Shown: piece after piece, positions 1 through 64,000 of the stretch | Layout: the number at the start of each line of letters is the position of its first letter | Numbering within the stretch: the stretch's first letter is position 1 | Assembly (NCBI RefSeq): GCF_030580855.1 | Contig: NZ_JAUQOP010000029.1 | Coordinates: 1-64,000, forward strand | Length of the DNA stretch: 64,000 bases | Direction: 5' to 3' | From: Pseudomonas citrullilanati | GTDB taxonomy: Bacteria > Pseudomonadota > Gammaproteobacteria > Pseudomonadales > Pseudomonadaceae | The notes under the pieces: model-generated | The model's input: the letters and a program-made list of their open reading frames with translations, nothing else | What the model was told of the DNA's origin: nothing | The model's database searches: none | Translations under genes and position numbers: made by a program

Positions 1-31
1 AAAAAGGAAGGAAAGTATTAATATCGCGCAT

Positions 32-94
32 AAGAACGCCGGTTTGTTAGATGTGTTTGCTCGCACGAACATCATCAACCAAATCGGCGTTCTT
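32..94. repeat. long imperfect inverted repeat at left edge
   Basis: A perfect 10-bp arm (AAGAACGCCG, 32-41) is matched by CGGCGTTCTT at 85-94. The 43 bases between them are also partly self-complementary (GGTTTG with CCAAAT, GATGTG with ACATC), so the whole stretch can fold into one long hairpin. It lies past the end of the minus-strand hydrolase. No T-run follows it on either strand, so I do not call a terminator. Bases 1-146 hold no other feature I can support. Confidence 0.5.
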
Positions 95-146
95 GTTTCT
101 GTGTTTCCCGGGATTCCGTGAAGAACCTTTTTTTATGGCCGCAGGT

Positions 147-704
147 TCAAGGCCGATCGCCTGCCAGGAACTGCTCGGTGCCCACCACGCTGGCATAGGC
201 AAACCCCAACGCCGCCATGAACGCCGCGTGCACCTGGGCAGCGGGGACGAGGACGCCGTTGAATTCCAAGTCCAGGGTGGCGCAGGCGTCGTGGATCACC
301 GTGACGCCATAGCCCAGGTCCGCTGCCGCCCGGGCGACACCATCGATGCACATGTGGCTCATGCTGCCGACGATGACCAGTTGCTCGATCCCGTCGCGTT
401 CGAGGATGGCTTGCAGTTCGGTGTCGCGGAATGCGTTGACGAAGTGCTTGAGCACCGCCGGTTCATCGGCGTGATTGCGGACCTTGGGGTGCAATTGTGC
501 GCCTTCGGAGCCGGGGGTGAAGAAGGGCGCGTCTTCGGAGGTGAACTCGTGGCGGATGTGCACCACGCGATCCCCGGCCTGGCGGAAGGCTTCGATCAGC
601 CGCGCGGCGTTGTCGGCGGCGGTATCGGCACCGACCAATGGCCATTTCCCCTGGGGGAAGTAGTCGTTCTGGATATCGACTACGATGAGCGCTTGCTTGG
701 GCAT
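147..704 (-). CDS. isochorismatase-family cysteine hydrolase
   Basis: Cytoplasmic 185-residue amidohydrolase of the isochorismatase/nicotinamidase fold. The family triad is visible: Asp10 in VVDIQND, Lys86 in AVLKHF and Cys119 in SMSHMCIDG, with the cis-peptide-like GSM just before the cysteine. Length is normal for a single-domain member. An AAGGAA ribosome-binding site precedes the ATG by about 7 bases. It is divergent from a GlxA-type regulator, a common arrangement for a regulator and its target hydrolase. The substrate cannot be told from sequence; YcaC/nicotinamidase-like activities are possible. Confidence 0.9.
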   Translation of the reverse strand: MPKQALIVVDIQNDYFPQGKWPLVGADTAADNAARLIEAFRQAGDRVVHIRHEFTSEDAPFFTPGSEGAQLHPKVRNHADEPAVLKHFVNAFRDTELQAILERDGIEQLVIVGSMSHMCIDGVARAAADLGYGVTVIHDACATLDLEFNGVLVPAAQVHAAFMAALGFAYASVVGTEQFLAGDRP

Positions 705-733
705 GAGGGGTTTCCTTGATCAATGAGCGGTTG

Positions 734-747
734 AGCCAGTATTGGCT
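734..747. promoter_or_regulatory. short dyad in divergent promoter region
   Basis: AGCCAGTATTGGCT is a 5+4+5 inverted repeat in the 98-base gap between the hydrolase and the GlxA-type regulator. Its position fits an operator for the AraC-type regulator, but no independent evidence supports that. Confidence 0.25.
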
Positions 748-802
748 TTTACCCCCGGTTCGAGGATTGGCCGCAACGACAATAAGCGAGGGAAAACTGA
801 CA

Positions 803-1798
803 ATGGCGCAGGAAAGGGCGGTCGCCGAGCTGGGGGTGCTGATCTACCCAGGGGCCCAATTGGCGGCGGTGCACGGTTTGACCGATCTGTTTGCGGTGGC
901 GCAGCGGATCGCGGCCGAACAGTCCGCCGCGCAGTTGCCGCGGCTGCGGGTGAGCCATTGGCGCACGCAGGACGGCGAGATGCCGCAGCGGGTGTTCGAC
1001 ACTGAGAGCGGCGTTGCGGGCAAGCTGGCGGCGCTGTTGATCCCGCCTTCCCTTGCCGGTTTCAAAGAAGGGCTGGTCTGCCCGGCGCTGATGGATTGGC
1101 TGCGGGCGCAGCATGCCGGCGGCACGGTGCTGGGCGGGGTGTGCGTGGGTTCGATCCTGCTGGCCGAAAGCGGTTTGCTCGACGGGCGCAGCGCCACCAC
1201 CCATTGGACATCGGCCAAGACCTTTGGCGAGCGTTACCCGAGGATCAAGCTCGACGCCGACAAACCGATCGTCGACGACGGCGACCTGATCACCACTGCC
1301 GGGCTGATGGCCTGGTCGGAGTTGGGCTTGCGCCTGGTGAACCGCTTGCTGGGCCCGAGTATCGCGACGCGCACGGCGCAGTTCCTGGTGATCGAGCACA
1401 GCGACAGCGCCAGCGAGTGCGGCAGCCATTTCGCGCCCATCCTCGGACATGGCGACGCGGCGATCCTCAAGGTCCAGCACTGGCTGCAGGGCAGCGGCGC
1501 GGTGGACGTCTCGCTGGCCGCGATGGCGGAACAGGCCGGCCTGGAAGAGCGCACGTTCCAGCGCCGCTTTCGCAACGCGACCGGGCTCAAGCCCACCGAA
1601 TACTGCCAGCACCTGCGGGTCGGCAAGGCCCGGGAAATGCTCGAATTCACCAACGGCACCATCGACCACATCGCCTGGACCGTCGGCTATCAGGATCCGG
1701 GGGCTTTTCGATCGACGTTCAGGAAGATCACCGGCCTGGCGCCGAGTGATTATCGGGCGCGGTTCGGGGTGAGCCCGCCGGGGGCCCCCAAAGGCTGA
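803..1798 (+). CDS. GlxA-family transcriptional regulator (DJ-1/PfpI + AraC HTH)
   Basis: Transcription factor of 331 residues. An N-terminal DJ-1/PfpI-like (class I glutamine amidotransferase) domain spans about residues 5-190, with the elbow GGVCVGS around Cys114 followed by LLDGRSATTHW. A C-terminal double AraC helix-turn-helix spans about 225-320 (LEERTFQRRFRNATG, then WTVGYQDPGAFRSTF). The ATG at 803 is chosen because GAGGGA lies upstream and homology starts there; an in-frame ATG at 716 would add 29 residues unlike the family. In GlxA-like regulators the amidotransferase domain senses a ligand rather than catalysing. It probably controls the divergent hydrolase, itself, or the genes downstream. 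Confidence 0.9.
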   Translation: MAQERAVAELGVLIYPGAQLAAVHGLTDLFAVAQRIAAEQSAAQLPRLRVSHWRTQDGEMPQRVFDTESGVAGKLAALLIPPSLAGFKEGLVCPALMDWLRAQHAGGTVLGGVCVGSILLAESGLLDGRSATTHWTSAKTFGERYPRIKLDADKPIVDDGDLITTAGLMAWSELGLRLVNRLLGPSIATRTAQFLVIEHSDSASECGSHFAPILGHGDAAILKVQHWLQGSGAVDVSLAAMAEQAGLEERTFQRRFRNATGLKPTEYCQHLRVGKAREMLEFTNGTIDHIAWTVGYQDPGAFRSTFRKITGLAPSDYRARFGVSPPGAPKG

Positions 1799-2011
1799 CA
1801 TTGGCCCGTGGCGAGGGCGCTTTATCTGTAGCCGGCCATCGTGCAATTTGCGAGGTACTGGCTGTCTGTCGTGCAGAATGAAACAGGCCCGGTGCTATCA
1901 GTTGCGCGCAATACGCCCGCTTCGCTGAACCCCATGGCCGATGCCATCGTTGGCCTGATCTCTGCACCTGCCCTTGTCTAAAGCCATCGAGCGCAGGAAA
2001 AAGGGCAACGC

Positions 2012-3121
2012 ATGACACCAGTCAATCGTAACAAGCGGGTAGTGGCCTATTCGGTCAATCCACAAGCGCCGCGCCATGAAGTCGAGACCAATCGTGCGCT
2101 GGCCAAATGGCTGGCGCAGATCCTCGGCGTCGAATACGGCGGCGATCATGACGCGCAGCAACCCGGCGGACAGGACCTGTACCTGCTGCCTACGCAAACC
2201 CTGATCGGCAGCGACGCCGCGCAGCGCTTGGGCGTCAAGGGACCGGACGACCTGTGGGGCGGCTTTGTCGAGCATGATTTCATTTGCACCAAGGCGATTG
2301 CCCACGGTCTGTTGAACAAGGAGGCGGTCGCGCCCCAGGGCTGGTCGCCGTTGTTCTCCAAGCTGACCCGAGGTGTCGTGTTGGATGGCGTGACCGTGTT
2401 TTCCCTCCGGGATGCGCGCCCGGCCGCCGAGCATTTGCTGTACACCGGGCCGATTCGCCTGAAGCCGATCCATGCTTGCGCCGGGCGCGACCAGCGGGTG
2501 GTCAAGCACCTGGCGCAGTTCGATGAGATCGCCGCCAGCCCCGAGGCCCAGGCCTTGTTTCGCGACGGCGTGGTGCTGGAGCAGAACCTGGGCGAGGTCA
2601 AGACCCAGAGCGTCGGCCAGAGCTTCATCAATGGCAAGGTCCTGAGCTACTGCGGTGTGCAACACCTGACCCACGACAGCCAGGGGCTGGAGGTATACGG
2701 CGGTTCGGACTTGCTGGTGGCGCAGGGCGGCTACATCGAGTTGCTCAAGCTGGAGCTGCCCGATGACGTACGCGAAGCGGTGCGCCTGGCGCAGGTGTTC
2801 GACGATGCGGCCAACCAGGCGTACCCGAACTTCTTCGCTTCGCGGCGCAACTACGACATCGCCCAGGGCCTCGACGCCGCCGGCCAGCCCCGTGGCGGCG
2901 TGCTGGAACAATCCTGGCGCATGGGCGGGGCCAGCAGCGCCGAGCTGGCGGCGCTGGAGGTGTTCGTCAACGAGCCGGCCACCAGCGCCGTGAAAGTGTC
3001 TTCGGTGGAAACCTACCTCGACCAACCGCTGCCAGCCGGCGCCCGGGAGGTGTATCGCGGCCCGGCGCACAATGGCGACTTCCTTCTCAAATACGTGACG
3101 GTTCAATCCTATGACGGCTAG
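2012..3121 (+). CDS. DUF3182 family protein
   Basis: A 369-residue soluble protein that I assign to DUF3182 from its overall sequence; no function is established as far as I know. There is no signal peptide or membrane segment. Glycine/charged stretches such as KPIHACAGRDQRVV, VVLEQNLGEVKTQSVGQ and VYRGPAHNGDFLL suggest an ATP-grasp-like architecture, but this is only an impression. The start follows AGGAAAAAGGG. Its last 11 bases overlap the next gene in another frame, so the two are probably translationally coupled and act together. The 213-base gap upstream holds no element I recognise. Confidence 0.8.
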   Translation: MTPVNRNKRVVAYSVNPQAPRHEVETNRALAKWLAQILGVEYGGDHDAQQPGGQDLYLLPTQTLIGSDAAQRLGVKGPDDLWGGFVEHDFICTKAIAHGLLNKEAVAPQGWSPLFSKLTRGVVLDGVTVFSLRDARPAAEHLLYTGPIRLKPIHACAGRDQRVVKHLAQFDEIAASPEAQALFRDGVVLEQNLGEVKTQSVGQSFINGKVLSYCGVQHLTHDSQGLEVYGGSDLLVAQGGYIELLKLELPDDVREAVRLAQVFDDAANQAYPNFFASRRNYDIAQGLDAAGQPRGGVLEQSWRMGGASSAELAALEVFVNEPATSAVKVSSVETYLDQPLPAGAREVYRGPAHNGDFLLKYVTVQSYDG

Positions 3122-3869
3122 AAGCGAAACCATTCAGATCGAAATCGACGATGAGCGGATGAACGGGACCTTCCTCAGTCCCAAATCGAAAGTCCCCGGC
3201 GTGTTGTTCGTGCACGGTTGGGGCGGCAGCCAGGAGCGCGACCTGGAACGGGCCAAGGGCATCGCCGGCCTGGGCTGCGTATGCCTGACCTTCGACTTGC
3301 GCGGGCATACCGGCGGGGCGGGGATTCCCCTGTCCCGGGTCACCCGGGAAGACAACCTGCGGGATTTGCTCGCCGCCTACGATCGTCTGCTGGCGCACCC
3401 GGCCCTGGACACGTCGGCGATCGCCGTGGTGGGCACCAGTTATGGCGGTTACCTGGCCTCGATCCTGACGTCGTTGCGACCGGTGCGCTGGCTGGCCCTG
3501 CGGGTGCCGGCGCTGTACCGCGACGAGCAATGGCACACGCCCAAGCGCGACCTGGACAAAAGCGACCTGCTGGATTACCGCAGTACCCTGGTGCACGCCA
3601 GCACCAACCGCGCGTTGCAGGCCTGCTCGCAGTTCACCGGCGACGTGCTGCTGGTGGAATCCGAGACCGACGACCACGTGCCCCATGCCACCATCATGAG
3701 TTACCGGGCCGCCTGCCAGCAGACCCACTCGCTGACGCACCGGATCATCGACGGCGCCGACCATGCCTTGAGCGACCCCGTGTCACAACAGGCCTACACC
3801 TCGATCCTGGTGGACTGGATCACGGAAATGGTGGTGGGAGAGCGGTTGAGTATTATCCAGGAGCGGTGA
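3111..3869 (+). CDS. alpha/beta hydrolase (dienelactone hydrolase-like)
   Basis: A 252-residue cytoplasmic serine hydrolase. HGWGG at residues 35-39 forms the oxyanion region, GTSYGG near residue 109 is the nucleophile elbow with the catalytic Ser, ESETDDHVP near 186 supplies the acid, and DGADHAL near 216 supplies the catalytic His. The order and spacing are those of the X-Pro dipeptidase/dienelactone-hydrolase class. It starts inside the end of the DUF3182 gene, which argues for one transcript and a shared substrate. A REP pair follows the stop codon. The substrate is unknown. Confidence 0.85.
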   Translation: MTARSETIQIEIDDERMNGTFLSPKSKVPGVLFVHGWGGSQERDLERAKGIAGLGCVCLTFDLRGHTGGAGIPLSRVTREDNLRDLLAAYDRLLAHPALDTSAIAVVGTSYGGYLASILTSLRPVRWLALRVPALYRDEQWHTPKRDLDKSDLLDYRSTLVHASTNRALQACSQFTGDVLLVESETDDHVPHATIMSYRAACQQTHSLTHRIIDGADHALSDPVSQQAYTSILVDWITEMVVGERLSIIQER

Positions 3870-3885
3870 GGTGAGCGGGCGGGTC

Positions 3886-3960
3886 TTTCGCGAGCAGGCT
3901 CGCTCCCACAGCGGAGCCCCTTTCGACAGGAATCCTGTGGGAGCGAGCTTGCTCGCGAAG
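3886..3960. repeat. REP pair (family A, REPIN)
   Basis: Two oppositely oriented copies of the 24-base element TTCGCGAGCAGGCTCGCTCC... face each other across a short spacer between convergent genes. It is the first of a dozen family A loci here and is typical of Pseudomonas REPINs. Confidence 0.9.
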
Positions 3961-3963
3961 GCA

Positions 3964-4965
3964 TCACTTGACCCCCGGCTTGACCCGCAACGCCTTGGCC
4001 TTCGCCTCGATCACCAGGTACATCACCACCGTGATCAACAACGGCAGGATGAAATAGATCGCCCGGTAGGCAATCAGACCCGCCAGCAGGCTGCCTCGTG
4101 ACACTTCGTGTTGCAGCAGCGCGATGAACACCGCTTCCAGCACGCCCAACCCCGCCGGAATGTGGGTGATGACCCCGGCGATGCTGCTGATCAGCAGCAC
4201 GCCAAGCACCACCGGGTAATCCAGCTTGCTCGGCAACAGGGTGAAGATCACCGCCGCCATCAACGACCAGTTCAATGCCCCCAGCGCCAATTGCAGCACG
4301 GCCATGCGCAGCGACGGCAGGTTGATTTCCATGCCGCGGATCGTCCAGGCCCGGCGCTTGGAGAACCGGCAGGCCAGCAGGTAACCGGCGCTCGCCAGCA
4401 GCAACAGCGCGCCGACGCCTTGCAACGCCGTGCTGCTCAGCTTCCAGCCCGGCGGCATGGTCACCAGGCCGCTGCTGAACACCACGCCCGCCAGGGTCAT
4501 GTAGCCGAACCAGTTCGTCGCCAGGCTCAACCCGAGGATCTTGGCGATGTTGCCCGTGCTGACCCCCAGCCGCGAATACAGCCGGTAGCGCATGGCGATG
4601 CCGCCGACCCAGGCACTGAGGTTGAGGTTGAAGGCGTAGCTGATCACCCCCACCGGCAGAATCTGCCGCCAACCGAGTTTCTGGCGGATGTAGGTGCGAC
4701 CGATCAGGTCGAAGCAGGCGTAGGTGATGAAGCTGGTGATGGTCAGCGCGGCGGCGATGATCAGTGTCCGCACCTTGAAGTCGGCCAGGGTGTCGAACAC
4801 TTCGGACCAGTCGATGCGCCGGGCCAGGGCGGTGAACAATACGATCAGCAGCAGGAAGAACGCCAGGGTCAGTGGCCGTTTCCAGCGGCTCCAGCGCGAC
4901 TTGGGCGTGTACTCGTCGCGGGCCTGGGCGGCAGGTGGCGCGGTGTGCGCCTCAGAGTGGTTCAT
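3964..4965 (-). CDS. ybhN: YbhN/UPF0104 family inner-membrane protein
   Basis: A 333-residue polytopic protein with about eight hydrophobic segments, beginning at LAFFLLLIVLFTALA (residues 34-48) and ending in LLITVVMYLVIEAKAK. It belongs to the lysylphosphatidylglycerol-synthetase transmembrane-domain superfamily (UPF0104) and includes the characteristic HIPAGLGVLEAVFIAL segment. It lacks the soluble aminoacyl-transfer domain of MprF. It is the last gene of a minus-strand set ordered as in E. coli ybhP-clsB-ybhN and overlaps clsB by 14 bases, which suggests a role with cardiolipin synthesis or lipid movement. Confidence 0.88.
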   Translation of the reverse strand: MNHSEAHTAPPAAQARDEYTPKSRWSRWKRPLTLAFFLLLIVLFTALARRIDWSEVFDTLADFKVRTLIIAAALTITSFITYACFDLIGRTYIRQKLGWRQILPVGVISYAFNLNLSAWVGGIAMRYRLYSRLGVSTGNIAKILGLSLATNWFGYMTLAGVVFSSGLVTMPPGWKLSSTALQGVGALLLLASAGYLLACRFSKRRAWTIRGMEINLPSLRMAVLQLALGALNWSLMAAVIFTLLPSKLDYPVVLGVLLISSIAGVITHIPAGLGVLEAVFIALLQHEVSRGSLLAGLIAYRAIYFILPLLITVVMYLVIEAKAKALRVKPGVK

Positions 4966-6250
4966 GGGGTTCGCTCCGAACCGCCGTCGGCGGCGAGAAA
5001 GGTTTCAGGCGGGGTTTATGGGCCGGCAACCAGCCGGCCCAGGACGGAAAATGGCGCAGGAAGTGGAACACCATGAACCCGATGGTCATGCGCCACAGCA
5101 GGCCTCGCGGGGCGTGGTCCTTGGGCATGACGGTGCAGTGGTTGCGGCCCAGGTAGTCGAGGCGCTCGTACAGCTCGCGGTTGAAGGCCCGGTCGCGAAT
5201 CAGCACATTGGCTTCCAGGTTCAGCGACAGGCTCAAGGGGTCGAGATTGCTCGAACCCACGGTGCTCCAATCCTCATCCACCAGCGCAACCTTGCCGTGC
5301 AGCGGTCTTTCGCAATATTCGTAGATCTCCACGCCGGCCTTGAGCAGGTAGCTGTAGAGCATCCGCGCCGCGAGCTTGGCGATCATCATGTCCGGCTGGC
5401 CCTGCAGGATCAGCCGCACGTCCACACCCCGCCGTGCGGCATTGCGTATCTCGCGCAACAATCGGTAGCCGGGGAAGAAGTAGGCATTGGCGATCACCAC
5501 GCGGCGCTTGGCGCTGCGCAACACTTGCAGGTAGACCTCTTCGATGTCGGTCTGGTGCTCGTGGTTATCGCGATAGACCAACCGTACCTGGCCGTCATGA
5601 TCGCTGAAGGCCAACTCGTTGCGTCGGCTGCGGCGCCGTTGCCACCAGTATTTGGCCCGGGCCGGACGTCCGCTCTGCATCAAGGCGAAGTGATGGATGT
5701 CGACCACCGCCGGGCCTTTGATTTCCACCGAATAATCCTGCTTGGCCTCGGGGCCGAAATCCCCCAGGTGGTCGGCGGAAAAGTTGATCCCGCCGATGAA
5801 CGCGATCACCCCGTCGATCACCACCACCTTGCGGTGCAGGCGGCGGAACCAGTTGGTGCGGATGCCCAGGTGAAGGGGCGCGGGGTCGAACATTTGCAGG
5901 CGCACGCCGGCATCGCTCAACGACGCGAGGAAGTCGGGCGTCAACTCGCCGCAGCCGAAGCCGTCCAGGCTGAGGGTCACGCGCACGCCGCGCTGGGCGG
6001 CCTCCACCAGCACGTCGCGCAATTCGTTGCCGACCTTGTCCTCGAACAGGATGAAGGTCTCGATGAGGATTTCCTTCTCGGCCCGGCGAATGGCCTCGAA
6101 CACCCTTGGGAAATACGCCTCGCCGTTCTCCAGCAACGTCACGCGGTTATTGCCATGCCAGCCGTATTCGACGTCCACCAGCGCCGGGTTGCGCTCGCTG
6201 GGCGGGGCGTCGATCTGTTCCACCGTCGCCTTGTTCATCGTCGCGCTCAT
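4952..6250 (-). CDS. clsB: cardiolipin synthase B (phospholipase D superfamily)
   Basis: A 432-residue PLD-superfamily enzyme joining phospholipid head groups to form cardiolipin at the inner membrane. Two HKD motifs are present: His139-Lys141-Asp146 in HRKVVVID followed by GGIN, and His318-Lys320-Asp325 in HGKVALVD followed by GSSNLDPLS. There are no N-terminal membrane spans, unlike ClsA, so the ClsB type fits. The ATG at 6250 overlaps the ybhP stop as ATGA, which fixes the start; an upstream in-frame ATG at 6409 would run through ybhP. A basic cluster [11 protein letters not shown] near residue 205 may aid membrane contact. Confidence 0.92.
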
Positions 6251-7059
6251 AGTTCGATCTCCACCGACAACGGTGCGTGGTCTGAAAGGTGTGACCAGGG
6301 CCTGACATTCAGCACCTGGGCGTGACGGGCCTTGAGGTTGCGCACGTAGATGCGGTCCAGGCGCAGCAGCGGCAGGCGCGCCGGGAAGCTGCGGGCCGGC
6401 TTGCCCCACTGTTCGGTGAACACTTCGCGCAGGCCGCTGGGTTCGAGCAGGTCACTGGCCTTGCCGCGCCAGTCGTTGAAGTCGCCGGCGACGATGACCG
6501 GGGCGTCGGACGGCAGTTCGCCCAAGCGTTGGCACAGCAGCTTCAACTGCTCGACCCGATGGCTTTCGCGCAACCCCAGGTGCACGCAGATGGCATGGAT
6601 CTGCGGACCGTCGCCGCCGGGCAGGCGCAGCACGCTGTGGAGCATGCCGCGGTTTTCATGGCCGCTGATGGACACGTCCAGGTTTTCGTGGCGCACGATC
6701 TGGAATTTCGACAGCAGCGCGTTGCCGTGGTCGCCCGCCGGGTACACCGCGTTGCGCCCATAGGCGAACTGCGGCCAGAGGCTGTCGGCGAGGAATTCGT
6801 ACTGGGGCATGCTCGGCCAGTTGGCGAAACGCTGGGGATGGTGTTCGTGGGTGCCGTGGACTTCCTGCAGGAACACCACGTCGGCGGACACGCTGCGCAC
6901 CGCTTCGCGCAACTCCGGCAAGATGAAGCGCCGGTTCAGGGCCGTGAAGCCTTTATGGGTGTTGACCGTGAGCACAGTGAAGCGGTGGGTGGGGACCAGG
7001 TCCCGGCGGGTGTCCCGGGTCGGGTCGCGGGTCGCTTCGCCGGATTCGGGAATGTTCAT
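6247..7059 (-). CDS. ybhP: endonuclease/exonuclease/phosphatase family protein YbhP
   Basis: A 270-residue metal-dependent phosphoesterase of the EEP fold. Core motifs appear in order: NTHKG, LQEVHG (metal Glu), [26 protein letters not shown] and the terminal SDHAPL. No signal peptide is seen. It overlaps both neighbours by 4 bases (ATGA), so it is translated with DUF72 and clsB. The ybhP-clsB-ybhN order is conserved with E. coli. The substrate is unproven; a lipid head-group or phosphodiester substrate would suit the context. Confidence 0.9.
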
Positions 7060-7982
7060 GGCAACACCCCCTCGTCCGGCATTACGCCGGGCGCGACGGC
7101 CAGGTCTTTGTCCAGGTCGAAGCGCTCCAGCAGGTGGCGGGCGTCGTAGGGCGCACGGACCTTGATGTCATTGTCGAAATAGCAGAACACCTCGCGGCTC
7201 TTGCGGGCCCGGGGTTTCTTCTGCGGATCGATCAGGTGGGCGTCGTCCGGCTGCGTGCCGTGGCTCCAGGCTTCGATCCGGTCGCCCCAGCGTTTCAACG
7301 CCGCGTCGGTGTAGCCACTGGCGTACAGCTCTTCGGCGCCGTGCAGGCGCAGGTAGACGAAGTCGCTGGTGACGTCTTCGCGATAGGGCCATTTGCCGGC
7401 GGTGTCGGCGATCACCAGGGCGATGTCATAGCGCCTGAGCAAGGTGATGAATCGCTCGTCGATAAAGCTCTCGTGGCGAATCTCGACGGCGTGGCGCAAC
7501 GGTCGTTTCTTGTCCACGGTGGTGCTGGCGTGGCCGTCCAGGCGCGGTTCGTGCTCGCGGGCGAGGGCCGCCGCGCCTTGGGTGTCGTGGGGCAGTTGCT
7601 TGAGGAAGTCTTCGAACAACTCGGGGTCGAATTTGAAGCTCGGCGGAAACTGCCAGAGGATCGGGCCGAGCTTCTCCTTGAGCTCCAGCACACCGGAGGC
7701 CATGAAGTTGGCCAGCGGCTTGTGCACATCGCGCAGGCGCTTGATGTGGGTGATGAAGCGCGGCGCCTTGACGCTGAACACGAAGCCGGACGGCGTCTCG
7801 GCATACCACTGGGCATACCGCTCGGGGCGTTGCAGGGCGTAGAACGATCCATTGATTTCGATGCTGTTGACCGCGCGCGAGGCGAATTGCAGTTCCCGCT
7901 TCTGAGTCAGCCCCTTGGGGTAGAAATCCCCCCGCCAGGGCGTGTAGCGCCAACCGGAAATACCAATGTGGATCGCCGTCAT
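7056..7982 (-). CDS. DUF72 domain-containing protein (YecE-like)
   Basis: A 308-residue protein of the DUF72 family, which has a TIM-barrel-like fold. Hallmarks are [17 protein letters not shown] at the N-terminus, [32 protein letters not shown], the [10 protein letters not shown] segment, EIRHESF and YLRLHG. The biochemical role of the family is unresolved. It is the promoter-proximal gene of the clsB group and overlaps ybhP by 4 bases. This places it in a lipid-related operon rather than standing alone as it often does. Confidence 0.9.
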
Positions 7983-8078
7983 GTGTCCTCCCGTGCCCGT
8001 GACCTCGTACCGCCTCTGTTTTGTGATGACTGTTGTGCGGCCTGGAAAGTTTCGATGGGCTTACCGACGGTGAAGTCC

Positions 8079-8209
8079 TGTGGCGAGGGGATTTATCCCC
8101 GCTGGACTGCGAAGCAGTCCCTGAACCGTCACCTTGGTGGATCAGATTCACCTGACGTGCTTGTTGGGGGCCGCTGCGCAGCCCAGCGGGGATAAATCCC
8201 CTCGCCACA
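8079..8209. repeat. family B palindromic repeat pair
   Basis: Two inverted copies of a second repeat type, TGTGGCGAGGGGATTTATCC... followed by an arm such as GGGCTGCGCAGCAGCCC. The pair lies in the divergent gap between DUF72 and the MscS-type gene. The rest of 7983-8292 shows only the ribosome-binding site of the next gene. Confidence 0.88.
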
Positions 8210-8292
8210 GGGGATGTATTGATCTTCCAAGCGAACTTGCCCGCCCGTTATTGATCAGTTCCTTACCGAACCCTACGAAGGAGCCCTGCGTT

Positions 8293-10380
8293 TTGTCTCG
8301 ATTGAGCACTGCCTTGCTGCTGGTCCTGCTGACGTTGACCGGCAATCTCGCCCTGGCCGCAGCCGCCGTGCCTGGCACGTCGGCGCCCAGTGAAGCCCCT
8401 GCCGAACCCGAGCCGCTGGTGCAGGGCGGCCTGCTCGGTGCCATCAGTTCGAGCATCGATGACGTCCAGGACAAGCTCGACCTCAACCAGAACCTGGTGG
8501 ATGCCTGGCGCCTGCGGGCGGATCGGGCGGCGGACGAGGTGGATCGGCTGGTGGACCAGACGGCCCGTTCATCCTGGCGGGTGACGGGGGATTTCCTGTT
8601 GCTGTCCGGGGTCTGGATCGGCGCGTTTGCCTTGCTCTGGTCGGGCGCGCGGTTGCTGGTGCGGCGTCTGGGCCAGGGCCGCTGGTTGCGCACCCGCCAG
8701 CGGCTGCGCGATGTGCTCGGCTACGCGTTGCCCTACACCCTCCCGGCCTTGGCCTGCCTGCCATTGACCTTGTACGTCAGCCATTTCCTGCAGGTGTCGG
8801 TCGGTCGTGCCCTGGCCCTGTGCTTCGCCTATGCCACCAGCAGCGGGATTTTCTCCACGTCGGTGCTGCTGTGCGTGATCGTGATGTTCAACGCCGGCCA
8901 CAAACGCCGGGCGGTGGCGATCATCCGACAGGTGAGCCCCAGGCCGCTGTTCATGATCGGCTTTCTCGCGGCCCTCAGCGATGCCCTGACCAGCCCGCAG
9001 ATCGCCCGGCAACTGGGTGGCAACATCACCAGCAGCGTCGCGGTGTTCACCGGCTTGCTGGCGTCGATGATCTTTGGCTGGCTGGTGATTCGCCTGCGGC
9101 GCCCGGTGGCGCACTTGATCCGCAACCGATCGCTGGCCCAGCGCTTGAAGCAACCGGCCTTGCAGGAGTCGCTGCGGATTTTTTCCGGGCTCTGGTACTG
9201 GCCGATCCTGCTGATGGTGCTGGTGTCGGCGGTGAGCCTGATCGGCGTCGGCGAGGACAACCAGAAAGCCCTGCGCTGCGCGTTGTTCACCACGATCCTG
9301 CTGATTGCCACGGTGTTTCTCAGCACGGTGTTCCAGCACGTCTTCAAGTCGCCCAAGGCCGAGGCCATCCAGCGCAACAGCGCCTACAAGGGCCGGCTGC
9401 TGAGCCTGCTGCATGCGTTGCTGCGGATTGTCCTGGCGGTGGTGTTCATTGAAGTCCTCGGGCGGATCTGGGGGATCTCGCTGTTCGAGTTCGCCTCGCG
9501 CAATGCCGTGGGGCGGGCGATCAGCGATTCGTTGAGCCGCATCGGCCTGATCTTCCTGGTGACCTGGCTGATGTGGGTGGTGCTCGATACGGCGATCCAG
9601 GAAGCCCTCAAGCCACCCTTGAACAAGCGCGGCGCCCGCCAGCCCAGCACGCGGATCAAGACCATCCTGCCGCTGTTGCGCAACGCGGCGAAAATCATCC
9701 TGGTGGTGATCTGCGCGATCACCACCATGGCCAACCTGGGCATCAATGTCGCCCCGTTGCTGGCCGGTGCCGGGGTGGTGGGGCTGGCGATCGGCTTCGG
9801 TTCACAGCAATTGGTGCAGGACGTCATCACCGGGCTGTTCATCATCATCGAGGACACGCTGTCCATCGGCGACTGGGTGGTGCTCGACTCCGGACACGCC
9901 GGCACCGTCGAGGGCCTGACCATCCGCACGCTGCGCCTGCGCGACGGCAAGGGCTTCGTGCATTCGGTGCCGTTCGGCCAGATCAAGGCCGTGACCAATC
10001 AATCGCGGCAATTCGCCTTCGCGTTCTTCTCCGTGCAGTTCACCTACGACACCGACGTCGACCAGGCCATCGAGCTGATTCGCGAAGCCGGCCGCTCGAT
10101 CTCTGAAGACCCGTTCCTCAAGTTCAACCTGCAAGGGCCGCTGGACGTGTTCGGCGTCGACCGGATGGACCTCAACGGCGTGGTCCTCACCGCCCAGTTC
10201 CGCACGGTGTCCGGTGGGCAGTACGCGGTGAGCCGGGCGTTCAACCAGCGCTTGAAGAAGCTTGTGGATAACGATCCGGCGGTGCATTTCGCCCAGACTT
10301 ATCCACAGCAGGTGATGTTGCCGAAGCGGTTGGTGGCGGAGGTGAAAGAGGGGGAGGAGGTGCCGGGGCAGCCTCAATAG
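8293..10380 (+). CDS. MscS-type mechanosensitive channel, large form (YbiO-like)
   Basis: A 695-residue inner-membrane channel. A signal-like N-terminus (ALLLVLLTLTGNLALAA) leads into a periplasmic region with a short coiled stretch, then roughly ten hydrophobic segments. The MscS pore and beta domain follow near residues 480-560 (APLLAGAGVVGLAIGFGSQ, QDVITGLFIIIED, GTVEGLTIRTLRLRD). The TTG at 8293 is the start because GAAGGAG sits 9 bases upstream and it opens the signal-like segment. An earlier ATG at 8134 lies within a family B repeat. Size and layout resemble E. coli YbiO. Role: release of solutes on hypo-osmotic shock. Confidence 0.88.
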   Translation: MSRLSTALLLVLLTLTGNLALAAAAVPGTSAPSEAPAEPEPLVQGGLLGAISSSIDDVQDKLDLNQNLVDAWRLRADRAADEVDRLVDQTARSSWRVTGDFLLLSGVWIGAFALLWSGARLLVRRLGQGRWLRTRQRLRDVLGYALPYTLPALACLPLTLYVSHFLQVSVGRALALCFAYATSSGIFSTSVLLCVIVMFNAGHKRRAVAIIRQVSPRPLFMIGFLAALSDALTSPQIARQLGGNITSSVAVFTGLLASMIFGWLVIRLRRPVAHLIRNRSLAQRLKQPALQESLRIFSGLWYWPILLMVLVSAVSLIGVGEDNQKALRCALFTTILLIATVFLSTVFQHVFKSPKAEAIQRNSAYKGRLLSLLHALLRIVLAVVFIEVLGRIWGISLFEFASRNAVGRAISDSLSRIGLIFLVTWLMWVVLDTAIQEALKPPLNKRGARQPSTRIKTILPLLRNAAKIILVVICAITTMANLGINVAPLLAGAGVVGLAIGFGSQQLVQDVITGLFIIIEDTLSIGDWVVLDSGHAGTVEGLTIRTLRLRDGKGFVHSVPFGQIKAVTNQSRQFAFAFFSVQFTYDTDVDQAIELIREAGRSISEDPFLKFNLQGPLDVFGVDRMDLNGVVLTAQFRTVSGGQYAVSRAFNQRLKKLVDNDPAVHFAQTYPQQVMLPKRLVAEVKEGEEVPGQPQ

Positions 10381-10414
10381 TCAATGAGATTTTGCGTTAG
10401 GGGCTGATGGCCCT

Positions 10415-10498
10415 TTCGCGAGCAAGCCCGCTCCCACCTTTGATCGAATTCCTTCAGAAGCAATGTGGTCGACTGTGGGAGCGGGCTTGCTCGCGAAG
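10415..10498. repeat. REP pair (family A)
   Basis: Inverted family A copies (TTTCGCGAGCAAGCCCGCTC and its complement) between the convergent MscS-type and lhr genes. Confidence 0.9.
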
Positions 10499-10516
10499 AG
10501 GCAAGCCCAGACACCC

Positions 10517-13500
10517 TCAACTTCTCTGAATAAGTTTGCTCTTCACTTCCGCCGCCCCCTGCCCATCCAACTCCACCCACAGATGCTGCTTGCCAGCAAT
10601 CAGCGCCGCCACCGGCAACCCATCGCGATACACCAACCGATTGCTCGCCAGCGCCGGGACCTTCGCCCCCGGCAGCAAGGTACCGGCGAGGTTCAGCGGG
10701 TCGACGCCGCACACCGCCACCAGGCTGCCGTCGCCGGGGCGGCGGCGGGCTTCGCGCAGCAGCGGGATGGCTTCGGGCAGGGCGAATTGTTCGCCGGCCA
10801 GGCCGCTGACGAACCGTCCGCCACGGATATCCCCCCGCGCTTCCAGGCGATGAAAGGTGCGCAGCAACTCGCGCCAGCTCGGCAGCCAGTCGGCTTCCCG
10901 CTCCAGCAAACGCCAGAACACCACGCCGTAGCGCCGCAGCAGGGTCATGGCGATGTGTTCCAGGGTCTCGGGCGGTGTCGGTGCGGGGCGGTTGCCTTGT
11001 GTGGGCGCTGGCTGGCTGCGGCGCAACAGGGCCCAGCGACCGGCATCGTCCATGCCGCCGACAAACGCCCCACGCCCGCGCCGGCTGCTGCGAGCCTGGC
11101 GCTTGCTGGCGGGGGTGATCAACGCGCGCAAGCCGGCGAAACTGTCGGCATTCACCAGCCCGGCGCCCACCAGTTCCTGCAAGGCCGTTTCCAGTTCGGT
11201 GCGCAACAGATGAGCCTCGTGCAGCAACTCATCGAAAAACAGGGCGCCGTGATCGCTGAGGGCCTGGTGGACCTTTTGCGTCTTGGGCGACAGCTCGCTG
11301 AAGGGCGTCTGCTCGGCCAGGCTGCTCCATAACGCCACCTGGCTGCGTGGCAGCAACACCACCGGCGTGCTGCGCAAGGCGCTGGCCGAGAGCTTTTGCC
11401 GCGCACTCAAGCGGGTCCAGACCAGCTTGCCGCTGCGGCACAAATCATCGAGCCAGCTCGGCGAATAATCCTTGATCCGCGCGGGCAACAGGTCGCTGTC
11501 CCAGGCCGATGCGGCCGCGGGGTAGCCTTCGAACTGGCTGACGATGGACGGCAGCACCGCGCCGCCCCGGCCTTGGGTCGTCGGCGACAAGTGTTGCCAG
11601 TCGAACAGGAAGCGCATGAAGTCTTGCAGCATGACCGGTTCGATTTCCCGGCGCAGGCGTTTGACCGTGTAGCGATGGATACGCGCCAGCAGATGCCGTT
11701 CGCACCATTCTTCCTGGCCGGTCCCCGGCGTGAACCGACCGCGCAGTACGTAGCCTTGCTGTTCCAGGTGCGCCAGGGCCTGGGTGGCCTGGGACGTCGA
11801 CAGTCCCAGTGGGTAGGCGATGGCCGTCAGCGGCAGCGGGCCGAAGGCGCTGAGCCGGGCGCGGAGCACCTCCACCACGGCGTCGTCGGGGGCCCAGCTT
11901 TCGTCGAAGCCGGCCACGGGGGTGAGCGGTGGTTGCCAGCGGGCCTGTGGATAAACCGCTTGCAGGCAGGTCAGCCGTTCCAGCGCCACCCACAGGCCAC
12001 GTTCGGCGCTGATCTGTACATGGCTGGCGCGCCCGCGTTCGGCCAGGGTCTGCAACCAATCCAGCCAGGTCGGGTGGGCGCGGGCTTCGCTGTCGGCGAT
12101 GGCGGCCAGGCTCATTAGCGCTTCGTGCATCTCATCGAGATGGGTCGGGGTCGGCCAGGCCTCTTCGCGCACCGACTGGATGGCCTCGGCGTCCAGTGCG
12201 CCGAGGTCATCGGTGGCGTTAGGGTCGCTCCAGCGCCGGTTGATCACGGCCTGGGTGCGGCGTTCTTCCAGCGGCGCATCGTCGAGGAAGGTGTAGGGCC
12301 GGGCGCTGAGGATTTCCGCCGCCAGGGGCGACGGCGCGGGCAGGTCCCGGCTGATCAGCCGCACCGCGCCGGCTTCCATGCGCCGCAACAGCGTTAGCCA
12401 GCCTTCGCTGTCCATGGCTTCGTGCAGGCAATCGTCGAGGGTCTGCTCCACCAGCGGGTGCTGGGGGATTTCCCGTTCGCCGGCGAGATTCTCCAGGCAG
12501 GCGATCTGGTCGGGGAACACGCTGGCGATCAGGTCCTCGCTTTTCATCCGCTGGATCTGCGGCGCGACTTTCCGCCCGCCGGTGTAGCGCGGCAAGGCCA
12601 GGGCCACGCCGGCGTTCCAGCGCCAGCGCACGCCGAACAGCGGCGCGTCCAGGACGGCCTGGACGAGGATCTGCTCGGCACTGTGGCTGTTGAGGTAGCG
12701 CCAGACCTCGTCCAGCTCGAAGCTGTGGCTGGTGGACAGCGACAGCACGATGGCGTCTTCGCTGGCGGCGGCCTGCAACTCGAAATTGAACGTGCGGCAG
12801 AAGCGCTTGCGCAGGGCCAGGCCCCAGGCGCGGTTGATGCGGCTGCCGAACGGCGTGTGGATGATCAACTGCGTGCCGCCGGACTCGTCGAAGAAGCGTT
12901 CCATCAACAGCGTGTCCTGGGACGGCAACGCGCCGAAGGCCAGCCGGGCCGGGGCCAGGTAGTCCAGCAGTTGCTCGGCGCTGGCCAGGTTCAGTTGCAA
13001 GGTGCCGGTGAGCCAGTCGAGGGCCGGTTGCAGGTTGCCCGGCGTGGCGCCGAGCAATTCATCCAGCCGCGCTTGCAGGCGCGCCACGGCCAGGGACAGT
13101 TCAGCGCTGCGCCCCGGCGCTTCGCCGAGCCAGAACGGAATGGTCGGCGGCTGGCCCTGGGCGTCCTCGACTCGCACCCGACCGGCCTCGACGCGAATGA
13201 TGCGGTACGAGGTATTGCCCAGCTGGAACACATCGCCAGCGATGCTCTCCGCCGCGAAGTCTTCGTTGACGCTGCCGATGTTCAGGCCCTGGGGTTCGAG
13301 CAGGACGCTGTAGTCGGCGTTGTCGGGGATGGTGCCGCCGCTGGTCACGGCGGTCAGTTTGCTGCCCCGGCGCCCGCGCAGGGTCCGCGTGACGGCGTCG
13401 CGGTGCAGGTAGGCGCTGCGCACGCCCTGGCGGCCATTGAGGCCTTCGGCGAGCATTTGCAGCAGGGCCTGGTAGTGGCCATCGTCCAGCGCCGCGTAGG

Positions 13501-14830
13501 GCGAGGCGCGGCGAAACGTGTCCAGCAGCGCCTGTTCCGGCCATTCCTGGCAACTGACCTCGGCGACGATCTGCTGGGCCAGCACGTCCAGCGGCGCCTG
13601 GGGGATGTGCAGGATGTCCAGTTCACCGCGGCGCACGCAGTCGAGCAGGGCGACGCACTCGATGAGGTCGTCGCGGGTGGTGGCGAACAGGCGACCCTTG
13701 GGCGTGCCGCCGACGTGGTGCCCGGAGCGGCCGACCCGTTGCAGGAACGCCGAGATCGACCGGGGCGAGGCGATCTGGCACACCAGGTCGACGTCGCCGA
13801 TGTCGATGCCCAGTTCCAGGGACGCGGTGGCGATCAACACCTGCAATTCGCCGCGCTTGAGGCGTTGCTCGGCGTCGAGGCGGAACTCCTTGGCCAGGCT
13901 GCCGTGGTGGGCCGCCACGGCGTCCTTGCCCAGGCGCTCGCTCAAATGCCGGCTCAGGCGTTCGGCCAGGCGACGGGTGTTGACGAACACCAGGGTGGTG
14001 CGGTGTTCCCGCGCCAGTTCGGCGAGGCGGTTGTAGACCAGCTCCCAGACGTCGTTGGCCATCACTGCCGAGAGCGGCACCGGCGGCACCTCGATGTCCA
14101 GGTCCCGGGGGCGGGCGTGGCCGATGTCGACGATGTCGCAGTGGCGCCCGTGGCCCACGAGAAAACGCGACACCGCCTCGATGGGTTTTTGCGTGGCGGA
14201 CAGGCCGATGCGCACCAGCGGCTCGGCGCACAGGGCTTGCAGGCGTTCCAGGCTCAGGGCCAGGTGGCTGCCGCGCTTGCTGGCGGCGATGGCGTGGATC
14301 TCGTCGACGATGACCGTGCGCGTGCTGCCGAGCATCTGCCGGCCGGAGTCGGAACCGAGCAGCACGTAGAGGGATTCGGGGGTGGTCACCAGGATATGCG
14401 GCGCGGTCTTGCGCATCGCCGTGCGTTCTTTCTGCGGCGTGTCGCCAGTGCGCACGGCGGTGGTGATTTGCAGGCGCGGCAGGCCCATCTGGTGCAGTTG
14501 CTCGGTGATGCCGGCCAGGGGATTCTGCAGGTTGATCTGGATGTCGTTGCTCAATGCCTTGAGTGGCGAGACATAGACCACCAGGGTCTGGTCCGGCAAG
14601 CCGCCCTGTTCGAGGCCGCGGTGCACCAGGTCGTCAAGCACCGCGAGAAACGCCGTCAGGGTCTTGCCCGAGCCGGTGGGCGCGGCCACCAGGGTCGAGC
14701 GGCGCTGGCTGATCAACGGCCACGCCTGGGCCTGGGCGGCCGTGACCGCCGGGAATGTCTGGCTGAACCAGGCGCGGACGGCAGGGTGGAAGCCCGCCAT
14801 GGCGTGGTCGGCTGCGAGGGGCAGATTCAT
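10517..14830 (-). CDS. lhr: ATP-dependent helicase Lhr (long form)
   Basis: A 1437-residue superfamily 2 helicase. The N-terminal RecA pair shows Walker A AAPTGSGKT (about 49-57), YVSPLKALSND, TTPESLY, the DEIH box in VIVDEIHA, SATQKP, then ATASLELGIDIG and the motif VI stretch QRVGRSGHH. It continues through the winged-helix and Lhr-core domains. A long C-terminal extension (about residues 880-1437) contains winged-helix repeats and an AlkZ-like region, as in E. coli Lhr (about 1540 residues). The family unwinds or remodels nucleic acid in DNA repair. It is a single gene flanked by REPs and carries no recognised partner. Confidence 0.93.
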   Translation of the reverse strand: MNLPLAADHAMAGFHPAVRAWFSQTFPAVTAAQAQAWPLISQRRSTLVAAPTGSGKTLTAFLAVLDDLVHRGLEQGGLPDQTLVVYVSPLKALSNDIQINLQNPLAGITEQLHQMGLPRLQITTAVRTGDTPQKERTAMRKTAPHILVTTPESLYVLLGSDSGRQMLGSTRTVIVDEIHAIAASKRGSHLALSLERLQALCAEPLVRIGLSATQKPIEAVSRFLVGHGRHCDIVDIGHARPRDLDIEVPPVPLSAVMANDVWELVYNRLAELAREHRTTLVFVNTRRLAERLSRHLSERLGKDAVAAHHGSLAKEFRLDAEQRLKRGELQVLIATASLELGIDIGDVDLVCQIASPRSISAFLQRVGRSGHHVGGTPKGRLFATTRDDLIECVALLDCVRRGELDILHIPQAPLDVLAQQIVAEVSCQEWPEQALLDTFRRASPYAALDDGHYQALLQMLAEGLNGRQGVRSAYLHRDAVTRTLRGRRGSKLTAVTSGGTIPDNADYSVLLEPQGLNIGSVNEDFAAESIAGDVFQLGNTSYRIIRVEAGRVRVEDAQGQPPTIPFWLGEAPGRSAELSLAVARLQARLDELLGATPGNLQPALDWLTGTLQLNLASAEQLLDYLAPARLAFGALPSQDTLLMERFFDESGGTQLIIHTPFGSRINRAWGLALRKRFCRTFNFELQAAASEDAIVLSLSTSHSFELDEVWRYLNSHSAEQILVQAVLDAPLFGVRWRWNAGVALALPRYTGGRKVAPQIQRMKSEDLIASVFPDQIACLENLAGEREIPQHPLVEQTLDDCLHEAMDSEGWLTLLRRMEAGAVRLISRDLPAPSPLAAEILSARPYTFLDDAPLEERRTQAVINRRWSDPNATDDLGALDAEAIQSVREEAWPTPTHLDEMHEALMSLAAIADSEARAHPTWLDWLQTLAERGRASHVQISAERGLWVALERLTCLQAVYPQARWQPPLTPVAGFDESWAPDDAVVEVLRARLSAFGPLPLTAIAYPLGLSTSQATQALAHLEQQGYVLRGRFTPGTGQEEWCERHLLARIHRYTVKRLRREIEPVMLQDFMRFLFDWQHLSPTTQGRGGAVLPSIVSQFEGYPAAASAWDSDLLPARIKDYSPSWLDDLCRSGKLVWTRLSARQKLSASALRSTPVVLLPRSQVALWSSLAEQTPFSELSPKTQKVHQALSDHGALFFDELLHEAHLLRTELETALQELVGAGLVNADSFAGLRALITPASKRQARSSRRGRGAFVGGMDDAGRWALLRRSQPAPTQGNRPAPTPPETLEHIAMTLLRRYGVVFWRLLEREADWLPSWRELLRTFHRLEARGDIRGGRFVSGLAGEQFALPEAIPLLREARRRPGDGSLVAVCGVDPLNLAGTLLPGAKVPALASNRLVYRDGLPVAALIAGKQHLWVELDGQGAAEVKSKLIQRS

Positions 14831-14903
14831 GTGGGCAGTTTAGGCGGGTGGGGCGGGGGAGGTGCAAGTACCGCTTGGGATCTTCATTGCTTGTCAGGCC
14901 GTC

Positions 14904-14927
14904 ATCGCGAGCAGGCTCGCTCCCACA
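14904..14927. repeat. solitary REP (family A)
   Basis: One family A copy (ATCGCGAGCAGGCTCGCTCC...) with no inverted partner nearby, in the gap upstream of lhr. Confidence 0.85.
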
Positions 14928-14990
14928 GGGACCGGATGCGCACTGGGGATCCTCTGTGGAAGCAAAGAACTTGAAGCCGACACTGTCCTC

Positions 14991-15123
14991 TGTGGCGAGG
15001 GGATTTATCCCCGTTGGGCTGCGCAGCAGCCCCAAAAAAGGCAAATGAACTGGATCTGACTCACCCAGGCGGCGATTGAGGGGGCTGCTGCGCAGCCCAG
15101 CGGGGATAAATCCCCTCGCCACA
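14991..15123. repeat. family B palindromic repeat pair
   Basis: Inverted family B copies (TGTGGCGAGGGGATTTATCC... and its complement) in the 448-base gap between lhr and the dehydrogenase gene. The remaining 155 bases to the next start probably hold that gene's promoter, but I see no convincing hexamer pair. Confidence 0.88.
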
Positions 15124-15278
15124 AGTCGGCGACCGGCCTTGAAAGCTTGTCAAACCCGGCGATCTGCACTTTACGGATGACGGTTGCGCACTAAACCCGC
15201 AAAATGCAACGATTCCGGCGACGCCTGCGGGCGTTGTCGACCAAATTCTTGTGCCAACAGACTGGGCCTGCTGACTTT

Positions 15279-16163
15279 ATGCGAATGCGCCTTATGTTAC
15301 TGGGCGGCGGAAATGCCCTTGGGCAGGCGCTGATTCGCCTCGGTGCAGAAGAAGACATCGGTTTTCTTGCCCCCCGCCCACCTGAAGACGGATGGGATGC
15401 CGCGAGCCTGACACAACTGCTCGACGACACCCGGCCGGACGCCTTGATCAACCTGGCGTACTACTTCGACTGGTTCCAGGCCGAGGCCGTCAGCGAGCAG
15501 CGCCTGGCCAGCCAGGAACGCGCCGTCGAGCGCCTGGCCGAGCTGTGCCAGCACCACAACATCATCTTGCTGCAACCGTCGAGCTATCGGGTGTTCGACG
15601 GTTCGCGCGCGACGGCCTACAGCGAAAAGGACGAGCCGGTGCCTCTGGGCCTGCGCGGCCAGGCATTGTGGCGGATCGAGCAAAGCGTGCGCGCCACGTG
15701 CCCGCAACACGTGCTGCTGCGTTTCGGCTGGCTGCTCGATGACAGCGCCGACGGCATCCTCGGCCGTTTCCTGGCCCGGGCCGAACAGCCCGAGGAACTG
15801 CTGCTGGCCGACGACCGTCGAGGCAATCCGACGCCGGTGGACGATGCGGCGCGGGTGATCATTTCGGTGCTCAAGCAACTCGATTGCGCAGCGCCGCTGT
15901 GGGGCACCTATCATTACGCCGGGCATGAGGCGACCACGCCGCTGGCGCTGGGCCAGGCGATCCTGACCGAAGCCCGGGCCCTGCATCCGCTGGCGATCGA
16001 GTCGCCCACGGCCCAGGCCCACGCCGCGCGCCCGGACGCCGCGGAGGAACCGCAACACGCGGTGCTGGCCTGCAAGAAAATTCTGCACACCTTCGGGATC
16101 AAGCCCCGCGCCTGGCGCGCGGCCCTCCCGGGCTTACTGGATAGGTTCTATCGCCATGGCTGA
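15279..16163 (+). CDS. RmlD-like sugar-nucleotide dehydrogenase/epimerase
   Basis: A 294-residue short-chain dehydrogenase-like protein. It has a GGGNALG nucleotide-binding loop at the N-terminus, LINLAYYFDWFQAE and LLQPSSYRVFDG as the core, then RGQALWRIEQSVR, where the usual catalytic Tyr-xxx-Lys is not obvious. Overall it resembles RmlD substrate-binding proteins. The ATG at 15279 is preferred because the fold starts there; another lies at 15285, and neither has a strong ribosome-binding site. It overlaps the next epimerase gene by 8 bases, so the pair probably modifies one nucleotide sugar. Possibly it is not catalytic. Confidence 0.75.
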   Translation: MRMRLMLLGGGNALGQALIRLGAEEDIGFLAPRPPEDGWDAASLTQLLDDTRPDALINLAYYFDWFQAEAVSEQRLASQERAVERLAELCQHHNIILLQPSSYRVFDGSRATAYSEKDEPVPLGLRGQALWRIEQSVRATCPQHVLLRFGWLLDDSADGILGRFLARAEQPEELLLADDRRGNPTPVDDAARVIISVLKQLDCAAPLWGTYHYAGHEATTPLALGQAILTEARALHPLAIESPTAQAHAARPDAAEEPQHAVLACKKILHTFGIKPRAWRAALPGLLDRFYRHG

Positions 16164-17085
16164 CGGCCCTGTATTAATCACCGGCGGTGCGGGTTTCATT
16201 GGTTCGCACCTGACCGACGCCTTGCTCGCCAAGGGACATTCGGTGCGCATCCTCGATGACCTGTCCACCGGCAAGCGCAGCAACCTGCCGCTGGATAACC
16301 CGGCAGTCGAATTGATCGAAGGCGACGTCGCCGATGCCGCCCTGGTGGCCCGGGCGATGCTCGGTTGCAGCGCCGTGGCGCACCTGGCCGCGGTGGCGTC
16401 GGTGCAAGCCTCGGTGGACGACCCGGTGCGCACGCACCAGAGCAACTTCATCGGCACCCTGAATGTCTGCGAAGCCATGCGCCAGGCCGGGGTGAAGCGG
16501 GTGCTGTTCGCCTCCAGCGCCGCGGTCTACGGCAACAACGGCGAAGGCCAGTCCATCGACGAGGACACGCCCAAGGCCCCATTGACCCCGTACGCCTCGG
16601 ACAAGCTGGCCAGCGAGTTCTACTTCGATTTCTACCGCCGCCAGCACGCGCTGGAGCCGGTGGTGTTCCGTTTCTTCAACATCTATGGCCCGCGCCAGGA
16701 TCCGTCCTCGCCGTATTCCGGGGTCATCAGCATTTTCAGCGAACGGGCGCAGAAAGGCCTGCCGATCACCGTGTTCGGCGACGGCGAGCAGACCCGGGAT
16801 TTCGTCTACGTCGAAGACCTGGTGGACTTGCTGGTGCAAGCCATCGAGAAACCGGACGTGGCGGTGGGCGCTGTGAACGTCGGCTGGAACCAGGCGACGA
16901 CCCTCAATCAATTGCTCCAGGCGCTGGCAGCGGTGGTCGGCGACCTGCCGCCGGTCAGCTATGGCCCGGCGCGCTCTGGTGACATCCGCCATTCGCGGGC
17001 CGACAACCAGCGGTTGTTGCAGCGCTTCAGCTTCCCACCGCAAACCCCTATGAACGTGGGGCTGGCGCGGTTGCTGGGCCGCTGA
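16156..17085 (+). CDS. NAD-dependent epimerase/dehydratase
   Basis: A 309-residue extended short-chain dehydrogenase of the UDP-glucose/GlcNAc 4-epimerase type. It shows GGAGFIG (about 10-16) for NAD binding, DDLSTGKRSNL, HLAAVASVQASV, SSAAVYG with the catalytic Ser/Thr region, PYASDKLASE carrying the Tyr-xxx-Lys pair, and FNIYGPRQDPSSPYSGV. It acts in the cytoplasm on sugar nucleotides for surface polysaccharide or LPS. It overlaps the preceding RmlD-like gene. The position next to oprG matches P. aeruginosa PA4068. Confidence 0.9.
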   Translation: MADGPVLITGGAGFIGSHLTDALLAKGHSVRILDDLSTGKRSNLPLDNPAVELIEGDVADAALVARAMLGCSAVAHLAAVASVQASVDDPVRTHQSNFIGTLNVCEAMRQAGVKRVLFASSAAVYGNNGEGQSIDEDTPKAPLTPYASDKLASEFYFDFYRRQHALEPVVFRFFNIYGPRQDPSSPYSGVISIFSERAQKGLPITVFGDGEQTRDFVYVEDLVDLLVQAIEKPDVAVGAVNVGWNQATTLNQLLQALAAVVGDLPPVSYGPARSGDIRHSRADNQRLLQRFSFPPQTPMNVGLARLLGR

Positions 17086-17104
17086 GTTTCCAGCCACCAA
17101 AAAC

Positions 17105-17197
17105 CTGTGGGAGCGAGCTTGCTCGCGATAGCGGTAGGTCAGTCAACATCATTATTGACTGAGCCACCGTCATCGCGAGCAAGCTCGCTCCCACAGG
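17105..17197. repeat. REP pair (family A)
   Basis: Inverted copies TGTGGGAGCGAGCTTGCTCG... and the complement, flanking GTCAGTCAACAT...ATTGACTGA, which itself is a small inverted repeat. The same spacer recurs at 35126 and 55062. Confidence 0.9.
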
Positions 17198-17221
17198 GAT
17201 TATCGTATCTTCAGGTTCGGC

Positions 17222-17920
17222 TTAGAACTTGTAGCCCAAGCCCACCATGTAGATCCATGGGTCCACGTCGACATTCACCTTGGCCCGGGTCCCGCCGGCC
17301 ACGGCGTTGTTGTCGACGTAGGCCGTGGTGTCGATGTCGATGTAGCGCACCTGGCCGTTGATCATGATGTTGTCGGTGAGCATGTAGTCGGCGCCCACTT
17401 GCCAGGCCATGCCCCAGCTGTTGCTCGCGCGGAAGTTGCTGAAGCCGTTGGCGCTGGCTTCGCTGCCGACGTGCTCGTCATAGATCCAGGTGTAGTTGAT
17501 GCCGGCGCCGACGTAAGGCTGGAATGCCGACTTGGCGTCGAGCGGGTAGTAGACCAGGCTCAGGGTCGGTGGCAGGTGCTTGAGCGTGCCGAGCTTGTTG
17601 TTGGCTGCGCCCAGGGCGGTGCCCTTGATCTTCACGTCGTGCTCGAACGGCGAGGCGGCGAGCAGTTCGATGCCGAGGTTATCGGTGATCATGTAGGCGA
17701 AGTTCAGGCCCAGTTGCGTGTCGCTGCTCATGGTCGCCTTGCCGCCCAGATCGGCTCCGGCCAGCGGGCCCCGGTCGACCTTGACGCTGGAGGTGTCGGC
17801 ATCCGGATTGACGGTGATGGCGCCGGCGCGAACGATGATGTCGCCGGCGGTATGGGCCTGGGCGAGCGGGGCGGCGAGCGCGAGGGCGAGGAGGGACGCG
17901 CTGAGCAAGGACTTGTGCAT
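17222..17920 (-). CDS. oprG: OmpW-family outer-membrane protein (OprG-like)
   Basis: A 232-residue OmpW-type eight-stranded barrel. A signal peptide ends at LAQAHTAG, the mature N-terminus runs GDIIVRAGAITVNP, and alternating hydrophobic strands follow, ending YMVGLGYKF with the terminal Phe used for Bam recognition. The ATG at 17920 follows CTGGAG; the in-frame ATG at 17938 lacks a signal context. The family forms a hydrophobic channel for small nonpolar solutes. In P. aeruginosa oprG (PA4067) sits in the same place and responds to anaerobiosis and iron. An Anr-like box upstream fits that. Confidence 0.9.
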   Translation of the reverse strand: MHKSLLSASLLALALAAPLAQAHTAGDIIVRAGAITVNPDADTSSVKVDRGPLAGADLGGKATMSSDTQLGLNFAYMITDNLGIELLAASPFEHDVKIKGTALGAANNKLGTLKHLPPTLSLVYYPLDAKSAFQPYVGAGINYTWIYDEHVGSEASANGFSNFRASNSWGMAWQVGADYMLTDNIMINGQVRYIDIDTTAYVDNNAVAGGTRAKVNVDVDPWIYMVGLGYKF

Positions 17921-17983
17921 GGGGGCTCCAGAGGACATTTCAAAAGGGATGTCCTATGGTACGAAGCGCTCCGGTCGGGTCTT

Positions 17984-17997
17984 TTGACTCAGCTCAA
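17984..17997 (-). promoter_or_regulatory. Anr/FNR-like box upstream of oprG
   Basis: TTGAGCTGAGTCAA on the minus strand is a perfect dyad matching TTGAT-N4-ATCAA at 8 of 10 positions. It is centred about 70 bases before the oprG ATG, as expected for a class II activator site. Confidence 0.5.
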
Positions 17998-18029
17998 TGA
18001 AATGATGATGCGCCAGCCCGATAGGGCCC

Positions 18030-18114
18030 TTTCGCGAGCAAGCCCGCTCCCACACTAGACCGAGTTTCTTCAGAGGGAATACGGACAAAGTGTGGGAGCG
18101 GGCTTGCTCGCGAA
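18030..18114. repeat. REP pair (family A)
   Basis: Inverted copies TTTCGCGAGCAAGCCCGCTC and complement between oprG and the DUF3299 gene. Confidence 0.9.
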
Positions 18115-18148
18115 AGCCATCTGACAGGCAACAACCAGGTAGCCGGAT

Positions 18149-18667
18149 TCACTCCGGCAGTTCATACATATAAATCTTTTCCGCCTCCATTTGATACCCG
18201 GCATCGGCCAGTTCGCTGGTGGACGGCTTGACCTGCATCGCTCCTTCGACCCAGTACGGCTGGTACAGCTCATCGAGTTTCACCCCGACTTCGCTTTTCA
18301 CGTGCACGATCTGGTTGGACGGCGGGGGCGGCACGTGGATGCAGGCGCCGAAGTACGGCACCAGCAGGAAGTCCGTGGTGCGGCCTTCCTCGCTGACTTC
18401 CAGCGGCACGATGTAGCCCGGCAGGCGAATCCGCTGGCCATCGAGTTCCTTGACTACCGGGGCGTTGGGCAGGTCCTGCTTGGCGGCTGGCGCGGATTCG
18501 GCGGACAGGGCATCGCCCATCTGCGACAGGTCATGCAGCGGGGTCATGTTCGGCACTTCCGGCGGTGCCCCCGGCGGGATCATTTCGGTCCAGGCCAGGT
18601 CCCTCGGCTCGGCCGCCCACAGGGGCAGGGCGACCATCATCAATAGCGCAAACAGGGCGCGGGGCAT
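18149..18667 (-). CDS. DUF3299 exported protein
   Basis: A 172-residue protein with a signal peptide (MPRALFALLMMVALPLWAAEP) and a DUF3299 domain covering KELDGQRIRLPGYIVPLE, FLLVPYFGACIHVPPPP and ANQIV-type segments to the end. The conserved Cys-Ile-His core in GACIHVPPP could bind metal. The ATG at 18667 has GAGGA 8 bases upstream and gives a clean signal peptide; an ATG at 18682 overlapping the permease stop is the alternative. It is the last gene of the DUF2796-ABC group, matching PA4066 in P. aeruginosa, where the cluster responds to zinc shortage. Confidence 0.85.
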   Translation of the reverse strand: MPRALFALLMMVALPLWAAEPRDLAWTEMIPPGAPPEVPNMTPLHDLSQMGDALSAESAPAAKQDLPNAPVVKELDGQRIRLPGYIVPLEVSEEGRTTDFLLVPYFGACIHVPPPPSNQIVHVKSEVGVKLDELYQPYWVEGAMQVKPSTSELADAGYQMEAEKIYMYELPE

Positions 18668-18678
18668 CTTCACGGTCC

Positions 18679-19944
18679 TCATAAACGGATCGACAAGCCA
18701 TCGGCCAGCGATTGGCGATAGGCGCGCCAGGCTGGCACGCTGCCCATCAGCAGCGCGGCGACCAGAATGCCAGCCATGAGCGTCCATTCATATTCGCTCG
18801 GCCAGCCCAACGGCAGATACAGGCCATAGGCCGACTGGACGTAACCCTGGGCGACGCCGATGCCGATGTACAGCAGGGCCAGCCCGGCGGCGACCCCGGC
18901 CAGGGCCAGGGCGAAGGCTTCGAGCACCAGCAGGCTCGCGATGTGCCAGGGCCGCGCGCCCACCGAGCGCAGGATCGCCATCTCCCGGCGCCGCTCGTTG
19001 AGGCTGGTGAGGATCGCCGTGAGCATGCCGATCAACCCGGTCAGGACCACGAACAGCGAAATCACGAACAAGGCTTTTTCCGCCGTGCCCATCAGGCTCC
19101 ACAATTCCTGCAGGGCCACGCCGGGCAGGATCGCCAGCAAGGGCTCGCCACGGAACTCATTGATCTCGCGCTGCAAGGCAAAGGTGGAGATCTTGCTGTT
19201 GAGGCCGAGCATGAACGCGGTGATGGCTTGCGGTGTAAGGTCCATGTTGCGCGCCTGGTCGGCGCTGATGCGGCCGTTGCCCTGGGCCGGCGCGCCGTTC
19301 TTCCAGTCGATGTGGATGGCCTCCATGCCGCCGAGGCTGATGTGCAGCGTGCGGTCCACCGGGGTGCCGGTGCGCTTGAGGATGCCCACCACGGTGAAGG
19401 GCTTGTCGTCATGCTTGACCAGGCTGATCGCGGCGACGCCGTGGGCCAGCACCAGTTTGTCACCGAGGGCGTAGTGCAGCGCCTCGGCCACTTCGGCGCC
19501 GAGCACCACTTCGAAAGGATCCGTGGCGAAGGGACGACCATCGGCCAGTTCCAGGTGTTGCTGGCGGCCGTACTGGTAATGCTCGAAGTAGGCCTCGGTG
19601 GTGCCCATCACCCGGTAGCCGCGATGGGAGTCGCCGAGGGACATGGGGATCGCCCACTTCACCTTCGGGTTGTTGGCGAAGTGTTCGAAGCTGTCCCAGC
19701 GGATGTTGTTGGTGGCGTTGCCGATGCGAAACACCGAGTACAGCAACAGGTTCACCGAGCCGGAACGGGCGCCGACGATCAGGTCGGTGCCGCTGATGGT
19801 GCTGGCAAAACTGGCCCGCGCCTCGGTGCGCACCCGCTCCACCGCCAGCAGCAGACAAACGGACAGGGCGATGGCGAAGGCGGTGAGGATCGCGGTGAAG
19901 CGGCGGTTCGCCAGGCTGGCCATGGCAAGACGGAACAAATACAT
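18679..19944 (-). CDS. FtsX/MacB-type ABC transporter permease
   Basis: A 421-residue permease with one N-terminal span (TAILTAFAIALSVCLLL), a large periplasmic domain (about 60-270), and three C-terminal spans starting at ALFVISLFVVLTGLIGMLTAIL, with the FtsX coupling segment LTSLNERRREMAILRSVGARP. This is the MacB/LolCE-like mechanotransmission architecture rather than a solute channel. The start at 19944 lies one base after the ATPase stop. It pairs with that ATPase to move or extract a substrate at the outer face of the inner membrane. Genome context suggests a zinc-starvation role. Confidence 0.9.
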   Translation of the reverse strand: MYLFRLAMASLANRRFTAILTAFAIALSVCLLLAVERVRTEARASFASTISGTDLIVGARSGSVNLLLYSVFRIGNATNNIRWDSFEHFANNPKVKWAIPMSLGDSHRGYRVMGTTEAYFEHYQYGRQQHLELADGRPFATDPFEVVLGAEVAEALHYALGDKLVLAHGVAAISLVKHDDKPFTVVGILKRTGTPVDRTLHISLGGMEAIHIDWKNGAPAQGNGRISADQARNMDLTPQAITAFMLGLNSKISTFALQREINEFRGEPLLAILPGVALQELWSLMGTAEKALFVISLFVVLTGLIGMLTAILTSLNERRREMAILRSVGARPWHIASLLVLEAFALALAGVAAGLALLYIGIGVAQGYVQSAYGLYLPLGWPSEYEWTLMAGILVAALLMGSVPAWRAYRQSLADGLSIRL

Positions 19945-19945
19945 C

Positions 19946-20656
19946 TCAGACCTCGACAGGCGTGGCGGCACGATTGAGATCGGCCAGCGAGAGGTTGCGG
20001 TCGAACAGCGGCGCCAGGCTCTGGTCGTGGCTGACGAACAACAGGCTGGAGCCGGCTTCGCGGCATTCGGCGAACAACAACCGCAGGAAGTTTTCCCGGG
20101 CGTCGTAATCCAGGGCCGAGGTGGGTTCGTCGGCGATCACCAGCTCCGGTTGGCCGATCAACGCCCGGGCGGCGGCGACCCGTTGTTGCTGGCCGATGGA
20201 CAGCGAGTCGGCGCGGCGCTCCAACAGGTTCGGATCGGTCAAGCCCAGGTGGGCCAGCAGCGTGGCGGCGGCTTGATCGACGCTGCCATGGCGCTGGATG
20301 GCCCTCTGCGCGCGCAGTTTGGAAAAGTGGCAGGGCAGCTCGACGTTTTCCCGCACCGAAAGAAACGGCAGCAGGTTGAACTGTTGGAAGATATAGCCGG
20401 TGTGGTCCACGCGAAACCGGTCGCGGCTCCCCGCGCCCAGTTCGCTGAGGTCCTGGCCGAGCAGGCGGATGCAGCCGCGGTCCGGTGTCTGCACGCCGCC
20501 GAGCAAGCCCAGCAGGGTGGTCTTGCCGCTGCCGCTCGGGCCCTTGAGGAATACCGTCTCGCCGCCCTCCAGGCGAAACGCCGGGATATCCAGCAGCAGC
20601 GGATGCCCGGGCCAGCTGAAACCCAGGTCGGACAGTTCGATGAGTGCTTGGGTCAT
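19946..20656 (-). CDS. ABC transporter ATP-binding protein (LolD/MacB type)
   Basis: A 236-residue ATPase. It has Walker A GPSGSGKT (39-46), the Q-loop in FQQFNLLPFLSVREN, the signature LSIGQQQ, Walker B LVIADEPTSALD and the switch His in FVSHDQ. The layout is that of the LolD/MacB/FtsE group. The start at 20656 opens the nucleotide-binding fold; the frame continues upstream into a REP and is not used. It lies one base from the permease. A 163-base gap containing a REP pair separates it from the DUF2796 gene. Confidence 0.92.
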   Translation of the reverse strand: MTQALIELSDLGFSWPGHPLLLDIPAFRLEGGETVFLKGPSGSGKTTLLGLLGGVQTPDRGCIRLLGQDLSELGAGSRDRFRVDHTGYIFQQFNLLPFLSVRENVELPCHFSKLRAQRAIQRHGSVDQAAATLLAHLGLTDPNLLERRADSLSIGQQQRVAAARALIGQPELVIADEPTSALDYDARENFLRLLFAECREAGSSLLFVSHDQSLAPLFDRNLSLADLNRAATPVEV

Positions 20657-20695
20657 GTTTGCCGCTTCAAGGTAATGGAACACCTGTGGAATATC

Positions 20696-20787
20696 TGTGG
20701 GAGCACAGCTTGCTCGCGATGAGGCCGTAACATTCAGCCTGGATGTCGACAGTCGGACCGCTATCGCGAGCAAGCTTTGCTCCCACG
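20696..20787. repeat. degenerate REP pair (family A)
   Basis: Copies with base changes (TGTGGGAGCACAGCTTGCTC and CGCGAGCAAGCTTTGCTCCC). They sit within the presumed DUF2796-ABC transcript, so they could serve as a processing or attenuation point. Confidence 0.85.
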
Positions 20788-20819
20788 AGGCTTGTTCCCA
20801 CATTGAGTGTTGCGGTGAA

Positions 20820-21395
20820 TCAGAATTTCAAGGCGGGCGCCTTGGCTGTCACTTCCCCACCTTGCTGGCCGCTCGGGCCGATCAGTTGCACCAGGATTTT
20901 CTGGGTGGCCGGGAAGGTCTTGAACAAGGGGGCCAGGTCCAGATGGGTCAAGGCACCAGGCGCGACGCAACGGAATTGGTAGTGGGCGTGGATTTCACTA
21001 TGTTCGTGGTGCTCGTCGTCATCATCATCGGCATGCTCTTCGTGGTCCGGTTCGTCGCCGAACAGCGGGCTTTCCAGTTCCTGCTGCTCCAAGGTGCATT
21101 TGGCATCGGCCAGATTGATCAGCGCCGCGGGCTTTTCCAACTTCGCCCGGACAGCGGCCACCTTGGCCTTGTCGGCATCGCTGGTGGCGGCGTGTTCGAA
21201 GCCCACCAGGTTCATCGCCGGGCTGTCGAGTTCCAACTCCAGGGTCTGGCCGTCCAGCGAGGCGTTGAGGCGGGCGACCCCGTGTTCGTGGGCACCGAGG
21301 CTGCCGTGCTCATGGTCATGATCATGTTCCACCGCCCCATGAGCGACAGCCAATGGCAGCAGGGCGAACGGCAAAGCGAGAAGCAGACGGCGCAT
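20820..21395 (-). CDS. DUF2796 zinc-binding-like periplasmic protein
   Basis: A 191-residue exported protein. After a signal peptide ending near AVAHGAVE come two metal-binding-looking clusters: EHDHDHEHGSLGAHEHG at 23-39 and a His/Asp/Glu run at about 117-138. The second lies between conserved Cys100 and Cys143 (DAKCTLEQQ, FRCVAPG). DUF2796 members are linked to zinc handling. The ATG at 21395 follows ACGGAGA. It heads the group matching PA4063-PA4066, known to be induced under zinc limitation. A Zur-like box lies just upstream. It may present Zn to, or sense Zn for, the ABC system. Confidence 0.88.
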   Translation of the reverse strand: MRRLLLALPFALLPLAVAHGAVEHDHDHEHGSLGAHEHGVARLNASLDGQTLELELDSPAMNLVGFEHAATSDADKAKVAAVRAKLEKPAALINLADAKCTLEQQELESPLFGDEPDHEEHADDDDDEHHEHSEIHAHYQFRCVAPGALTHLDLAPLFKTFPATQKILVQLIGPSGQQGGEVTAKAPALKF

Positions 21396-21418
21396 GACGA
21401 GTCTCCGTGAAAAGTTAT

Positions 21419-21431
21419 GTAATCTTATAAC
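21419..21431 (-). promoter_or_regulatory. Zur-like box before DUF2796 gene
   Basis: GTAATCTTATAAC on the plus strand matches the gammaproteobacterial Zur core GTTATANTATAAC at 10 of the 12 defined positions. It overlaps a TATAAG hexamer on the minus strand and lies about 24 bases before the ATG, where a repressor would block the promoter. Confidence 0.5.
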
Positions 21432-21516
21432 GAAAGTGCGCAGAGTTTGACCGGCTGCTTGGCGTCGCGCAAGGCCCATGGGAGCATGGGCACATGAAAT
21501 ATTCAGGAGCACAGTG

Positions 21517-21870
21517 ATGTTGCGGATACGCGGAACGGTCGGTGACTGGCCGGTGGACCTGGCGATCGACATGGATGAGGGCGATTGGGCGCAGCTCGGC
21601 GCGCAGTTGCAGGCGATCAAGCCCGCCGAGGCGGCGCCAGTGCCGGCCAAGCCGGCCAATCAGGACGATGCCCAGTGGCAGGTCGCCAAGGAACTGTTGC
21701 GCAACGCCGGGCAACTGAGCGGCCCGGACCTGCTGGAACAGCTTGAAGGCCTGACCGGCAGCGCCTCGGCGGGCAAGCGCCTGTTGGTGCGGTTGCGCCA
21801 TTGTGCCGAGGTCAAGGTACTGAGCGGCGGCGATACACCGCTCTATCGCTGGGCCGGGCCTGAGGCTTAA
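21517..21870 (+). CDS. small conserved hypothetical protein
   Basis: A 117-residue soluble protein that I do not recognise by function. The start MLRIRGTVGDWPVDL has AGGAG 7 bases upstream. An acidic strand pattern (DLAIDMDEGDWAQL) is followed by a Pro/Ala-rich linker (about 38-50) and a C-terminal helical part ending LSGGDTPLYRWAGPEA. It converges on ybbN with a 4-base overlap of stop codons, so the two messages are antisense at their 3' ends. Confidence 0.75.
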   Translation: MLRIRGTVGDWPVDLAIDMDEGDWAQLGAQLQAIKPAEAAPVPAKPANQDDAQWQVAKELLRNAGQLSGPDLLEQLEGLTGSASAGKRLLVRLRHCAEVKVLSGGDTPLYRWAGPEA

Positions 21871-22739
21871 TACAACGCGGCAAACAGTTTGCGGCGGTAG
21901 GTGGTCACCAGCGGATGATCGTTGCCCAGCAGTTCGAACACCTGCAGCAGTGTCTTGTGCGGCAGGCCTTCGCTGTAGCTGCGGTTGCGCATGAACAACT
22001 TGAGCAACGCATCGAGGGCCGGTTCGTACTGCTGGCGCGCCAGTTGCTGGATCGCCAGTTGGTACACCGCTTCGTCGTCCTGCGGGTCCTTCGCCAGGCG
22101 GGCCTTGAGGTCGGCGGCGTCCGGCAGGTTCCTGGCCAGGCCGAGGAACTGGATCTGCGCCTTGGCGCCAGCGAGGGCGGCCTTGTGCTCGTCGCTTTTC
22201 ACCGCGTCGAGCACGGTCTGCGCTTCGCCCAGTTCGCCGCGCTCGGTCAGGCAGCGGGCATAGAGGATCAGCGCCTTGGCGTTGGTGTTGTCTTCGCCCA
22301 GCAACACCGTGAGCAGGGCTTCGGCGTCGGCGAAACGACCGTCGTCGAACAGCGCCTGGGCCTGTTCGAACGGATCGGCGGCGGCCGGCGGTGGCATCTG
22401 CACGTGAGGTTCGAGCATCGCCCGCACGGCGGATTCCGGTTGGGCCCCGGCAAAGCCATCCACGGGCTGGCCATCCTTGAACAGCACCACCGTCGGCAGG
22501 CTGCGAATGCCGAAGCGGGCGACGATGTCCTGCTCGATGTCGCAGTTGACCTTGGCCAGCAGCAGTCCACCCTGGTAACTCTCGGCAATGGTTTGCAGCA
22601 TCGGCATCAGGGCCTTGCACGGCGCACACCACTCGGCCCAGAAATCCACCAGTACCGGTTTGTGGAAAGAGTTGGCGATCACCGACTGGTCGAAATCGGC
22701 GGTGGTGGCGTCGAAGATGTAGGGCGTTTCCTGAGTCAT
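21867..22739 (-). CDS. ybbN: co-chaperone YbbN (thioredoxin-TPR fusion)
   Basis: A 290-residue chaperedoxin. The thioredoxin domain (about 5-110) carries WAEWCAPCK with Cys38 and Cys41, so it keeps both redox cysteines, unlike E. coli YbbN. A C-terminal TPR-like helical domain follows (EQAQALFDDGRFADAEALL onward), with the family region near ALDALLKLFMRNRSY. Known members hold oxidised or unfolding proteins and pass them to GroEL/DnaK. The start at 22739 is the first Met of the fold. Confidence 0.92.
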   Translation of the reverse strand: MTQETPYIFDATTADFDQSVIANSFHKPVLVDFWAEWCAPCKALMPMLQTIAESYQGGLLLAKVNCDIEQDIVARFGIRSLPTVVLFKDGQPVDGFAGAQPESAVRAMLEPHVQMPPPAAADPFEQAQALFDDGRFADAEALLTVLLGEDNTNAKALILYARCLTERGELGEAQTVLDAVKSDEHKAALAGAKAQIQFLGLARNLPDAADLKARLAKDPQDDEAVYQLAIQQLARQQYEPALDALLKLFMRNRSYSEGLPHKTLLQVFELLGNDHPLVTTYRRKLFAALY

Positions 22740-22840
22740 GGGCAATCTCGTAGAGCGCTTGAATGGGGCAACTATAAGGCTTGGTGGGGGGTGGCTGAAA
22801 GCCGGGGAGGTCTTTCGTCTTGTGGTGTCTGGCAGGACGC

Positions 22841-22934
22841 TTTCGCGAGCAAGCCCGCTCCCACATGGGATTTGTGGTGAACACGAATTTTGCACCCACA
22901 GGAGATCGACTGTGGGAGCGGGCTTGCTCGCGAA
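22841..22934. repeat. REP pair (family A)
   Basis: Inverted copies TTTCGCGAGCAAGCCCGCTC and complement, upstream of ybbN and downstream of the methyltransferase gene. Confidence 0.9.
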
Positions 22935-22943
22935 GCTTTTTAT

Positions 22944-23600
22944 CTAGCTGCGCCGCGCGTGGTACAGGCTCACATGCCGAAACTCTTCCGGCTCAGCCAA
23001 GTCCGGCAACGTCATGGCTTCCAGCATTTCGATGCGCCGGTACAGCGGATGCTGGAAATCCCGGACCCGGGAGTCGGCCACCAGGGCTTCGCGGCCACGG
23101 CTGAGGAAATGATCGAGCAACGGCAGGTTGCTGCGGTCGTAGAGCACATCGGCCACCAGGACCAGGTCAAAGCGATCCGCTTCGGCAAAAAAGTCGGCGG
23201 AATAGGCCAGCGTCACCCCATTGAGCTGGGCATTGGCCCGGCACGCCGCAAGCGCCAGTGGGTCCAGGTCGCAGGCCACCACCTCCAGCGCCCCTGCCTT
23301 GACCGCCGCGATGCCGGCCACGCCGGAGCCGGCGCCAAAGTCCAGCACGCGCTTGCCCGCGACCCACTGCGGTCGCTCGGCCAGGTAACGGGCCAGCGCC
23401 AGGCCACTGGCCCAGCAGAAACTCCAATAGGGCGGTTCGTGGAGGATGCGCCGGGTTTCTTCCGGGCTGAAGGCGCGGTCCATGTTGTCGCCGTCGATCA
23501 GCCACAGTTTCAAGTCTGTGCCGGGCAACGGGCAGGCCACCAGGCGCGCATCGCCCAGCAGCCCCGCCAATGCGTGCTGCAGGTCCTGCGGTGCCGTCAT
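22944..23600 (-). CDS. family-16-like protein methyltransferase
   Basis: A 218-residue seven-beta-strand SAM methyltransferase. Motif I is [15 protein letters not shown] (about 85-99), post I is [10 protein letters not shown], and motif II is [12 protein letters not shown], where DVLY matches the (D/E)xx(Y/F) signature of family-16 enzymes. That family includes lysine methyltransferases such as ETFB-KMT. An N-terminal [11 protein letters not shown] loop is also typical of that group. The ATG overlaps the upstream lipoprotein stop by 4 bases. The target is probably a protein lysine; which protein is unknown. Confidence 0.85.
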
Positions 23601-24061
23601 GGCGCTTTGACAAATTGCAAGGCGCCCAAGGCCTGGGTGGTCGGCTGGGTAATGCGTTGTTCCGGCAAATGCAGGATCAACTGGCCCGACTGGCTGGCGC
23701 GCCCGCGCAGTTCCACGCGGGCACCGACCGGAAACGCTTCCGGGTTGAAGCGCAGGTGGAAGGGCAGGGCCTGGTTGGTGCCGATCAGGCTGGAGCTGGC
23801 GAGCAATTGTTGTGGGCGGTCCTTGTCATCGATCACCAGCAGCGCCAGTTCGACTTCGGCACCGGCCGGCACGCCTTGCAAGGTGCCGCTCAACTCACGC
23901 TGGTAGGCGGGCAGCGGGCCCAGCTCGGCGGCCTGGCGGGCCTTTTCCTGGGCCTGTTTCGGCGCGGGGGCCGGGGCGGGTGCGGCGGGTTTGGGGGCAT
24001 CGCTGCTGCACGCCATCAGCAGGCTGAAAAGACTGAGCAAAACGAGCGATCGTAGCGGCAT
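23597..24061 (-). CDS. YbaY-family lipoprotein
   Basis: A 154-residue lipoprotein. The signal peptide ends in the lipobox LLMAC, so Cys19 would be acylated. A Pro/Ala-rich linker and one YbaY-type beta-sandwich domain follow (about 55-150: [20 protein letters not shown], then [22 protein letters not shown]). YbaY proteins are outer-membrane-linked glycoside-adapted lipoproteins of unclear role. The ATG at 24061 is chosen for the lipobox spacing. The stop overlaps the methyltransferase start. Confidence 0.88.
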
Positions 24062-24132
24062 GTGTGGCTCCAGCAAGGTAAATTCCATGGATCAGACGGT
24101 AAGCCCGTCTGTATACCGTAAACCCTATGGCT

Positions 24133-24160
24133 TGTCTTGCCAGTGGGATGCGCTACCATG
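24133..24160 (+). promoter_or_regulatory. candidate sigma-70 promoter for nrdR
   Basis: TTGTCT and TACCAT are separated by 16 bases, ending 28 bases before the nrdR ATG in the divergent gap with the YbaY gene. The hexamers are only moderate matches. Confidence 0.35.
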
Positions 24161-24188
24161 GCCCTCCCTTTTTTTGTTGCCTGCCACC

Positions 24189-24653
24189 ATGCACTGTCCC
24201 TTCTGCGGTGCCAACGACACCAAGGTCATCGACTCGCGACTGGTCGCCGAGGGCGAACAGGTCCGCCGCCGGCGCGAATGCCTGGCCTGCGGCGAACGTT
24301 TCACCACGTTCGAGACCGCTGAACTGGTGTTGCCGCGCCTGATCAAAACCGACGGCAGTCGCCAGCCGTTCGACGAAGACAAACTGCGCGCCGGCATGCA
24401 GCGCGCCCTGGAAAAACGCCCGGTGAGCGTCGAGCGCCTGGAAGCGGCGCTGGTGCACATCAAGCACAAGCTGCGAGCCACGGGCGAGCGCGAGGTCAAA
24501 TCCCTGGTGGTGGGTGAACTGGTGATGGCCGAGCTGCAAAAGCTCGACGAAGTCGCCTACATCCGTTTCGCCTCGGTGTACCGGCGCTTCCAGGACCTGA
24601 ACGAGTTCCGCGAGGAAATCGACCGCCTGGCCCGCGAACCGGTGAAGGAATGA
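24189..24653 (+). CDS. nrdR: transcriptional repressor NrdR
   Basis: A 154-residue regulator of ribonucleotide reductase genes. A zinc ribbon with Cys3, Cys6, Cys31 and Cys34 is followed by an ATP-cone domain (about 48-140) beginning [16 protein letters not shown]. The length is exact for the family. The start has no strong ribosome-binding site, but the zinc ribbon fixes it. The stop overlaps the ribD ATG by 4 bases, the widely conserved nrdR-ribD coupling. The ATP/dATP cone senses nucleotide state. Confidence 0.96.
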
Positions 24654-25783
24654 CCGGCGCGGCGCAGCAGGCCGTCCTCGACGCCCACTACATGGCCCGC
24701 GCCCTGGAGTTGGCGCGGCGCGGTCGCTACACCACCCACCCCAATCCCCGGGTCGGGTGCGTGATCGTGCGGGATGGGCAGGTGGTCGGCGAGGGCTGGC
24801 ACATCCGCGCCGGCGAACCCCACGCCGAAGTCCATGCCTTGCGCGCCGCCGGTGAATTGGCCCGGGGCGCCACCGCCTACGTGACCCTCGAACCGTGCAG
24901 CCACCATGGGCGTACACCGCCGTGTGCCGACGCGCTGGTGAACGCCGGCGTGGCCCGGGTGGTCGCGGCGATGCAGGACCCCAACCCGGAAGTCGCCGGG
25001 CGCGGCCTGCAACGGCTGGCCCAGGCTGGCATCGCTATCGAGAGCGGCGTGCTGGAGGGCGAGGCGCGCAAGCTCAATGAAGGTTTTCTCAAGCGCATGG
25101 AGCACGGCCTGCCATTCGTGCGGGTCAAGCTCGCCATGAGCCTCGATGGCCGCACCGCCATGGAAAGTGGCGAGAGCCAGTGGATCACCGGCCCGGCCGC
25201 CCGCTCGGCGGTTCAGCGCCTGCGGGCCCAGGCCAGCGTGGTGCTGACCGGCGCCGACACGGTGCTGGCGGACAACGCCCGGCTGACCGTGCGCGCCGAT
25301 GAGCTGGGGCTCGATGCCGAGCAGACCGCGCTGGCCATGAGCCGTCCGCCGTTGCGGGTGCTGGTGGACGGGCGCCTGCGGGTGCCATTGGATGCGGCGT
25401 TTTTCAAGGCTGGCCCGGCGTTGGTGGCGACCTGCATGGCGGTCGAGGAACAATACGCCAACGGTCCCGAATGCATGATCGTGGCGGGCGATGATGGCCA
25501 GGTCGACTTGCATCGCCTGTTGGTGGCGCTGGCCGCCCGTGGCGTCAACGAAGTGCTGGTGGAAGCCGGCCCGCGCCTGGCGGGGGCCTTCGCCCGGCAA
25601 GGGTTGGTCGACGAATTCCAGATTTTCATCGCCGGCAAGTTCCTGGGCTCTTGCGCGCGACCGCTGCTGGACTGGCCGCTGGCGCAGATGAAGGACGCCC
25701 CGGAACTGAACATCACTGAAATCCGCGCCGTGGGCGATGACTGGCGAGTCATCGCCATCCCCGCGTCCCCGGCCAGCGTATAA
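24650..25783 (+). CDS. ribD: bifunctional deaminase/reductase RibD
   Basis: A 377-residue enzyme for riboflavin steps two and three. The deaminase domain (about 10-150) has the zinc motifs HAE at 58-60 and [12 protein letters not shown] with Cys83 and Cys92. The reductase domain follows (about 155-370: [37 protein letters not shown]). Both halves look intact. It is translationally coupled to nrdR. Confidence 0.96.
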
Positions 25784-25784
25784 T
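25779..25784 (+). promoter_or_regulatory. possible -10 element for ribE
   Basis: A perfect TATAAT at the ribD stop codon, 46 bases before the ribE ATG. No good -35 is seen 16-18 bases upstream, so this is tentative. Confidence 0.3.
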
Positions 25785-25829
25785 TCCCGGCTTTCGCGCA
25801 AGCGGCGGCCCGTTCTCGAGGAGGACCCC

Positions 25830-26492
25830 ATGTTTACCGGCATCATCGAATCCATCGGCAGTATCCGTGCACTCACCCCCAAGGGCGGCGATGTGCGGGT
25901 CCATGTCGAAACCGGCAAGCTCGACCTGGGCGACGTCAAGTTGGGCGACAGCATCGCGGTCAACGGCGTGTGCCTGACCGCCGTCGAATTGCCAGGCAAC
26001 GGTTTCCTGGCGGACGTCAGCCGCGAAACCCTCGACTGCACGGCCATGAACGACCTCAAGAGCGGCAGCCCGGTCAACCTGGAAAAAGCCCTGACCCCCA
26101 CCACTCGCTTGGGCGGGCACCTGGTCAGCGGCCACGTGGACGGCGTCGGTGAAGTGGTCTCGCGCACGGATAACGCCCGGGCCGTGGAATTTCGCATCCG
26201 CGCGCCGAAGGAACTGGCCAAGTACATTGCCCACAAGGGCTCGATCACCGTCGACGGCACCAGCCTGACGGTCAACGCGGTGGATGGCGCCGAATTCCTG
26301 CTGACGATCATTCCCCATACCCTGAGCGAAACCATCATGGCCTCGTACCGGCCAGGTCGCCGGGTCAACCTGGAAGTCGACTTGCTGGCCCGTTACCTGG
26401 AGCGCCTGCTGTTGGGCGACAAGGCCGCACAGCCCTCGGCCGGCAACATCACCGAAAGCTTCCTGGCCGCCAACGGCTACCTCAAATCCTGA
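25830..26492 (+). CDS. ribE: riboflavin synthase (alpha subunit)
   Basis: A 220-residue trimeric enzyme that dismutates 6,7-dimethyl-8-ribityllumazine to riboflavin. It begins with the invariant MFTGIIE and contains two lumazine-binding repeats, DSIAVNGVCLTAV in the first and GSITVDGTSLTVN in the second, with TRLGGHLVSGHVDG between. GAGGAGG lies 5 bases before the ATG. It is called ribC (PA4055) in P. aeruginosa naming. Confidence 0.96.
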   Translation: MFTGIIESIGSIRALTPKGGDVRVHVETGKLDLGDVKLGDSIAVNGVCLTAVELPGNGFLADVSRETLDCTAMNDLKSGSPVNLEKALTPTTRLGGHLVSGHVDGVGEVVSRTDNARAVEFRIRAPKELAKYIAHKGSITVDGTSLTVNAVDGAEFLLTIIPHTLSETIMASYRPGRRVNLEVDLLARYLERLLLGDKAAQPSAGNITESFLAANGYLKS

Positions 26493-26508
26493 CCCAAGGG
26501 GGTGCCGC

Positions 26509-27600
26509 GTGGCGCTCAATAGCATCGAAGAACTGGTCGAAGACATCCGCCAAGGCAAGATGGTCATCCTCATGGATGACGAAGACCGCGAGAACGAAGG
26601 CGACCTGATCATGGCCGCCGAATGCTGCAAGGCCGAGCACATCAACTTCATGGCCAAGCACGCCCGTGGCCTGATCTGCATGCCGATGACCCGCGAGCGC
26701 TGCGAATTGCTGAAGCTGCCGCTGATGGCACCACGCAACGGTTCCGGCTTCGGCACCAAGTTCACCGTGTCCATCGAGGCCGCCGAGGGCGTGACCACCG
26801 GGATCTCCGCCGCCGACCGTGCGCGCACCGTGCAGGCCGCCGCCGCGCGGGACGCCAAGGCCGAAGACATCGTCAGCCCCGGCCACATCTTCCCGCTGAT
26901 GGCCCAGGCCGGCGGCACCCTGGCCCGCGCCGGCCACACCGAAGCGGCTTGCGACCTGGCGCGCATGGCCGGTTTCGAGCCCAGCGGCGTGATCTGCGAA
27001 GTGATGAACGACGACGGCACCATGTCCCGTCGTGCCGAGCTGGAGGCGTTCGCCGCCGAGCACGACATCAAGATCGGCACCATCGCCGACCTGATCCACT
27101 ACCGGATGATCCACGAACGTACCGTTCAGCGGATTGCCGAGCAGCCACTGGACAGCGAACTGGGCCAGTTCAACCTGGTGACCTACCGTGATTCGGTGGA
27201 AGGCGACGTGCACATGGCCCTGACCCTGGGCACCGTCTGCGCCGACGAGCCGACCCTGGTGCGGGTACACAACATGGACCCGCTGCGCGACCTGTTGATG
27301 GTCAAGCAGCCCGGCCGCTGGAGCCTGCGGGCCGCCATGGCGGCGGTGGCCGAGGCTGGCAGCGGGGTGGTGCTGCTGCTCGGGCACCCGCTCGATGGTG
27401 ATGTGCTGCTGGCGCACATCCGCGAAACCGGCGACCAGACGGCGGTGAAAAAACCGACCACCTACAGCATCGTCGGCGCCGGCTCGCAGATCCTTCGCGA
27501 CCTGGGCGTGCGTAAAATGCGCCTGATGAGCGCACCGATGAAGTTCAATGCGATATCCGGTTTCGATCTGGAAGTTGTAGAATACGTGCCCTCCGAATAA
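26509..27600 (+). CDS. ribBA: RibBA: DHBP synthase with degenerate GTP cyclohydrolase II domain
   Basis: A 363-residue protein. The N-terminal DHBP synthase (about 1-200) is intact: DDEDRENEGDL acidic loop, HARGLICMPM, GSGFGTKFTVSIEA, TTGISAADRA, GHIFPLMAQAGG and GHTEAA. The C-terminal RibA-like half lacks the zinc motif CDCG and the other catalytic Cys, so it should not cyclise GTP. A separate active ribA lies at 31243. The start is GTG with AAGGGGG upstream. It makes 3,4-dihydroxy-2-butanone 4-phosphate; the dead half may be structural. Confidence 0.93.
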   Translation: MALNSIEELVEDIRQGKMVILMDDEDRENEGDLIMAAECCKAEHINFMAKHARGLICMPMTRERCELLKLPLMAPRNGSGFGTKFTVSIEAAEGVTTGISAADRARTVQAAAARDAKAEDIVSPGHIFPLMAQAGGTLARAGHTEAACDLARMAGFEPSGVICEVMNDDGTMSRRAELEAFAAEHDIKIGTIADLIHYRMIHERTVQRIAEQPLDSELGQFNLVTYRDSVEGDVHMALTLGTVCADEPTLVRVHNMDPLRDLLMVKQPGRWSLRAAMAAVAEAGSGVVLLLGHPLDGDVLLAHIRETGDQTAVKKPTTYSIVGAGSQILRDLGVRKMRLMSAPMKFNAISGFDLEVVEYVPSE

Positions 27601-27644
27601 TGGCCCGCGGATTCGGCATTATTGTTCAGGCTTGTCAGATCATC

Positions 27645-27733
27645 GTGGCGAGGGGATTTATCCCCGCTGGACTGCGCAGCAGTCCCAAAAAAGGGCTGCT
27701 TTGCAGCCCCACGGGGATAAATCCCCTCGCCAC
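27645..27733. repeat. family B palindromic repeat pair
   Basis: Compact inverted pair (GTGGCGAGGGGATTTATCCC and complement) with GGACTGCGCAGCAGTCC and GGGCTGCTTTGCAGCCC arms. It lies between ribBA and ribH, inside the otherwise continuous riboflavin gene run. Confidence 0.88.
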
Positions 27734-27799
27734 AGAAGATGTGCAAGTGAACGATATGCCGGGATTTGCGGTGCAGTATTCGTGGCTAAATATCATTGA

Positions 27800-27837
27800 G
27801 GAGCGCGTACCAAACGCGCTCCGGCTCTTTAAGAGAA
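27800..27837 (+). promoter_or_regulatory. leader hairpins before ribH
   Basis: GGAGCGCG (27800-27807) pairs with CGCGCTCC (27815-27822) over a 7-base loop. CTCTTTAAGAG follows at 27825-27835, a second small dyad running into the ribosome-binding site. No T-run follows, so this is not an intrinsic terminator. It is far too short to be an FMN riboswitch. Confidence 0.45.
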
Positions 27838-27844
27838 CTGACGA

Positions 27845-28321
27845 ATGACCCTGAAGACCATCGAAGGTACCTTCATCGCCCCTAAAGGCCGCTATGCTCT
27901 GGTAGTCGGTCGTTTCAACAGCTTCGTGGTTGAAAGCCTGGTTGGCGGTGCGGTCGATGCCCTGGTTCGCCATGGCGTGAGCGAAAGCGACATCACCATC
28001 ATCCGTGCGCCTGGCGCCTTCGAAATTCCGCTGGTTGCGCAGAAAGTCGCCCAGAAAGGCGAATATGCAGCGATCATCGCCCTGGGCGCGGTCATTCGTG
28101 GCGGTACCCCGCACTTCGAATACGTGGCCGGCGAATGCACCAAGGGGCTGGCCCAGGTGTCCATGGAGTTCGGCGTGCCCGTCGCCTTCGGCGTGCTGAC
28201 GGTCGATTCCATCGAGCAAGCCATCGAGCGTTCCGGCACCAAGGCCGGTAACAAAGGTGCCGAAGCGGCCCTGTCCGCCCTGGAAATGGTCAGCCTGCTG
28301 GCGCAGTTGGAGGCCAAGTGA
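27845..28321 (+). CDS. ribH: 6,7-dimethyl-8-ribityllumazine synthase
   Basis: A 158-residue lumazine synthase that condenses the RibD product with the RibB product. Typical features are [53 protein letters not shown] with the substrate loop, and [21 protein letters not shown]. Icosahedral 60-mers are usual. P. aeruginosa calls this ribE (PA4053). The last codons overlap the nusB GTG start as GTGA, a coupling common in Pseudomonas. Confidence 0.96.
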
Positions 28322-28818
28322 TTAGCGACGAAAGCGATCGTTTCAACCCGCGCGATCCCAAGCCCGCCGATGCCGGCAAGCCGTCGAAAAGCGCCAAGCG
28401 CCGCGAAGCCCGTCAGCTCGCGACCCAGGCGCTGTATCAATGGCACATGGCCAAGCAGTCGCTGAACGAGATCGAAGCGCAGTTCCGGGTCGACAACGAT
28501 TTCAGTGATGTCGATGGCGCCTACTTCCGTGAAATCCTCCACGGGGTGCCGCAGTTCAAGACCGAAATCGACACCGCGCTCGCGCCGTGCCTGGACCTGA
28601 CCATCGAAGAGCTGGACCCGGTCGAACTGGCGGTCTTGCGCCTGTCCACCTGGGAACTGCTCAAGCGCGTCGACGTTCCGTACCGCGTGGTGATCAACGA
28701 GGGGATCGAGCTGGCGAAGGTCTTCGGTTCCACCGACGGCCACAAGTTCGTCAACGGCGTCCTCGACAAGCTGGCCCCGCGCCTGCGTGAAGCTGAAGTG
28801 AAGGCGTTCAAGCGCTGA
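28318..28818 (+). CDS. nusB: transcription antitermination factor NusB
   Basis: A 166-residue all-helical protein that binds boxA RNA with NusE during rRNA transcription. A charged N-terminal extension precedes [16 protein letters not shown]. The C-terminal signature is [44 protein letters not shown]. The GTG start overlaps the ribH stop. Confidence 0.96.
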
Positions 28819-28897
28819 TTGGCGCTTGTGCCGCGTGTCCGGTCTCGCCAGCAGGCGCCGCCAGAAAATGAACAGCGTTGGTGAGACAGGGCACCCG

Positions 28898-29863
28898 ATG
28901 GGCGAGTTTGAGCTGATCCGTAATTACTTCGCCGCCGCGCCCTGCGCGCAAGGCGGCGAAGGCGTTGCGCTGGGGATTGGCGACGACTGCGCCTTGCTGG
29001 CCGTTCCTTCCGGGGAACAGTTGGCGGTGTCCACCGACACCCTGGTGGCCGGTGTGCATTTTCCAGACCCTTGCGACCCGTTCCTGCTCGGCCAGCGCTC
29101 GCTGGCCGTGGCGGTCAGCGACCTGGCCGCCATGGGCGCCACCCCCGTTGCCTTTACCCTTGCCCTGACCCTGCCGACGGTGACCGCCGATTGGCTGCTG
29201 GCCTATGCCCGCGGCTTGAACCAGATGGCCCAGGCCTGTGGCGTGGCGCTGGTGGGCGGCGACACCACGCGGGGGCCGTTGAGCCTGACCCTGACGGTGT
29301 TTGGCCGGGTGCCCAACGGCCAGGCCCTGACCCGTGGTGGCGCGCAGCCAGGCGATCTGCTCTGTGTCGGCGGCGAACTGGGCAATGCCGCTGGCGCCTT
29401 GCCGCTGGTGCTCGGCGAGCGCACGGCCGATCCCGCTGTCGCCGAGCCCCTGTTGGCGCACTACTGGTCACCCCGGCCGCAACTCGAGCTGGGCCAGGCG
29501 CTGCGGGGCAAGGCCCGTGCGGCGATGGACATCTCCGATGGCCTGCTGGCCGATTGCGGGCATATTGCCCTGGCCTCCGCCGTGGCCATTCAGGTTGAAC
29601 AGGCGCGCCTGCCGTTGTCCAAGGCTTTAGTGGCGTTGCTTGGCGCACCGCACGCGGCGCAGGCGGCCCTCAGTGGTGGCGACGATTACGTGCTGCTGTT
29701 TACGCTGCCACCGACCGAGTTGCCGGCGCTGCAAGCCGAAGGCTGGCCGATCCATGTGATCGGCAGCGTCGCGGCGGGCCAGGGGGTGGCGCTGGTCGAC
29801 CCCCACGGACAAGACATCACCCCGCAGGTCCGGGGCTACCAACATTTTCGGGAGACACCGTGA
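28898..29863 (+). CDS. thiL: thiamine-phosphate kinase
   Basis: A 321-residue enzyme converting thiamine phosphate to the pyrophosphate cofactor. PurM-like motifs are GIGDDCALL, STDTLVAGVHF, VAVSDLAAMGATP, GGDTTRGP, MDISDGLLADCGH and SGGDDYVLLF. The ATG at 28898 matches the family N-terminus (GEFELIRNYF); the frame opens further upstream without a ribosome-binding site. The stop overlaps the pgpA GTG by 4 bases. Confidence 0.95.
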   Translation: MGEFELIRNYFAAAPCAQGGEGVALGIGDDCALLAVPSGEQLAVSTDTLVAGVHFPDPCDPFLLGQRSLAVAVSDLAAMGATPVAFTLALTLPTVTADWLLAYARGLNQMAQACGVALVGGDTTRGPLSLTLTVFGRVPNGQALTRGGAQPGDLLCVGGELGNAAGALPLVLGERTADPAVAEPLLAHYWSPRPQLELGQALRGKARAAMDISDGLLADCGHIALASAVAIQVEQARLPLSKALVALLGAPHAAQAALSGGDDYVLLFTLPPTELPALQAEGWPIHVIGSVAAGQGVALVDPHGQDITPQVRGYQHFRETP

Positions 29864-30363
29864 CAGATCATCCCAACCAGGTCCCGGCCGAGTTCGTTCC
29901 GCCGTCGGTCTGGCGCAATCCCTGGCATTTCATGGCATTCGGCTTCGGTTCGGGTACCTTGCCCAAGGCTCCGGGCACCTGGGGCTCGCTGGTTGCGCTA
30001 CCCTTCATACCGTTGTGGCAGATGTTGCCGGACTGGGGCTACTGGCTGATGCTGGGCATCACCATGCTGTTTGGCTTCTGGCTCTGTGGCAAAGTGGCGG
30101 ATGACCTGCGGGTGCACGATCATGAAGGCATCGTCTGGGACGAAATGGTCGGCATGTGGATCACCCTCTGGCTGGTGCCGGAAGGCTGGTACTGGCTGGT
30201 AGCGGGTTTCCTGGTGTTTCGCTTCTTCGATATCCTCAAGCCGTGGCCGATCCGCTGGATCGACCGGCATGTACACGGAGGGGTCGGTATCATGCTCGAC
30301 GATGTCCTGGCCGGGGTCTTCGCCTGGCTGGCAATGCAAGGATTGGTGTGGTGTTTCACCTGA
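29860..30363 (+). CDS. pgpA: phosphatidylglycerophosphatase A
   Basis: A 167-residue membrane phosphatase making phosphatidylglycerol. It has the family segments GSGTLPKAPGTWGSL, then HDHEGIVWDEMVGMW with conserved acids, and about four membrane spans. The GTG start overlaps thiL and follows GGGAGA. The nusB-thiL-pgpA order is conserved across gammaproteobacteria. Confidence 0.95.
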   Translation: MTDHPNQVPAEFVPPSVWRNPWHFMAFGFGSGTLPKAPGTWGSLVALPFIPLWQMLPDWGYWLMLGITMLFGFWLCGKVADDLRVHDHEGIVWDEMVGMWITLWLVPEGWYWLVAGFLVFRFFDILKPWPIRWIDRHVHGGVGIMLDDVLAGVFAWLAMQGLVWCFT

Positions 30364-30374
30364 GGGAACCAGGA

Positions 30375-31133
30375 ATGGGCGTAAGCCGCGCACTACTGCT
30401 GTTGCTGTGTCTGGGGGCCTGCCTCGGTGTGCGGGCGGCCGACCTGGCGCCGCTGCCGGGCAAGATCCGCACGGCCAGCGAGGAGTGGGCCAATTACACC
30501 CAGGCCGATGGCCAGGGCATGGCCTGGGACATCCTGCGCGAGGTCTTCGAGCCGGAAGGCGTCAAGCTGGAGGTCCGCAGCGTACCGTACACCCGCTCGA
30601 TCGGGTTGGTGCAGCGCGGTGAAGTCGACGCGCAGGTGGGCGCCTACCGCGACGAATCCGAAGGCTTGCTCTACCCCCATTGGCACTACGACGTCGATCA
30701 CATCTATGCCCTGGGGCTGGCCTCCAAGCCGTCACCCACGCTGACGACCATTGGTAACTACCGCCTGGTGTGGATGCGTGGCTACGGATACAACAGCTAC
30801 CTGCCCAATATCCGCCGCTTCAATGAAATCCACCGGGCGGTGGGAATCCTGCCAATGCTGGCCCATGACCGTGCCGATTTCTATATCGATGCGCTGATGG
30901 AGATCCAGCAGGTGCTCGCCAAGGCCGACAATCCCCAGCAGTACAAGCTTTCGCCGCTGATCAACCTGCCGCTCTACCTGGGCTTCGCCGACACCGAGAG
31001 CGGGCGGGCCTTGCGCGCGCTGTACGACCGGCGCATGGAGGTGCTGGTCAAGAGCGGCAAGTTGAAACCGATTTTCGAACGTTGGAAACAACCCTATCCG
31101 TTCGACGAGAATGGCAACCCACCGAAACCTTGA
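30375..31133 (+). CDS. periplasmic solute-binding-like protein (SBP family 3)
   Basis: A 252-residue exported protein with a signal peptide (ALLLLLCLGACLGVRA). It has a type II periplasmic-binding fold resembling amino-acid-binding proteins: GKIRTASEEWANYTQADGQG, ILREVFEPEGVKLEV, YTRSIGLVQRGEVDAQVGAY and the C-terminal KSGKLKPIFERW. No ABC membrane partner is adjacent. It may be an orphan sensor- or enzyme-like member. The gap from pgpA is 11 bases, so it is probably co-transcribed. Confidence 0.82.
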   Translation: MGVSRALLLLLCLGACLGVRAADLAPLPGKIRTASEEWANYTQADGQGMAWDILREVFEPEGVKLEVRSVPYTRSIGLVQRGEVDAQVGAYRDESEGLLYPHWHYDVDHIYALGLASKPSPTLTTIGNYRLVWMRGYGYNSYLPNIRRFNEIHRAVGILPMLAHDRADFYIDALMEIQQVLAKADNPQQYKLSPLINLPLYLGFADTESGRALRALYDRRMEVLVKSGKLKPIFERWKQPYPFDENGNPPKP

Positions 31134-31242
31134 TCAAACTTTTCGATGGTGATGCCCGACAATTCAGCCTAAGCGTCCGTCTTGACGTGCTGTTACAATG
31201 CCCGCCTCTGCGAAACTCCAGTACTAGATCAGGAGCACACCG

Positions 31243-31860
31243 GTGCCTGTCGTTTTTGTTGCCGCTTCCAAGCTGCCAACGCCCTTTGCGCAATTCACCA
31301 TGCATGGTTTTCTCGATGAAGCCACCGGCCGCGAGCACGTCGTGCTGAGCCTGGGTGATTTCGCCGATGGCGCGCCGGTGCTCGGCCGCCTGCATTCCGA
31401 ATGCCTGACGGGCGACGCCTTGTTCAGCCAGCGCTGCGATTGCGGTTCGCAACTCGAGGCGGCCTTGCAGGCGATTGCCCGCGAAGGCCGTGGCGTATTG
31501 CTCTACCTGCGCCAGGAAGGGCGAGGCATTGGCTTGCTGAACAAGATCCGCGCCTATGAGCTGCAAGACGGCGGCGCGGACACCGTCGAGGCCAACGAGC
31601 GCCTCGGCTTCGCCGCCGACCTGCGTGACTACAGCATCTGCCAGCCGATGCTCGAACACCTGGGCGTCACCTCCCTGCGGTTGATGACCAACAACCCGCG
31701 CAAGGTCAAGGCGTTGACCGACATGGGCATCGTGGTGGCCGAGCGCGTGCCGCTGCACACCGGTCATAACCCCCACAACAAACTGTACCTGGCGACCAAG
31801 GCCAGCAAGCTCGACCACATGATGGGCAACGAGCACCAGGGCGAGGTCGACCGGGCGTGA
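31243..31860 (+). CDS. ribA: GTP cyclohydrolase II
   Basis: A 205-residue enzyme opening GTP to start riboflavin synthesis. The full active site is visible: [21 protein letters not shown] with the zinc cysteines, [25 protein letters not shown], and the [10 protein letters not shown] finish. The GTG start follows AGGAG by 7 bases. It supplies the activity that the RibBA C-terminal half has lost. The stop overlaps the next gene as GTGA. Confidence 0.96.
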
Positions 31861-32276
31861 CGCGGGGTCAGGTCCGGCGGCGGCTGTCCGTCAGTTGGTG
31901 GCAGTACCTGGCCCTGGCTTTGCTGCCGTTGTTCGTGATCAATGCGGTCTTCGGCCAGGGCGAGGCGATCCTGCCGGTGCTGGCGATGCCGCTGTTCATC
32001 GCGGGCGTGGCGTCGATGTTTGTCAGCCTGCGCTTCTTCGGCCCCTACAAGAACGCCTTGATCGCCACCCAGAAGGCCCTCGACACGGCGGATGAGCCCC
32101 AGGCCTGGATTGCCCTGGCGGCCCGTCGGCGTGCTGCGCTGCTGGTCGCCGCGCTCCCGGCCTGGGTCGGGGCGCTGGCGGTGTTCGTCGGCCTCGAAGC
32201 GGTACCGTTGATGCTGCTGGCGTTGTCCACCGCCGTGCTGTTCTACCTGTACCGCATCCCGCGCCAGCTCGGCTGA
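31857..32276 (+). CDS. small inner-membrane protein, unknown function
   Basis: A 139-residue protein with about four hydrophobic segments in two pairs: [20 protein letters not shown] and [20 protein letters not shown], then [20 protein letters not shown] and [17 protein letters not shown]. No family function is recognised. It corresponds in position to PA4046. The GTG start overlaps ribA by 4 bases, and the stop shares one base with the BtuF-like start. Confidence 0.78.
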
Positions 32277-33061
32277 TGCGTCGCTGGCTGGCGATCCTGC
32301 TGCTGGCCGCCAGCGCTTCCACGCCGGCGGCCCAGCGGGTGGTCAGCCTGGCGCCTTCATTATCGGAAATCATGGTCGAGCTGGACTCCGCCGACCTGCT
32401 GGTGGGGGTGCTGGACGGCGGTGAGCGTCCCGCCGCGCTGGCGAGCCTGCCTTCGGTAGGCCGTTACGGGCAGTTGGACATGGAGCGCCTGCTCAGCCTC
32501 AAGCCCGATCTGCTCCTGCTCTGGCCCGGCAGTGTCGGGCCGGCCCAGCGCGAACAGCTGAAGGGCCTGGGCATGACCGTCCATGTCGCCGACCCCCACG
32601 ACCTTGACCAATTGATCGCGCAGATCGAAACCATCGCCGCGCAGCTTGGCCGTCCGGAACGCGGCGTGCGGCGGGCGGCGCAGTTGCGCGAGCGTCTGGC
32701 GGGCCTGCGCCAACGCTACCGGCGCGATCCGCCGTTGCCGGTGTTCTATCAGGTCTGGGATCGGCCGTTGTACACCGTCGGCGGTGGGCAGATCATCAGC
32801 GATGCCCTGGCCGCGTGCGGCGCCCGCAATATCTTCGCCGACCTCAGCCTGCCGGCGCCGCAAGTGAGCGTGGAATCGGTGTTGCAGCGCAAGCCGCAGG
32901 CCATCCTGGCCACGGAACAGGCGCAGCTCGATGCCTGGAAGGCCTGGCCGGTGGCGCAGGGGCGGTTGTTGCTGGTGGCCGACAAAGGACTGGAGCGGCC
33001 CAGTGGGCAGATGATCGAGGCGACCGCCAGGTTGTGCGCGTTGATTGCGCCGGACCGATAG
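32276..33061 (+). CDS. BtuF-like cobalamin-binding periplasmic protein
   Basis: A 261-residue class III solute-binding protein. A signal peptide (LAILLLAASASTPAA) is followed by VVSLAPSLSEIMVEL and VGRYGQLDMERLLSLKPDLLLLW, the typical BtuF/FhuD opening, with a long connecting helix and a C-terminal lobe. No BtuC or BtuD lies nearby. It is convergent with a BtuB-type receptor beyond a triple REP, which supports corrinoid uptake as the role. Confidence 0.85.
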   Translation: MRRWLAILLLAASASTPAAQRVVSLAPSLSEIMVELDSADLLVGVLDGGERPAALASLPSVGRYGQLDMERLLSLKPDLLLLWPGSVGPAQREQLKGLGMTVHVADPHDLDQLIAQIETIAAQLGRPERGVRRAAQLRERLAGLRQRYRRDPPLPVFYQVWDRPLYTVGGGQIISDALAACGARNIFADLSLPAPQVSVESVLQRKPQAILATEQAQLDAWKAWPVAQGRLLLVADKGLERPSGQMIEATARLCALIAPDR

Positions 33062-33073
33062 ACCGCGGCGCGC

Positions 33074-33180
33074 CCTTCGCGAGCAGGCTCGCTCCCACAG
33101 ATGGAAGGCGTACCCGGTGGGAGGGGGCTCGCTCCCACAGGTGGAATGCGTACCCTGTGGGAGCGAGCCTGCTCGCGAAG
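33074..33180. repeat. triple REP cluster (family A)
   Basis: Three family A copies in a row. The outer two are inverted and intact; the middle (GGTGGGAGGGGGCTCGCTCC) is degenerate. They are separated by near-identical spacers containing GGAAGGCGTACCC and GGAATGCGTACCC, which points to a local tandem duplication. Confidence 0.88.
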
Positions 33181-33208
33181 AGTCCGGCCAAGCGCTACCG
33201 ATTGTGGG

Positions 33209-35089
33209 TCAAAGCCCCGGCGTCCAAGTCACCCCGAACAACCAGGTCCGGCCTTCCTCCCGATACCCATGGTCGACCCCTTCATGGTTGTACAGCGCCC
33301 GGCTGTAGCCCTTGTCCAGCAGGTTATCCACCTTCATGTCCAGCTTCACTTCCCGGCTCAGCGCCCAGCTGCTGCGCAAGCCCAGGAGGGCATAGCCGCC
33401 CAGCGCATGTCGGTTGTTTTCATCGTCGTAGCTGCCACTCACCGCTTGCCAGGTCGCACCAAGGCTCAGCCGGTCGAATTGCCGGTCCAGGTCCAGGCTC
33501 ATGGTCCTTCGGGCGCGGCGGGCCAGGGTGTGGCCGCTGTCTCGGTCCCGTGGGTCGATGACGGCCAGGGCCAGGTTGCCTTGCCAGCCAAACAGTGCTT
33601 GCATCAGGCTCATCTCGAAACCGTTGATCCGCGCCGAAGCCACGTTCTGCGGGCGTGACTGGCTGCCAAAAATGATCGCGTCCTCCAGGTCGGTGCGGTA
33701 CAGCGAGGTCTCCAGGCGGGAGTCCTCGCTCAGTTGGCTGCGCCATTGCAGTTCATAGCTCTTGGCGGCCTCGGGAGTGAGGTCCGGGTTGCTGTAGTCC
33801 GGGTAATACAGGTCGTTGAACGTCGGTGCGCGAAAACTTTCGCTGTAGGTCAGCAGCAGGTCGTTGTCCGGCGATACCGGCAGGGCGAGGGTGCCGCTCC
33901 AACTGTTCTGGCCGCCGAACTGCTGGTTCTGGTCGCGGCGCAGGCCCAGTTCGGTGGAAAACGCCTCGGCCTGGTAGCGGTGTTGGACAAACGCGGCACG
34001 GTTCCAGCGACTGTCCTCGTCGAACGGTGTGCTGCTGTTGACCCGATCCACGTAGCCGTCGCCGCCAACGATCAGGCTGTTGTGGTCATCCAGCGTCACG
34101 TCGTTCTGCCAGGTCACGGAGTCGCGGTAGGTGTTGAACACTTCGCGGACGTCGCTGAGCTTGTCGAAGGTCTTTTCGCGATTCTCGCTGTGGCCCCATT
34201 CGAGGCGGGATGTCCAGGCGTCGTTGATCCGTCCATCCACGTAGCCGCTGAAACTGCTTACGGCAAACTCGCTGTACGGCTGCTGGGGCAGTGATTCGAA
34301 CGTGGCCGGGTCGAAGCGGCCGAATGGATTGTCGTACTCGCTCTTGCCCCGGTTATCCAGCAGGTTCAGGCCGACCTCCAGGTCGTCGGCCAGGGCATGG
34401 CTCAGGCTCAAGCTCAGCGACTGGTTGCGGTTGGCATCGTCGTCGCGGTCGCTGGGGTAGGACGCGTGGGTCCGATTGGCACCCGCGGACTCATCCAGGC
34501 TGGCGCCGAGGTTGAATCGGGTCTGTTCATCGCCGCCCGACAGGCCCAGGCTGCGCTCCCAGGTCTGGTGGCTGCCAACCCCCAGGTGCACGCGCGGTTG
34601 CAGGCCCTGGTCATGGCCGCGACGGGTAAAGATCTGGATGACCCCACCCACCGCATCGGCGCCATAGAGCACCGAGCGCGAACCGCGCAGCACTTCCACC
34701 CGTTCGATCTGATTGATGTTCAGGCGTTGCAGGTTGCTGTCGCCGGAGGTCGCGTTGCCGATGCGCTGGCCGTCCACCAGCACCAGGCTCTGGGCCGACT
34801 TGGTGCCGCGAATGTAAATCCCCGGCAGGCTGCCGCGTCCCCCCAGCGGCGCGACTTGCACCCCCGGCACGCGGCTGAGCAGGTCGCTGACACTGGCCGG
34901 TTGCAGGCGCTCGATGTCGTCGCGGGTGAAGATCGTGTTGGCGGCGCTGCTGTCATTGCGCGCCTCGACCTGGCGGTTGGCGCTGATCACGATGTCGGGC
35001 AGCTTCAGCGCCTGCTCACGCTCGAAGGTGTCGGCCAGCAGGTCAGGGGTGGGCAGCAGGGAAAGGGTGAGGGCGAGGCGCAGTTTCAT
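33209..35089 (-). CDS. btuB: TonB-dependent vitamin B12 receptor (BtuB-like)
   Basis: A 626-residue outer-membrane receptor. After a short signal peptide comes a TonB-box-like LPDIVISANR, then the plug domain (about 40-150: DDIERLQPASVSDLLSRVPG, GIYIRGTKSAQSLVLVDGQR, VEVLRGSRSVLYGADAVGG). A 22-strand barrel follows and ends WLFGVTWTPGL. The plug resembles BtuB closely. The start at 35089 follows GGAACACC. It lies behind dxs on the same strand with a REP pair between them. No cobalamin riboswitch is apparent in that gap. Confidence 0.9.
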   Translation of the reverse strand: MKLRLALTLSLLPTPDLLADTFEREQALKLPDIVISANRQVEARNDSSAANTIFTRDDIERLQPASVSDLLSRVPGVQVAPLGGRGSLPGIYIRGTKSAQSLVLVDGQRIGNATSGDSNLQRLNINQIERVEVLRGSRSVLYGADAVGGVIQIFTRRGHDQGLQPRVHLGVGSHQTWERSLGLSGGDEQTRFNLGASLDESAGANRTHASYPSDRDDDANRNQSLSLSLSHALADDLEVGLNLLDNRGKSEYDNPFGRFDPATFESLPQQPYSEFAVSSFSGYVDGRINDAWTSRLEWGHSENREKTFDKLSDVREVFNTYRDSVTWQNDVTLDDHNSLIVGGDGYVDRVNSSTPFDEDSRWNRAAFVQHRYQAEAFSTELGLRRDQNQQFGGQNSWSGTLALPVSPDNDLLLTYSESFRAPTFNDLYYPDYSNPDLTPEAAKSYELQWRSQLSEDSRLETSLYRTDLEDAIIFGSQSRPQNVASARINGFEMSLMQALFGWQGNLALAVIDPRDRDSGHTLARRARRTMSLDLDRQFDRLSLGATWQAVSGSYDDENNRHALGGYALLGLRSSWALSREVKLDMKVDNLLDKGYSRALYNHEGVDHGYREEGRTWLFGVTWTPGL

Positions 35090-35125
35090 GGGTGTTCCGT
35101 GACTATTTGATCCACACAAAACCAA

Positions 35126-35215
35126 TGTGGGAGCGGGCTTGCTCGCGAAGGCGGTGTATCAGCCAACATTAATATTGACTGACACAGCGCCTTCGCGAGC
35201 AAGCCCGCTCCCACA
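35126..35215. repeat. REP pair (family A)
   Basis: Inverted copies TGTGGGAGCGGGCTTGCTCG and complement, with the AACATTAATATTGACTGA spacer also seen at other loci, between dxs and btuB. Confidence 0.9.
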
Positions 35216-35238
35216 AGGGGGCCGCGGTGCTTGAAAAA

Positions 35239-37137
35239 TCAGCGGCCCAGCAACTGCAACCGCTGGCGCACCGCCGCTTCGATCCCGGCTTCGTCCAGGC
35301 CGCATTCGGCGAGCATCTGGGCAGGCTTGGCGTGCTCGACGTAGATGTCCGGCAGGCCCAGGTGCAGGACCGGCTTGAGCAGGTTTTCCCGGGCCAGGAA
35401 CTCGCTGACCGCCGCGCCGGCACCGCCCATGATGGCGTTTTCCTCGATGGTCACCAACAGCTCGTGCTGGGCTGCCATCTCGCGCACCAGGGCTTCATCC
35501 AGCGGTTTGACGAAGCGCATGTCCACCACCGTGGCGTCCAGGGTTTGCGCGACCTTGAGGGCGTCGGCCAGTTGTACGCCGAACACCAGCAGGGCCGTCT
35601 GCTTGCCTTGGCGGCGAATCACGCCCTTGCCGATCTCGATGGGGTCGAGGTTGGCCTCGATGGTCGCGTTCGGGCCGGTGCCGCGGGGATAGCGCACCGC
35701 CGCCGGGCCGTTGAACAGGTGGCCGGTGGTGAGCATCTTGCGCAGCTCGTTCTCATCGCTCGGGGTCATCACCAGCATGCCAGGGATGCAGCGCAGGAAC
35801 GACAGGTCGAAGCTGCCGGCGTGGGTCGGGCCGTCTTCGCCCACCAGGCCGGCGCGGTCGATGGCGAACAGCACGTCGAGGTTCTGCACCGCCACGTCAT
35901 GCACCAACTGGTCGTAGCCGCGTTGCAGGAAGGTCGAATAGATCGCCACCACCGGTTTCGCGCCTTCGCAGGCCATGCCGGCGGCGAGGGTCACGGCGTG
36001 CTGCTCGGCAATCGCCACGTCGAAATAGCGCTGCGGGTAGCGTTCGCTGAAGGCCACCAGGTCCGAGCCTTCCTTCATCGCCGGGGTAATGCCCACCAGA
36101 CGCGGGTCGGCGGCGGCCATGTCGCACAGCCATTGTCCGAACACGCCGGAGTACTTCGGCCCGCCGGCCTTTTTCGGAGCGGCGGCCGGGGCGTCCAGGG
36201 GTTCGAGCTTGGTGATGGCGTGGTAGCCGATCGGGTCGACTTCCGCCGGGGCGAAGCCCTTGCCCTTCTTGGTGACCACGTGCAGGAACTGCGGGCCCTT
36301 GAGGTCACGCATGTTGCGCAGGGTGGCGATCAGCGTAGGCAGGTCGTGGCCGTCGATGGGGCCGATGTAGTTCCAGCCCAGTTCCTCGAACAGCGTGCCG
36401 GGCACCAGCATGCCCTTGGCGTATTCCTCGGTGCGACGGGCGATTTCCCAGGCGCCGGGCAGGCGCGACAGGACCTTCTTGCTGCCTTCGCGCATGCTGG
36501 CGTAGGTGCGGCTGGAGAGGATCTTCGCCAGGTAGTTGGACAGGCCGCCGACGTTGCGCGAGATCGACATGTCGTTGTCGTTGAGGATCACCAGCATGTT
36601 GGCGTTGACTTCCGGCGCATGGTTCAGCGCCTCGAACGCCATGCCGGCCGTCAGCGCGCCGTCACCGATCACGGCAATGGCCTTGCGGTCGCTGTTCTGC
36701 AGGCGGGCGGCAATCGCCATGCCCAGGGCGGCGCTGATGGAGGTGCTGGAGTGGCCGACGCCGAAGGTGTCGTATTCGCTCTCGGAGCGGCGCGGGAAGG
36801 CCGCCACGCCGTCCTTCTGGCGCAAGGTGCCCATGCGCTCGCGGCGACCGGTGAGGATCTTGTGCGGGTAAGCCTGGTGACCGACGTCCCACACCAACCG
36901 GTCGTCCGGGGTGTCGAACACGTAGTGCAAGGCGATCGTCAGCTCGATGACGCCCAGGCCGGCTCCGAAGTGCCCACCGGTCTGGCCGACCGTGTAGAGC
37001 AGTTCCAGGCGCAATTCATCGGCCAGGGTTTCCAGCTCGGCTTCACCCAACCGACGCAGGCCGTCCGGCGTGTTGGCGCGGTCCAGCAGGGGCGTGGTCG
37101 GGCGTTTGCGGGGAATCTCTTGAAACGTCGTGGGCAT
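35239..37137 (-). CDS. dxs: 1-deoxy-D-xylulose-5-phosphate synthase
   Basis: A 632-residue thiamine-diphosphate enzyme making DXP for isoprenoids. It shows [45 protein letters not shown], the ThDP motif [15 protein letters not shown] ... NDNDMSIS, then the pyrimidine domain with [17 protein letters not shown] and the C-terminal transketolase domain. Full length. It is downstream of xseB-ispA on the same strand, the conserved xseB-ispA-dxs order. Confidence 0.97.
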
Positions 37138-37250
37138 CAGGCGAATCGTTATAGGTATAGAAAGAGGCGGCAGTTTACCTTATGCATCGCAAGCTGCCCA
37201 CGCGTTGGCCGGAACTTGGCCGATACGCAGTCTGAAGGGTTGACCCCGTG

Positions 37251-38138
37251 TCAGCTGCGTCGTTCGACGATATAGCGCGCCAGGTCACGCAACGGCTCGG
37301 CCGCCGCGTCAAAGGGTCGCAGCGCGGCCAGGGCCTGGTCGCGCAGTTCCAGGGCGTAGGCCTTGGCGGCGTCGAGGCCGAGCAGGGCCGGGTAGGTCGG
37401 CTTGTCGCGGGCGATGTCGGCGCCCTGGCGCTTGCCGAGGGTCTGGGTATCGCTTTCGACGTCGAGGATGTCGTCCTGCACCTGGAACGCCAGGCCAATG
37501 GCCCGGGCGTAGGCTTGCAAGGCCTGCAACTGCTCCGGCGTGGCCCGGCCGCTGGCGAGGGCGCCCAACTTGACGCTGGCCTCGATCAGGGCGCCGGTCT
37601 TGTGCCGGTGCATGTATTCCAGCGCACCCTGGTCCAGCTTCAGGCCGACCGAGCCGAGGTCGATGGCCTGGCCGCCGACCATCCCGGCCGGGCCAGCCGC
37701 CAGCGCCAGGGCACTGACCATGTCCAGGCGGATCTGCGCGGGGCAATCGCTCAAGGCGGGGTCGAGCAGGGCACTGAAGGCCAGGCTCTGCAAGCCGTCG
37801 CCGGCGAGGATTGCGCAGGCTTCGTCGAATTGCTTGTGGGTGGTGGGCTGGCCGCGACGCAGGTCGTCGTCGTCCATGGCCGGCAGGTCATCGTGGACCA
37901 GCGAGTAGGCGTGGATCAGTTCCACCGCGCACGCCGCGCCATTGGCCTGTGAAGCCTGGCCGCCCAAGGCCTCGCAGGCGGCATAGGCCAGCAGCGGGCG
38001 GACACGCTTGCCGCCGTTCATCACGCTGTAGCGCATGGCCTCGTACAACCGCGCCAGCTCCGGGCCCGGGGCGTTGAACAAGGTGTCCAATGCAGCATTG
38101 ACCCGGGCCTGGCTGCTGGCCTGATAGGCGGCGATCAT
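37251..38138 (-). CDS. ispA: (2E,6E)-farnesyl diphosphate synthase
   Basis: A 295-residue short-chain prenyltransferase. It has the first Asp-rich motif [14 protein letters not shown] and the second DDILDVESD, plus [17 protein letters not shown] near residue 43. It condenses IPP with DMAPP and GPP. The ATG overlaps the xseB stop by 4 bases; dxs follows 113 bases on, supplying the precursor pathway. Confidence 0.96.
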
Positions 38139-38377
38139 TCAGGCTGTTCCGCGTCGAAAGGCTCTTCGGTCAGTTCACCGTCGCGCTCGAGCAGCAGTTG
38201 CACCTTCTGCTCGGCCTGGGCCAGCGCCGCCTGGCAGTCGCGAGTCAAGCCGATGCCCTGCTCGAAGGCGGCCAGCGAGTCTTCCAGCGACAGTTCGCCG
38301 TTCTCCAGCCGTTCGACCAGCGTTTGCAGGTCGGCCAGAGATTGTTCGAAATCCAGTGCAGCTTTTTTGCGGGCCAT
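38135..38377 (-). CDS. xseB: exodeoxyribonuclease VII small subunit
   Basis: An 80-residue all-helical subunit that binds XseA. The core is [33 protein letters not shown], the family hallmark. Length is typical. It is the first gene of the xseB-ispA-dxs run; its promoter should lie upstream in 38378-38500. Confidence 0.95.
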
Positions 38378-38458
38378 GGCGGCTATTCCGGTTGACTGTT
38401 AAACCGGCGCGACACTAGCAGACATGGGGGGTTGGGGCAAATCAGGACCTGCCGCTCT

Positions 38459-38486
38459 CGTGGCGAGGGAGCAAGCTCCGTCGCCA
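38459..38486. repeat. short family B-like hairpin
   Basis: GTGGCGAGGGAGCAAGCTCC followed by GTCGCCAC folds into one hairpin. It looks like a shortened relative of family B, upstream of xseB. Confidence 0.6.
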
Positions 38487-38518
38487 CGGGATTGCGCCAA
38501 ATTCAAGTCAGTTTTCGT

Positions 38519-38562
38519 ATTCGGCTCATTGGGTGAGCCGAATAAACCCTCAATTCGGCTCA
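38519..38562. promoter_or_regulatory. triple ATTCGGCTCA element
   Basis: ATTCGGCTCA at 38519-38528 is inverted as TGAGCCGAAT at 38534-38543 across TTGGG and repeated directly at 38553-38562. All three are perfect 10-mers. It lies in the divergent region between xseB and the mag operon, about 50 bases before the candidate mag -35, as an activator or repressor site might. Confidence 0.5.
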
Positions 38563-38610
38563 CGCACGCCTCAGTACGTGATTTCCCACACAGAATCGCG
38601 CGTTCCCCGA

Positions 38611-38639
38611 TTGTGAATTATTGGCCGAATCGCTAACCT
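38611..38639 (+). promoter_or_regulatory. candidate sigma-70 promoter of mag operon
   Basis: TTGTGA and TAACCT are spaced 17 bases apart. Transcription from about 38646 would leave a leader of roughly 105 bases before the first gene. Confidence 0.4.
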
Positions 38640-38702
38640 TCGCGCCATCTACAGCCCCCGTATGGCGGGCGTTCGGACGAAACCTGATAAATGACGAAAA
38701 AT

Positions 38703-38719
38703 GCGCCGGGGAAGGGCGC
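38703..38719 (+). promoter_or_regulatory. GGA-loop hairpin in mag leader (Rsm-type candidate)
   Basis: GCGCC and GGCGC pair around the loop GGGGAAG, exposing a GGA 39 bases before the ATG; the ribosome-binding site AGGAGG follows. CsrA/RsmA-family proteins bind such loops. The flanking bases differ from the full ANGGA consensus, so this is tentative. Confidence 0.3.
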
Positions 38720-38750
38720 CAGGTTGCGTTGTGCATGGCAGGAGGCATAC

Positions 38751-39539
38751 ATGCGTTCCCTTTCACTGTTGATCGCGTTGGTGGTCGCGCCCCTGGCGTG
38801 GGCGGAGCCTTCGGCGCAGATGTCCGAGCCGGTGGGCGGCTGGCGCTACAGTGGCCTGCTCGACCGCACCGAAAACCCCCAGGTCGCCTACCCCACGCCC
38901 CCCATCGACCGGGGCGTACAGCGCAACCGCACGATGATCGAAGGCCAGATCAAGGCCATGGGCACGATGCGCCAGCCCCACAGCCTGGCGGTCAACGGCA
39001 ATCCCCTGAACCTCTACACCGACGACGAGGGGCGTTTCGCCCGGCCGTATGCGTTCGGCGCCGGTTCCAACAGCGTCGAGGTGCGCAGCTCCGAGGGCAA
39101 GTCCCTCAAGCGGGTGCAGTTCTACGAAGCCAACCACCTGCGCACGCCGGCGCAGATCCGCGTCGTGCTGGGCTGGGACGACCCCAAGGCCGAGCTGGAC
39201 CTGCATATCGTCACACCGGACGGCCAACATGCGTTCTTCGGCCAGCCTGCGCTGAGCAATGGTGGCGGCCTGGACCCGGACGGCGTCGATGGCCCCGGCC
39301 CGGAAATGTTCACCATGACCGCGCCGATGCATGGCACCTACCTGGTCTACGTGAACTACTGGGGCAACTACGGCAGCGAAGGCTACAACTTCGACGAAGG
39401 CAGCAACCAGAACGAGGTGATTACCTCGCAGATCAACCTGGTGCTCAACGAAAACACCGTCGATGAAAAACGCGAGACCTTTGTCGTGCCCCTGCGCGCC
39501 ATTGGCGATCTATTGCTGGTCAAGACTTTCAACTACTGA
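38751..39539 (+). CDS. magA: DUF2135 exported protein, first gene of alpha-2-macroglobulin operon
   Basis: A 262-residue secreted or periplasmic protein with a signal peptide (LSLLIALVVAPLAWAEP). The domain includes VNGNPLNLYTDDEGRFARPY, SNSVEVRSSEG, RVVLGWDDPKAELDLHIVTPDGQ and GTYLVYVNYWGNYG, which I assign to DUF2135 (YfaP-like). AGGAGG precedes the ATG. It is a paralogue of the last gene of the operon, with which it shares motif order throughout. It probably forms part of the inner-membrane/periplasmic complex around the macroglobulin. Confidence 0.86.
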   Translation: MRSLSLLIALVVAPLAWAEPSAQMSEPVGGWRYSGLLDRTENPQVAYPTPPIDRGVQRNRTMIEGQIKAMGTMRQPHSLAVNGNPLNLYTDDEGRFARPYAFGAGSNSVEVRSSEGKSLKRVQFYEANHLRTPAQIRVVLGWDDPKAELDLHIVTPDGQHAFFGQPALSNGGGLDPDGVDGPGPEMFTMTAPMHGTYLVYVNYWGNYGSEGYNFDEGSNQNEVITSQINLVLNENTVDEKRETFVVPLRAIGDLLLVKTFNY

Positions 39540-39572
39540 TTCCGCTCCACGGATGAACAGGCCCTTGTGAAT

Positions 39573-41282
39573 ATGAGCGACAACACTGCTTCCCCGACCA
39601 CTGCGACAGCTGTCGCCAAACCTGCGCGTCGCTGGCCGGCGTTGCTGATCGGGCTGTGCCTGGTGGCCGGTGTAGCCGCCGGGTTGGGCTGGTTCATGCA
39701 CAAGCCCAAGGCACCGCCCACGGCGCTGGCCCTGGAGAAACTCGGCCTGGATCGTCCCGACGGCTTGCTCGAGGCCCATTCCCTGAGCCAGTTGCCCAAG
39801 GACCTGCTGGCGGTGCCGTTCCTCAAGGCCACGCTCACCGAGGACTTCGTCTTCTATTACGAGGCCCACGCCGACCGCCTCGGGCTGATCGGCAGCCTGC
39901 GCCGGATCATCTACGAACATGACCTCAAGCTGCAGGACAGCCTGATCGAGGAGCTGTTCGACCAACCCACCGATGTCGCGTTGTGGCGCGGTGCCGATGG
40001 TCGCCTCAAGGACTTCCTGCTGGTGATGGATCGCGGCGGCCTGGCCAAGGTGCTCGAACCGCTGGCCAAGGTCGCCCTGGACGATATGCAATTGAGCAAG
40101 CTCAGCGACCTGCGGGTCGGTGGCGACGATGTCGCGCTCTACCAGCTGTCCTACAACGCCAGCAAATCCCTGGTGTTCGCTTCCCATGGCGACAAGCTGG
40201 TGGTGCTATCCAACCCGTCCAAGCTCTACGACCCGGCCAACGGCCCCTCGCAAGAACATGGCAGCGTATCGACCACGGCGCTGGCGGCGCTGCTCAACGG
40301 CGACAAGCTGTTCCCCGAAGCCTTCGGCCTGCCGCCCAAGGCGCCGGAGGTCAAGCAACGCATTTCGGTCAACGCCAGCGTGCTTGCCATGGGCTACCAG
40401 CGATTCATCCCGAACTTCGCCGGGCTGCGCTTCGACATGGACGACAAGGGCTGGCACAGCTTCCTGGCCCTGGACGAGCAGGAAAACCAACCGGACTTCG
40501 ACTTCAAGCCGATCTGGCAGGCCATGCCCATGGGCGCCAGCGCCTGCGTGGCCTTGCCCCTGGCGGCGGCAGCGCAGAAACCGCTGCTGGTGAAACTCGG
40601 CGCCGAGGAAAAAACCGCCCAGGCCATGGTCGGCCACGTGACCGGCGCGGCCGGCCTGTGCTGGTACGCCGATTCGCGGCTGTACACGCCCCTGCTGGTG
40701 GCGAGCCTGAACGAAGACGACGGCAAGCTCGACGCCGACCTGGGCAACCTGTTCGGCTCGATGGTCGGTGCCTACGAAAACAACGTCGCCGAACACGCCT
40801 TCCCGGTGGTCGAAAAGCAGGAAGGTTCGATGCACCAATGGCAGCGGCAGGTGAGTTCCAACTTCGGTCCGTACCTGGCCAAGGATTCGCTGCAGCCGGA
40901 GTCCATCACCGGCAAGGCGTTCATGCGGGTCAGCCTGGCGCGCCACGGTTCGACCCTGCTGTTTTCCCTCGACGACAAACTCGTGGACAAGGCCCTCGGC
41001 ACCCTCGACAAGCGCTTCCCGCCGATGGCCGACGTGGTGCCCAAGGACCTGCTGATGCCGATCTACTTCGGCCCGGACTCGATCGCGCAGTTGATGCAGC
41101 ACGAAACCCTCGACAGCCTGCCCCAGGACATGGAACCGGTGTTCTACAACGCCGCGCAGACCTACCTGATCCCGAAACTGCGCACCCTCGGCGGCTACGG
41201 CAAGTACGCCCTGACGTTGCCGGCCGGCAGCGAGCCTGACGGTCACTGGCAGTGGCTGCCGCTGGAATGGAAAGCGCTGTGA
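39573..41282 (+). CDS. magB: DUF2138 membrane-anchored protein (YfaA-like)
   Basis: A 569-residue protein with a cytoplasmic N-terminal tail and a single span ([21 protein letters not shown], about 21-41), then a large periplasmic domain. The E. coli YfaA/DUF2138 family has the same size and plan. [27 protein letters not shown] follows the anchor. The ATG at 39573 or a GTG two codons earlier could start it; neither has a strong ribosome-binding site. Its stop overlaps the DUF1175 gene. It may anchor the macroglobulin complex to the inner membrane. Confidence 0.82.
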
Positions 41283-41929
41283 CAGCACGGATGCGCAATC
41301 CCCGCGCCTGGACATTGCTGCTGGCGCTGCTGCTGGCTGGCCGGGCGCTTGCCGTCGAGGCGCCGGCGCTGGATGTGGAACAGTCCAAGGTCTTTCGCGC
41401 CTGGTTCGTGCGTATCGCCCAGGAGCAGTTGACCCGGGGCCCGAGCCCGCGCTGGTACCAGCAGGACTGTGCCGGGCTGGTGCGCTTCGCCGCCAACGAG
41501 GCGCTGAAGGTCCACGACGACAAGTGGCTGCGCAGCAATGGCCTGTCCAACCGCTACCTGCCGCCGGAACTGCCGTTGAGCGATGCCCAGCGCCGTCTCG
41601 CCCAGCAATGGCAGCAGGGCGGCGGCAAGGTCGGGCCCTACGTCAACGCCATCAAGCTGATCCAGTTCAACAGTCGCCTGGTGGGCCGCGATGTCGCCCG
41701 GGCCCGCCCCGGCGACCTGATGTTCTTCGACCAGGGCGATGACCAGCACCTGATGATCTGGATGGGCCGCTACATCGCCTATCACACCGGCACCACAACC
41801 CCTACCGACAACGGCATGCGCTCCGCAAGCCTGCAACAACTCATGAACTGGAAGGACACCCGATGGATACCCGACGCAGCCAACCCCAACTTCATCGGCG
41901 TCTATCGACTCAACTTTCTCTCCCAATGA
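41279..41929 (+). CDS. magC: DUF1175 exported protein with NlpC/P60-like Cys-His pattern
   Basis: A 216-residue protein with a signal peptide ([13 protein letters not shown]). The family (YfaT-like) has no assigned function. The sequence shows DCAGLVRF with Cys64, RPGDLMFF at 143-150, then [15 protein letters not shown] with His157 and His169. This order mirrors the DCSGLV...GDLVFF...HVGIYLG layout of NlpC/P60 cysteine peptidases, so cell-wall peptidase-like activity is plausible. The GTG start overlaps the upstream stop as GTGA; an ATG four codons later is the alternative. The stop overlaps the macroglobulin start. Confidence 0.82.
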
Positions 41930-44900
41930 CCGGTGCCCGCATGCTGCGCTTGTGTTCGAAACTACCCCTGCTGTTTGCCTTGTTGCTGGCACCTGTCGTC
42001 AATGCCGAAGACACGGTGGAGCCCAGCGGCTACACGCCCGTGGCCGGCGAGAGCTTCTTCCTGCTGGCCGACAGCAGTTTCGCCAGCGATGAACAGGCCA
42101 TGGTTCGCCTCGAAGCGCCGGGCCGCGACTATCGCCGGTTCCGCATGGAGCCCTATGGCGGCGCCGACATCCGCGTCTATCGCATCGACAAGCCACTGGA
42201 CTTCCTCAAGCGCCAGAAGAACCTGCACCGTGTGGTCAGCGACGGCCAGTTCAAGGGCGAAGGCCTGTCGAACACCCTCGCGTACCTGTGGGACAACTGG
42301 TATCGCAAGTCCCGTCGGGTGATGCAGCGGGCGTTCTCCTACGAGTCTCGCCAGCAAGTGACCGAGGAAGTGCCGGAGCTGAAGATCGGCGACGCCCTGG
42401 TCGCGCCGACGCCGTACGACGCCCCGGCGCAGTTCGCCTTGATCCCGGGCCTGCCGGTGGTCAGCCAGTTCCGTTACCCGCTGTGGCAAGCCAAGCCGAT
42501 CCAGCCGCCTGCCGGCGTCAACCTGGCCGGCTCGTCCAGTGAGTTCGTCAGCGTCGCCCCGGGCAACGTCTACGTGCCGCTGGGCCAGTTGAAGCCGGGC
42601 CTGTACCTGGTGGAAGCGCTGATCGGCAAGTACCGGGCAACCACCATGGTCTTCGTCTCCAACACCGTGGCGGTGAGCAAGATCGCCGGCGACGAGTTGC
42701 TGGTCTGGGCCGCACGCAAGCATGAAGGGCGCTCGGTGCCCAAGGTCAACGTGCTGTGGACCGATGGCCTGGGCGTGATGAGCAGCGGCGCCACCGATGA
42801 GGATGGCCTGCTGCGCCTCAAGCACGTGAGCCCGGAACGTTCGTTCGTCATTGGCGAGGACGAGGAGGGCGGGGTCTTCGTTTCGGAAAACTTCTACTAC
42901 GACAGCGAAATCTACGACACCAAGCTCTATGCCTTCACCGACCGGCCGCTGTACCGGCCGGGGGATTGGGTGTCGCTGAAAATCGTTGGCCGTGAATTCA
43001 AGAACGCCCGTGATTCGGTGCAACCGACGGCCGCCGACGTCAACGTCAGCGTGCTGGACGCCACCGGCACCGCGCTGCAGACCCTGGCCCTGAAACTCGA
43101 TTCCAAGGCCGGTACCCAGGGCCGTTTCCAACTGCCGGAAAACGCTGTCGCCGGCGGCTATGAACTGCGCTTCAGCTACAAGGACCAGCTCTACAGCAGT
43201 GCTTTCCGCGTAGCCGAATACATCAAGCCGCATTTCGAGATCGCCCTGAACCTGGCCAAGCAAGACTACCGCACGGGCGAACCGGTCAAGGGCAACCTCG
43301 TGTTGCTCTACCCGGACGGCAAGCCGGTGGTCAATGCCAAGGTCAGCCTGAGCCTGCGGGCCCAGCAACTGTCGATGGTGGACAACGAACTGCAATACCT
43401 GGGGCAATTCCCGGTGGAACTGACCAGCAGCGAAGTCACCACCGATGACAAGGGCAACGCGACCCTCGACCTGCCGGCCGCCGACAAGCCGAGCCGCTAC
43501 ACCCTCACGGTGTTCGCCAGCGATGGCGCGGCCTATCGGGTCAAGACCACCAAGGAAATCCTGATCGACCGTGGCGCCGCCAACTTCAGCCTGGGCGCTC
43601 GCCAGCGCTTCAGCGCCGTCGGCGAGAAAGTCGCGTTCAGCTACGCCAATGTGGGTGGCAGCGAGCAAAGCAAGGCCGTGACGCCGGGCAGCTATGCCTG
43701 GGTGCGCCTGGAAGACCAGAGCACTGGCGACGGCAAGCTGACGGCCAAGGACAAAGGCTTCAGCCTGACCTTCGACCGGCCCGGCACCTACAACCTGACG
43801 CTCAAGGACGACCACGGCCGGGTCATCGGCGCCACCGCCCATGCGGTCACGGGCGACGGCATCAAGGCGGTGCCGGGCACCGTCGAAATCGTCCTCGATA
43901 AAGCCGAGTACAAGACCGGCGACGAAGCTCTGGCGCTGATCACCTTCCCTGAACCGGTCAGCGATGCACTGCTGTCCCTGGAGCGGGACAAGGTCGAGGC
44001 CACGGCGCTGCTGTCCAAGGGCGGCGACTGGCTGAAGATGGAAAAGCTCAGCGAGACCCAATATCGCGCGCGCATCCCGGTCAAGGAGGCCTTCGCGCCG
44101 AACATGACGTTCTCGGTGCTCTACACCAAGGGCGGCCAGTACAGCTTCCAGAACGCCGGCCTCAAGGTGGCCACGCCACAGATCGACGTTGCCGTGAGCA
44201 CCGACAAGGCCAGCTACCGGCCTGGCGACACGGTCACCGTGGACCTGAGCACCCAGTTCGCCGGCAAGGCGATCCCGGCGCACCTGACCGTCAGCGTGGT
44301 GGACGAAATGGTCTACGCCCTGCAACCGGAAGTGGCGCCGACCATCGACCAGTTCTTCTACCACCCGCGTCGCAACAACGTGCGCACCAGCGCCAGCCTG
44401 TCGTTCATCAGCTACGACGTGGCGTTGCCGGGCAGCCCTGGCGCACCGGGCAAGGCCAACCGCAGCGAGCGGGGCGTCAAAGTGCTGGAACGGCCGCGTC
44501 GTGAAGACGTCGACACCGCCGCCTGGCAGCCTGAGTTGGTCACCGATGCCAGCGGCAAGGCGCGCTTCACCTTCAAGATGCCGGACTCCCTGACCCGCTG
44601 GCGCATCACCGCCCGGGCCATCTCCGACGGCGGCCAGGTCGGCCAGAAGAAGCAATTCATCGCCTCGGAAAAACCGCTGTACCTGAAATGGAGCGGCCCG
44701 ACCCGCTTCCGTACGGGCGACAAGCCGCAACTGGGGCTGTTCGCCTTCAGCCAGGCGGAGAAACCGTTGAAAGCCGAACTGCTGATCCGTTACGCCGGTG
44801 CTGAACAACGGCTGGCGGCGGAGCTCAAGAAAGGCATCAACTACGTGGCGCTGCCGGCCATGGAACTGGGCAACGGCGAACTGAGCGTCCAGCTGCAATT

Positions 44901-46494
44901 GAACGGCGAGACGCAAGACGCCCTGGCCGTGCGCCTGAATGCCACGGGCAGCGGTTGGCAAGTGACCCAGAGCCAGCGTGTCGACGTGGCGAGCGGCGAT
45001 ACCCCGCTGAACCTGCCGGCCGACGCCAGCGATATCCGCCTGCGCCTGGACGACAGCCCGCAAGCGCTGTTCCGTTCGGCCCTGGACGACCTGTTGGGCT
45101 ACCCCTATGGCGGCGTCGAACAGACGGCCAGCCAATTGCTGCCGTTGAGCATCGCCTACCCGAGCCTGGCGTCGAGTCCCCAGACCCGTGACCGCTTGCG
45201 CCTGATCATGCAGAACAGTCGCCTACGCCTGGTGCAGATGGCCGGCCCGTCGGCGAGCTTCACCTGGTGGGGCCTGGACGGCGAGCCGGATGCGTTCCTG
45301 ACCGCCTACGCCTATTACGCCGACTGGTACGCCAGCAAGGCCCTGGACATCAGCCTGCCGCCGGAACACTGGCAGCGCGTGCTGGACGTCTACGCCAAGC
45401 AGGCCGGTGATACGCCGCTGCTGCAGCGAGCCTTGATCCTGTCGTTCGCCAAGCAGATGCAACTGCCGGTGAACACCCTGCTCAGCGGCCTCATGGACGA
45501 CCTGGCCAAAGCCAGCGGCGCTGGCGCCGACAGTGTGATGGACAGCGATGAAGACAGCCTGGTGATGAACGCACCGGACTCGGCCCTGGGCCTGGCGAGC
45601 GCCCGGGTATTGGCCGCATCCCTGGCCAAGCAACTGAAGATGCCGTTGCCAGAGGCGTTCAGTCGCCAGGCAGAAGCCGCGCAACAGCAACTGGCGGTCA
45701 GTTCCACGCCGTTTGCCGAAGCACTGGTCCTGTCGCAGCAAGCGTTCGACCCGGCTCGCGCCAAGGCGCTGCTGGAGCGTGTGCTGCCGCAACAGTCGAC
45801 CCTGGAACGGGCCCTGGCCTTGAGCTGGCTGCAACGCAGCATCGAACAGGCCGCGCCAGCGGTCACCCTGACGCCGGGCGACGGTTGGAAAGCCCGCCAA
45901 GGCGCCACCGGTGAAACCTACTGGCAGTGGCAGGGCGCGCAGGTTCCGACCCAGCTAACCCTCAACGGCGCTCAGGAGCGTCCGCTGCAAGCGGCCCTGA
46001 GCTTCCAGAGCCAGCAAGCGCCCGTGGCGTCGATGGCCGTCTCGATCACCCGGCGCCTGTCGCGCCTGGTGCCGGGCGACGAAGCGTTCACCTTCAAGCT
46101 CGAACCGGTGGGCAACAAGCCGTTGTCCAGCGACAGCCTGTACCTGGATGAAGTGATCATTAACAGCAAGGCACCGACGCCGCTGCGCTACGGCATGCTC
46201 GAAGTGCCGCTGCCGCCGGGCGCCGATGTGGAGCGCACCACCTGGGGCATCCAGTTGGAGGGCAAGGCCGACAGCGAGCCGACGTCCCTGGAGAAAGCGC
46301 GCTTCGAACCGGGCCAGATGGCCTACGCGGTGCCGGTGGATGCCCTCAGCGGCGAACTGCGCCTGCGTCATCTGGTGCGCTTCTCCCAGAAGGGCCAGTT
46401 CAACCTGCCGCCGGTGCGCTTCACCCAGGTCTACGCACCGCAGAATCAGGCGCGGGAACAGAAGCCGGCGCTCGGTCAGGTTACGGTCAACTGA
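41926..46494 (+). CDS. magD: bacterial alpha-2-macroglobulin family protein (YfaS/MagD), thioester-less
   Basis: A 1522-residue exported protein. A signal peptide ([14 protein letters not shown]) is followed by serial macroglobulin (MG) beta-domains. [23 protein letters not shown] marks the MG2-type segment, and [23 protein letters not shown] marks the alpha-2-macroglobulin domain. The helical thioester domain contains [10 protein letters not shown]. There Gly1063 stands where thioester members have Cys (GCVEQ), so no covalent trap can form. Length matches E. coli YfaS and P. aeruginosa MagD (PA4489). The ATG at 41926 overlaps the previous stop as ATGA. Known MagD is a periplasmic protein thought to guard against proteases. 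Confidence 0.93.
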
Positions 46495-46495
46495 C

Positions 46496-48115
46496 ATGCG
46501 CAGGCGGCTGGCCTGGTGCCTGTTGTGCTTGATTCCTGCGCTGGCGACAGCGCAGGACGAGCCGTTGCGCCTGGCCTTCGATGGCGAGTTGCTGCGGGTC
46601 AGCCAGGCACAGGTGCTGGATCGCCAACCGCTGCCCGACACCTTGCAGGCACCGTTGGGCAGCCTGTGGAAACTGTTTGTCTACGCCTGGCTGGTGGACA
46701 CCGATGCCCGCGAGCCGGCCTATGCCTGTCGCGGCGAATCGAAGGAAGAAGTCTATTGCTGCAGCGCCGGGCAGAGCATCGGTCGCGACCAGGCCCTGGT
46801 GAAGTCCTGCGGCTTGTACTTCGAGCCGCAGCGGCTCGGGCTTTCCGCCGCCCATTGGCGTGACTATTGGCAGTCGCGCCAGGCGCCGGCCTGGCTGCTG
46901 GACTTGCCGTCCCTGCAACCGCAAACCCAGGTGCCGGTCGCCGAACTGCTCAAGGCGCTGGCGACGCTGCCGGCCCAGGACCAGGCGCGCCGGGTGCTGC
47001 TGGACGTGGTGCTCAATGCGGCGGACGGGCGATTGGTGGGCGAGCTGGGCAGTCGCCTGCGGGTCAAGACCTGGAGCTGGCTGGGCGACCAGGGACCGGC
47101 GTCGCGCCAGGGCGGTTTTGCCGGTTGGCTGGTGGACGGCACGCCCGTCTGGGCCGGCGGCCGCGGCACCAGCCAACAGGTCCTGAAGGTCTATGGCGCG
47201 GGCTTGGCGGCGGCGCTGCCGTCACGCTGGCCGGCTGAAACCGGGCGCTGCGTGGAGGTGGGGCTGTTTGCCCGTTATCCGTTGCAGCGAGTGCTGTCCG
47301 GCGACCGCCCGGCCACGCCGGGTCAATTGCGGGGCGACTACCGGGTCGAGTTCGCCAACGGCAATCAGTTGGATATCCACAGCGACGGCGAGCTGTTCCT
47401 GACGTCCGGCAAGCTGGTGGCGCGACTGGATCGGGAGGAATACGTCGCCCGGGTCCTGCAACGCGAAGCCAAGGCCGAGCCCGCCGAAGCCGCCAAGGCA
47501 TTGGCCGTGGCGATCCGCACCTACCTGTTGCAGAACGCCCAGCGTCACGGCGATTGCTTGAGCATCGACGACAGCAGTCACCGCCAGCGGGTCGCGCCAC
47601 GGCCGGCGGCGCCGCAAACCCGGGCGATCGCAGCCTGGACCAGCGATCTGGTGCTGGCCGGTACCGATGTCACCTACCACTCGGACCAAGCCGGCCCGGA
47701 CAAGTTGTCCTGGCTGCAAGCCGTCGAGCAGGCCACCGCCGGCCAGCGCTACGACGCCATCCTGCTGCACGCCTACCCCCGCGCCAGCCTCAGCCGCTGG
47801 GACAATCCGGTGGCGTCCTGCGAGGCGCTGCCCGCCGCCCAGGACTGGTTGCTGAAACAGCGGCGGGGCTGGCGCACACGGCTGGAAAGTGAAGTTGGCT
47901 ACAACGAAATCGGCACGTTCGCCGTCTGCCGCGTCGCGTTCGGCCGGCCCTACGTCGATCGCGAGCGCCAGCGCATCTATGTGCGCGGCGTGCTGTCGCT
48001 GCAAGACCGCCTCGACCTGACACATGAATACCTGCACCTGGCCTTTGAAGCTCATCCCAATGGCCAGGACGAAGACTATATCGAAGGGCTCGCCCGTCAC
48101 CTCTTGCTGGAATAG
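46496..48115 (+). CDS. magE: DUF2300 exported protein with SxxK, SpoIID-like and HExxH signatures
   Basis: A 539-residue exported protein (signal peptide WCLLCLIPALATAQ), YfaQ-like. Three enzyme-like signatures stand out. GSLWKLFVYAWLVD near residue 50 is an SxxK serine resembling penicillin-binding proteins. EEYVARVLQREAKAEPAEAA followed by KALAVAIRTYLL (about 315-346) resembles the SpoIID/amidase-enhancer core. LTHEYLHLAFEAHPNGQDED near the end holds a HEYLH motif that could bind zinc. All are by-eye matches. The gene begins one base after the macroglobulin stop codon. It may act on peptidoglycan or on peptides trapped by the complex. Confidence 0.83.
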   Translation: MRRRLAWCLLCLIPALATAQDEPLRLAFDGELLRVSQAQVLDRQPLPDTLQAPLGSLWKLFVYAWLVDTDAREPAYACRGESKEEVYCCSAGQSIGRDQALVKSCGLYFEPQRLGLSAAHWRDYWQSRQAPAWLLDLPSLQPQTQVPVAELLKALATLPAQDQARRVLLDVVLNAADGRLVGELGSRLRVKTWSWLGDQGPASRQGGFAGWLVDGTPVWAGGRGTSQQVLKVYGAGLAAALPSRWPAETGRCVEVGLFARYPLQRVLSGDRPATPGQLRGDYRVEFANGNQLDIHSDGELFLTSGKLVARLDREEYVARVLQREAKAEPAEAAKALAVAIRTYLLQNAQRHGDCLSIDDSSHRQRVAPRPAAPQTRAIAAWTSDLVLAGTDVTYHSDQAGPDKLSWLQAVEQATAGQRYDAILLHAYPRASLSRWDNPVASCEALPAAQDWLLKQRRGWRTRLESEVGYNEIGTFAVCRVAFGRPYVDRERQRIYVRGVLSLQDRLDLTHEYLHLAFEAHPNGQDEDYIEGLARHLLLE

Positions 48116-48118
48116 ACC

Positions 48119-48964
48119 ATGACACTCCGTTATCCACAGGTCCTGCTGTTGCTTTGCGCCCTGACCGCGTTGCCATCGGCCAATGCCGCCGACCCCGTCA
48201 AGCTCGACACCCCGATCGGCGGCTGGCGCAGCGGTGCGCCGGGCGGCGAAGGCGAGAATTACAGCCAGGTCGTCAATTACCCGGCCTCGTCGGTCAATAC
48301 GCCCCAGGGGCAGGCTGCCACCGCACGCGTCACCGGCCAGATCAGCGCCACGCCCAAGGGTAACGGCGAGCCGGGCAAGCTCATCGTCAACGGCGTGAGC
48401 ATGCCGCTCAAACTCGATGAGGAAGGTCGCTTCGACCGGCCGTTCTCGTTCCCCAATGGCAGCAACAGCGTCGAAGTGCGCAGCCCCGACGGCCAGCACC
48501 GCCATCGCACGCAGTTCCTCCACACCAGTGGCGGCGCCAGCCCGGCCAAGCTGCGGGTGCTGTTGACCTGGGACAGCGACGGCACCGACCTGGACCTGCA
48601 CCTCGTCACCCCGGACGGCGCCCACATCTGGTACGGCGACCGCGTTGCCCCCAATGGCGCGGCCCTCGACATCGACGTCACCACCGGCTACGGCCCGGAA
48701 ATCTTCTCGATGCCCGCGCCGATCAAGGGCCAGTACCTGGTCTACGTGAATTACTACGGCGGTGGTTATCGCCAGGTCGCCGACGAGGATGAAGGCGAAG
48801 AGGGTGGGGAAAGCGGGGCGGATGAAGCGGTGCAAGCCCTGACCACCGCGCAAGTGACGGTGATCACCGAAGAAGGCACGCCGAACGAAAAGATGGAGAC
48901 GTTCGTGGTGCCGATGAGGGCGGTGGGCGAGCTGACGTTGGTCAAGAGCTTCAGTTATCCGTAA
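48119..48964 (+). CDS. magF: DUF2135 exported protein, last gene of alpha-2-macroglobulin operon
   Basis: A 281-residue YfaP-like paralogue of the first mag gene, with a signal peptide (LLLCALTALPSANA). It shares VNGVSMPLKLDEEGRFDRPF, SNSVEVRSPDGQ, VLLTWDSDGTDLDLHLVTPDGAHIWYGD and YLVYVNYYGGG, and has a Glu/Asp-rich insertion (DEDEGEEGGESGADEA) absent from the paralogue. The DxDxHLVTPDG-type stretch is a VWA-like acidic strand that may bind metal. It starts three bases after the DUF2300 stop. Confidence 0.86.
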   Translation: MTLRYPQVLLLLCALTALPSANAADPVKLDTPIGGWRSGAPGGEGENYSQVVNYPASSVNTPQGQAATARVTGQISATPKGNGEPGKLIVNGVSMPLKLDEEGRFDRPFSFPNGSNSVEVRSPDGQHRHRTQFLHTSGGASPAKLRVLLTWDSDGTDLDLHLVTPDGAHIWYGDRVAPNGAALDIDVTTGYGPEIFSMPAPIKGQYLVYVNYYGGGYRQVADEDEGEEGGESGADEAVQALTTAQVTVITEEGTPNEKMETFVVPMRAVGELTLVKSFSYP

Positions 48965-49082
48965 GGCCGCGGGCCTGGAGGTGCGGCTTCGCAGCCCAGC
49001 GGGAGCAAGCGCCCTCGCCACGATGATGGCCGGGCTGGGTAGATCATTTGTGGTAGGCCATTTCGGAAATTGATCAAAACCC

Positions 49083-49171
49083 TGTGGGAGCGAGCCTGCT
49101 CGCGAAGGGGCCCTTCCAGACACCATCGATGATGACTGACCACCGCTATCGCGAGCAGGCTCGCTCCCACA
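49083..49171. repeat. REP pair (family A)
   Basis: Inverted copies TGTGGGAGCGAGCCTGCTCG and complement between the mag and yjf operons. A worn family B copy (GCTTCGCAGCCCAGCGGGAG...) lies at about 48982-49022. Confidence 0.9.
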
Positions 49172-49197
49172 GGTTCATCCGTTGCACCAAAAAAAAT

Positions 49198-49209
49198 CTC
49201 ACGCGTGAG
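49198..49209. promoter_or_regulatory. operator copy 1, perfect palindrome
   Basis: CTCACGCGTGAG, a 12-base perfect palindrome directly upstream of the yjf -35. Confidence 0.7.
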
Positions 49210-49212
49210 CTA

Positions 49213-49241
49213 TTGAGCGTTGTGAGAGTTACCTGTAGTGT
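49213..49241 (+). promoter_or_regulatory. candidate sigma-70 promoter of yjf operon
   Basis: TTGAGC and TAGTGT are spaced 17 bases apart and enclosed exactly between two identical palindromes. The spacer carries a half-site-like GTGAGAG. Confidence 0.55.
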
Positions 49242-49243
49242 TT

Positions 49244-49255
49244 CTCACGCGTGAG
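49244..49255. promoter_or_regulatory. operator copy 2, perfect palindrome
   Basis: A second CTCACGCGTGAG, 46 bases centre to centre from the first and over the expected transcription start. A dimeric repressor bound at both would block the promoter. Confidence 0.7.
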
Positions 49256-49278
49256 TTTTTCACAGTGGGGTCAGTACC

Positions 49279-49944
49279 ATGCCAGACAGCTCTCCAGCAG
49301 AACCGGCGAGCCGCGACGCTGAGCGCTCCAAGCCTGCCGCGAAGAAACCCTCGAGCTTCTACATGAAGCAGATGCGTGCGGGCCTGAGTGCCGCCGGGTA
49401 TGTGAAACACGAAACTTGGGTGCTTCCTGAAAACCGGAGCCTGCTCAAGCAGATGGAGAAACAGCTACGCCAGCCGATTCTGGCCGGTTCAATCATGTCG
49501 GAGGATTACATGAGCGCAGGTAACAACTGGAACATCGATCGCCTCTACAGCGCCTTGCAGGCACTGGACGAAGTGGTTGCCAACGAAATCACCCTCTCCC
49601 TCGTCCAGGGCTCCGAGTCCAGCATCAAGCTGGAGATGAACGACTTTGGCGGCCTGCCTATCTACATCGCGGTGGTGGGCGACCAGATCATCGTCGATAC
49701 CGTCCTGGTGGACATCGAGTCGATCAACGACGTGCCGGCCTTCAACGACGCGGTCCTGCGCAGCCGGGAGATGTTCCCGCTGTCCTCGATCGGCATCGAG
49801 ACCATGCCCAACGGGCAGGTCGTCTACAACATGTTCGGTGCGTTGAGCGCGGGGTCCAACCTGACCAACGTCGTCACCGAGGTCAAGACCCTGGTCGACA
49901 ACGTCCAGCGTGCCAGCGAAGCCTTCGAACGCTTCTTCATCTAA
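49279..49944 (+). CDS. yjfI: YjfI/DUF2170 protein with N-terminal extension
   Basis: A 221-residue protein. The C-terminal ~150 residues (from about 74) are the DUF2170/YjfI domain, ending VKTLVDNVQRASEAFERFF. The first ~70 residues are an addition relative to the short E. coli protein: a disordered Pro/Ala/Lys stretch, then FYMKQMRAGLSAAGYVKHETWVLPEN... followed by basic helices. That pattern (helix-GLxxAGY-strand-helix) recalls ribbon-helix-helix antitoxin N-termini. It may therefore bind the palindromes just upstream, which is inference. First gene of the yjf group; the ribosome-binding site is GTGGGG. Confidence 0.85.
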   Translation: MPDSSPAEPASRDAERSKPAAKKPSSFYMKQMRAGLSAAGYVKHETWVLPENRSLLKQMEKQLRQPILAGSIMSEDYMSAGNNWNIDRLYSALQALDEVVANEITLSLVQGSESSIKLEMNDFGGLPIYIAVVGDQIIVDTVLVDIESINDVPAFNDAVLRSREMFPLSSIGIETMPNGQVVYNMFGALSAGSNLTNVVTEVKTLVDNVQRASEAFERFFI

Positions 49945-49965
49945 TTCGCCGACAGGAACCATCCA

Positions 49966-50664
49966 ATGACTCAGTCCATCTGGAGCAAATTGTTCACCGC
50001 GCTGCGTGGCGGTGCCAACGAAGTCGGCGAATCGATCGTCGATCAACAGGCCTTGCGCATCCTCGACCAGGAAATCCGCGACGCCGACACCGCGCTGGCC
50101 AACGCCCGGCGCGAGCTGGTCACCATCATGGCCAAGCACAAGCTGTCGACCGACCGTGTCGGCGAATACAACGCCAAGATCAAGGACCTGGAATCCAAGG
50201 CCCTGGCCGCGATCCAGGCCAACCGCGAAGACCTGGCGCTGGAAGTGGCCGAGGCCATCTCGACCCTGACCAGCGAACTGGAAGTCGAGCAGAAGCAGGC
50301 GACCGAATTCGGTGGCTACGCCGAGAACATGCGCAAGGACATCACCAAGGCCGAGAGCCGGATCAAGAGCCTGCGCCAGCAAGTGGACATGGCCAAGGCT
50401 CGCGAAAGCGTGCAGAAGGCCCAGGTCAGCGCGTCCATCGCCAGCGGTGGCGCCAATGGCAAGCTGGAAACCGCCGTCGGTACGCTGAACCGCCTGCAAG
50501 CCAAGCAACAGCAGCGGGCGGCAGAGCTGCAGGCCCAGGACGAACTGGCCGACGCCTCCAGCGGCACCGACCTTGAGCGCAAGCTTCGCGAAGCCGGCAT
50601 CACGCCGAACGAGGGTAGCGCCAACGCGATCCTGGAACGGCTGAAGAAAAAATCGGCTGAGTGA
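49966..50664 (+). CDS. yjfJ: PspA/IM30 family protein (YjfJ)
   Basis: A 232-residue ESCRT-III-like coiled-coil protein. It has the amphipathic N-terminus IWSKLFTALRGGANEVGES, the long heptad-rich helix hairpin (about 25-190) with DQEIRDADTALANARRELVTIMA, and a C-terminal short helix. PspA proteins bind stressed inner membrane and stabilise it. No pspF or pspBC lies here, so this is the YjfJ branch. It lies 21 bases after yjfI. Confidence 0.92.
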   Translation: MTQSIWSKLFTALRGGANEVGESIVDQQALRILDQEIRDADTALANARRELVTIMAKHKLSTDRVGEYNAKIKDLESKALAAIQANREDLALEVAEAISTLTSELEVEQKQATEFGGYAENMRKDITKAESRIKSLRQQVDMAKARESVQKAQVSASIASGGANGKLETAVGTLNRLQAKQQQRAAELQAQDELADASSGTDLERKLREAGITPNEGSANAILERLKKKSAE

Positions 50665-50701
50665 TCTGCTCAGGCTGATCAAATCAGCCAGGCACAGATC
50701 C

Positions 50702-50834
50702 TGTGGCGAGGGGATTTATCCCCGCTGGGCTGCGAAGCAGCCCCAATAGCAGCGAGCTAACCCAATTGACACACCGAGGTGTCAGGTTTCAGGGTGCGCT
50801 TCGCGCCCCAGCGGGGATAAATCCCCTCGCCACA
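50702..50834. repeat. family B palindromic repeat pair inside yjf operon
   Basis: Inverted family B copies (TGTGGCGAGGGGATTTATCC and complement) fill the 344-base gap between yjfJ and the channel gene. The rest of the gap, 50835-51008, shows no element I recognise; a separate promoter for the channel gene is possible. Confidence 0.88.
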
Positions 50835-51008
50835 GGGTTTGTGTCTGGCTTCAAGTTGTGTGCTGTTTCCTGGCAACTCCAGGATTTATTGTCACCCAAG
50901 TACTGTTTTCCATGCCCCGCAGCAGGTTTAATGCTGCCCGGTAACCGCGCGAAAGCCCCCAGCGCGATGACGTCGCCAGGAACCAAGCCCCACGGAGTCA
51001 GGGACACG

Positions 51009-52043
51009 ATGTCGATTTTCCTCTTGTTGCGCGCCTACGCGTCGTCCTTCTTCCACCGCTTCGGCTGGGCCGGACTGGTCATCGCCCTGGGCGTGCACCT
51101 CGCCACGGCCTGGATCGGCCTGGTGCTCTTGGGCGAGCAACACCTCATCGCCGCCGCCACGTTTATCTACTTCTATCTCACCACCACGCTCACCGTCGGC
51201 TATGGCGACCTGTTGCCACAGACATCCGCCGGGCGAATTTTCGTGGCGGCCTGGATCATGCTCGGCGGCATTGCGCTGCTCACGGCAGCCATCGGCAAGA
51301 CCACCAGCAGCGTCATTGATGTATGGAGAAAAGGCATGAAGGGCAAGGGCGATTACACCGGTACGGTCGGGCACACGGTGCTCATCGGTTGGGAAGGGGC
51401 CTCCAGCGAGCGGGTCATCGAGTTGCTGTTGCAGGACGAAACGTCCAACGACAACCTGATCGTCATCTGCGATTGCGACCTCGAAGAAAACCCCATGCCC
51501 GGCCAGGCGGCGTTCATCAAGGGTGAGAGCCTGTCCTCCGTCGCGCTGTTGCGGCGCGCCGGCGTGCCCGGTGCCGAGCGTGTCCTGGTGCGGACCCACT
51601 CTGACGACCTGACCCTCGCCACCGTGCTGGCGGTCAACCAACTGGGCCCGGCCGGGCATGTGGTCGCTCACTTCAACGACAGCGAAATCGCCGCCCTCGC
51701 CAGCGCCTACGCGCCGAGCCTGGAATGCACGTCGAGCATGGCGATCGAGATGCTGGTGCGCGCCTCCCAGGATCCGGGCTCCTCGGTGATCATCAATGAG
51801 CTGCTGTGCGTGGGCCAAGGCGCCACCCAGTACCTGATGAAGCTGCCCGAACGCTTTGAAGCCACCTTTGGCGAGCTGTACACGCGGATGAAAGAGCAAC
51901 ATAACGCTACGCTGATCGGTTATCGCGCCATCGGTGCCCAGCACCCGTCGATCAACCCGCCGGGCACCACGCGCGTCGAGGGCGGCGAACTCTTCTACAT
52001 TGCCTCCACACGTCTCAAGGACATCTCCAATGGGATGGTTTAA
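51009..52043 (+). CDS. 2-TM potassium channel with RCK/TrkA-N domain
   Basis: A 344-residue channel subunit. TM1 (WAGLVIALGVHLATAWIGLVLL) is followed by a pore helix and the selectivity filter TVGYGD in TLTVGYGDLLP, then TM2 (IFVAAWIMLGGIALLTAAIG). A cytoplasmic RCK-type Rossmann domain follows (HTVLIGWEGASSERVIELLL, then VICDCDLEE), with a C-terminal lobe. The ATG at 51009 is preceded by GGAGTCAGGGA; longer forms start inside a repeat. It lies in the yjf cluster and overlaps yjfK by 14 bases. Membrane-potential control during stress is a reasonable inference. Confidence 0.88.
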   Translation: MSIFLLLRAYASSFFHRFGWAGLVIALGVHLATAWIGLVLLGEQHLIAAATFIYFYLTTTLTVGYGDLLPQTSAGRIFVAAWIMLGGIALLTAAIGKTTSSVIDVWRKGMKGKGDYTGTVGHTVLIGWEGASSERVIELLLQDETSNDNLIVICDCDLEENPMPGQAAFIKGESLSSVALLRRAGVPGAERVLVRTHSDDLTLATVLAVNQLGPAGHVVAHFNDSEIAALASAYAPSLECTSSMAIEMLVRASQDPGSSVIINELLCVGQGATQYLMKLPERFEATFGELYTRMKEQHNATLIGYRAIGAQHPSINPPGTTRVEGGELFYIASTRLKDISNGMV

Positions 52044-52695
52044 ACAGTTGATGGGGCTCGAAGCCCCTAACGCAAAGAACAGCCCTGCCGGTGCGAGCCT
52101 GCCGGCCAACGGGCCGCTGGGCCTGGCCTCCGGCAAGGGCGTCATGTTCGACAGTTCGCTGAAGTTGCTGCTCGACGGCAACAGCGCCGTGATCATCCCC
52201 GGCTCGCAGGAAATCTGGAGCATGGGCGTCGTCGACCTGGGCCAGTCCAACTGGCTGGCGCGCTTCTACATGAACGACGAGGACTACTGGCTGCAAGTGC
52301 ACACCAGTGGCGCGGTGGACGGGCAGGTCGAATCGGTGATCCTGTTCAACTACCTGAGCTACGTCACCGTCAGCAGCGAAGCGGAACTGCGCCGGCTGGC
52401 CGGCCCCCAGAGCTCGATCGGCCTGCCGACCTACACCCATGACGGCGTCGAATACACCCGCGGATGGGGCACCGAGGACGGCCAGACCGAACTGGTGGGG
52501 TTGAGCGAGCGCGTGAGCAATCCGCAAGAGTCCTACACCGTCGAGCACCGTTCGATGCTGTACGCCCGCGACACCGGCCTGACGGATCGTCGCGAGTTCC
52601 TGCTGTTCTCCGTCGAGGAGGACGCCGAAGGAACGGTCAGCCTGAGTACTTCGCTGGGCATCTCGCTGTACACCACCGACCTGCACACCATTTGA
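52030..52695 (+). CDS. yjfK: DUF2491 protein YjfK
   Basis: A 221-residue soluble protein of the DUF2491/YjfK family. After MGWFKQLMGLEAPN comes a beta-rich domain with GSQEIWSMGVVDLGQSNWLARFYMNDEDYWLQV and the C-terminal TSLGISLYTTDLHTI. No catalytic motif is visible. It overlaps the channel gene, so it is translated with it, and is followed by yjfL after 15 bases. Confidence 0.87.
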   Translation: MGWFKQLMGLEAPNAKNSPAGASLPANGPLGLASGKGVMFDSSLKLLLDGNSAVIIPGSQEIWSMGVVDLGQSNWLARFYMNDEDYWLQVHTSGAVDGQVESVILFNYLSYVTVSSEAELRRLAGPQSSIGLPTYTHDGVEYTRGWGTEDGQTELVGLSERVSNPQESYTVEHRSMLYARDTGLTDRREFLLFSVEEDAEGTVSLSTSLGISLYTTDLHTI

Positions 52696-52710
52696 ATAAG
52701 GAACACGTCC

Positions 52711-53139
52711 ATGTTTGAAGCACTCTCCATTTCTCTGAACAAGGCCGCCGTGTTCGGCTTCGTTCTGTACATCCTCGGCGCCGCCGTGTTGTTCGCGCTG
52801 TTCCAGTTCATCTACATCCACGTCACCCCGCACAAGGAATTCGAACTGATCCGTTCGGGCAACGTGGCCGCCGCCATCGCCCTGGGCGGCGCGATCATCG
52901 GCTTCGCCATCCCGGCCAGCAACGTGATTGCCTACTCGGTCAGCCTGCTGGACTTCGTCGTGTGGGCGGTGATCGCCGCGGTCGTCCAGTTGCTGGCCTT
53001 CCTGGTGACCAGCCTGGTGCTCAGGGGCGCTTCGGCGCGCATCCAGCAGGGTGAAATCGCCGCGGGTATCTACATCGCGGCGGTGGCCATCGGCGTCGGC
53101 ATGTTGAACGCCGCGTGCATGACGCCTTCCCCGAACTGA
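52711..53139 (+). CDS. yjfL: DUF350 membrane protein YjfL
   Basis: A 142-residue inner-membrane protein with four spans: VFGFVLYILGAAVLFALFQ, AAAIALGGAIIGFAIPAS, LLDFVVWAVIAAVVQLLAF and AAGIYIAAVAIGVGMLNAA. This repeats the two-span DUF350 unit twice. It is a standard member of the yjf gene set. The function is unknown; proximity to PspA suggests membrane stress. Confidence 0.9.
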   Translation: MFEALSISLNKAAVFGFVLYILGAAVLFALFQFIYIHVTPHKEFELIRSGNVAAAIALGGAIIGFAIPASNVIAYSVSLLDFVVWAVIAAVVQLLAFLVTSLVLRGASARIQQGEIAAGIYIAAVAIGVGMLNAACMTPSPN

Positions 53140-53157
53140 TCGCGCCAGGAGACCCCG

Positions 53158-53856
53158 ATGAAACGAAGCAAGTACGTTCAGCTTTCGCTGGCCGCGTCGG
53201 TCGCCATGGCGATCTCCGGTTGCGGGCCCACGGAAAAAACCTATCAGTTGCAGAAAAAGTACAACTTCCAGTCGGTGCAGCAATGCGTCGATGAAAAGCT
53301 GCCGGTGGATGTCTGCTCCGACGCGTTCATGAACGCCATGGCCGAGCATCGCCGCATTGCGCCGGTGTACGACAACCGCGCCGATTGTGATGCCGACTTC
53401 GTCGCCGACTGGTGCCAGCTGGACTCCAACGGCAAGTTCATCCCCAAGCTGGGCGGTTTCGAGTTGAGCGCCGATGGCGAGGTCACGCAATCCCAGGTGG
53501 ATGCGGCCAGGGCCCAATTGCCGGCCTCGGAAGCGAACAGCGGTGGCTCGGGCTTCAGCAACCTGCTCACCGGCCTGCTGATCGGCAACATGCTGAGCAG
53601 CAACCGCAACAGCTACTACTCCGAACCGGTTTACCGCTACCGCGACGATCGTGGCGACTACGGGTCCTCGACCCTGGCCCAGCGGGTGTCGAAAGGCTCG
53701 ACCTTCACCAAGTCCAACCAGGCGCGCTACGGCAGCTACACCGATTCGATCCGCAACAGCAAGCCGATTTCCGTGGCCTCATCCACCTCCCGTGGCGGCT
53801 TCGGCAGCAAGGCCAGCGCCCGCAGCGGTTGGGGCGGTTCGAGTTCCGGCGGCTGA
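53158..53856 (+). CDS. yjfM: DUF1190 lipoprotein YjfM
   Basis: A 232-residue lipoprotein. The signal peptide ends at the lipobox AISGC (Cys22). Conserved cysteines lie in QQCVDEKLPVDVCSDAF and RADCDADFVADWCQLDS, which could form two disulfides. A Gly/Ser-rich C-terminus (SSTSRGGFGSKASARSGWGG) looks disordered. It belongs to DUF1190. The codon after Cys22 is Gly, which does not suggest inner-membrane retention, so an outer-membrane site is likely. Confidence 0.88.
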   Translation: MKRSKYVQLSLAASVAMAISGCGPTEKTYQLQKKYNFQSVQQCVDEKLPVDVCSDAFMNAMAEHRRIAPVYDNRADCDADFVADWCQLDSNGKFIPKLGGFELSADGEVTQSQVDAARAQLPASEANSGGSGFSNLLTGLLIGNMLSSNRNSYYSEPVYRYRDDRGDYGSSTLAQRVSKGSTFTKSNQARYGSYTDSIRNSKPISVASSTSRGGFGSKASARSGWGGSSSGG

Positions 53857-53867
53857 GGGCGAGGGCC

Positions 53868-55025
53868 ATGAAGAAAATCCATTGCGCCGAGCGGCATGAC
53901 TGGAGACAGACGGCCGAGCGCCTCGGCTTTCTGTTCCACACCATCGACGGCGAACCCTACTGGGACGAGAGCGCGTACTACCAGTTCACGCTCAAGCAGA
54001 TCGAGAACGATCTCGAAGACCCCACCACCGAGCTCCATGACCTGTGCATGGACCTCGTCGCCCGCGTGGTGCAGAGCGAGGAAATGCTCGAACGCCTGAG
54101 CATTCCCCCGGCTTATTTCGACCTGGTCCGCACCTCATGGCTCGAAGGCCATCCGCACCTGTACGGGCGCATGGATTTTTCCTACGACGGCAAGGGCCCG
54201 GCCAAGCTGCTGGAACTCAACTACGACACGCCCACCAGCCTCTACGAAGCGGCGGCGTTCCAATGGGGCTGGCTGGAACAGTGCATCGAGCGCGGCCTGC
54301 TGCCCGGGCATGTCGACCAGTTCAACAGCATCGACACCAAGCTGCACCAGGCGTTTGCCCAGTTGCAGCTCACGCAGCCGTTCTACTTCGCCTCGATGAA
54401 GGATTCGGTCGAAGACAAAGGCACCACCGATTACTTGCGCCTGATCGCGGAAACCGTCGGCATCGAGTCGCGGCACATCGACATCGAGGACATCGGCCTG
54501 AACAGCGAGGGCCGTTTCGTCGACCTGCAAGAACGCTGGATTCCCCACCTGTTCAAGCTGCACGCCTGGGAGTTCATCTTCCACGAGCCCTTCGGCGAAG
54601 CGATTGCCCAGAGCGACACGCAGTTCTTCGAACCGGCCTGGAAATCGATCATCTCCAACAAGGGTATCCTGCCGTTGCTATGGGAATTCAACAAAGGCCA
54701 CCCGAACCTGCTCGAAGCCCACCTGGATACCGACACGAGCAAAGCGGTGCCCAAGGGCTGGGTGCGCAAGCCGTTCTTCTCCCGGGAAGGTGCCAACATC
54801 GAACTGCAAACCGCCGATGGCCTGATGGTAAAAGAAGATGGCCCCTACACCGACGCGCCGTTCATCCTCCAGCGACTCGCGCCGCTGCCGCGCTTCGGCG
54901 ACAGCTACACGCTGATCGGTTCCTGGGTCATCGGCGACCAGGCGGCCGGCATTGGCGTGCGGGAAGACAACAGCCTGATCACCAAGGATTCGAGCCGGTT
55001 CTTGCCGCATTTGATTCTGGATTGA
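53868..55025 (+). CDS. yjfC: glutathionylspermidine synthase-like ligase YjfC
   Basis: A 385-residue ATP-grasp ligase related to the C-terminal synthetase of glutathionylspermidine synthase. It shows GRMDFSYDGKGPAKLLELNYDTPTSLYEAA, WEFIFHEPFGEAI, SNKGILPLLWEFNKGHPNLLEA, GWVRKPFFSREGANI and GDSYTLIGSWVIGDQAAGIGVRED at the end. It lacks the amidase half, so it would only ligate. The family's substrate is unproven; a peptide or polyamine amide bond is likely. It begins 11 bases after yjfM. Confidence 0.92.
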   Translation: MKKIHCAERHDWRQTAERLGFLFHTIDGEPYWDESAYYQFTLKQIENDLEDPTTELHDLCMDLVARVVQSEEMLERLSIPPAYFDLVRTSWLEGHPHLYGRMDFSYDGKGPAKLLELNYDTPTSLYEAAAFQWGWLEQCIERGLLPGHVDQFNSIDTKLHQAFAQLQLTQPFYFASMKDSVEDKGTTDYLRLIAETVGIESRHIDIEDIGLNSEGRFVDLQERWIPHLFKLHAWEFIFHEPFGEAIAQSDTQFFEPAWKSIISNKGILPLLWEFNKGHPNLLEAHLDTDTSKAVPKGWVRKPFFSREGANIELQTADGLMVKEDGPYTDAPFILQRLAPLPRFGDSYTLIGSWVIGDQAAGIGVREDNSLITKDSSRFLPHLILD

Positions 55026-55061
55026 TTGGCCTGCACACCTGTGGATTAAACACCGCCCCCC

Positions 55062-55151
55062 TGTGGGAGCGAGCTTGCTCGCGATAGCGGTCGATCAGCC
55101 AACATCGATGTTGACTGACCTGGCCCTATCGCGAGCAAGCTCGCTCCCACA
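55062..55151. repeat. REP pair (family A)
   Basis: Inverted copies TGTGGGAGCGAGCTTGCTCG and complement, with AACATCGATGTTGACTGA as the spacer, between the convergent yjf and ynb groups. Confidence 0.9.
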
Positions 55152-55177
55152 GGTTGGGTGTTCGCCGAGGACTTTCC

Positions 55178-56110
55178 TCAGGTCCACCAGTACCGCACCA
55201 AATGAAAGAAGATCGGCGCGGCGAAACACACCGAGTCCAGCCGATCGAGCATGCCGCCGTGGCCTTCGATCATGTGGCCCCAATCCTTGACCCCGCGGTC
55301 GCGCTTGATCGCCGACATGACGATGCCGCCGGCGAACCCCAGCAGGTTGATCAGCAACGCGATCAGGAACGACTGCCAAGGGTTGAACGGCGTGATCCAC
55401 CACAGCGCGCCGCCGATCAGCGAAGCGAGGAAAATCCCGCCGGCAAAGCCTTCGACGGTTTTCGAGGGTGACAGGTTGGGGGCGATCTTGTGCTTGCCGA
55501 ACAACTTGCCGCACACGTACTGCAACACATCCGACAGTTGCACCACGATCACCAGGTACGCAATCAGCAACAGGTTGCGGCCTTCGAAGCCGGCGATGTC
55601 CAGGGTCAGCAGTGCCGGCACGAACGAGATGCAGAACACCGCGATCATCAACCCCCACTGCACCTTGGAGGCGCGCTCCAGGAAGTGCGTGCTGTCGCCG
55701 CCCAACGACGCCAGGATCGGCAGCAGCAGGAACACATACACCGGGATGAAGATCGAGAACAGCCCGTACCAGTCGTAGTAGATCAGCAGGTATTGCAACG
55801 GCAGCGCCAGGTAGAACGCGGCCACCAGCGCCGGATAATCGCTGCGCCGGGTTGGCGTGAGGGTGAGGAACTCGCGCAGGGCGTAGAACGACACGGCGTA
55901 GAACAACAGGATCACTGCCGCATTGCCGAGCCAGAACGCAATGCCGATCACCAGCACCATGATCCACCAGGCGTTGATCCGCGCATTGAGGTTGTCGATG
56001 ACCGAGTTCGGCGCGCCTCGGGTCCGCAGCTTGAGAATGAAACCGATCAGCGAAGCCAGCACCAGGATGGCGCCAATCCCGCTGAACAACATCACGGTGT
56101 ATCGATCCAT
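55178..56110 (-). CDS. ynbB: phosphatidate cytidylyltransferase family protein (YnbB-like)
   Basis: A 310-residue polytopic CdsA-family protein with about eight spans. It carries LSDVLQYVCGKLFGKHKIAPNLSPSKTVEGFAGG and KRDRGVKDWGHMIEGHGGMLDRLDS, the CdsA signature with its conserved Asp. This enzyme class makes CDP-diacylglycerol from phosphatidate. The essential cdsA normally sits near dxr/uppS, so this is a paralogue. The ATG at 56110 lies one base after the acyltransferase stop. It supplies the likely CDP-lipid for the CDP-alcohol transferase of the cluster. Confidence 0.9.
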   Translation of the reverse strand: MDRYTVMLFSGIGAILVLASLIGFILKLRTRGAPNSVIDNLNARINAWWIMVLVIGIAFWLGNAAVILLFYAVSFYALREFLTLTPTRRSDYPALVAAFYLALPLQYLLIYYDWYGLFSIFIPVYVFLLLPILASLGGDSTHFLERASKVQWGLMIAVFCISFVPALLTLDIAGFEGRNLLLIAYLVIVVQLSDVLQYVCGKLFGKHKIAPNLSPSKTVEGFAGGIFLASLIGGALWWITPFNPWQSFLIALLINLLGFAGGIVMSAIKRDRGVKDWGHMIEGHGGMLDRLDSVCFAAPIFFHLVRYWWT

Positions 56111-56111
56111 G

Positions 56112-56732
56112 TCAGACGTGCTCCGGGGCCAGTGCCAGCAGGGCGGCACGGCTGCGTTCAAGAAATTGTTCCTTGCTTTCACCTTCTTCGATGCTCAGCG
56201 GCGCACCGAAACTGGTGGTGCACAACAGCGGCAGCGGCAGCATCCGGCCCTTGGGCATGACCCGGTTGAGGTTGGCGATCCAGACCGGGATCACCTCGAC
56301 CTCGGGATGGCTTTTCATCAAGTGGTAGATGCCGCTCTTGAAGGGCAGCAAGCCTTCCTCCGGGTTGCGGGTGCCTTCGGGAAAGATGATCAGCGAGTCG
56401 CCGTTCTCCAGGGCTTCGAGCATCGGCTGCAAGGGGTTGTAGGACGGGTCCTTGCGCTCGCGGTCCACCAGCACGCCGTTGAACACCCGGTTGATGATGT
56501 AGCGGCGCAATGGGCTTTTCTGCCAGTAGTCGGAACCGGCCACGGGCCGGGTGAGCTGGCGCAGCGCCGGCGGCAGGGAGGCCCAGAGCAGCACGAAATC
56601 GCCGTGGCTGCTGTGGTTGGCGAAGTAGATCCGCTGCACCGGCCGCGGCGCGCTGCCGAGCCACAGGCTGCGGGCGCCGGTGACCATCCGGGCGGCGGAG
56701 GTGATGAGGTTGGCGACCACGGGTTCGAACAT
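56112..56732 (-). CDS. 1-acylglycerol-3-phosphate acyltransferase-like (PlsC family)
   Basis: A 206-residue acyltransferase. NHSSHGD at 39-45 gives the HxxxxD motif (His40, Asp45), RKDPSYNP follows, FPEGTRNPEEGLLPFK is block III, and VIPVWIANLN is block IV. It would acylate a lysophospholipid at the inner membrane. This gene is absent from the E. coli ynb set I recall, so the cluster here is expanded: acylation, CDP activation and head-group transfer are side by side. Confidence 0.9.
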   Translation of the reverse strand: MFEPVVANLITSAARMVTGARSLWLGSAPRPVQRIYFANHSSHGDFVLLWASLPPALRQLTRPVAGSDYWQKSPLRRYIINRVFNGVLVDRERKDPSYNPLQPMLEALENGDSLIIFPEGTRNPEEGLLPFKSGIYHLMKSHPEVEVIPVWIANLNRVMPKGRMLPLPLLCTTSFGAPLSIEEGESKEQFLERSRAALLALAPEHV

Positions 56733-56767
56733 GAGGATTCCTTGTCCTGAGAAACATAAGCATAACG

Positions 56768-56896
56768 GTGGCGAGGGGATTTATCCCCGCTGGGCTGCGT
56801 AGCAGCCCCAAACCAGGCAACTCGGTGTGCCAGGAAGATTGAGTGAACTGCTTTAGGGCTGCTGCGCAGCCCAGCGGGGATAAATCCCCTCGCCAC
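56768..56896. repeat. family B palindromic repeat pair inside ynb cluster
   Basis: Inverted family B copies (GTGGCGAGGGGATTTATCCC and complement) between the acyltransferase and the small membrane protein gene. Confidence 0.88.
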
Positions 56897-56906
56897 AAAA
56901 AACGAT

Positions 56907-57362
56907 CTAGAGGCTTGAAGCTAGCCAGGGACTGGCCAGGATGAAGCCCAGCACCAAGACCACTTGCACGGCCAGCAGCAGCGATTGCCTGCGCAGCAAC
57001 CGCAGGGCGCCGAGGCTGCGTTCGTCCCAGGGCCGTCCAGCACGCGCCGGCGGTTGCAGGCCGAGGGATTCGAGCGCCTGGTCCAGCGCCTGGGTGCGTT
57101 CGGCCAACGGTTGACGGTCGTCGGCCACGCGTTGGAACAGATCGGCATCGAACGCCACGCGCAATGCCCAGTATTTTTGCAACACGCCGAGGCTGAACAG
57201 CGCGATGCTGAACAGCAGCAGCCACGGGTTGACGGTGCCCAGCAGCCATTGCCCCAGCCCCAGCAGCGCGGCCAACAGGGTCAGCCCGGTGGAGAATTGG
57301 TCCAGGCAATGACCCCGGCGCAGCAGGCTCGCCACGGTGTGCAATTGCAGGTCACTGCTCAT
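56907..57362 (-). CDS. small membrane protein in ynb cluster
   Basis: A 151-residue protein with two adjacent N-terminal spans (LTLLAALLGLGQWLLG, NPWLLLFSIALFSLGVL), a charged soluble loop (about 65-120), and a C-terminal span (LLLAVQVVLVLGFILASPWL). No family is recognised. It overlaps the phosphatase gene by 11 bases, so it is translated with it. It may be an accessory subunit of the lipid enzymes. Confidence 0.78.
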   Translation of the reverse strand: MSSDLQLHTVASLLRRGHCLDQFSTGLTLLAALLGLGQWLLGTVNPWLLLFSIALFSLGVLQKYWALRVAFDADLFQRVADDRQPLAERTQALDQALESLGLQPPARAGRPWDERSLGALRLLRRQSLLLAVQVVLVLGFILASPWLASSL

Positions 57363-58689
57363 GGGCGGCGCCTTTGCGTAGCGGCTCCAGCGCCTGGCGG
57401 TGCGCCTGATGCAGCACGATGTGCGGGCGAACGCGCTGGAGCTGCACGATCGCGGCGTCCACGTTGGCCGCGCGGCCGCTGTGCAGCAACCAGGCGATCA
57501 CCGCCGTGGCGCTGCGCGAATAACCCAGGGCGCAGCAGACCAGCACAGGCCCGTGCCGGCGCAGGCTGTCGATGGCCTGCGCGGCCTCCAGGCATTGTTC
57601 GGTGGTCGGCGCCGTGAGGTCGAGCACCGGCAGCGAGCGATAGGCGATGGCGTGGCTGTCCATGGACAATTCGGCGCACAGGTCGAGCACCCCGGCAAAC
57701 GCGCTGTCCTGCAATTCCAAGGGGGTAGGGATGCGCCCCAGCCAGACGTTGTCGGTCACGTGGTCCGGCTGCGGATGCTGGCGCGTCCACCCACGGGAAT
57801 TGACCCATGCCGCCGCCAGGTAAGGCGCCAGCAACCAGCGCACCGCCGGGCTCAAGCGGCCATCGGCGCGCTTCTGGAAACCGTCGGCGCCGAACAGCAG
57901 GTAATTCAGCGCCACCATCAACAGCGCCACCGCCGGCCAGACCAGCCACAGCCATGCCCCACCCCAGGCGAACGCCGGGACGAACAGCGCCGCCGCACCC
58001 ACGCCATAACGCAAGGCCAAGCGTCGGCGCGCCGGGTCGCTCGTCAGCCGCGCGCTTTGCAGCGGGCTCGGCCGGTCCAGCGGCCACAGCCAGACACACA
58101 GCCAGCCGGCCAATGCGCCCGTGGGCACGTCGACGAAGTGATGCTGGTAAGTGGTCAGCACCGACACGCCGATCAACGCGAACCAGCCGTGCATCAGCCA
58201 ACGCCAGGCACCCTGCAAGTGCCGCTGGTAGCAGACCCAGAGAATCACCAGCAAGGCGATGTGCAGCGATGGCGCCTGGTTGAACGGCTTGTCGAAACCG
58301 GCCAGCACGTCGAACAGCCAGCCGAACACCCCGTCCATTTCCGGCCGGGGGAAGGTGAAACGCAACGGCCAGATCAGAAAGCAACTGACGGCGATCGCCT
58401 GCGCCGTGAGCAGGCGCAAGGCGTGGCGCTTGAGTTCGGCGCGGCTGGTGGGCAGCAACAGCGACACGCCGTAAAGCAGGTCGATCGACCAATAGGGCAC
58501 GATGGTCCAGGCCAGGAACGGCATGTGGCTTTCCCAGCCGAACACCAGGCTGCCGACGTCGTCACGCTGGGAGGTCACCCAGGTGGCGAAGCCGTACGTG
58601 CTGAAGAACAGCGGGGCGAGCAACAGCAGCCAGCACACCGCCGGTTTCAGCAGGGCGGGCTCGCGGGGCGGGGCGATGACGGCGCTCAT
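57352..58689 (-). CDS. ynbD: PAP2-dual-specificity phosphatase fusion (YnbD-like)
   Basis: A 445-residue two-domain phosphatase. The membrane half has five or more spans and PAP2-type residues (PFNQAPSLHIALLVILW, QHHFVDVPTGALAGW). The C-terminal half is a tyrosine/dual-specificity phosphatase with CALGYSR (Cys386, Arg392); the usual HC preceding the loop is CC here. This fusion could remove two different phosphates, for example from phosphatidylglycerophosphate and a second lipid phosphate. The ATG shares one base with the upstream stop (TGATG). Confidence 0.9.
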   Translation of the reverse strand: MSAVIAPPREPALLKPAVCWLLLLAPLFFSTYGFATWVTSQRDDVGSLVFGWESHMPFLAWTIVPYWSIDLLYGVSLLLPTSRAELKRHALRLLTAQAIAVSCFLIWPLRFTFPRPEMDGVFGWLFDVLAGFDKPFNQAPSLHIALLVILWVCYQRHLQGAWRWLMHGWFALIGVSVLTTYQHHFVDVPTGALAGWLCVWLWPLDRPSPLQSARLTSDPARRRLALRYGVGAAALFVPAFAWGGAWLWLVWPAVALLMVALNYLLFGADGFQKRADGRLSPAVRWLLAPYLAAAWVNSRGWTRQHPQPDHVTDNVWLGRIPTPLELQDSAFAGVLDLCAELSMDSHAIAYRSLPVLDLTAPTTEQCLEAAQAIDSLRRHGPVLVCCALGYSRSATAVIAWLLHSGRAANVDAAIVQLQRVRPHIVLHQAHRQALEPLRKGAAHEQ

Positions 58690-60446
58690 CACTGCACGCG
58701 CTGAGCCAGCGAAACGCTGAAGATGCCCCACTCATCGACCCGCAGGGTGATCTTGCGGAAACCCGCCGCTTCCACCAATTGGTCCATCTCGGCCTGGCTG
58801 CGCCGACGCATCACCCAGGCCTGGCCGGCGCGGTGGCTGGTGAGGGCGCGGGCGATCAGTTCCAATTGCGGGTGCCACGGCTGGCCGGTGTAGACCAGGA
58901 AACCACCGGGCTCCACCGCCTCGGCCAGGCCGGCGAGCGAACCGCCGACCAGCTGGTTGTCGGCAAACAGCTCGTACAGCCCGGACACCACGGCAAGGGT
59001 CGGTTTCGGTTCCAGCGCGGCCAGGTCCTGGCGGTCGAAGGCATCGCCCTTGACGAATCGGGCGATGTCGCCCAGGCCCTTCTCAACGATCAGCGCATTG
59101 CCGTCGCGCACGTTGATGTCGCTGTAGTCGCGCAGCAGGATCGATTCCGGCAACGGGTCGACGCCTCGCAGCGCTTCGAGGATGTAGCGGCCATGGCCGG
59201 CGGCGATGTCGACGATGCGCACGTCGCGTTGTGCCTCGCGCAACTTGCCCATCGCCAGGCGCAGCAACTCCTCGACGTGCAACTTGCGCTGGCGAATGCC
59301 GCGCCAGCCGATGGAGTTCAGGTAGTTCTGGTCGATCATCCGGCCGATCGGCGAGGTGCCGGTCGGACGATTGCGGTACACGTAGTCCAGGGTGCTGCCG
59401 GAGTCGAACCCGGTGTCGAAGCCCAGCTTCACCCCGGCCGACAGCTTGCTGCCCAAGCGCATGCTGGCGCGGGTCATGCGCCAGTACAGGTCGCGTGGCG
59501 AGTTGTGGGGCAGGGGCGTCGCCAAGGCTTCGGACTCGGCGCAGGTCGCGCCCAGGCGATCGGCGTCCAGCAGGGACGGGCGGTCCAGGGCACGGGCGAA
59601 ATTCTGCAGGATGAAGCGGCGCGCGCTGGCAATGGCGGGCGCACGGTTTTTCTCGCCCAGGGTGTCGTGGAAGAACCCCGGCAGGATGTGTTTTTCCTTG
59701 TGCACGGTGCCCAGCCGTTCGAAGAACTGCTCCTGGGGTTTGCGGTGCACCACGAAGTCGGAACCGGAGATCAGCAACTGCGTCGGCACCTGGATCGCCT
59801 GGGCGTCGGCCACCACGCGGTCGGCGGCTTCGTACAGGCCCAGCAGCACGTTCACCGAAATCGCCTTGGTGATCAGCGGATCGCTGTCGTAGGACGCCAC
59901 CCGCTCCGGGTCATGGCTGAGGAACTTGGCCTTGACGTAGCTGTTAACGAAGAAGTTGCCGCGAAACTTGCGCATCAGCGCCAGCCCCGGACGGGCGAAC
60001 GGCACGTAGAGCTTGACCTTGAACGCCGGCGAGGCCAGCACCAGCGAACGAATGCGCGGCGCGTAGTCGTGGACCCAGGTGGACGCGATCACCGCACCGA
60101 CGCTCTGGGCGACCACGGCAATGTTCTGCTCGTCGATCTGGTGCGTCGCGCCGATGTGGTCGCAGAAGGTCTGCACATCCCGCGCGCTGGTGGCGAAGCT
60201 CGGGCTGTCGCCCCGGGCGCCGGGCGACTGGCCGTGGCCCCGTGCGTCCCAGGCGAAAAACTCGAAGCCGGGCAGGTCCAGCTCATCCACCAGGTGCGCG
60301 ATGCGCCCGGAGTGTTCATGCCCGCGGTGGAACAACAGCACGGCCTTGCGGGGTTCACCCGGTTCCGCGGCCACGGCCGGCCAGTGCCGGTAGAACAATT
60401 CCACGCCGTCGTGGGTGGTGAATGTCCGGTCTTGAGCTTCGCGCAT
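58689..60446 (-). CDS. ynbC: alpha/beta hydrolase-methyltransferase fusion (YnbC-like)
   Basis: A 585-residue bifunctional protein, as far as I recall the same length as E. coli YnbC. The N-terminal lysophospholipase/monoacylglycerol-lipase-like domain (about 1-300) has FHRGHEHSGR, WDARGHGQS, the nucleophile in VVAQSVGAV (Ser115) and HDTLGEK near 264. The C-terminal class I SAM methyltransferase (about 400-585) has motif I VDIAAGHGRYIL. AAAGGAA precedes the ATG. The fusion suggests release of an acyl chain and methylation of a lipid in one protein. Confidence 0.92.
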   Translation of the reverse strand: MREAQDRTFTTHDGVELFYRHWPAVAAEPGEPRKAVLLFHRGHEHSGRIAHLVDELDLPGFEFFAWDARGHGQSPGARGDSPSFATSARDVQTFCDHIGATHQIDEQNIAVVAQSVGAVIASTWVHDYAPRIRSLVLASPAFKVKLYVPFARPGLALMRKFRGNFFVNSYVKAKFLSHDPERVASYDSDPLITKAISVNVLLGLYEAADRVVADAQAIQVPTQLLISGSDFVVHRKPQEQFFERLGTVHKEKHILPGFFHDTLGEKNRAPAIASARRFILQNFARALDRPSLLDADRLGATCAESEALATPLPHNSPRDLYWRMTRASMRLGSKLSAGVKLGFDTGFDSGSTLDYVYRNRPTGTSPIGRMIDQNYLNSIGWRGIRQRKLHVEELLRLAMGKLREAQRDVRIVDIAAGHGRYILEALRGVDPLPESILLRDYSDINVRDGNALIVEKGLGDIARFVKGDAFDRQDLAALEPKPTLAVVSGLYELFADNQLVGGSLAGLAEAVEPGGFLVYTGQPWHPQLELIARALTSHRAGQAWVMRRRSQAEMDQLVEAAGFRKITLRVDEWGIFSVSLAQRVQ

Positions 60447-60457
60447 TGCAAGTTCCT

Positions 60458-61081
60458 TTATGCTGAGGGAGCGTTTTCCTTCACTTGGTCCAGGCCATGA
60501 CGAACCCGATTGACCAAGGTATAAACCAGCAGGGCGGCAACCACCGCCATCACACCATTGACCCACGCCGCGCCGAGCCAGCCCAGCGCAATGCCGGTCG
60601 CCAGCACGCCCAGCACAAAGGCCCGGTCGCTTTTCCCCATGGGCCCGTCATAGCGCCGCGAAGCCCCGACCATCGCCCCCAGCACGCCGGCGTATTCACT
60701 GAACAACGCCAACAGCGTGACCGACAACACCAGCAACAGGCTGGCATCGGGTAGCAGGGCGAAAGGCAGGATCAGGGCAGCGTCGGCGATGATATCGCAT
60801 AGCTCATTGAGGTAGGCGCCCAGATGCGATTGCTGGCCAAACTCCCGCGCCAGCATGCCATCCACGGCATTCAACGCCATGCGCAGGAACATCCAGATCG
60901 GCACCAGCACGAAGATCCACGGATGGCTGGCGAACCATGCGATCACCACGCCGACCAGCACCGAAACGACGCCGGCGAGCACCGTGACCTGGTTGGCGGT
61001 GACGCCGTTGTCGTAAAGGCGTTGAACCAAGGGGCGCAGCAGGTTTTGGAAAGCGGGTTTGAGTTGGTAGATGGAGGGCAT
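60458..61081 (-). CDS. ynbA: CDP-alcohol phosphatidyltransferase family protein (YnbA-like)
   Basis: A 207-residue membrane enzyme with about five spans. The CDP-alcohol motif reads N-xx-DGxxAR-x8-Gxxx-N-xxx-D (NAVDGMLAREF, then GAYLNELCD). Asn thus replaces the first and third of the four family Asp residues. The start at 61081 matches the family length (about 200), although an ATG at 61189 is also in frame. It is the first gene of the cluster. It could transfer a phosphatidyl group from CDP-diacylglycerol; the changed metal site makes activity uncertain. Confidence 0.87.
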   Translation of the reverse strand: MPSIYQLKPAFQNLLRPLVQRLYDNGVTANQVTVLAGVVSVLVGVVIAWFASHPWIFVLVPIWMFLRMALNAVDGMLAREFGQQSHLGAYLNELCDIIADAALILPFALLPDASLLLVLSVTLLALFSEYAGVLGAMVGASRRYDGPMGKSDRAFVLGVLATGIALGWLGAAWVNGVMAVVAALLVYTLVNRVRHGLDQVKENAPSA

Positions 61082-61367
61082 CGGGGTGAGGTCTCGCCGG
61101 TTGCGGGGCTGGGCTTTTACAGGTGCGAGATTACGATAGGTTGAGGGTTTGCTGGCGGGTATTTCTTGAGAATGAGCGCGGGTAGGCATTCAAGACGCAA
61201 TGAGTCGCCAGATTTCGGTGGTGCATGAGATGTCATCCAGTCGACGTGGTTTGTTTGAATGCGTTGGCTCACCTAAGCTGAATTTTCCTGGACATGCGCC
61301 AAGTGCCTTAACGCACCATGCGGCCATCCGGCTTGCGGCACCGCTCAGCAGCCAGGGGGAGGAAAGG

Positions 61368-62372
61368 ATGCCAAACGTGCTCGTGGTGATCTGGGACTTC
61401 GATACGCGCAGATTACGAATCCCGGTCAGGGATAGCCTTGTCCACATACACAACAGGATTAGAGCCCTGGAGCACATGGCGACAACAGTATTCGCCGCTA
61501 ATGTCGTCCAGCATCAATTGGATTACTGTCTGGCCGTCGCCCCCGAATACTTCTTTTCCAAGGAAAAACCTGTTTCGTTTCTTTCGGAAGAAGAAAAGGA
61601 AATCATCCGGGCTACATGGGTGGATGTCTCAAATAGAAACCCGACGCTGATACTGGTCCCCGGTACGACACTGTGGTCCAAATCAATGGTGCGACCCGAT
61701 TCCAGGATGTTGAAAAGGGAGACGGGGGAGTTGAAACCCTTGGGGCAGGCCAGGGATATCAACAAGGATAAATATGGTGAGGAAATGGACGCGGTGGTGG
61801 ACGAAATACCGCAGGGGGACCGCCTGAACAAGGGGATTTATGGCGATTACGCACGGTCTACGAAAACGGTCATCACCAACATGGCATCAAGAGGCGCGAG
61901 GGCCGCACATGGAATCGTCAGGAATACCGGCTTCATCATCTGGCAAGGAAACGTTTTTTATCAGCATAAACGCTACCCCAACATAGGAGACGAAGGGCTG
62001 GAGGAGTTGTATGGGGCGGAGTTATGGTTCGACAAGATATTCATGCCGGGCGGTTATCGAGAAACCCCTGCTGTTCATGGGCTGCAAGTTGCTTTGGAAA
62101 TATGCGCAGAACACTTTGTGGGCGCAACGATCCTGCATAAGAACAACGTACTGGATTTTCATGTCCTGGTCTCGGCCAGCATCGCGCTCGACAAAAAACG
62201 CGTGGGTGTAAAGCTCGGAGGGTATGTCGTTCACGCTGATTCGAATGGCAGCTCAGTGTACCGACGTGAAGGCATGGATTTGGTTCGACTCCAAGCCATC
62301 GATCAAAGACCCGTAAACTTGATGGGCGTTGCAGCCGGGGGCGCCAGGAGTTTTGTTTGCGCGATTGCGTAG
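61368..62372 (+). CDS. nitrilase-superfamily-like protein, accessory
   Basis: A 334-residue protein I assign by eye to the carbon-nitrogen hydrolase fold. A Glu-Lys-Cys triad is plausible: Glu60 in AVAPEYFF, Lys201 in QHKRYPNIGDE, and Cys246 in LQVALEICAEH. The match is divergent and no close family is recognised. GGGGGAGGAAAGG gives a strong ribosome-binding site at the ATG. Base composition is visibly lower in GC than the cluster to the left, and codon use differs, which suggests transfer. The 286 bases before it show nothing else I can name. The substrate is unknown. Confidence 0.7.
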   Translation: MPNVLVVIWDFDTRRLRIPVRDSLVHIHNRIRALEHMATTVFAANVVQHQLDYCLAVAPEYFFSKEKPVSFLSEEEKEIIRATWVDVSNRNPTLILVPGTTLWSKSMVRPDSRMLKRETGELKPLGQARDINKDKYGEEMDAVVDEIPQGDRLNKGIYGDYARSTKTVITNMASRGARAAHGIVRNTGFIIWQGNVFYQHKRYPNIGDEGLEELYGAELWFDKIFMPGGYRETPAVHGLQVALEICAEHFVGATILHKNNVLDFHVLVSASIALDKKRVGVKLGGYVVHADSNGSSVYRREGMDLVRLQAIDQRPVNLMGVAAGGARSFVCAIA

Positions 62373-62438
62373 ACCGAGCCGGATCACGCCCATCAACCAA
62401 CAGATTCACCGCCATAGCAGACATCCGCACCCCACGCT

Positions 62439-62461
62439 GTGGGAGCGAGCCTGCTCGCGAT
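62439..62461. repeat. solitary REP (family A)
   Basis: One copy (TGTGGGAGCGAGCCTGCTCG...) after the nitrilase-like gene. No inverted partner is nearby. Confidence 0.85.
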
Positions 62462-62628
62462 AGCGGCTCATCAGCCACCTCCGGCCAGCTGTTTATCGTG
62501 ATACCACGAAACCAGCCCCGACCGACATCGCCTTGCGCCATTGCCTACAACTACGCCAGAATCCGCCGGCTTGTGCGTCTTTGGCCGCGTCGGTAGTTTG
62601 AGTCCTGTCACTGAGCATCAGTGATCGG

Positions 62629-62831
62629 GTTTAGTCGCCCGTCTCAACCTAAGGCGTACCAGGTCCCCGTCGGACAGGCTGTTCTGTTCCTGTATTGATG
62701 GTGGCTGTGCGCAGGGCGCCCTCGGGCGCGCCGGGATTCTTAGGTTCACCGGTCGACTAACCTGCGCACAGCTGCCGCCCTCTCGTTTAGTCGCGAGGTG
62801 GTTGCAGCATCACTTACAGGAACCTAAGTCG
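62629..62831 (+). promoter_or_regulatory. structured leader with alternative pairings, DUF6124 gene
   Basis: The leader has a long hairpin, GCTGTGCGCAGG (62704-62715) with CCTGCGCACAGC (62761-62772), which can extend with wobble pairs; inside is GCGCCCTCGGGCGC (62716-62729). TTAGTCG occurs at 62631 and 62787 and AACCTAAG at 62646 and 62821. The middle holds their complements in matching order: CTTAGGTT (62739-62746) and CGACTAA (62754-62760). The 3' AACCTAAG abuts the start codon, so the pairings could expose or hide the ribosome-binding site. Confidence 0.6.
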
Positions 62832-63191
62832 ATGGCAAAAATTACACCAAACCCCCCAACCGCAGATGAGCATGTATCTCGCGCTCAGTCTGCTCGTAAC
62901 AATAAGCTTGATGAAGCTGCCAACCGGGCGTTGGATTACTACCTGAAGCCTACGCCGAAGAGCGAAACGTCTGACAAGCCCAACACCATTTTCCGTATCG
63001 CGCCGGATATTGATTCGGAATGTCTGCTGGCCAACCTCAGTGAAAACTTGGCTTCGGCCAATGCCATGATCAGTGATTTGGCGTTTGATCTTGAGGGATC
63101 GCGACGGCGTGTTGCGATGGGGATTTTGCAGGTGATTGAGGTGAGTGAATTGTTGGCGAATCGGGCTTTGGATATTGTTGAGGTGAGGTAG
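62832..63191 (+). CDS. DUF6124 (formerly DUF3077) family protein
   Basis: A 119-residue soluble helical protein that I recognise as the small Pseudomonas family DUF6124/DUF3077. It has a polar N-terminus, NNKLDEAANRALDYYL, and a C-terminal helix bundle (LLANLSENLASANAMISDLAFDLEGSRRRVAMGILQVIEVSELLANRALD). The function is unknown. Multiple paralogues per genome are usual. The ribosome-binding site CAGGAA overlaps the end of the structured leader. A terminator follows. Confidence 0.85.
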   Translation: MAKITPNPPTADEHVSRAQSARNNKLDEAANRALDYYLKPTPKSETSDKPNTIFRIAPDIDSECLLANLSENLASANAMISDLAFDLEGSRRRVAMGILQVIEVSELLANRALDIVEVR

Positions 63192-63194
63192 CAA

Positions 63195-63211
63195 GGGGTA
63201 TCGCTTACCCC
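63195..63211 (+). repeat. small hairpin after DUF6124 gene
   Basis: GGGGTA and TACCCC pair over a 5-base loop, just past the stop codon and before the terminator. Confidence 0.5.
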
Positions 63212-63225
63212 TGGTATGAAAAAAG

Positions 63226-63248
63226 GGTCTTGCTTGGCAAGACCTTTT
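63226..63248 (+). terminator. rho-independent terminator of DUF6124 gene
   Basis: GGTCTTGC pairs perfectly with GCAAGACC over the loop TTG and is followed by TTTT; an A-run precedes it on the other side, so it may work in both directions. Confidence 0.85.
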
Positions 63249-63369
63249 CGTATGCGAGAGTCCCGAAACGACGAGCGCCCAAATTGTCCAACAACCTGTT
63301 GGATAATTGTCTACGTCAGCAGGACATTTTTTGGGTTGGGTGGAGTTAAAAAACCACTGAAAAACGCCA

Positions 63370-63424
63370 CCTCTGCAGCTTGGCATGAGCTGGAATTGCT
63401 CCAGCTCATGCCAAGCTGCAGAGG
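63370..63424. repeat. perfect 25-bp inverted repeat hairpin
   Basis: Arms 63370-63394 and 63400-63424 are exactly complementary over a 5-base loop ATTGC. On the minus strand TGGCGTTTTT follows, so it can terminate the partial gene to the right, but the stem is far longer than a normal terminator. The 25-bp arms begin CCTCTGCAGCTTGGC. A shorter hairpin (TCCAACA with TGTTGGA) lies at about 63286-63302. Confidence 0.8.
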
Positions 63425-63441
63425 CAGTGGTTTAAATTATA

Positions 63442-64000
63442 CTATTTTTTTGATAAATCTAGTACAAATATGTCTATTAGTCCCTTAAGATCTTGTGGCA
63501 GCATTTCCTCAACGCTATTTTTTAGAGCCTGAGCAGATGTAATACCATGATTCTTACGTTCGGCGACTGATTCCGTCTCGCCGAACCAAAGTATGAGGTA
63601 TATACCCTGTTCCTCCGCCTCTGGATGAATGGCGTAGCGCTCGAAAAGCTGTGTTGAAGCTGCGCTATAGAGCTCTCTGTGCCATTGTCCTTTCACTTCG
63701 GTCACAAGCAGTCGTCGTTTCCCATTGATTATTTTTGCGACGGTGAAATCACTTCGTTTTTCTGATTTGAGATGGTGTTCAGGAGTTATGATGATATTTT
63801 GATGCCTAAGAATTAGGCTAAGCCTTTCAGCAATTATCTCGGTGCATGACTCTTCTCCAAGTCTTGCTCCATTGCTATAGAATCGATCTACCGAGTTATA
63901 TTCGCCTCCAAAAATGTATTTCTGATATTCCTGTAGTTCTTGGATGATGAGTTGCCGTAGACCTTCTACGGTAACTATGGAGTCACGATCAAGTGTGTTA
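63442..64000 (-). CDS. partial gene with C-terminal PD-(D/E)XK nuclease-like domain
   Basis: Open on the minus strand from the right edge to a TAG at 63442, giving the last 186 codons of a longer protein; the GTG at 63705 is internal. SDFTVAKI and 17 residues on LLVTEVKGQW fit the Asp...Glu-x-Lys core of restriction-endonuclease-like nucleases. They are followed by STQLFERYAIHPEAEEQG and IYLILWFG, a pattern seen at the C-termini of large NTPase-type defence proteins. Base composition is clearly AT-rich compared with the rest of the window, which points to a horizontally acquired, possibly anti-phage, locus continuing beyond the window. Confidence 0.65.
   Translation of the reverse strand, partial: NTLDRDSIVTVEGLRQLIIQELQEYQKYIFGGEYNSVDRFYSNGARLGEESCTEIIAERLSLILRHQNIIITPEHHLKSEKRSDFTVAKIINGKRRLLVTEVKGQWHRELYSAASTQLFERYAIHPEAEEQGIYLILWFGETESVAERKNHGITSAQALKNSVEEMLPQDLKGLIDIFVLDLSKK

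Follow-up and report, generated by a model that had tools for sequence, protein, structure and literature searches.

The leader ahead of the DUF6124 gene of Pseudomonas citrullilanati, located in an analysed stretch of 64,000 nucleotides (the window), is very probably a chromosomal C4 antisense RNA locus, that is, a new chromosomal case of a known kind of RNA with an unusual set of private pairing codes. The Rfam search proposed in a preliminary description of this DNA assigns the central part of the leader to the C4 family (RF01695) with 75 bits against a gathering cut-off of 45 (E 1.2e-14), the match spanning model positions 1-87 of 87, i.e., its full length. Promoter, a1, b1, C4 RNA with b′ followed by a′, a2, b2 at the ribosome-binding site and start codon succeed one another in the window in the same order as in the c4-icd region of the annotated phage P1 record (a1 at 48255, b1 at 48269, C4 at 48343-48419, a2 at 48423, b2 at 48452, and icd at 48470), in which C4 is 77 nt long and two promoters precede a1. 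The likeness to the C4 systems of phages P1 and P7 extends to the spacing of these elements, which is similar, to the scaffold, which is the same, to the position of b2 close before the first start codon, and to promoters upstream of a1, whereas the window locus is chromosomal and multi-copy and its first gene is DUF6124 rather than icd. The c4-icd-ant (immI) region of these phages has icd and the antirepressor under control, while the target in the window is DUF6124 and not an antirepressor. Thus the view that no described regulator has this layout gives way to C4, to which both the Rfam match and the order of elements in phage P1 lead. What stands of the preliminary description is the RNA leader of a DUF6124 gene (Table 1) with complementary arms, one of them covering the initiation region; what finds no support is its proposal of two exclusive cis folds.

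Every word and coordinate of that description was found exactly in the sequence by direct reading. TTAGTCG is present twice (62631-62637 and 62787-62793), as is AACCTAAG (62646-62653 and 62821-62828), with CTTAGGTT (62739-62746) and CGACTAA (62754-62760) in between, and GAACCTAAG (62820-62828) forms 9 bp with CTTAGGTTC (62739-62747) immediately before the ATG at 62832, the Shine-Dalgarno sequence being AGGA at 62818-62821. The perfect 12-bp stem GCTGTGCGCAGG/CCTGCGCACAGC is also present and falls within C4 stem P1, in a helix of 16 pairs, G-U pairs among them (62700-62715 / 62761-62776); GGTGG is found at 62700 and likewise at the 5′ end of phage P1 C4, on whose model the ends of the mature RNA are predicted at about 62700-62779. 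The two middle arms correspond to b′ in the loop of stem P3 and to a′ in the joint before stem P1, and their complementarity both to a1/b1 upstream and to a2/b2 at the ribosome-binding site is that of C4. The window has, with 7-mers, a layout of two words repeated in order with both complements reversed between them; when 62600-62835 was shuffled 5000 times at the dinucleotide level, this layout appeared twice even if 6-mers were accepted, and a single 7-base word with its complement between two copies 44 times. The two-word layout was found again at other loci.

Table 1. Elements of the C4 locus and its target gene in the window.
Feature	Coordinates	Strand	Remarks
Putative promoter	62571..62599	+	-35 TTGTGC 62571-62576, 17-nt spacer, -10 TAGTTT 62594-62599; transcription presumably starts at ~62606
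5′ leader hairpin TCACTGA/TCAGTGA, part of c4-a1b1 motif	62608..62624	+	Perfect inverted repeat
a1 (62631-62637) in hairpin loop, stem CGGG/CCCG	62626..62641	+	
b1 arm, AACCTAAG	62646..62653	+	Complementary to b′
C4 antisense RNA	62694..62782	+	Rfam RF01695; stems paired in nine related leaders
b′ arm, loop of C4 stem P3	62739..62747	+	
a′ arm, between C4 stems P3 and P1	62754..62760	+	
a2 (62787-62793) in hairpin loop, stem CTCG/CGAG	62782..62797	+	
b2 arm, overlaps Shine-Dalgarno, ends 3 nt before ATG	62820..62828	+	
DUF6124 gene, 119 aa, target	62832..63191	+	PF19619, E 2.1e-28

The complementary arms were initially thought to constitute a bistable cis leader, a′/b′ pairing within one molecule either with a1/b1 or with a2/b2 and the second fold hiding the start. 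Both nested pairings do exist in the sequence, and the 5′ one, whose cost relative to the ensemble is no more than about 6 kcal/mol, might arise while the leader is being transcribed; either of them, nevertheless, breaks C4 stem P1, and the 3′ one is worse by about 16 kcal/mol (ensemble energies of -108.4 kcal/mol unconstrained, -102.6 for the nested 5′ fold and -92.5 for the nested 3′ fold, in a comparison of nested, pseudoknot-free folds). In the fold of the full leader, pairing within the arm helices stays under a probability of 0.001, that of the inner 12 pairs of stem P1 is at least 0.97, and the outer four pairs of P1 are weak (0.11-0.39). Further against the cis switch, it is the C4 scaffold stems themselves that paired changes preserve, in P1 as in P2: all three stems are retained in nine related leaders, 210/210 counted cells being paired, with two of the four P3 pairs sitting in gaps in most rows, and double changes affect one pair of P1 and three pairs of P2. 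On the folding energies the bistable cis switch was rejected, and we consider it most improbable; judged from sequence, repression of DUF6124 by a released antisense RNA appears far likelier than by nested cis folds. The region 62610-62860 folds better than 200 of 200 shuffles (-100.5 kcal/mol, z -3.27), and the C4 core alone has -49.1 kcal/mol.

Of the two outcomes that the preliminary description named as refuting a switch, neither appeared, the first of them being a lack of covariation: the arms do vary together between loci. Arms were taken from all 94 C4 matches of three of the ten picked genomes (see below) and 14 of the window's genome; three of these 108 (one truncated and two divergent, the same three that lie below the cut-off) were dropped before alignment, and in the 105 loci left from four genomes b′ and a′ were scored for ungapped complementarity against the upstream and downstream stretches of every C4. 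Mean scores for own and other flanks amounted to 20.7 and 12.7 for b2, 18.3 and 13.3 for b1, 17.2 and 11.3 for a2, and 17.5 and 12.8 for a1, loops read backwards giving 13.3, 13.3, 11.3, and 12.7, respectively. With all four arms summed, the own locus ranked first of 105 in 91 cases and among the top three in 101; by single arm it was first in 56 (b2), 31 (b1), 22 (a2), and 48 (a1) of 105, these ranks being low because many loci share an a arm. This scoring on narrower arms was chosen second, after a duplex-energy test with long flanks had given a weaker signal (own locus first in 26, 16, 2, and 22 of 105 for b2, b1, a2, and a1), probably because stem letters and long flanks add noise.

Closer relatives point the same way. 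In a MAFFT alignment of nine related leaders, where cells count sequences and not events, both a1:a′ and a′:a2 are paired in 63/63 cells with three of seven columns changed on both sides, against 6 to 43% of paired cells in slid controls; only the a arms entered these counts because the alignment of the b arms is gapped. Paired cells, cells changed on both sides, and covariation score were each reached by none of 500 shuffles. The number of double-change columns is not unusual (the observed count is reached by 268 shuffles of 500 for a1:a′ and by 290 for a′:a2), nor is the number of pair types (454 and 451 of 500, respectively). Codes differ among the leaders from named species, even though the proteins encoded behind them share 81 to 94% identity with that of the window.

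The same match of each C4 to its own flanks bears on the proposal that C4 works chiefly in trans, with unrelated host mRNAs as its targets, a role put forward for the Group 1 C4-like sRNAs of Acinetobacter baumannii AB5075, which are likewise multi-copy, vary in a′, and are proposed to bind various targets (PMC5320573). Since almost every C4 among the loci compared is matched by the cis arms beside it, such a predominant mode of action seems unlikely here. That paper describes 21 similar C4-like sequences in one genome, with read coverage starting at a GGW motif in all full-length copies but two, and reports very limited homology of Region 1 to the P1/P7 upstream sequence; neither cis target arms nor a DUF6124/DUF3077 gene are described in the passages considered. 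It also mentions that C4 was predicted in Pseudomonadales, among others, by Weinberg et al., 2010 (PMC2864571), where c4 antisense RNA and c4-a1b1 are listed; therefore, the presence of C4 in this bacterial order is not new. Within the titles and abstract openings of the open-licence literature, no paper was found that reports a coupling of C4 to DUF6124 or insulated sets of C4 in Pseudomonas, which is weak evidence of absence.

The elements of the window locus recur at other C4 loci. The c4-a1b1 motif (RF03163), which has the same hairpin and a1-b1 upstream of C4, matches at 62593-62645 with 27 bits only, below its cut-off of 46.7 (E 1.6e-4), and is above the cut-off at a number of the 80 named Pseudomonas loci considered below. 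As to the second refuting outcome, a transcription start mapped downstream of 62790, a conserved pair of promoter-like boxes lies upstream of a1: the pattern TTGnnn-16..18-TAnnnT is found within 85 nt before a1 in 85 of the 101 loci (out of 105) that have an exact 7-base a1, against a mean of 3.1 and a maximum of 8 in single-base shuffles. A strict consensus promoter scan of 62450-63350 found none. In the same 101 loci a hairpin of at least 5 bp is situated within 34 nt before a1 in 89 (a count without control), and a stem of at least 3 surrounds a1 in 95 (mean 75.8 and maximum 81 with shuffled partners, 300 shuffles), as one surrounds a2 in 81 of the 94 loci, out of 105, with an exact 7-base a2 (mean 55.2, maximum 62). 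By a permissive criterion a b1 helix of at least 6 is present in 102/105 loci. A start codon is found near b2 in 101/105, and in 97 of these b2 overlaps the Shine-Dalgarno zone from -16 to -4.

We propose, on the antisense reading, that a single transcript initiated at the promoter near 62571-62599, as the conserved boxes suggest, would comprise a1-b1, the C4 RNA, and the DUF6124 message, from which RNase P would free a C4 RNA of about 77-80 nt by analogy with the processing of P1/P7 C4 and A. baumannii C4-like RNA (the P1/P7 mechanism being drawn from the P1 record, PMC5320573, and PMC12197685). In the released RNA b′ would be exposed in the loop of a hairpin and a′ in an unpaired joint; a′ would bind the loop of the a2 hairpin and b′ would bind b2 at the Shine-Dalgarno sequence, so that translation of DUF6124 would be blocked. 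C4 may thereby act on later transcripts of its own gene and, given the different codes of the other C4-linked mRNAs, probably less on these, according to sequence scoring rather than binding. The a1-b1 copy, which changes along with the code, might titrate C4 or time its release, and expression of DUF6124 would be expected to rise when C4 is scarce, e.g., just after the module enters a cell.

The association of C4 with the target gene is widespread. In the three picked genomes C4 lies within 600 nt upstream on the same strand of 62/73 DUF6124 matches and of 7/10 DUF3077 matches, and 69 of the 94 C4 precede one or the other; 11 of the 73 DUF6124 matches have no C4 close upstream, two of these being second genes of a tandem, and the same is true for 4/16 in the window's genome. 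Upstream of DUF6124 loci from named Pseudomonas (the best 80 of 172), Rfam detects C4 over cut-off in 69. These Rfam counts are used because a regular expression, tried and rejected, missed some of the C4 found by Rfam and produced some false matches. The 11 loci without C4 are L222, L237, L240, L243, L245, L246, L247, L249, L253, L257, and L266; the query match starts after the first residue in 10 of them and at residue 24 or later in 7, and a late start of the match also occurs in some loci with C4. Apparent loss of C4 is seen at L222, L237, and L257, which have a c4-a1b1 match, and at L062, where an a1-type hairpin is recognizable by eye. At L248, L251, L263, and L267 an Rfam isrK match over cut-off overlaps the a1-b1 motif and ends just before C4.

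A simple start rule yielded translations of 105 first genes for the 108 loci: 78 belong to the DUF6124/DUF3077 group, 18 to a second small family, and 3 carry Bro-N domains, the remaining 6 standing alone. The second family of small proteins comes from loci of G010, G029, and G046 and from one of G000, and four members scanned gave no Pfam match. One first gene (L170, G046 C1:3610509) begins with MIKVTPNPP like DUF6124, continues as Bro-N, and looks chimeric. Five DUF3077 genes and the one C4-linked gene with a QslA domain are preceded by a short frame that begins downstream of b2 and terminates near or across the start of the following gene, an arrangement recalling icd-ant of phage P1. At L109 (G010 C1:870041), the short frame after C4 overlaps the QslA-domain gene (PF18226, E 3.9e-7). 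A general link between C4 and QslA was discarded, QslA matches being present in only 2/11 genomes and 2 of the 3 matches not being at a listed C4. C4 with cis arms occurs also in other genera, as nine loci inspected by eye demonstrate; the proteins encoded downstream there presumably include AntA-like and Bro-N-like ones among others. The structural model of the window's DUF6124 protein consists of three helices, of which only the hairpin formed by residues 62-117 is modelled with confidence (mean pLDDT 77.2, pTM 0.48), with no PDB fold match at E ≤0.001. Comparison by hhalign led us to reject homology of DUF6124 both with the second downstream family (probability 0.9%, E 0.058) and with DUF3077 (4.5%, E 0.0091); a DUF3077 protein is hit by the Pfam DUF6124 model at E 3e-4, which does not reach the cut-off of that model. 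For this uncharacterised DUF6124/DUF3077 family a likely and testable regulator can be named.

The codes formed by a′ and b′ are almost all distinct within a genome (14/14, 34/35, 27/27, and 29/29 C4 RNAs), the sole repeated code among the 105 belonging to one neighbouring duplicate pair. By sequence scores, which are not measured binding, the own mRNA is the unique best target among the C4-linked mRNAs of the same genome for 97 of the 105 C4 RNAs (14/14, 30/35, 25/27, and 28/29) and is not for 8. Among 28 pairs of loci from different genomes with at least one homologous flank of at least 250 nt, the b′ loop is identical in none and a′ in 17, in a raw count in which both flanks are common in only 3 pairs, loci recur in several pairs, and single-flank pairs may represent different sites; several of the pairs differ by one to three letters. 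We infer from this that the codes may change fast.

These observations suggest, as a tentative and rather doubtful picture, that Pseudomonas chromosomes host mutually insulated C4 switches whose private two-part codes, written in three places, diversify at shared sites, possibly as immunity-like modules, with DUF6124/DUF3077 proteins as effectors in an RNA-coded identity system that would be either domesticated or selfish. A module of this kind would silence itself once C4 has built up and be expressed on entering a cell without its code, and the diversification of codes at shared sites might result from each module working like phage immunity. The C4 loci may be regarded as a natural library of antisense pairs among which cross-reaction within a single cell should, by sequence scoring, be rare. 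Such a library could reveal how short loop codes maintain their specificity and might be put to use in RNA-based control; with so many copies, whose codes differ even where a site is shared, one has to ask which selective force is behind them.

The four genomes compared for codes contain 14 to 36 C4 matches and others up to 55. In the window's genome there are 14, of which 12 are directly upstream of DUF6124 on the same strand by comparison of coordinates, along with 16 DUF6124 matches over cut-off (19 at E ≤0.001). Ten single-contig genomes picked for many leader matches, with 150 candidates scored per genome, have 15 to 55 matches each (E ≤0.001). An even draw of 40 genomes of the genus, including the window's own and with 82 candidates scored, gave a match in 36, over cut-off in 35, and at least 10 matches in 26. 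Across the phylum, where 20 candidates were scored under stricter filters, 28 of 200 genomes have a match over cut-off and 30 any match, 3 of the 30 being of the window's genus. None of 14 control genomes has C4.

C4 is a phage RNA family, and the gene or its start is lost at several loci (G000 C30:44007; G010 741736, 3097680, and 6328023), both of which would be in line with a decayed phage relic devoid of present function. Since many loci and species have retained the arms, the scaffold, the promoter boxes, and open frames while the codes change in concert, this explanation is highly unlikely, and a working C4 locus remains the preferred reading. A tblastn search with the DUF6124 protein of the window gave a match in 1 of 50,697 phage records and no match in 72,556 plasmid records; a relative is encoded on 25 IMG/VR contigs, which may be phage or host flank.

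Upstream of the locus, a 390-aa frame (61200-62372, + strand) matches nothing in Pfam, NCBIfam, or PADLOC within the thresholds applied, and its PHROG match is weak (E 0.078). Downstream and convergent with the DUF6124 gene, 63442-63999 on the minus strand encodes the C-terminal part of the NACHT antiphage protein EruA (NF058535, E 2.1e-72), which covers profile positions 1136-1318 of 1318 with 244.9 bits against a whole-protein cut-off of 1000 and is partial because the frame is cut by the end of the window. Between the DUF6124 gene and the EruA fragment a long inverted repeat (63361-63433) is situated, with 34-nt arms that are 88% complementary and 5 nt apart.
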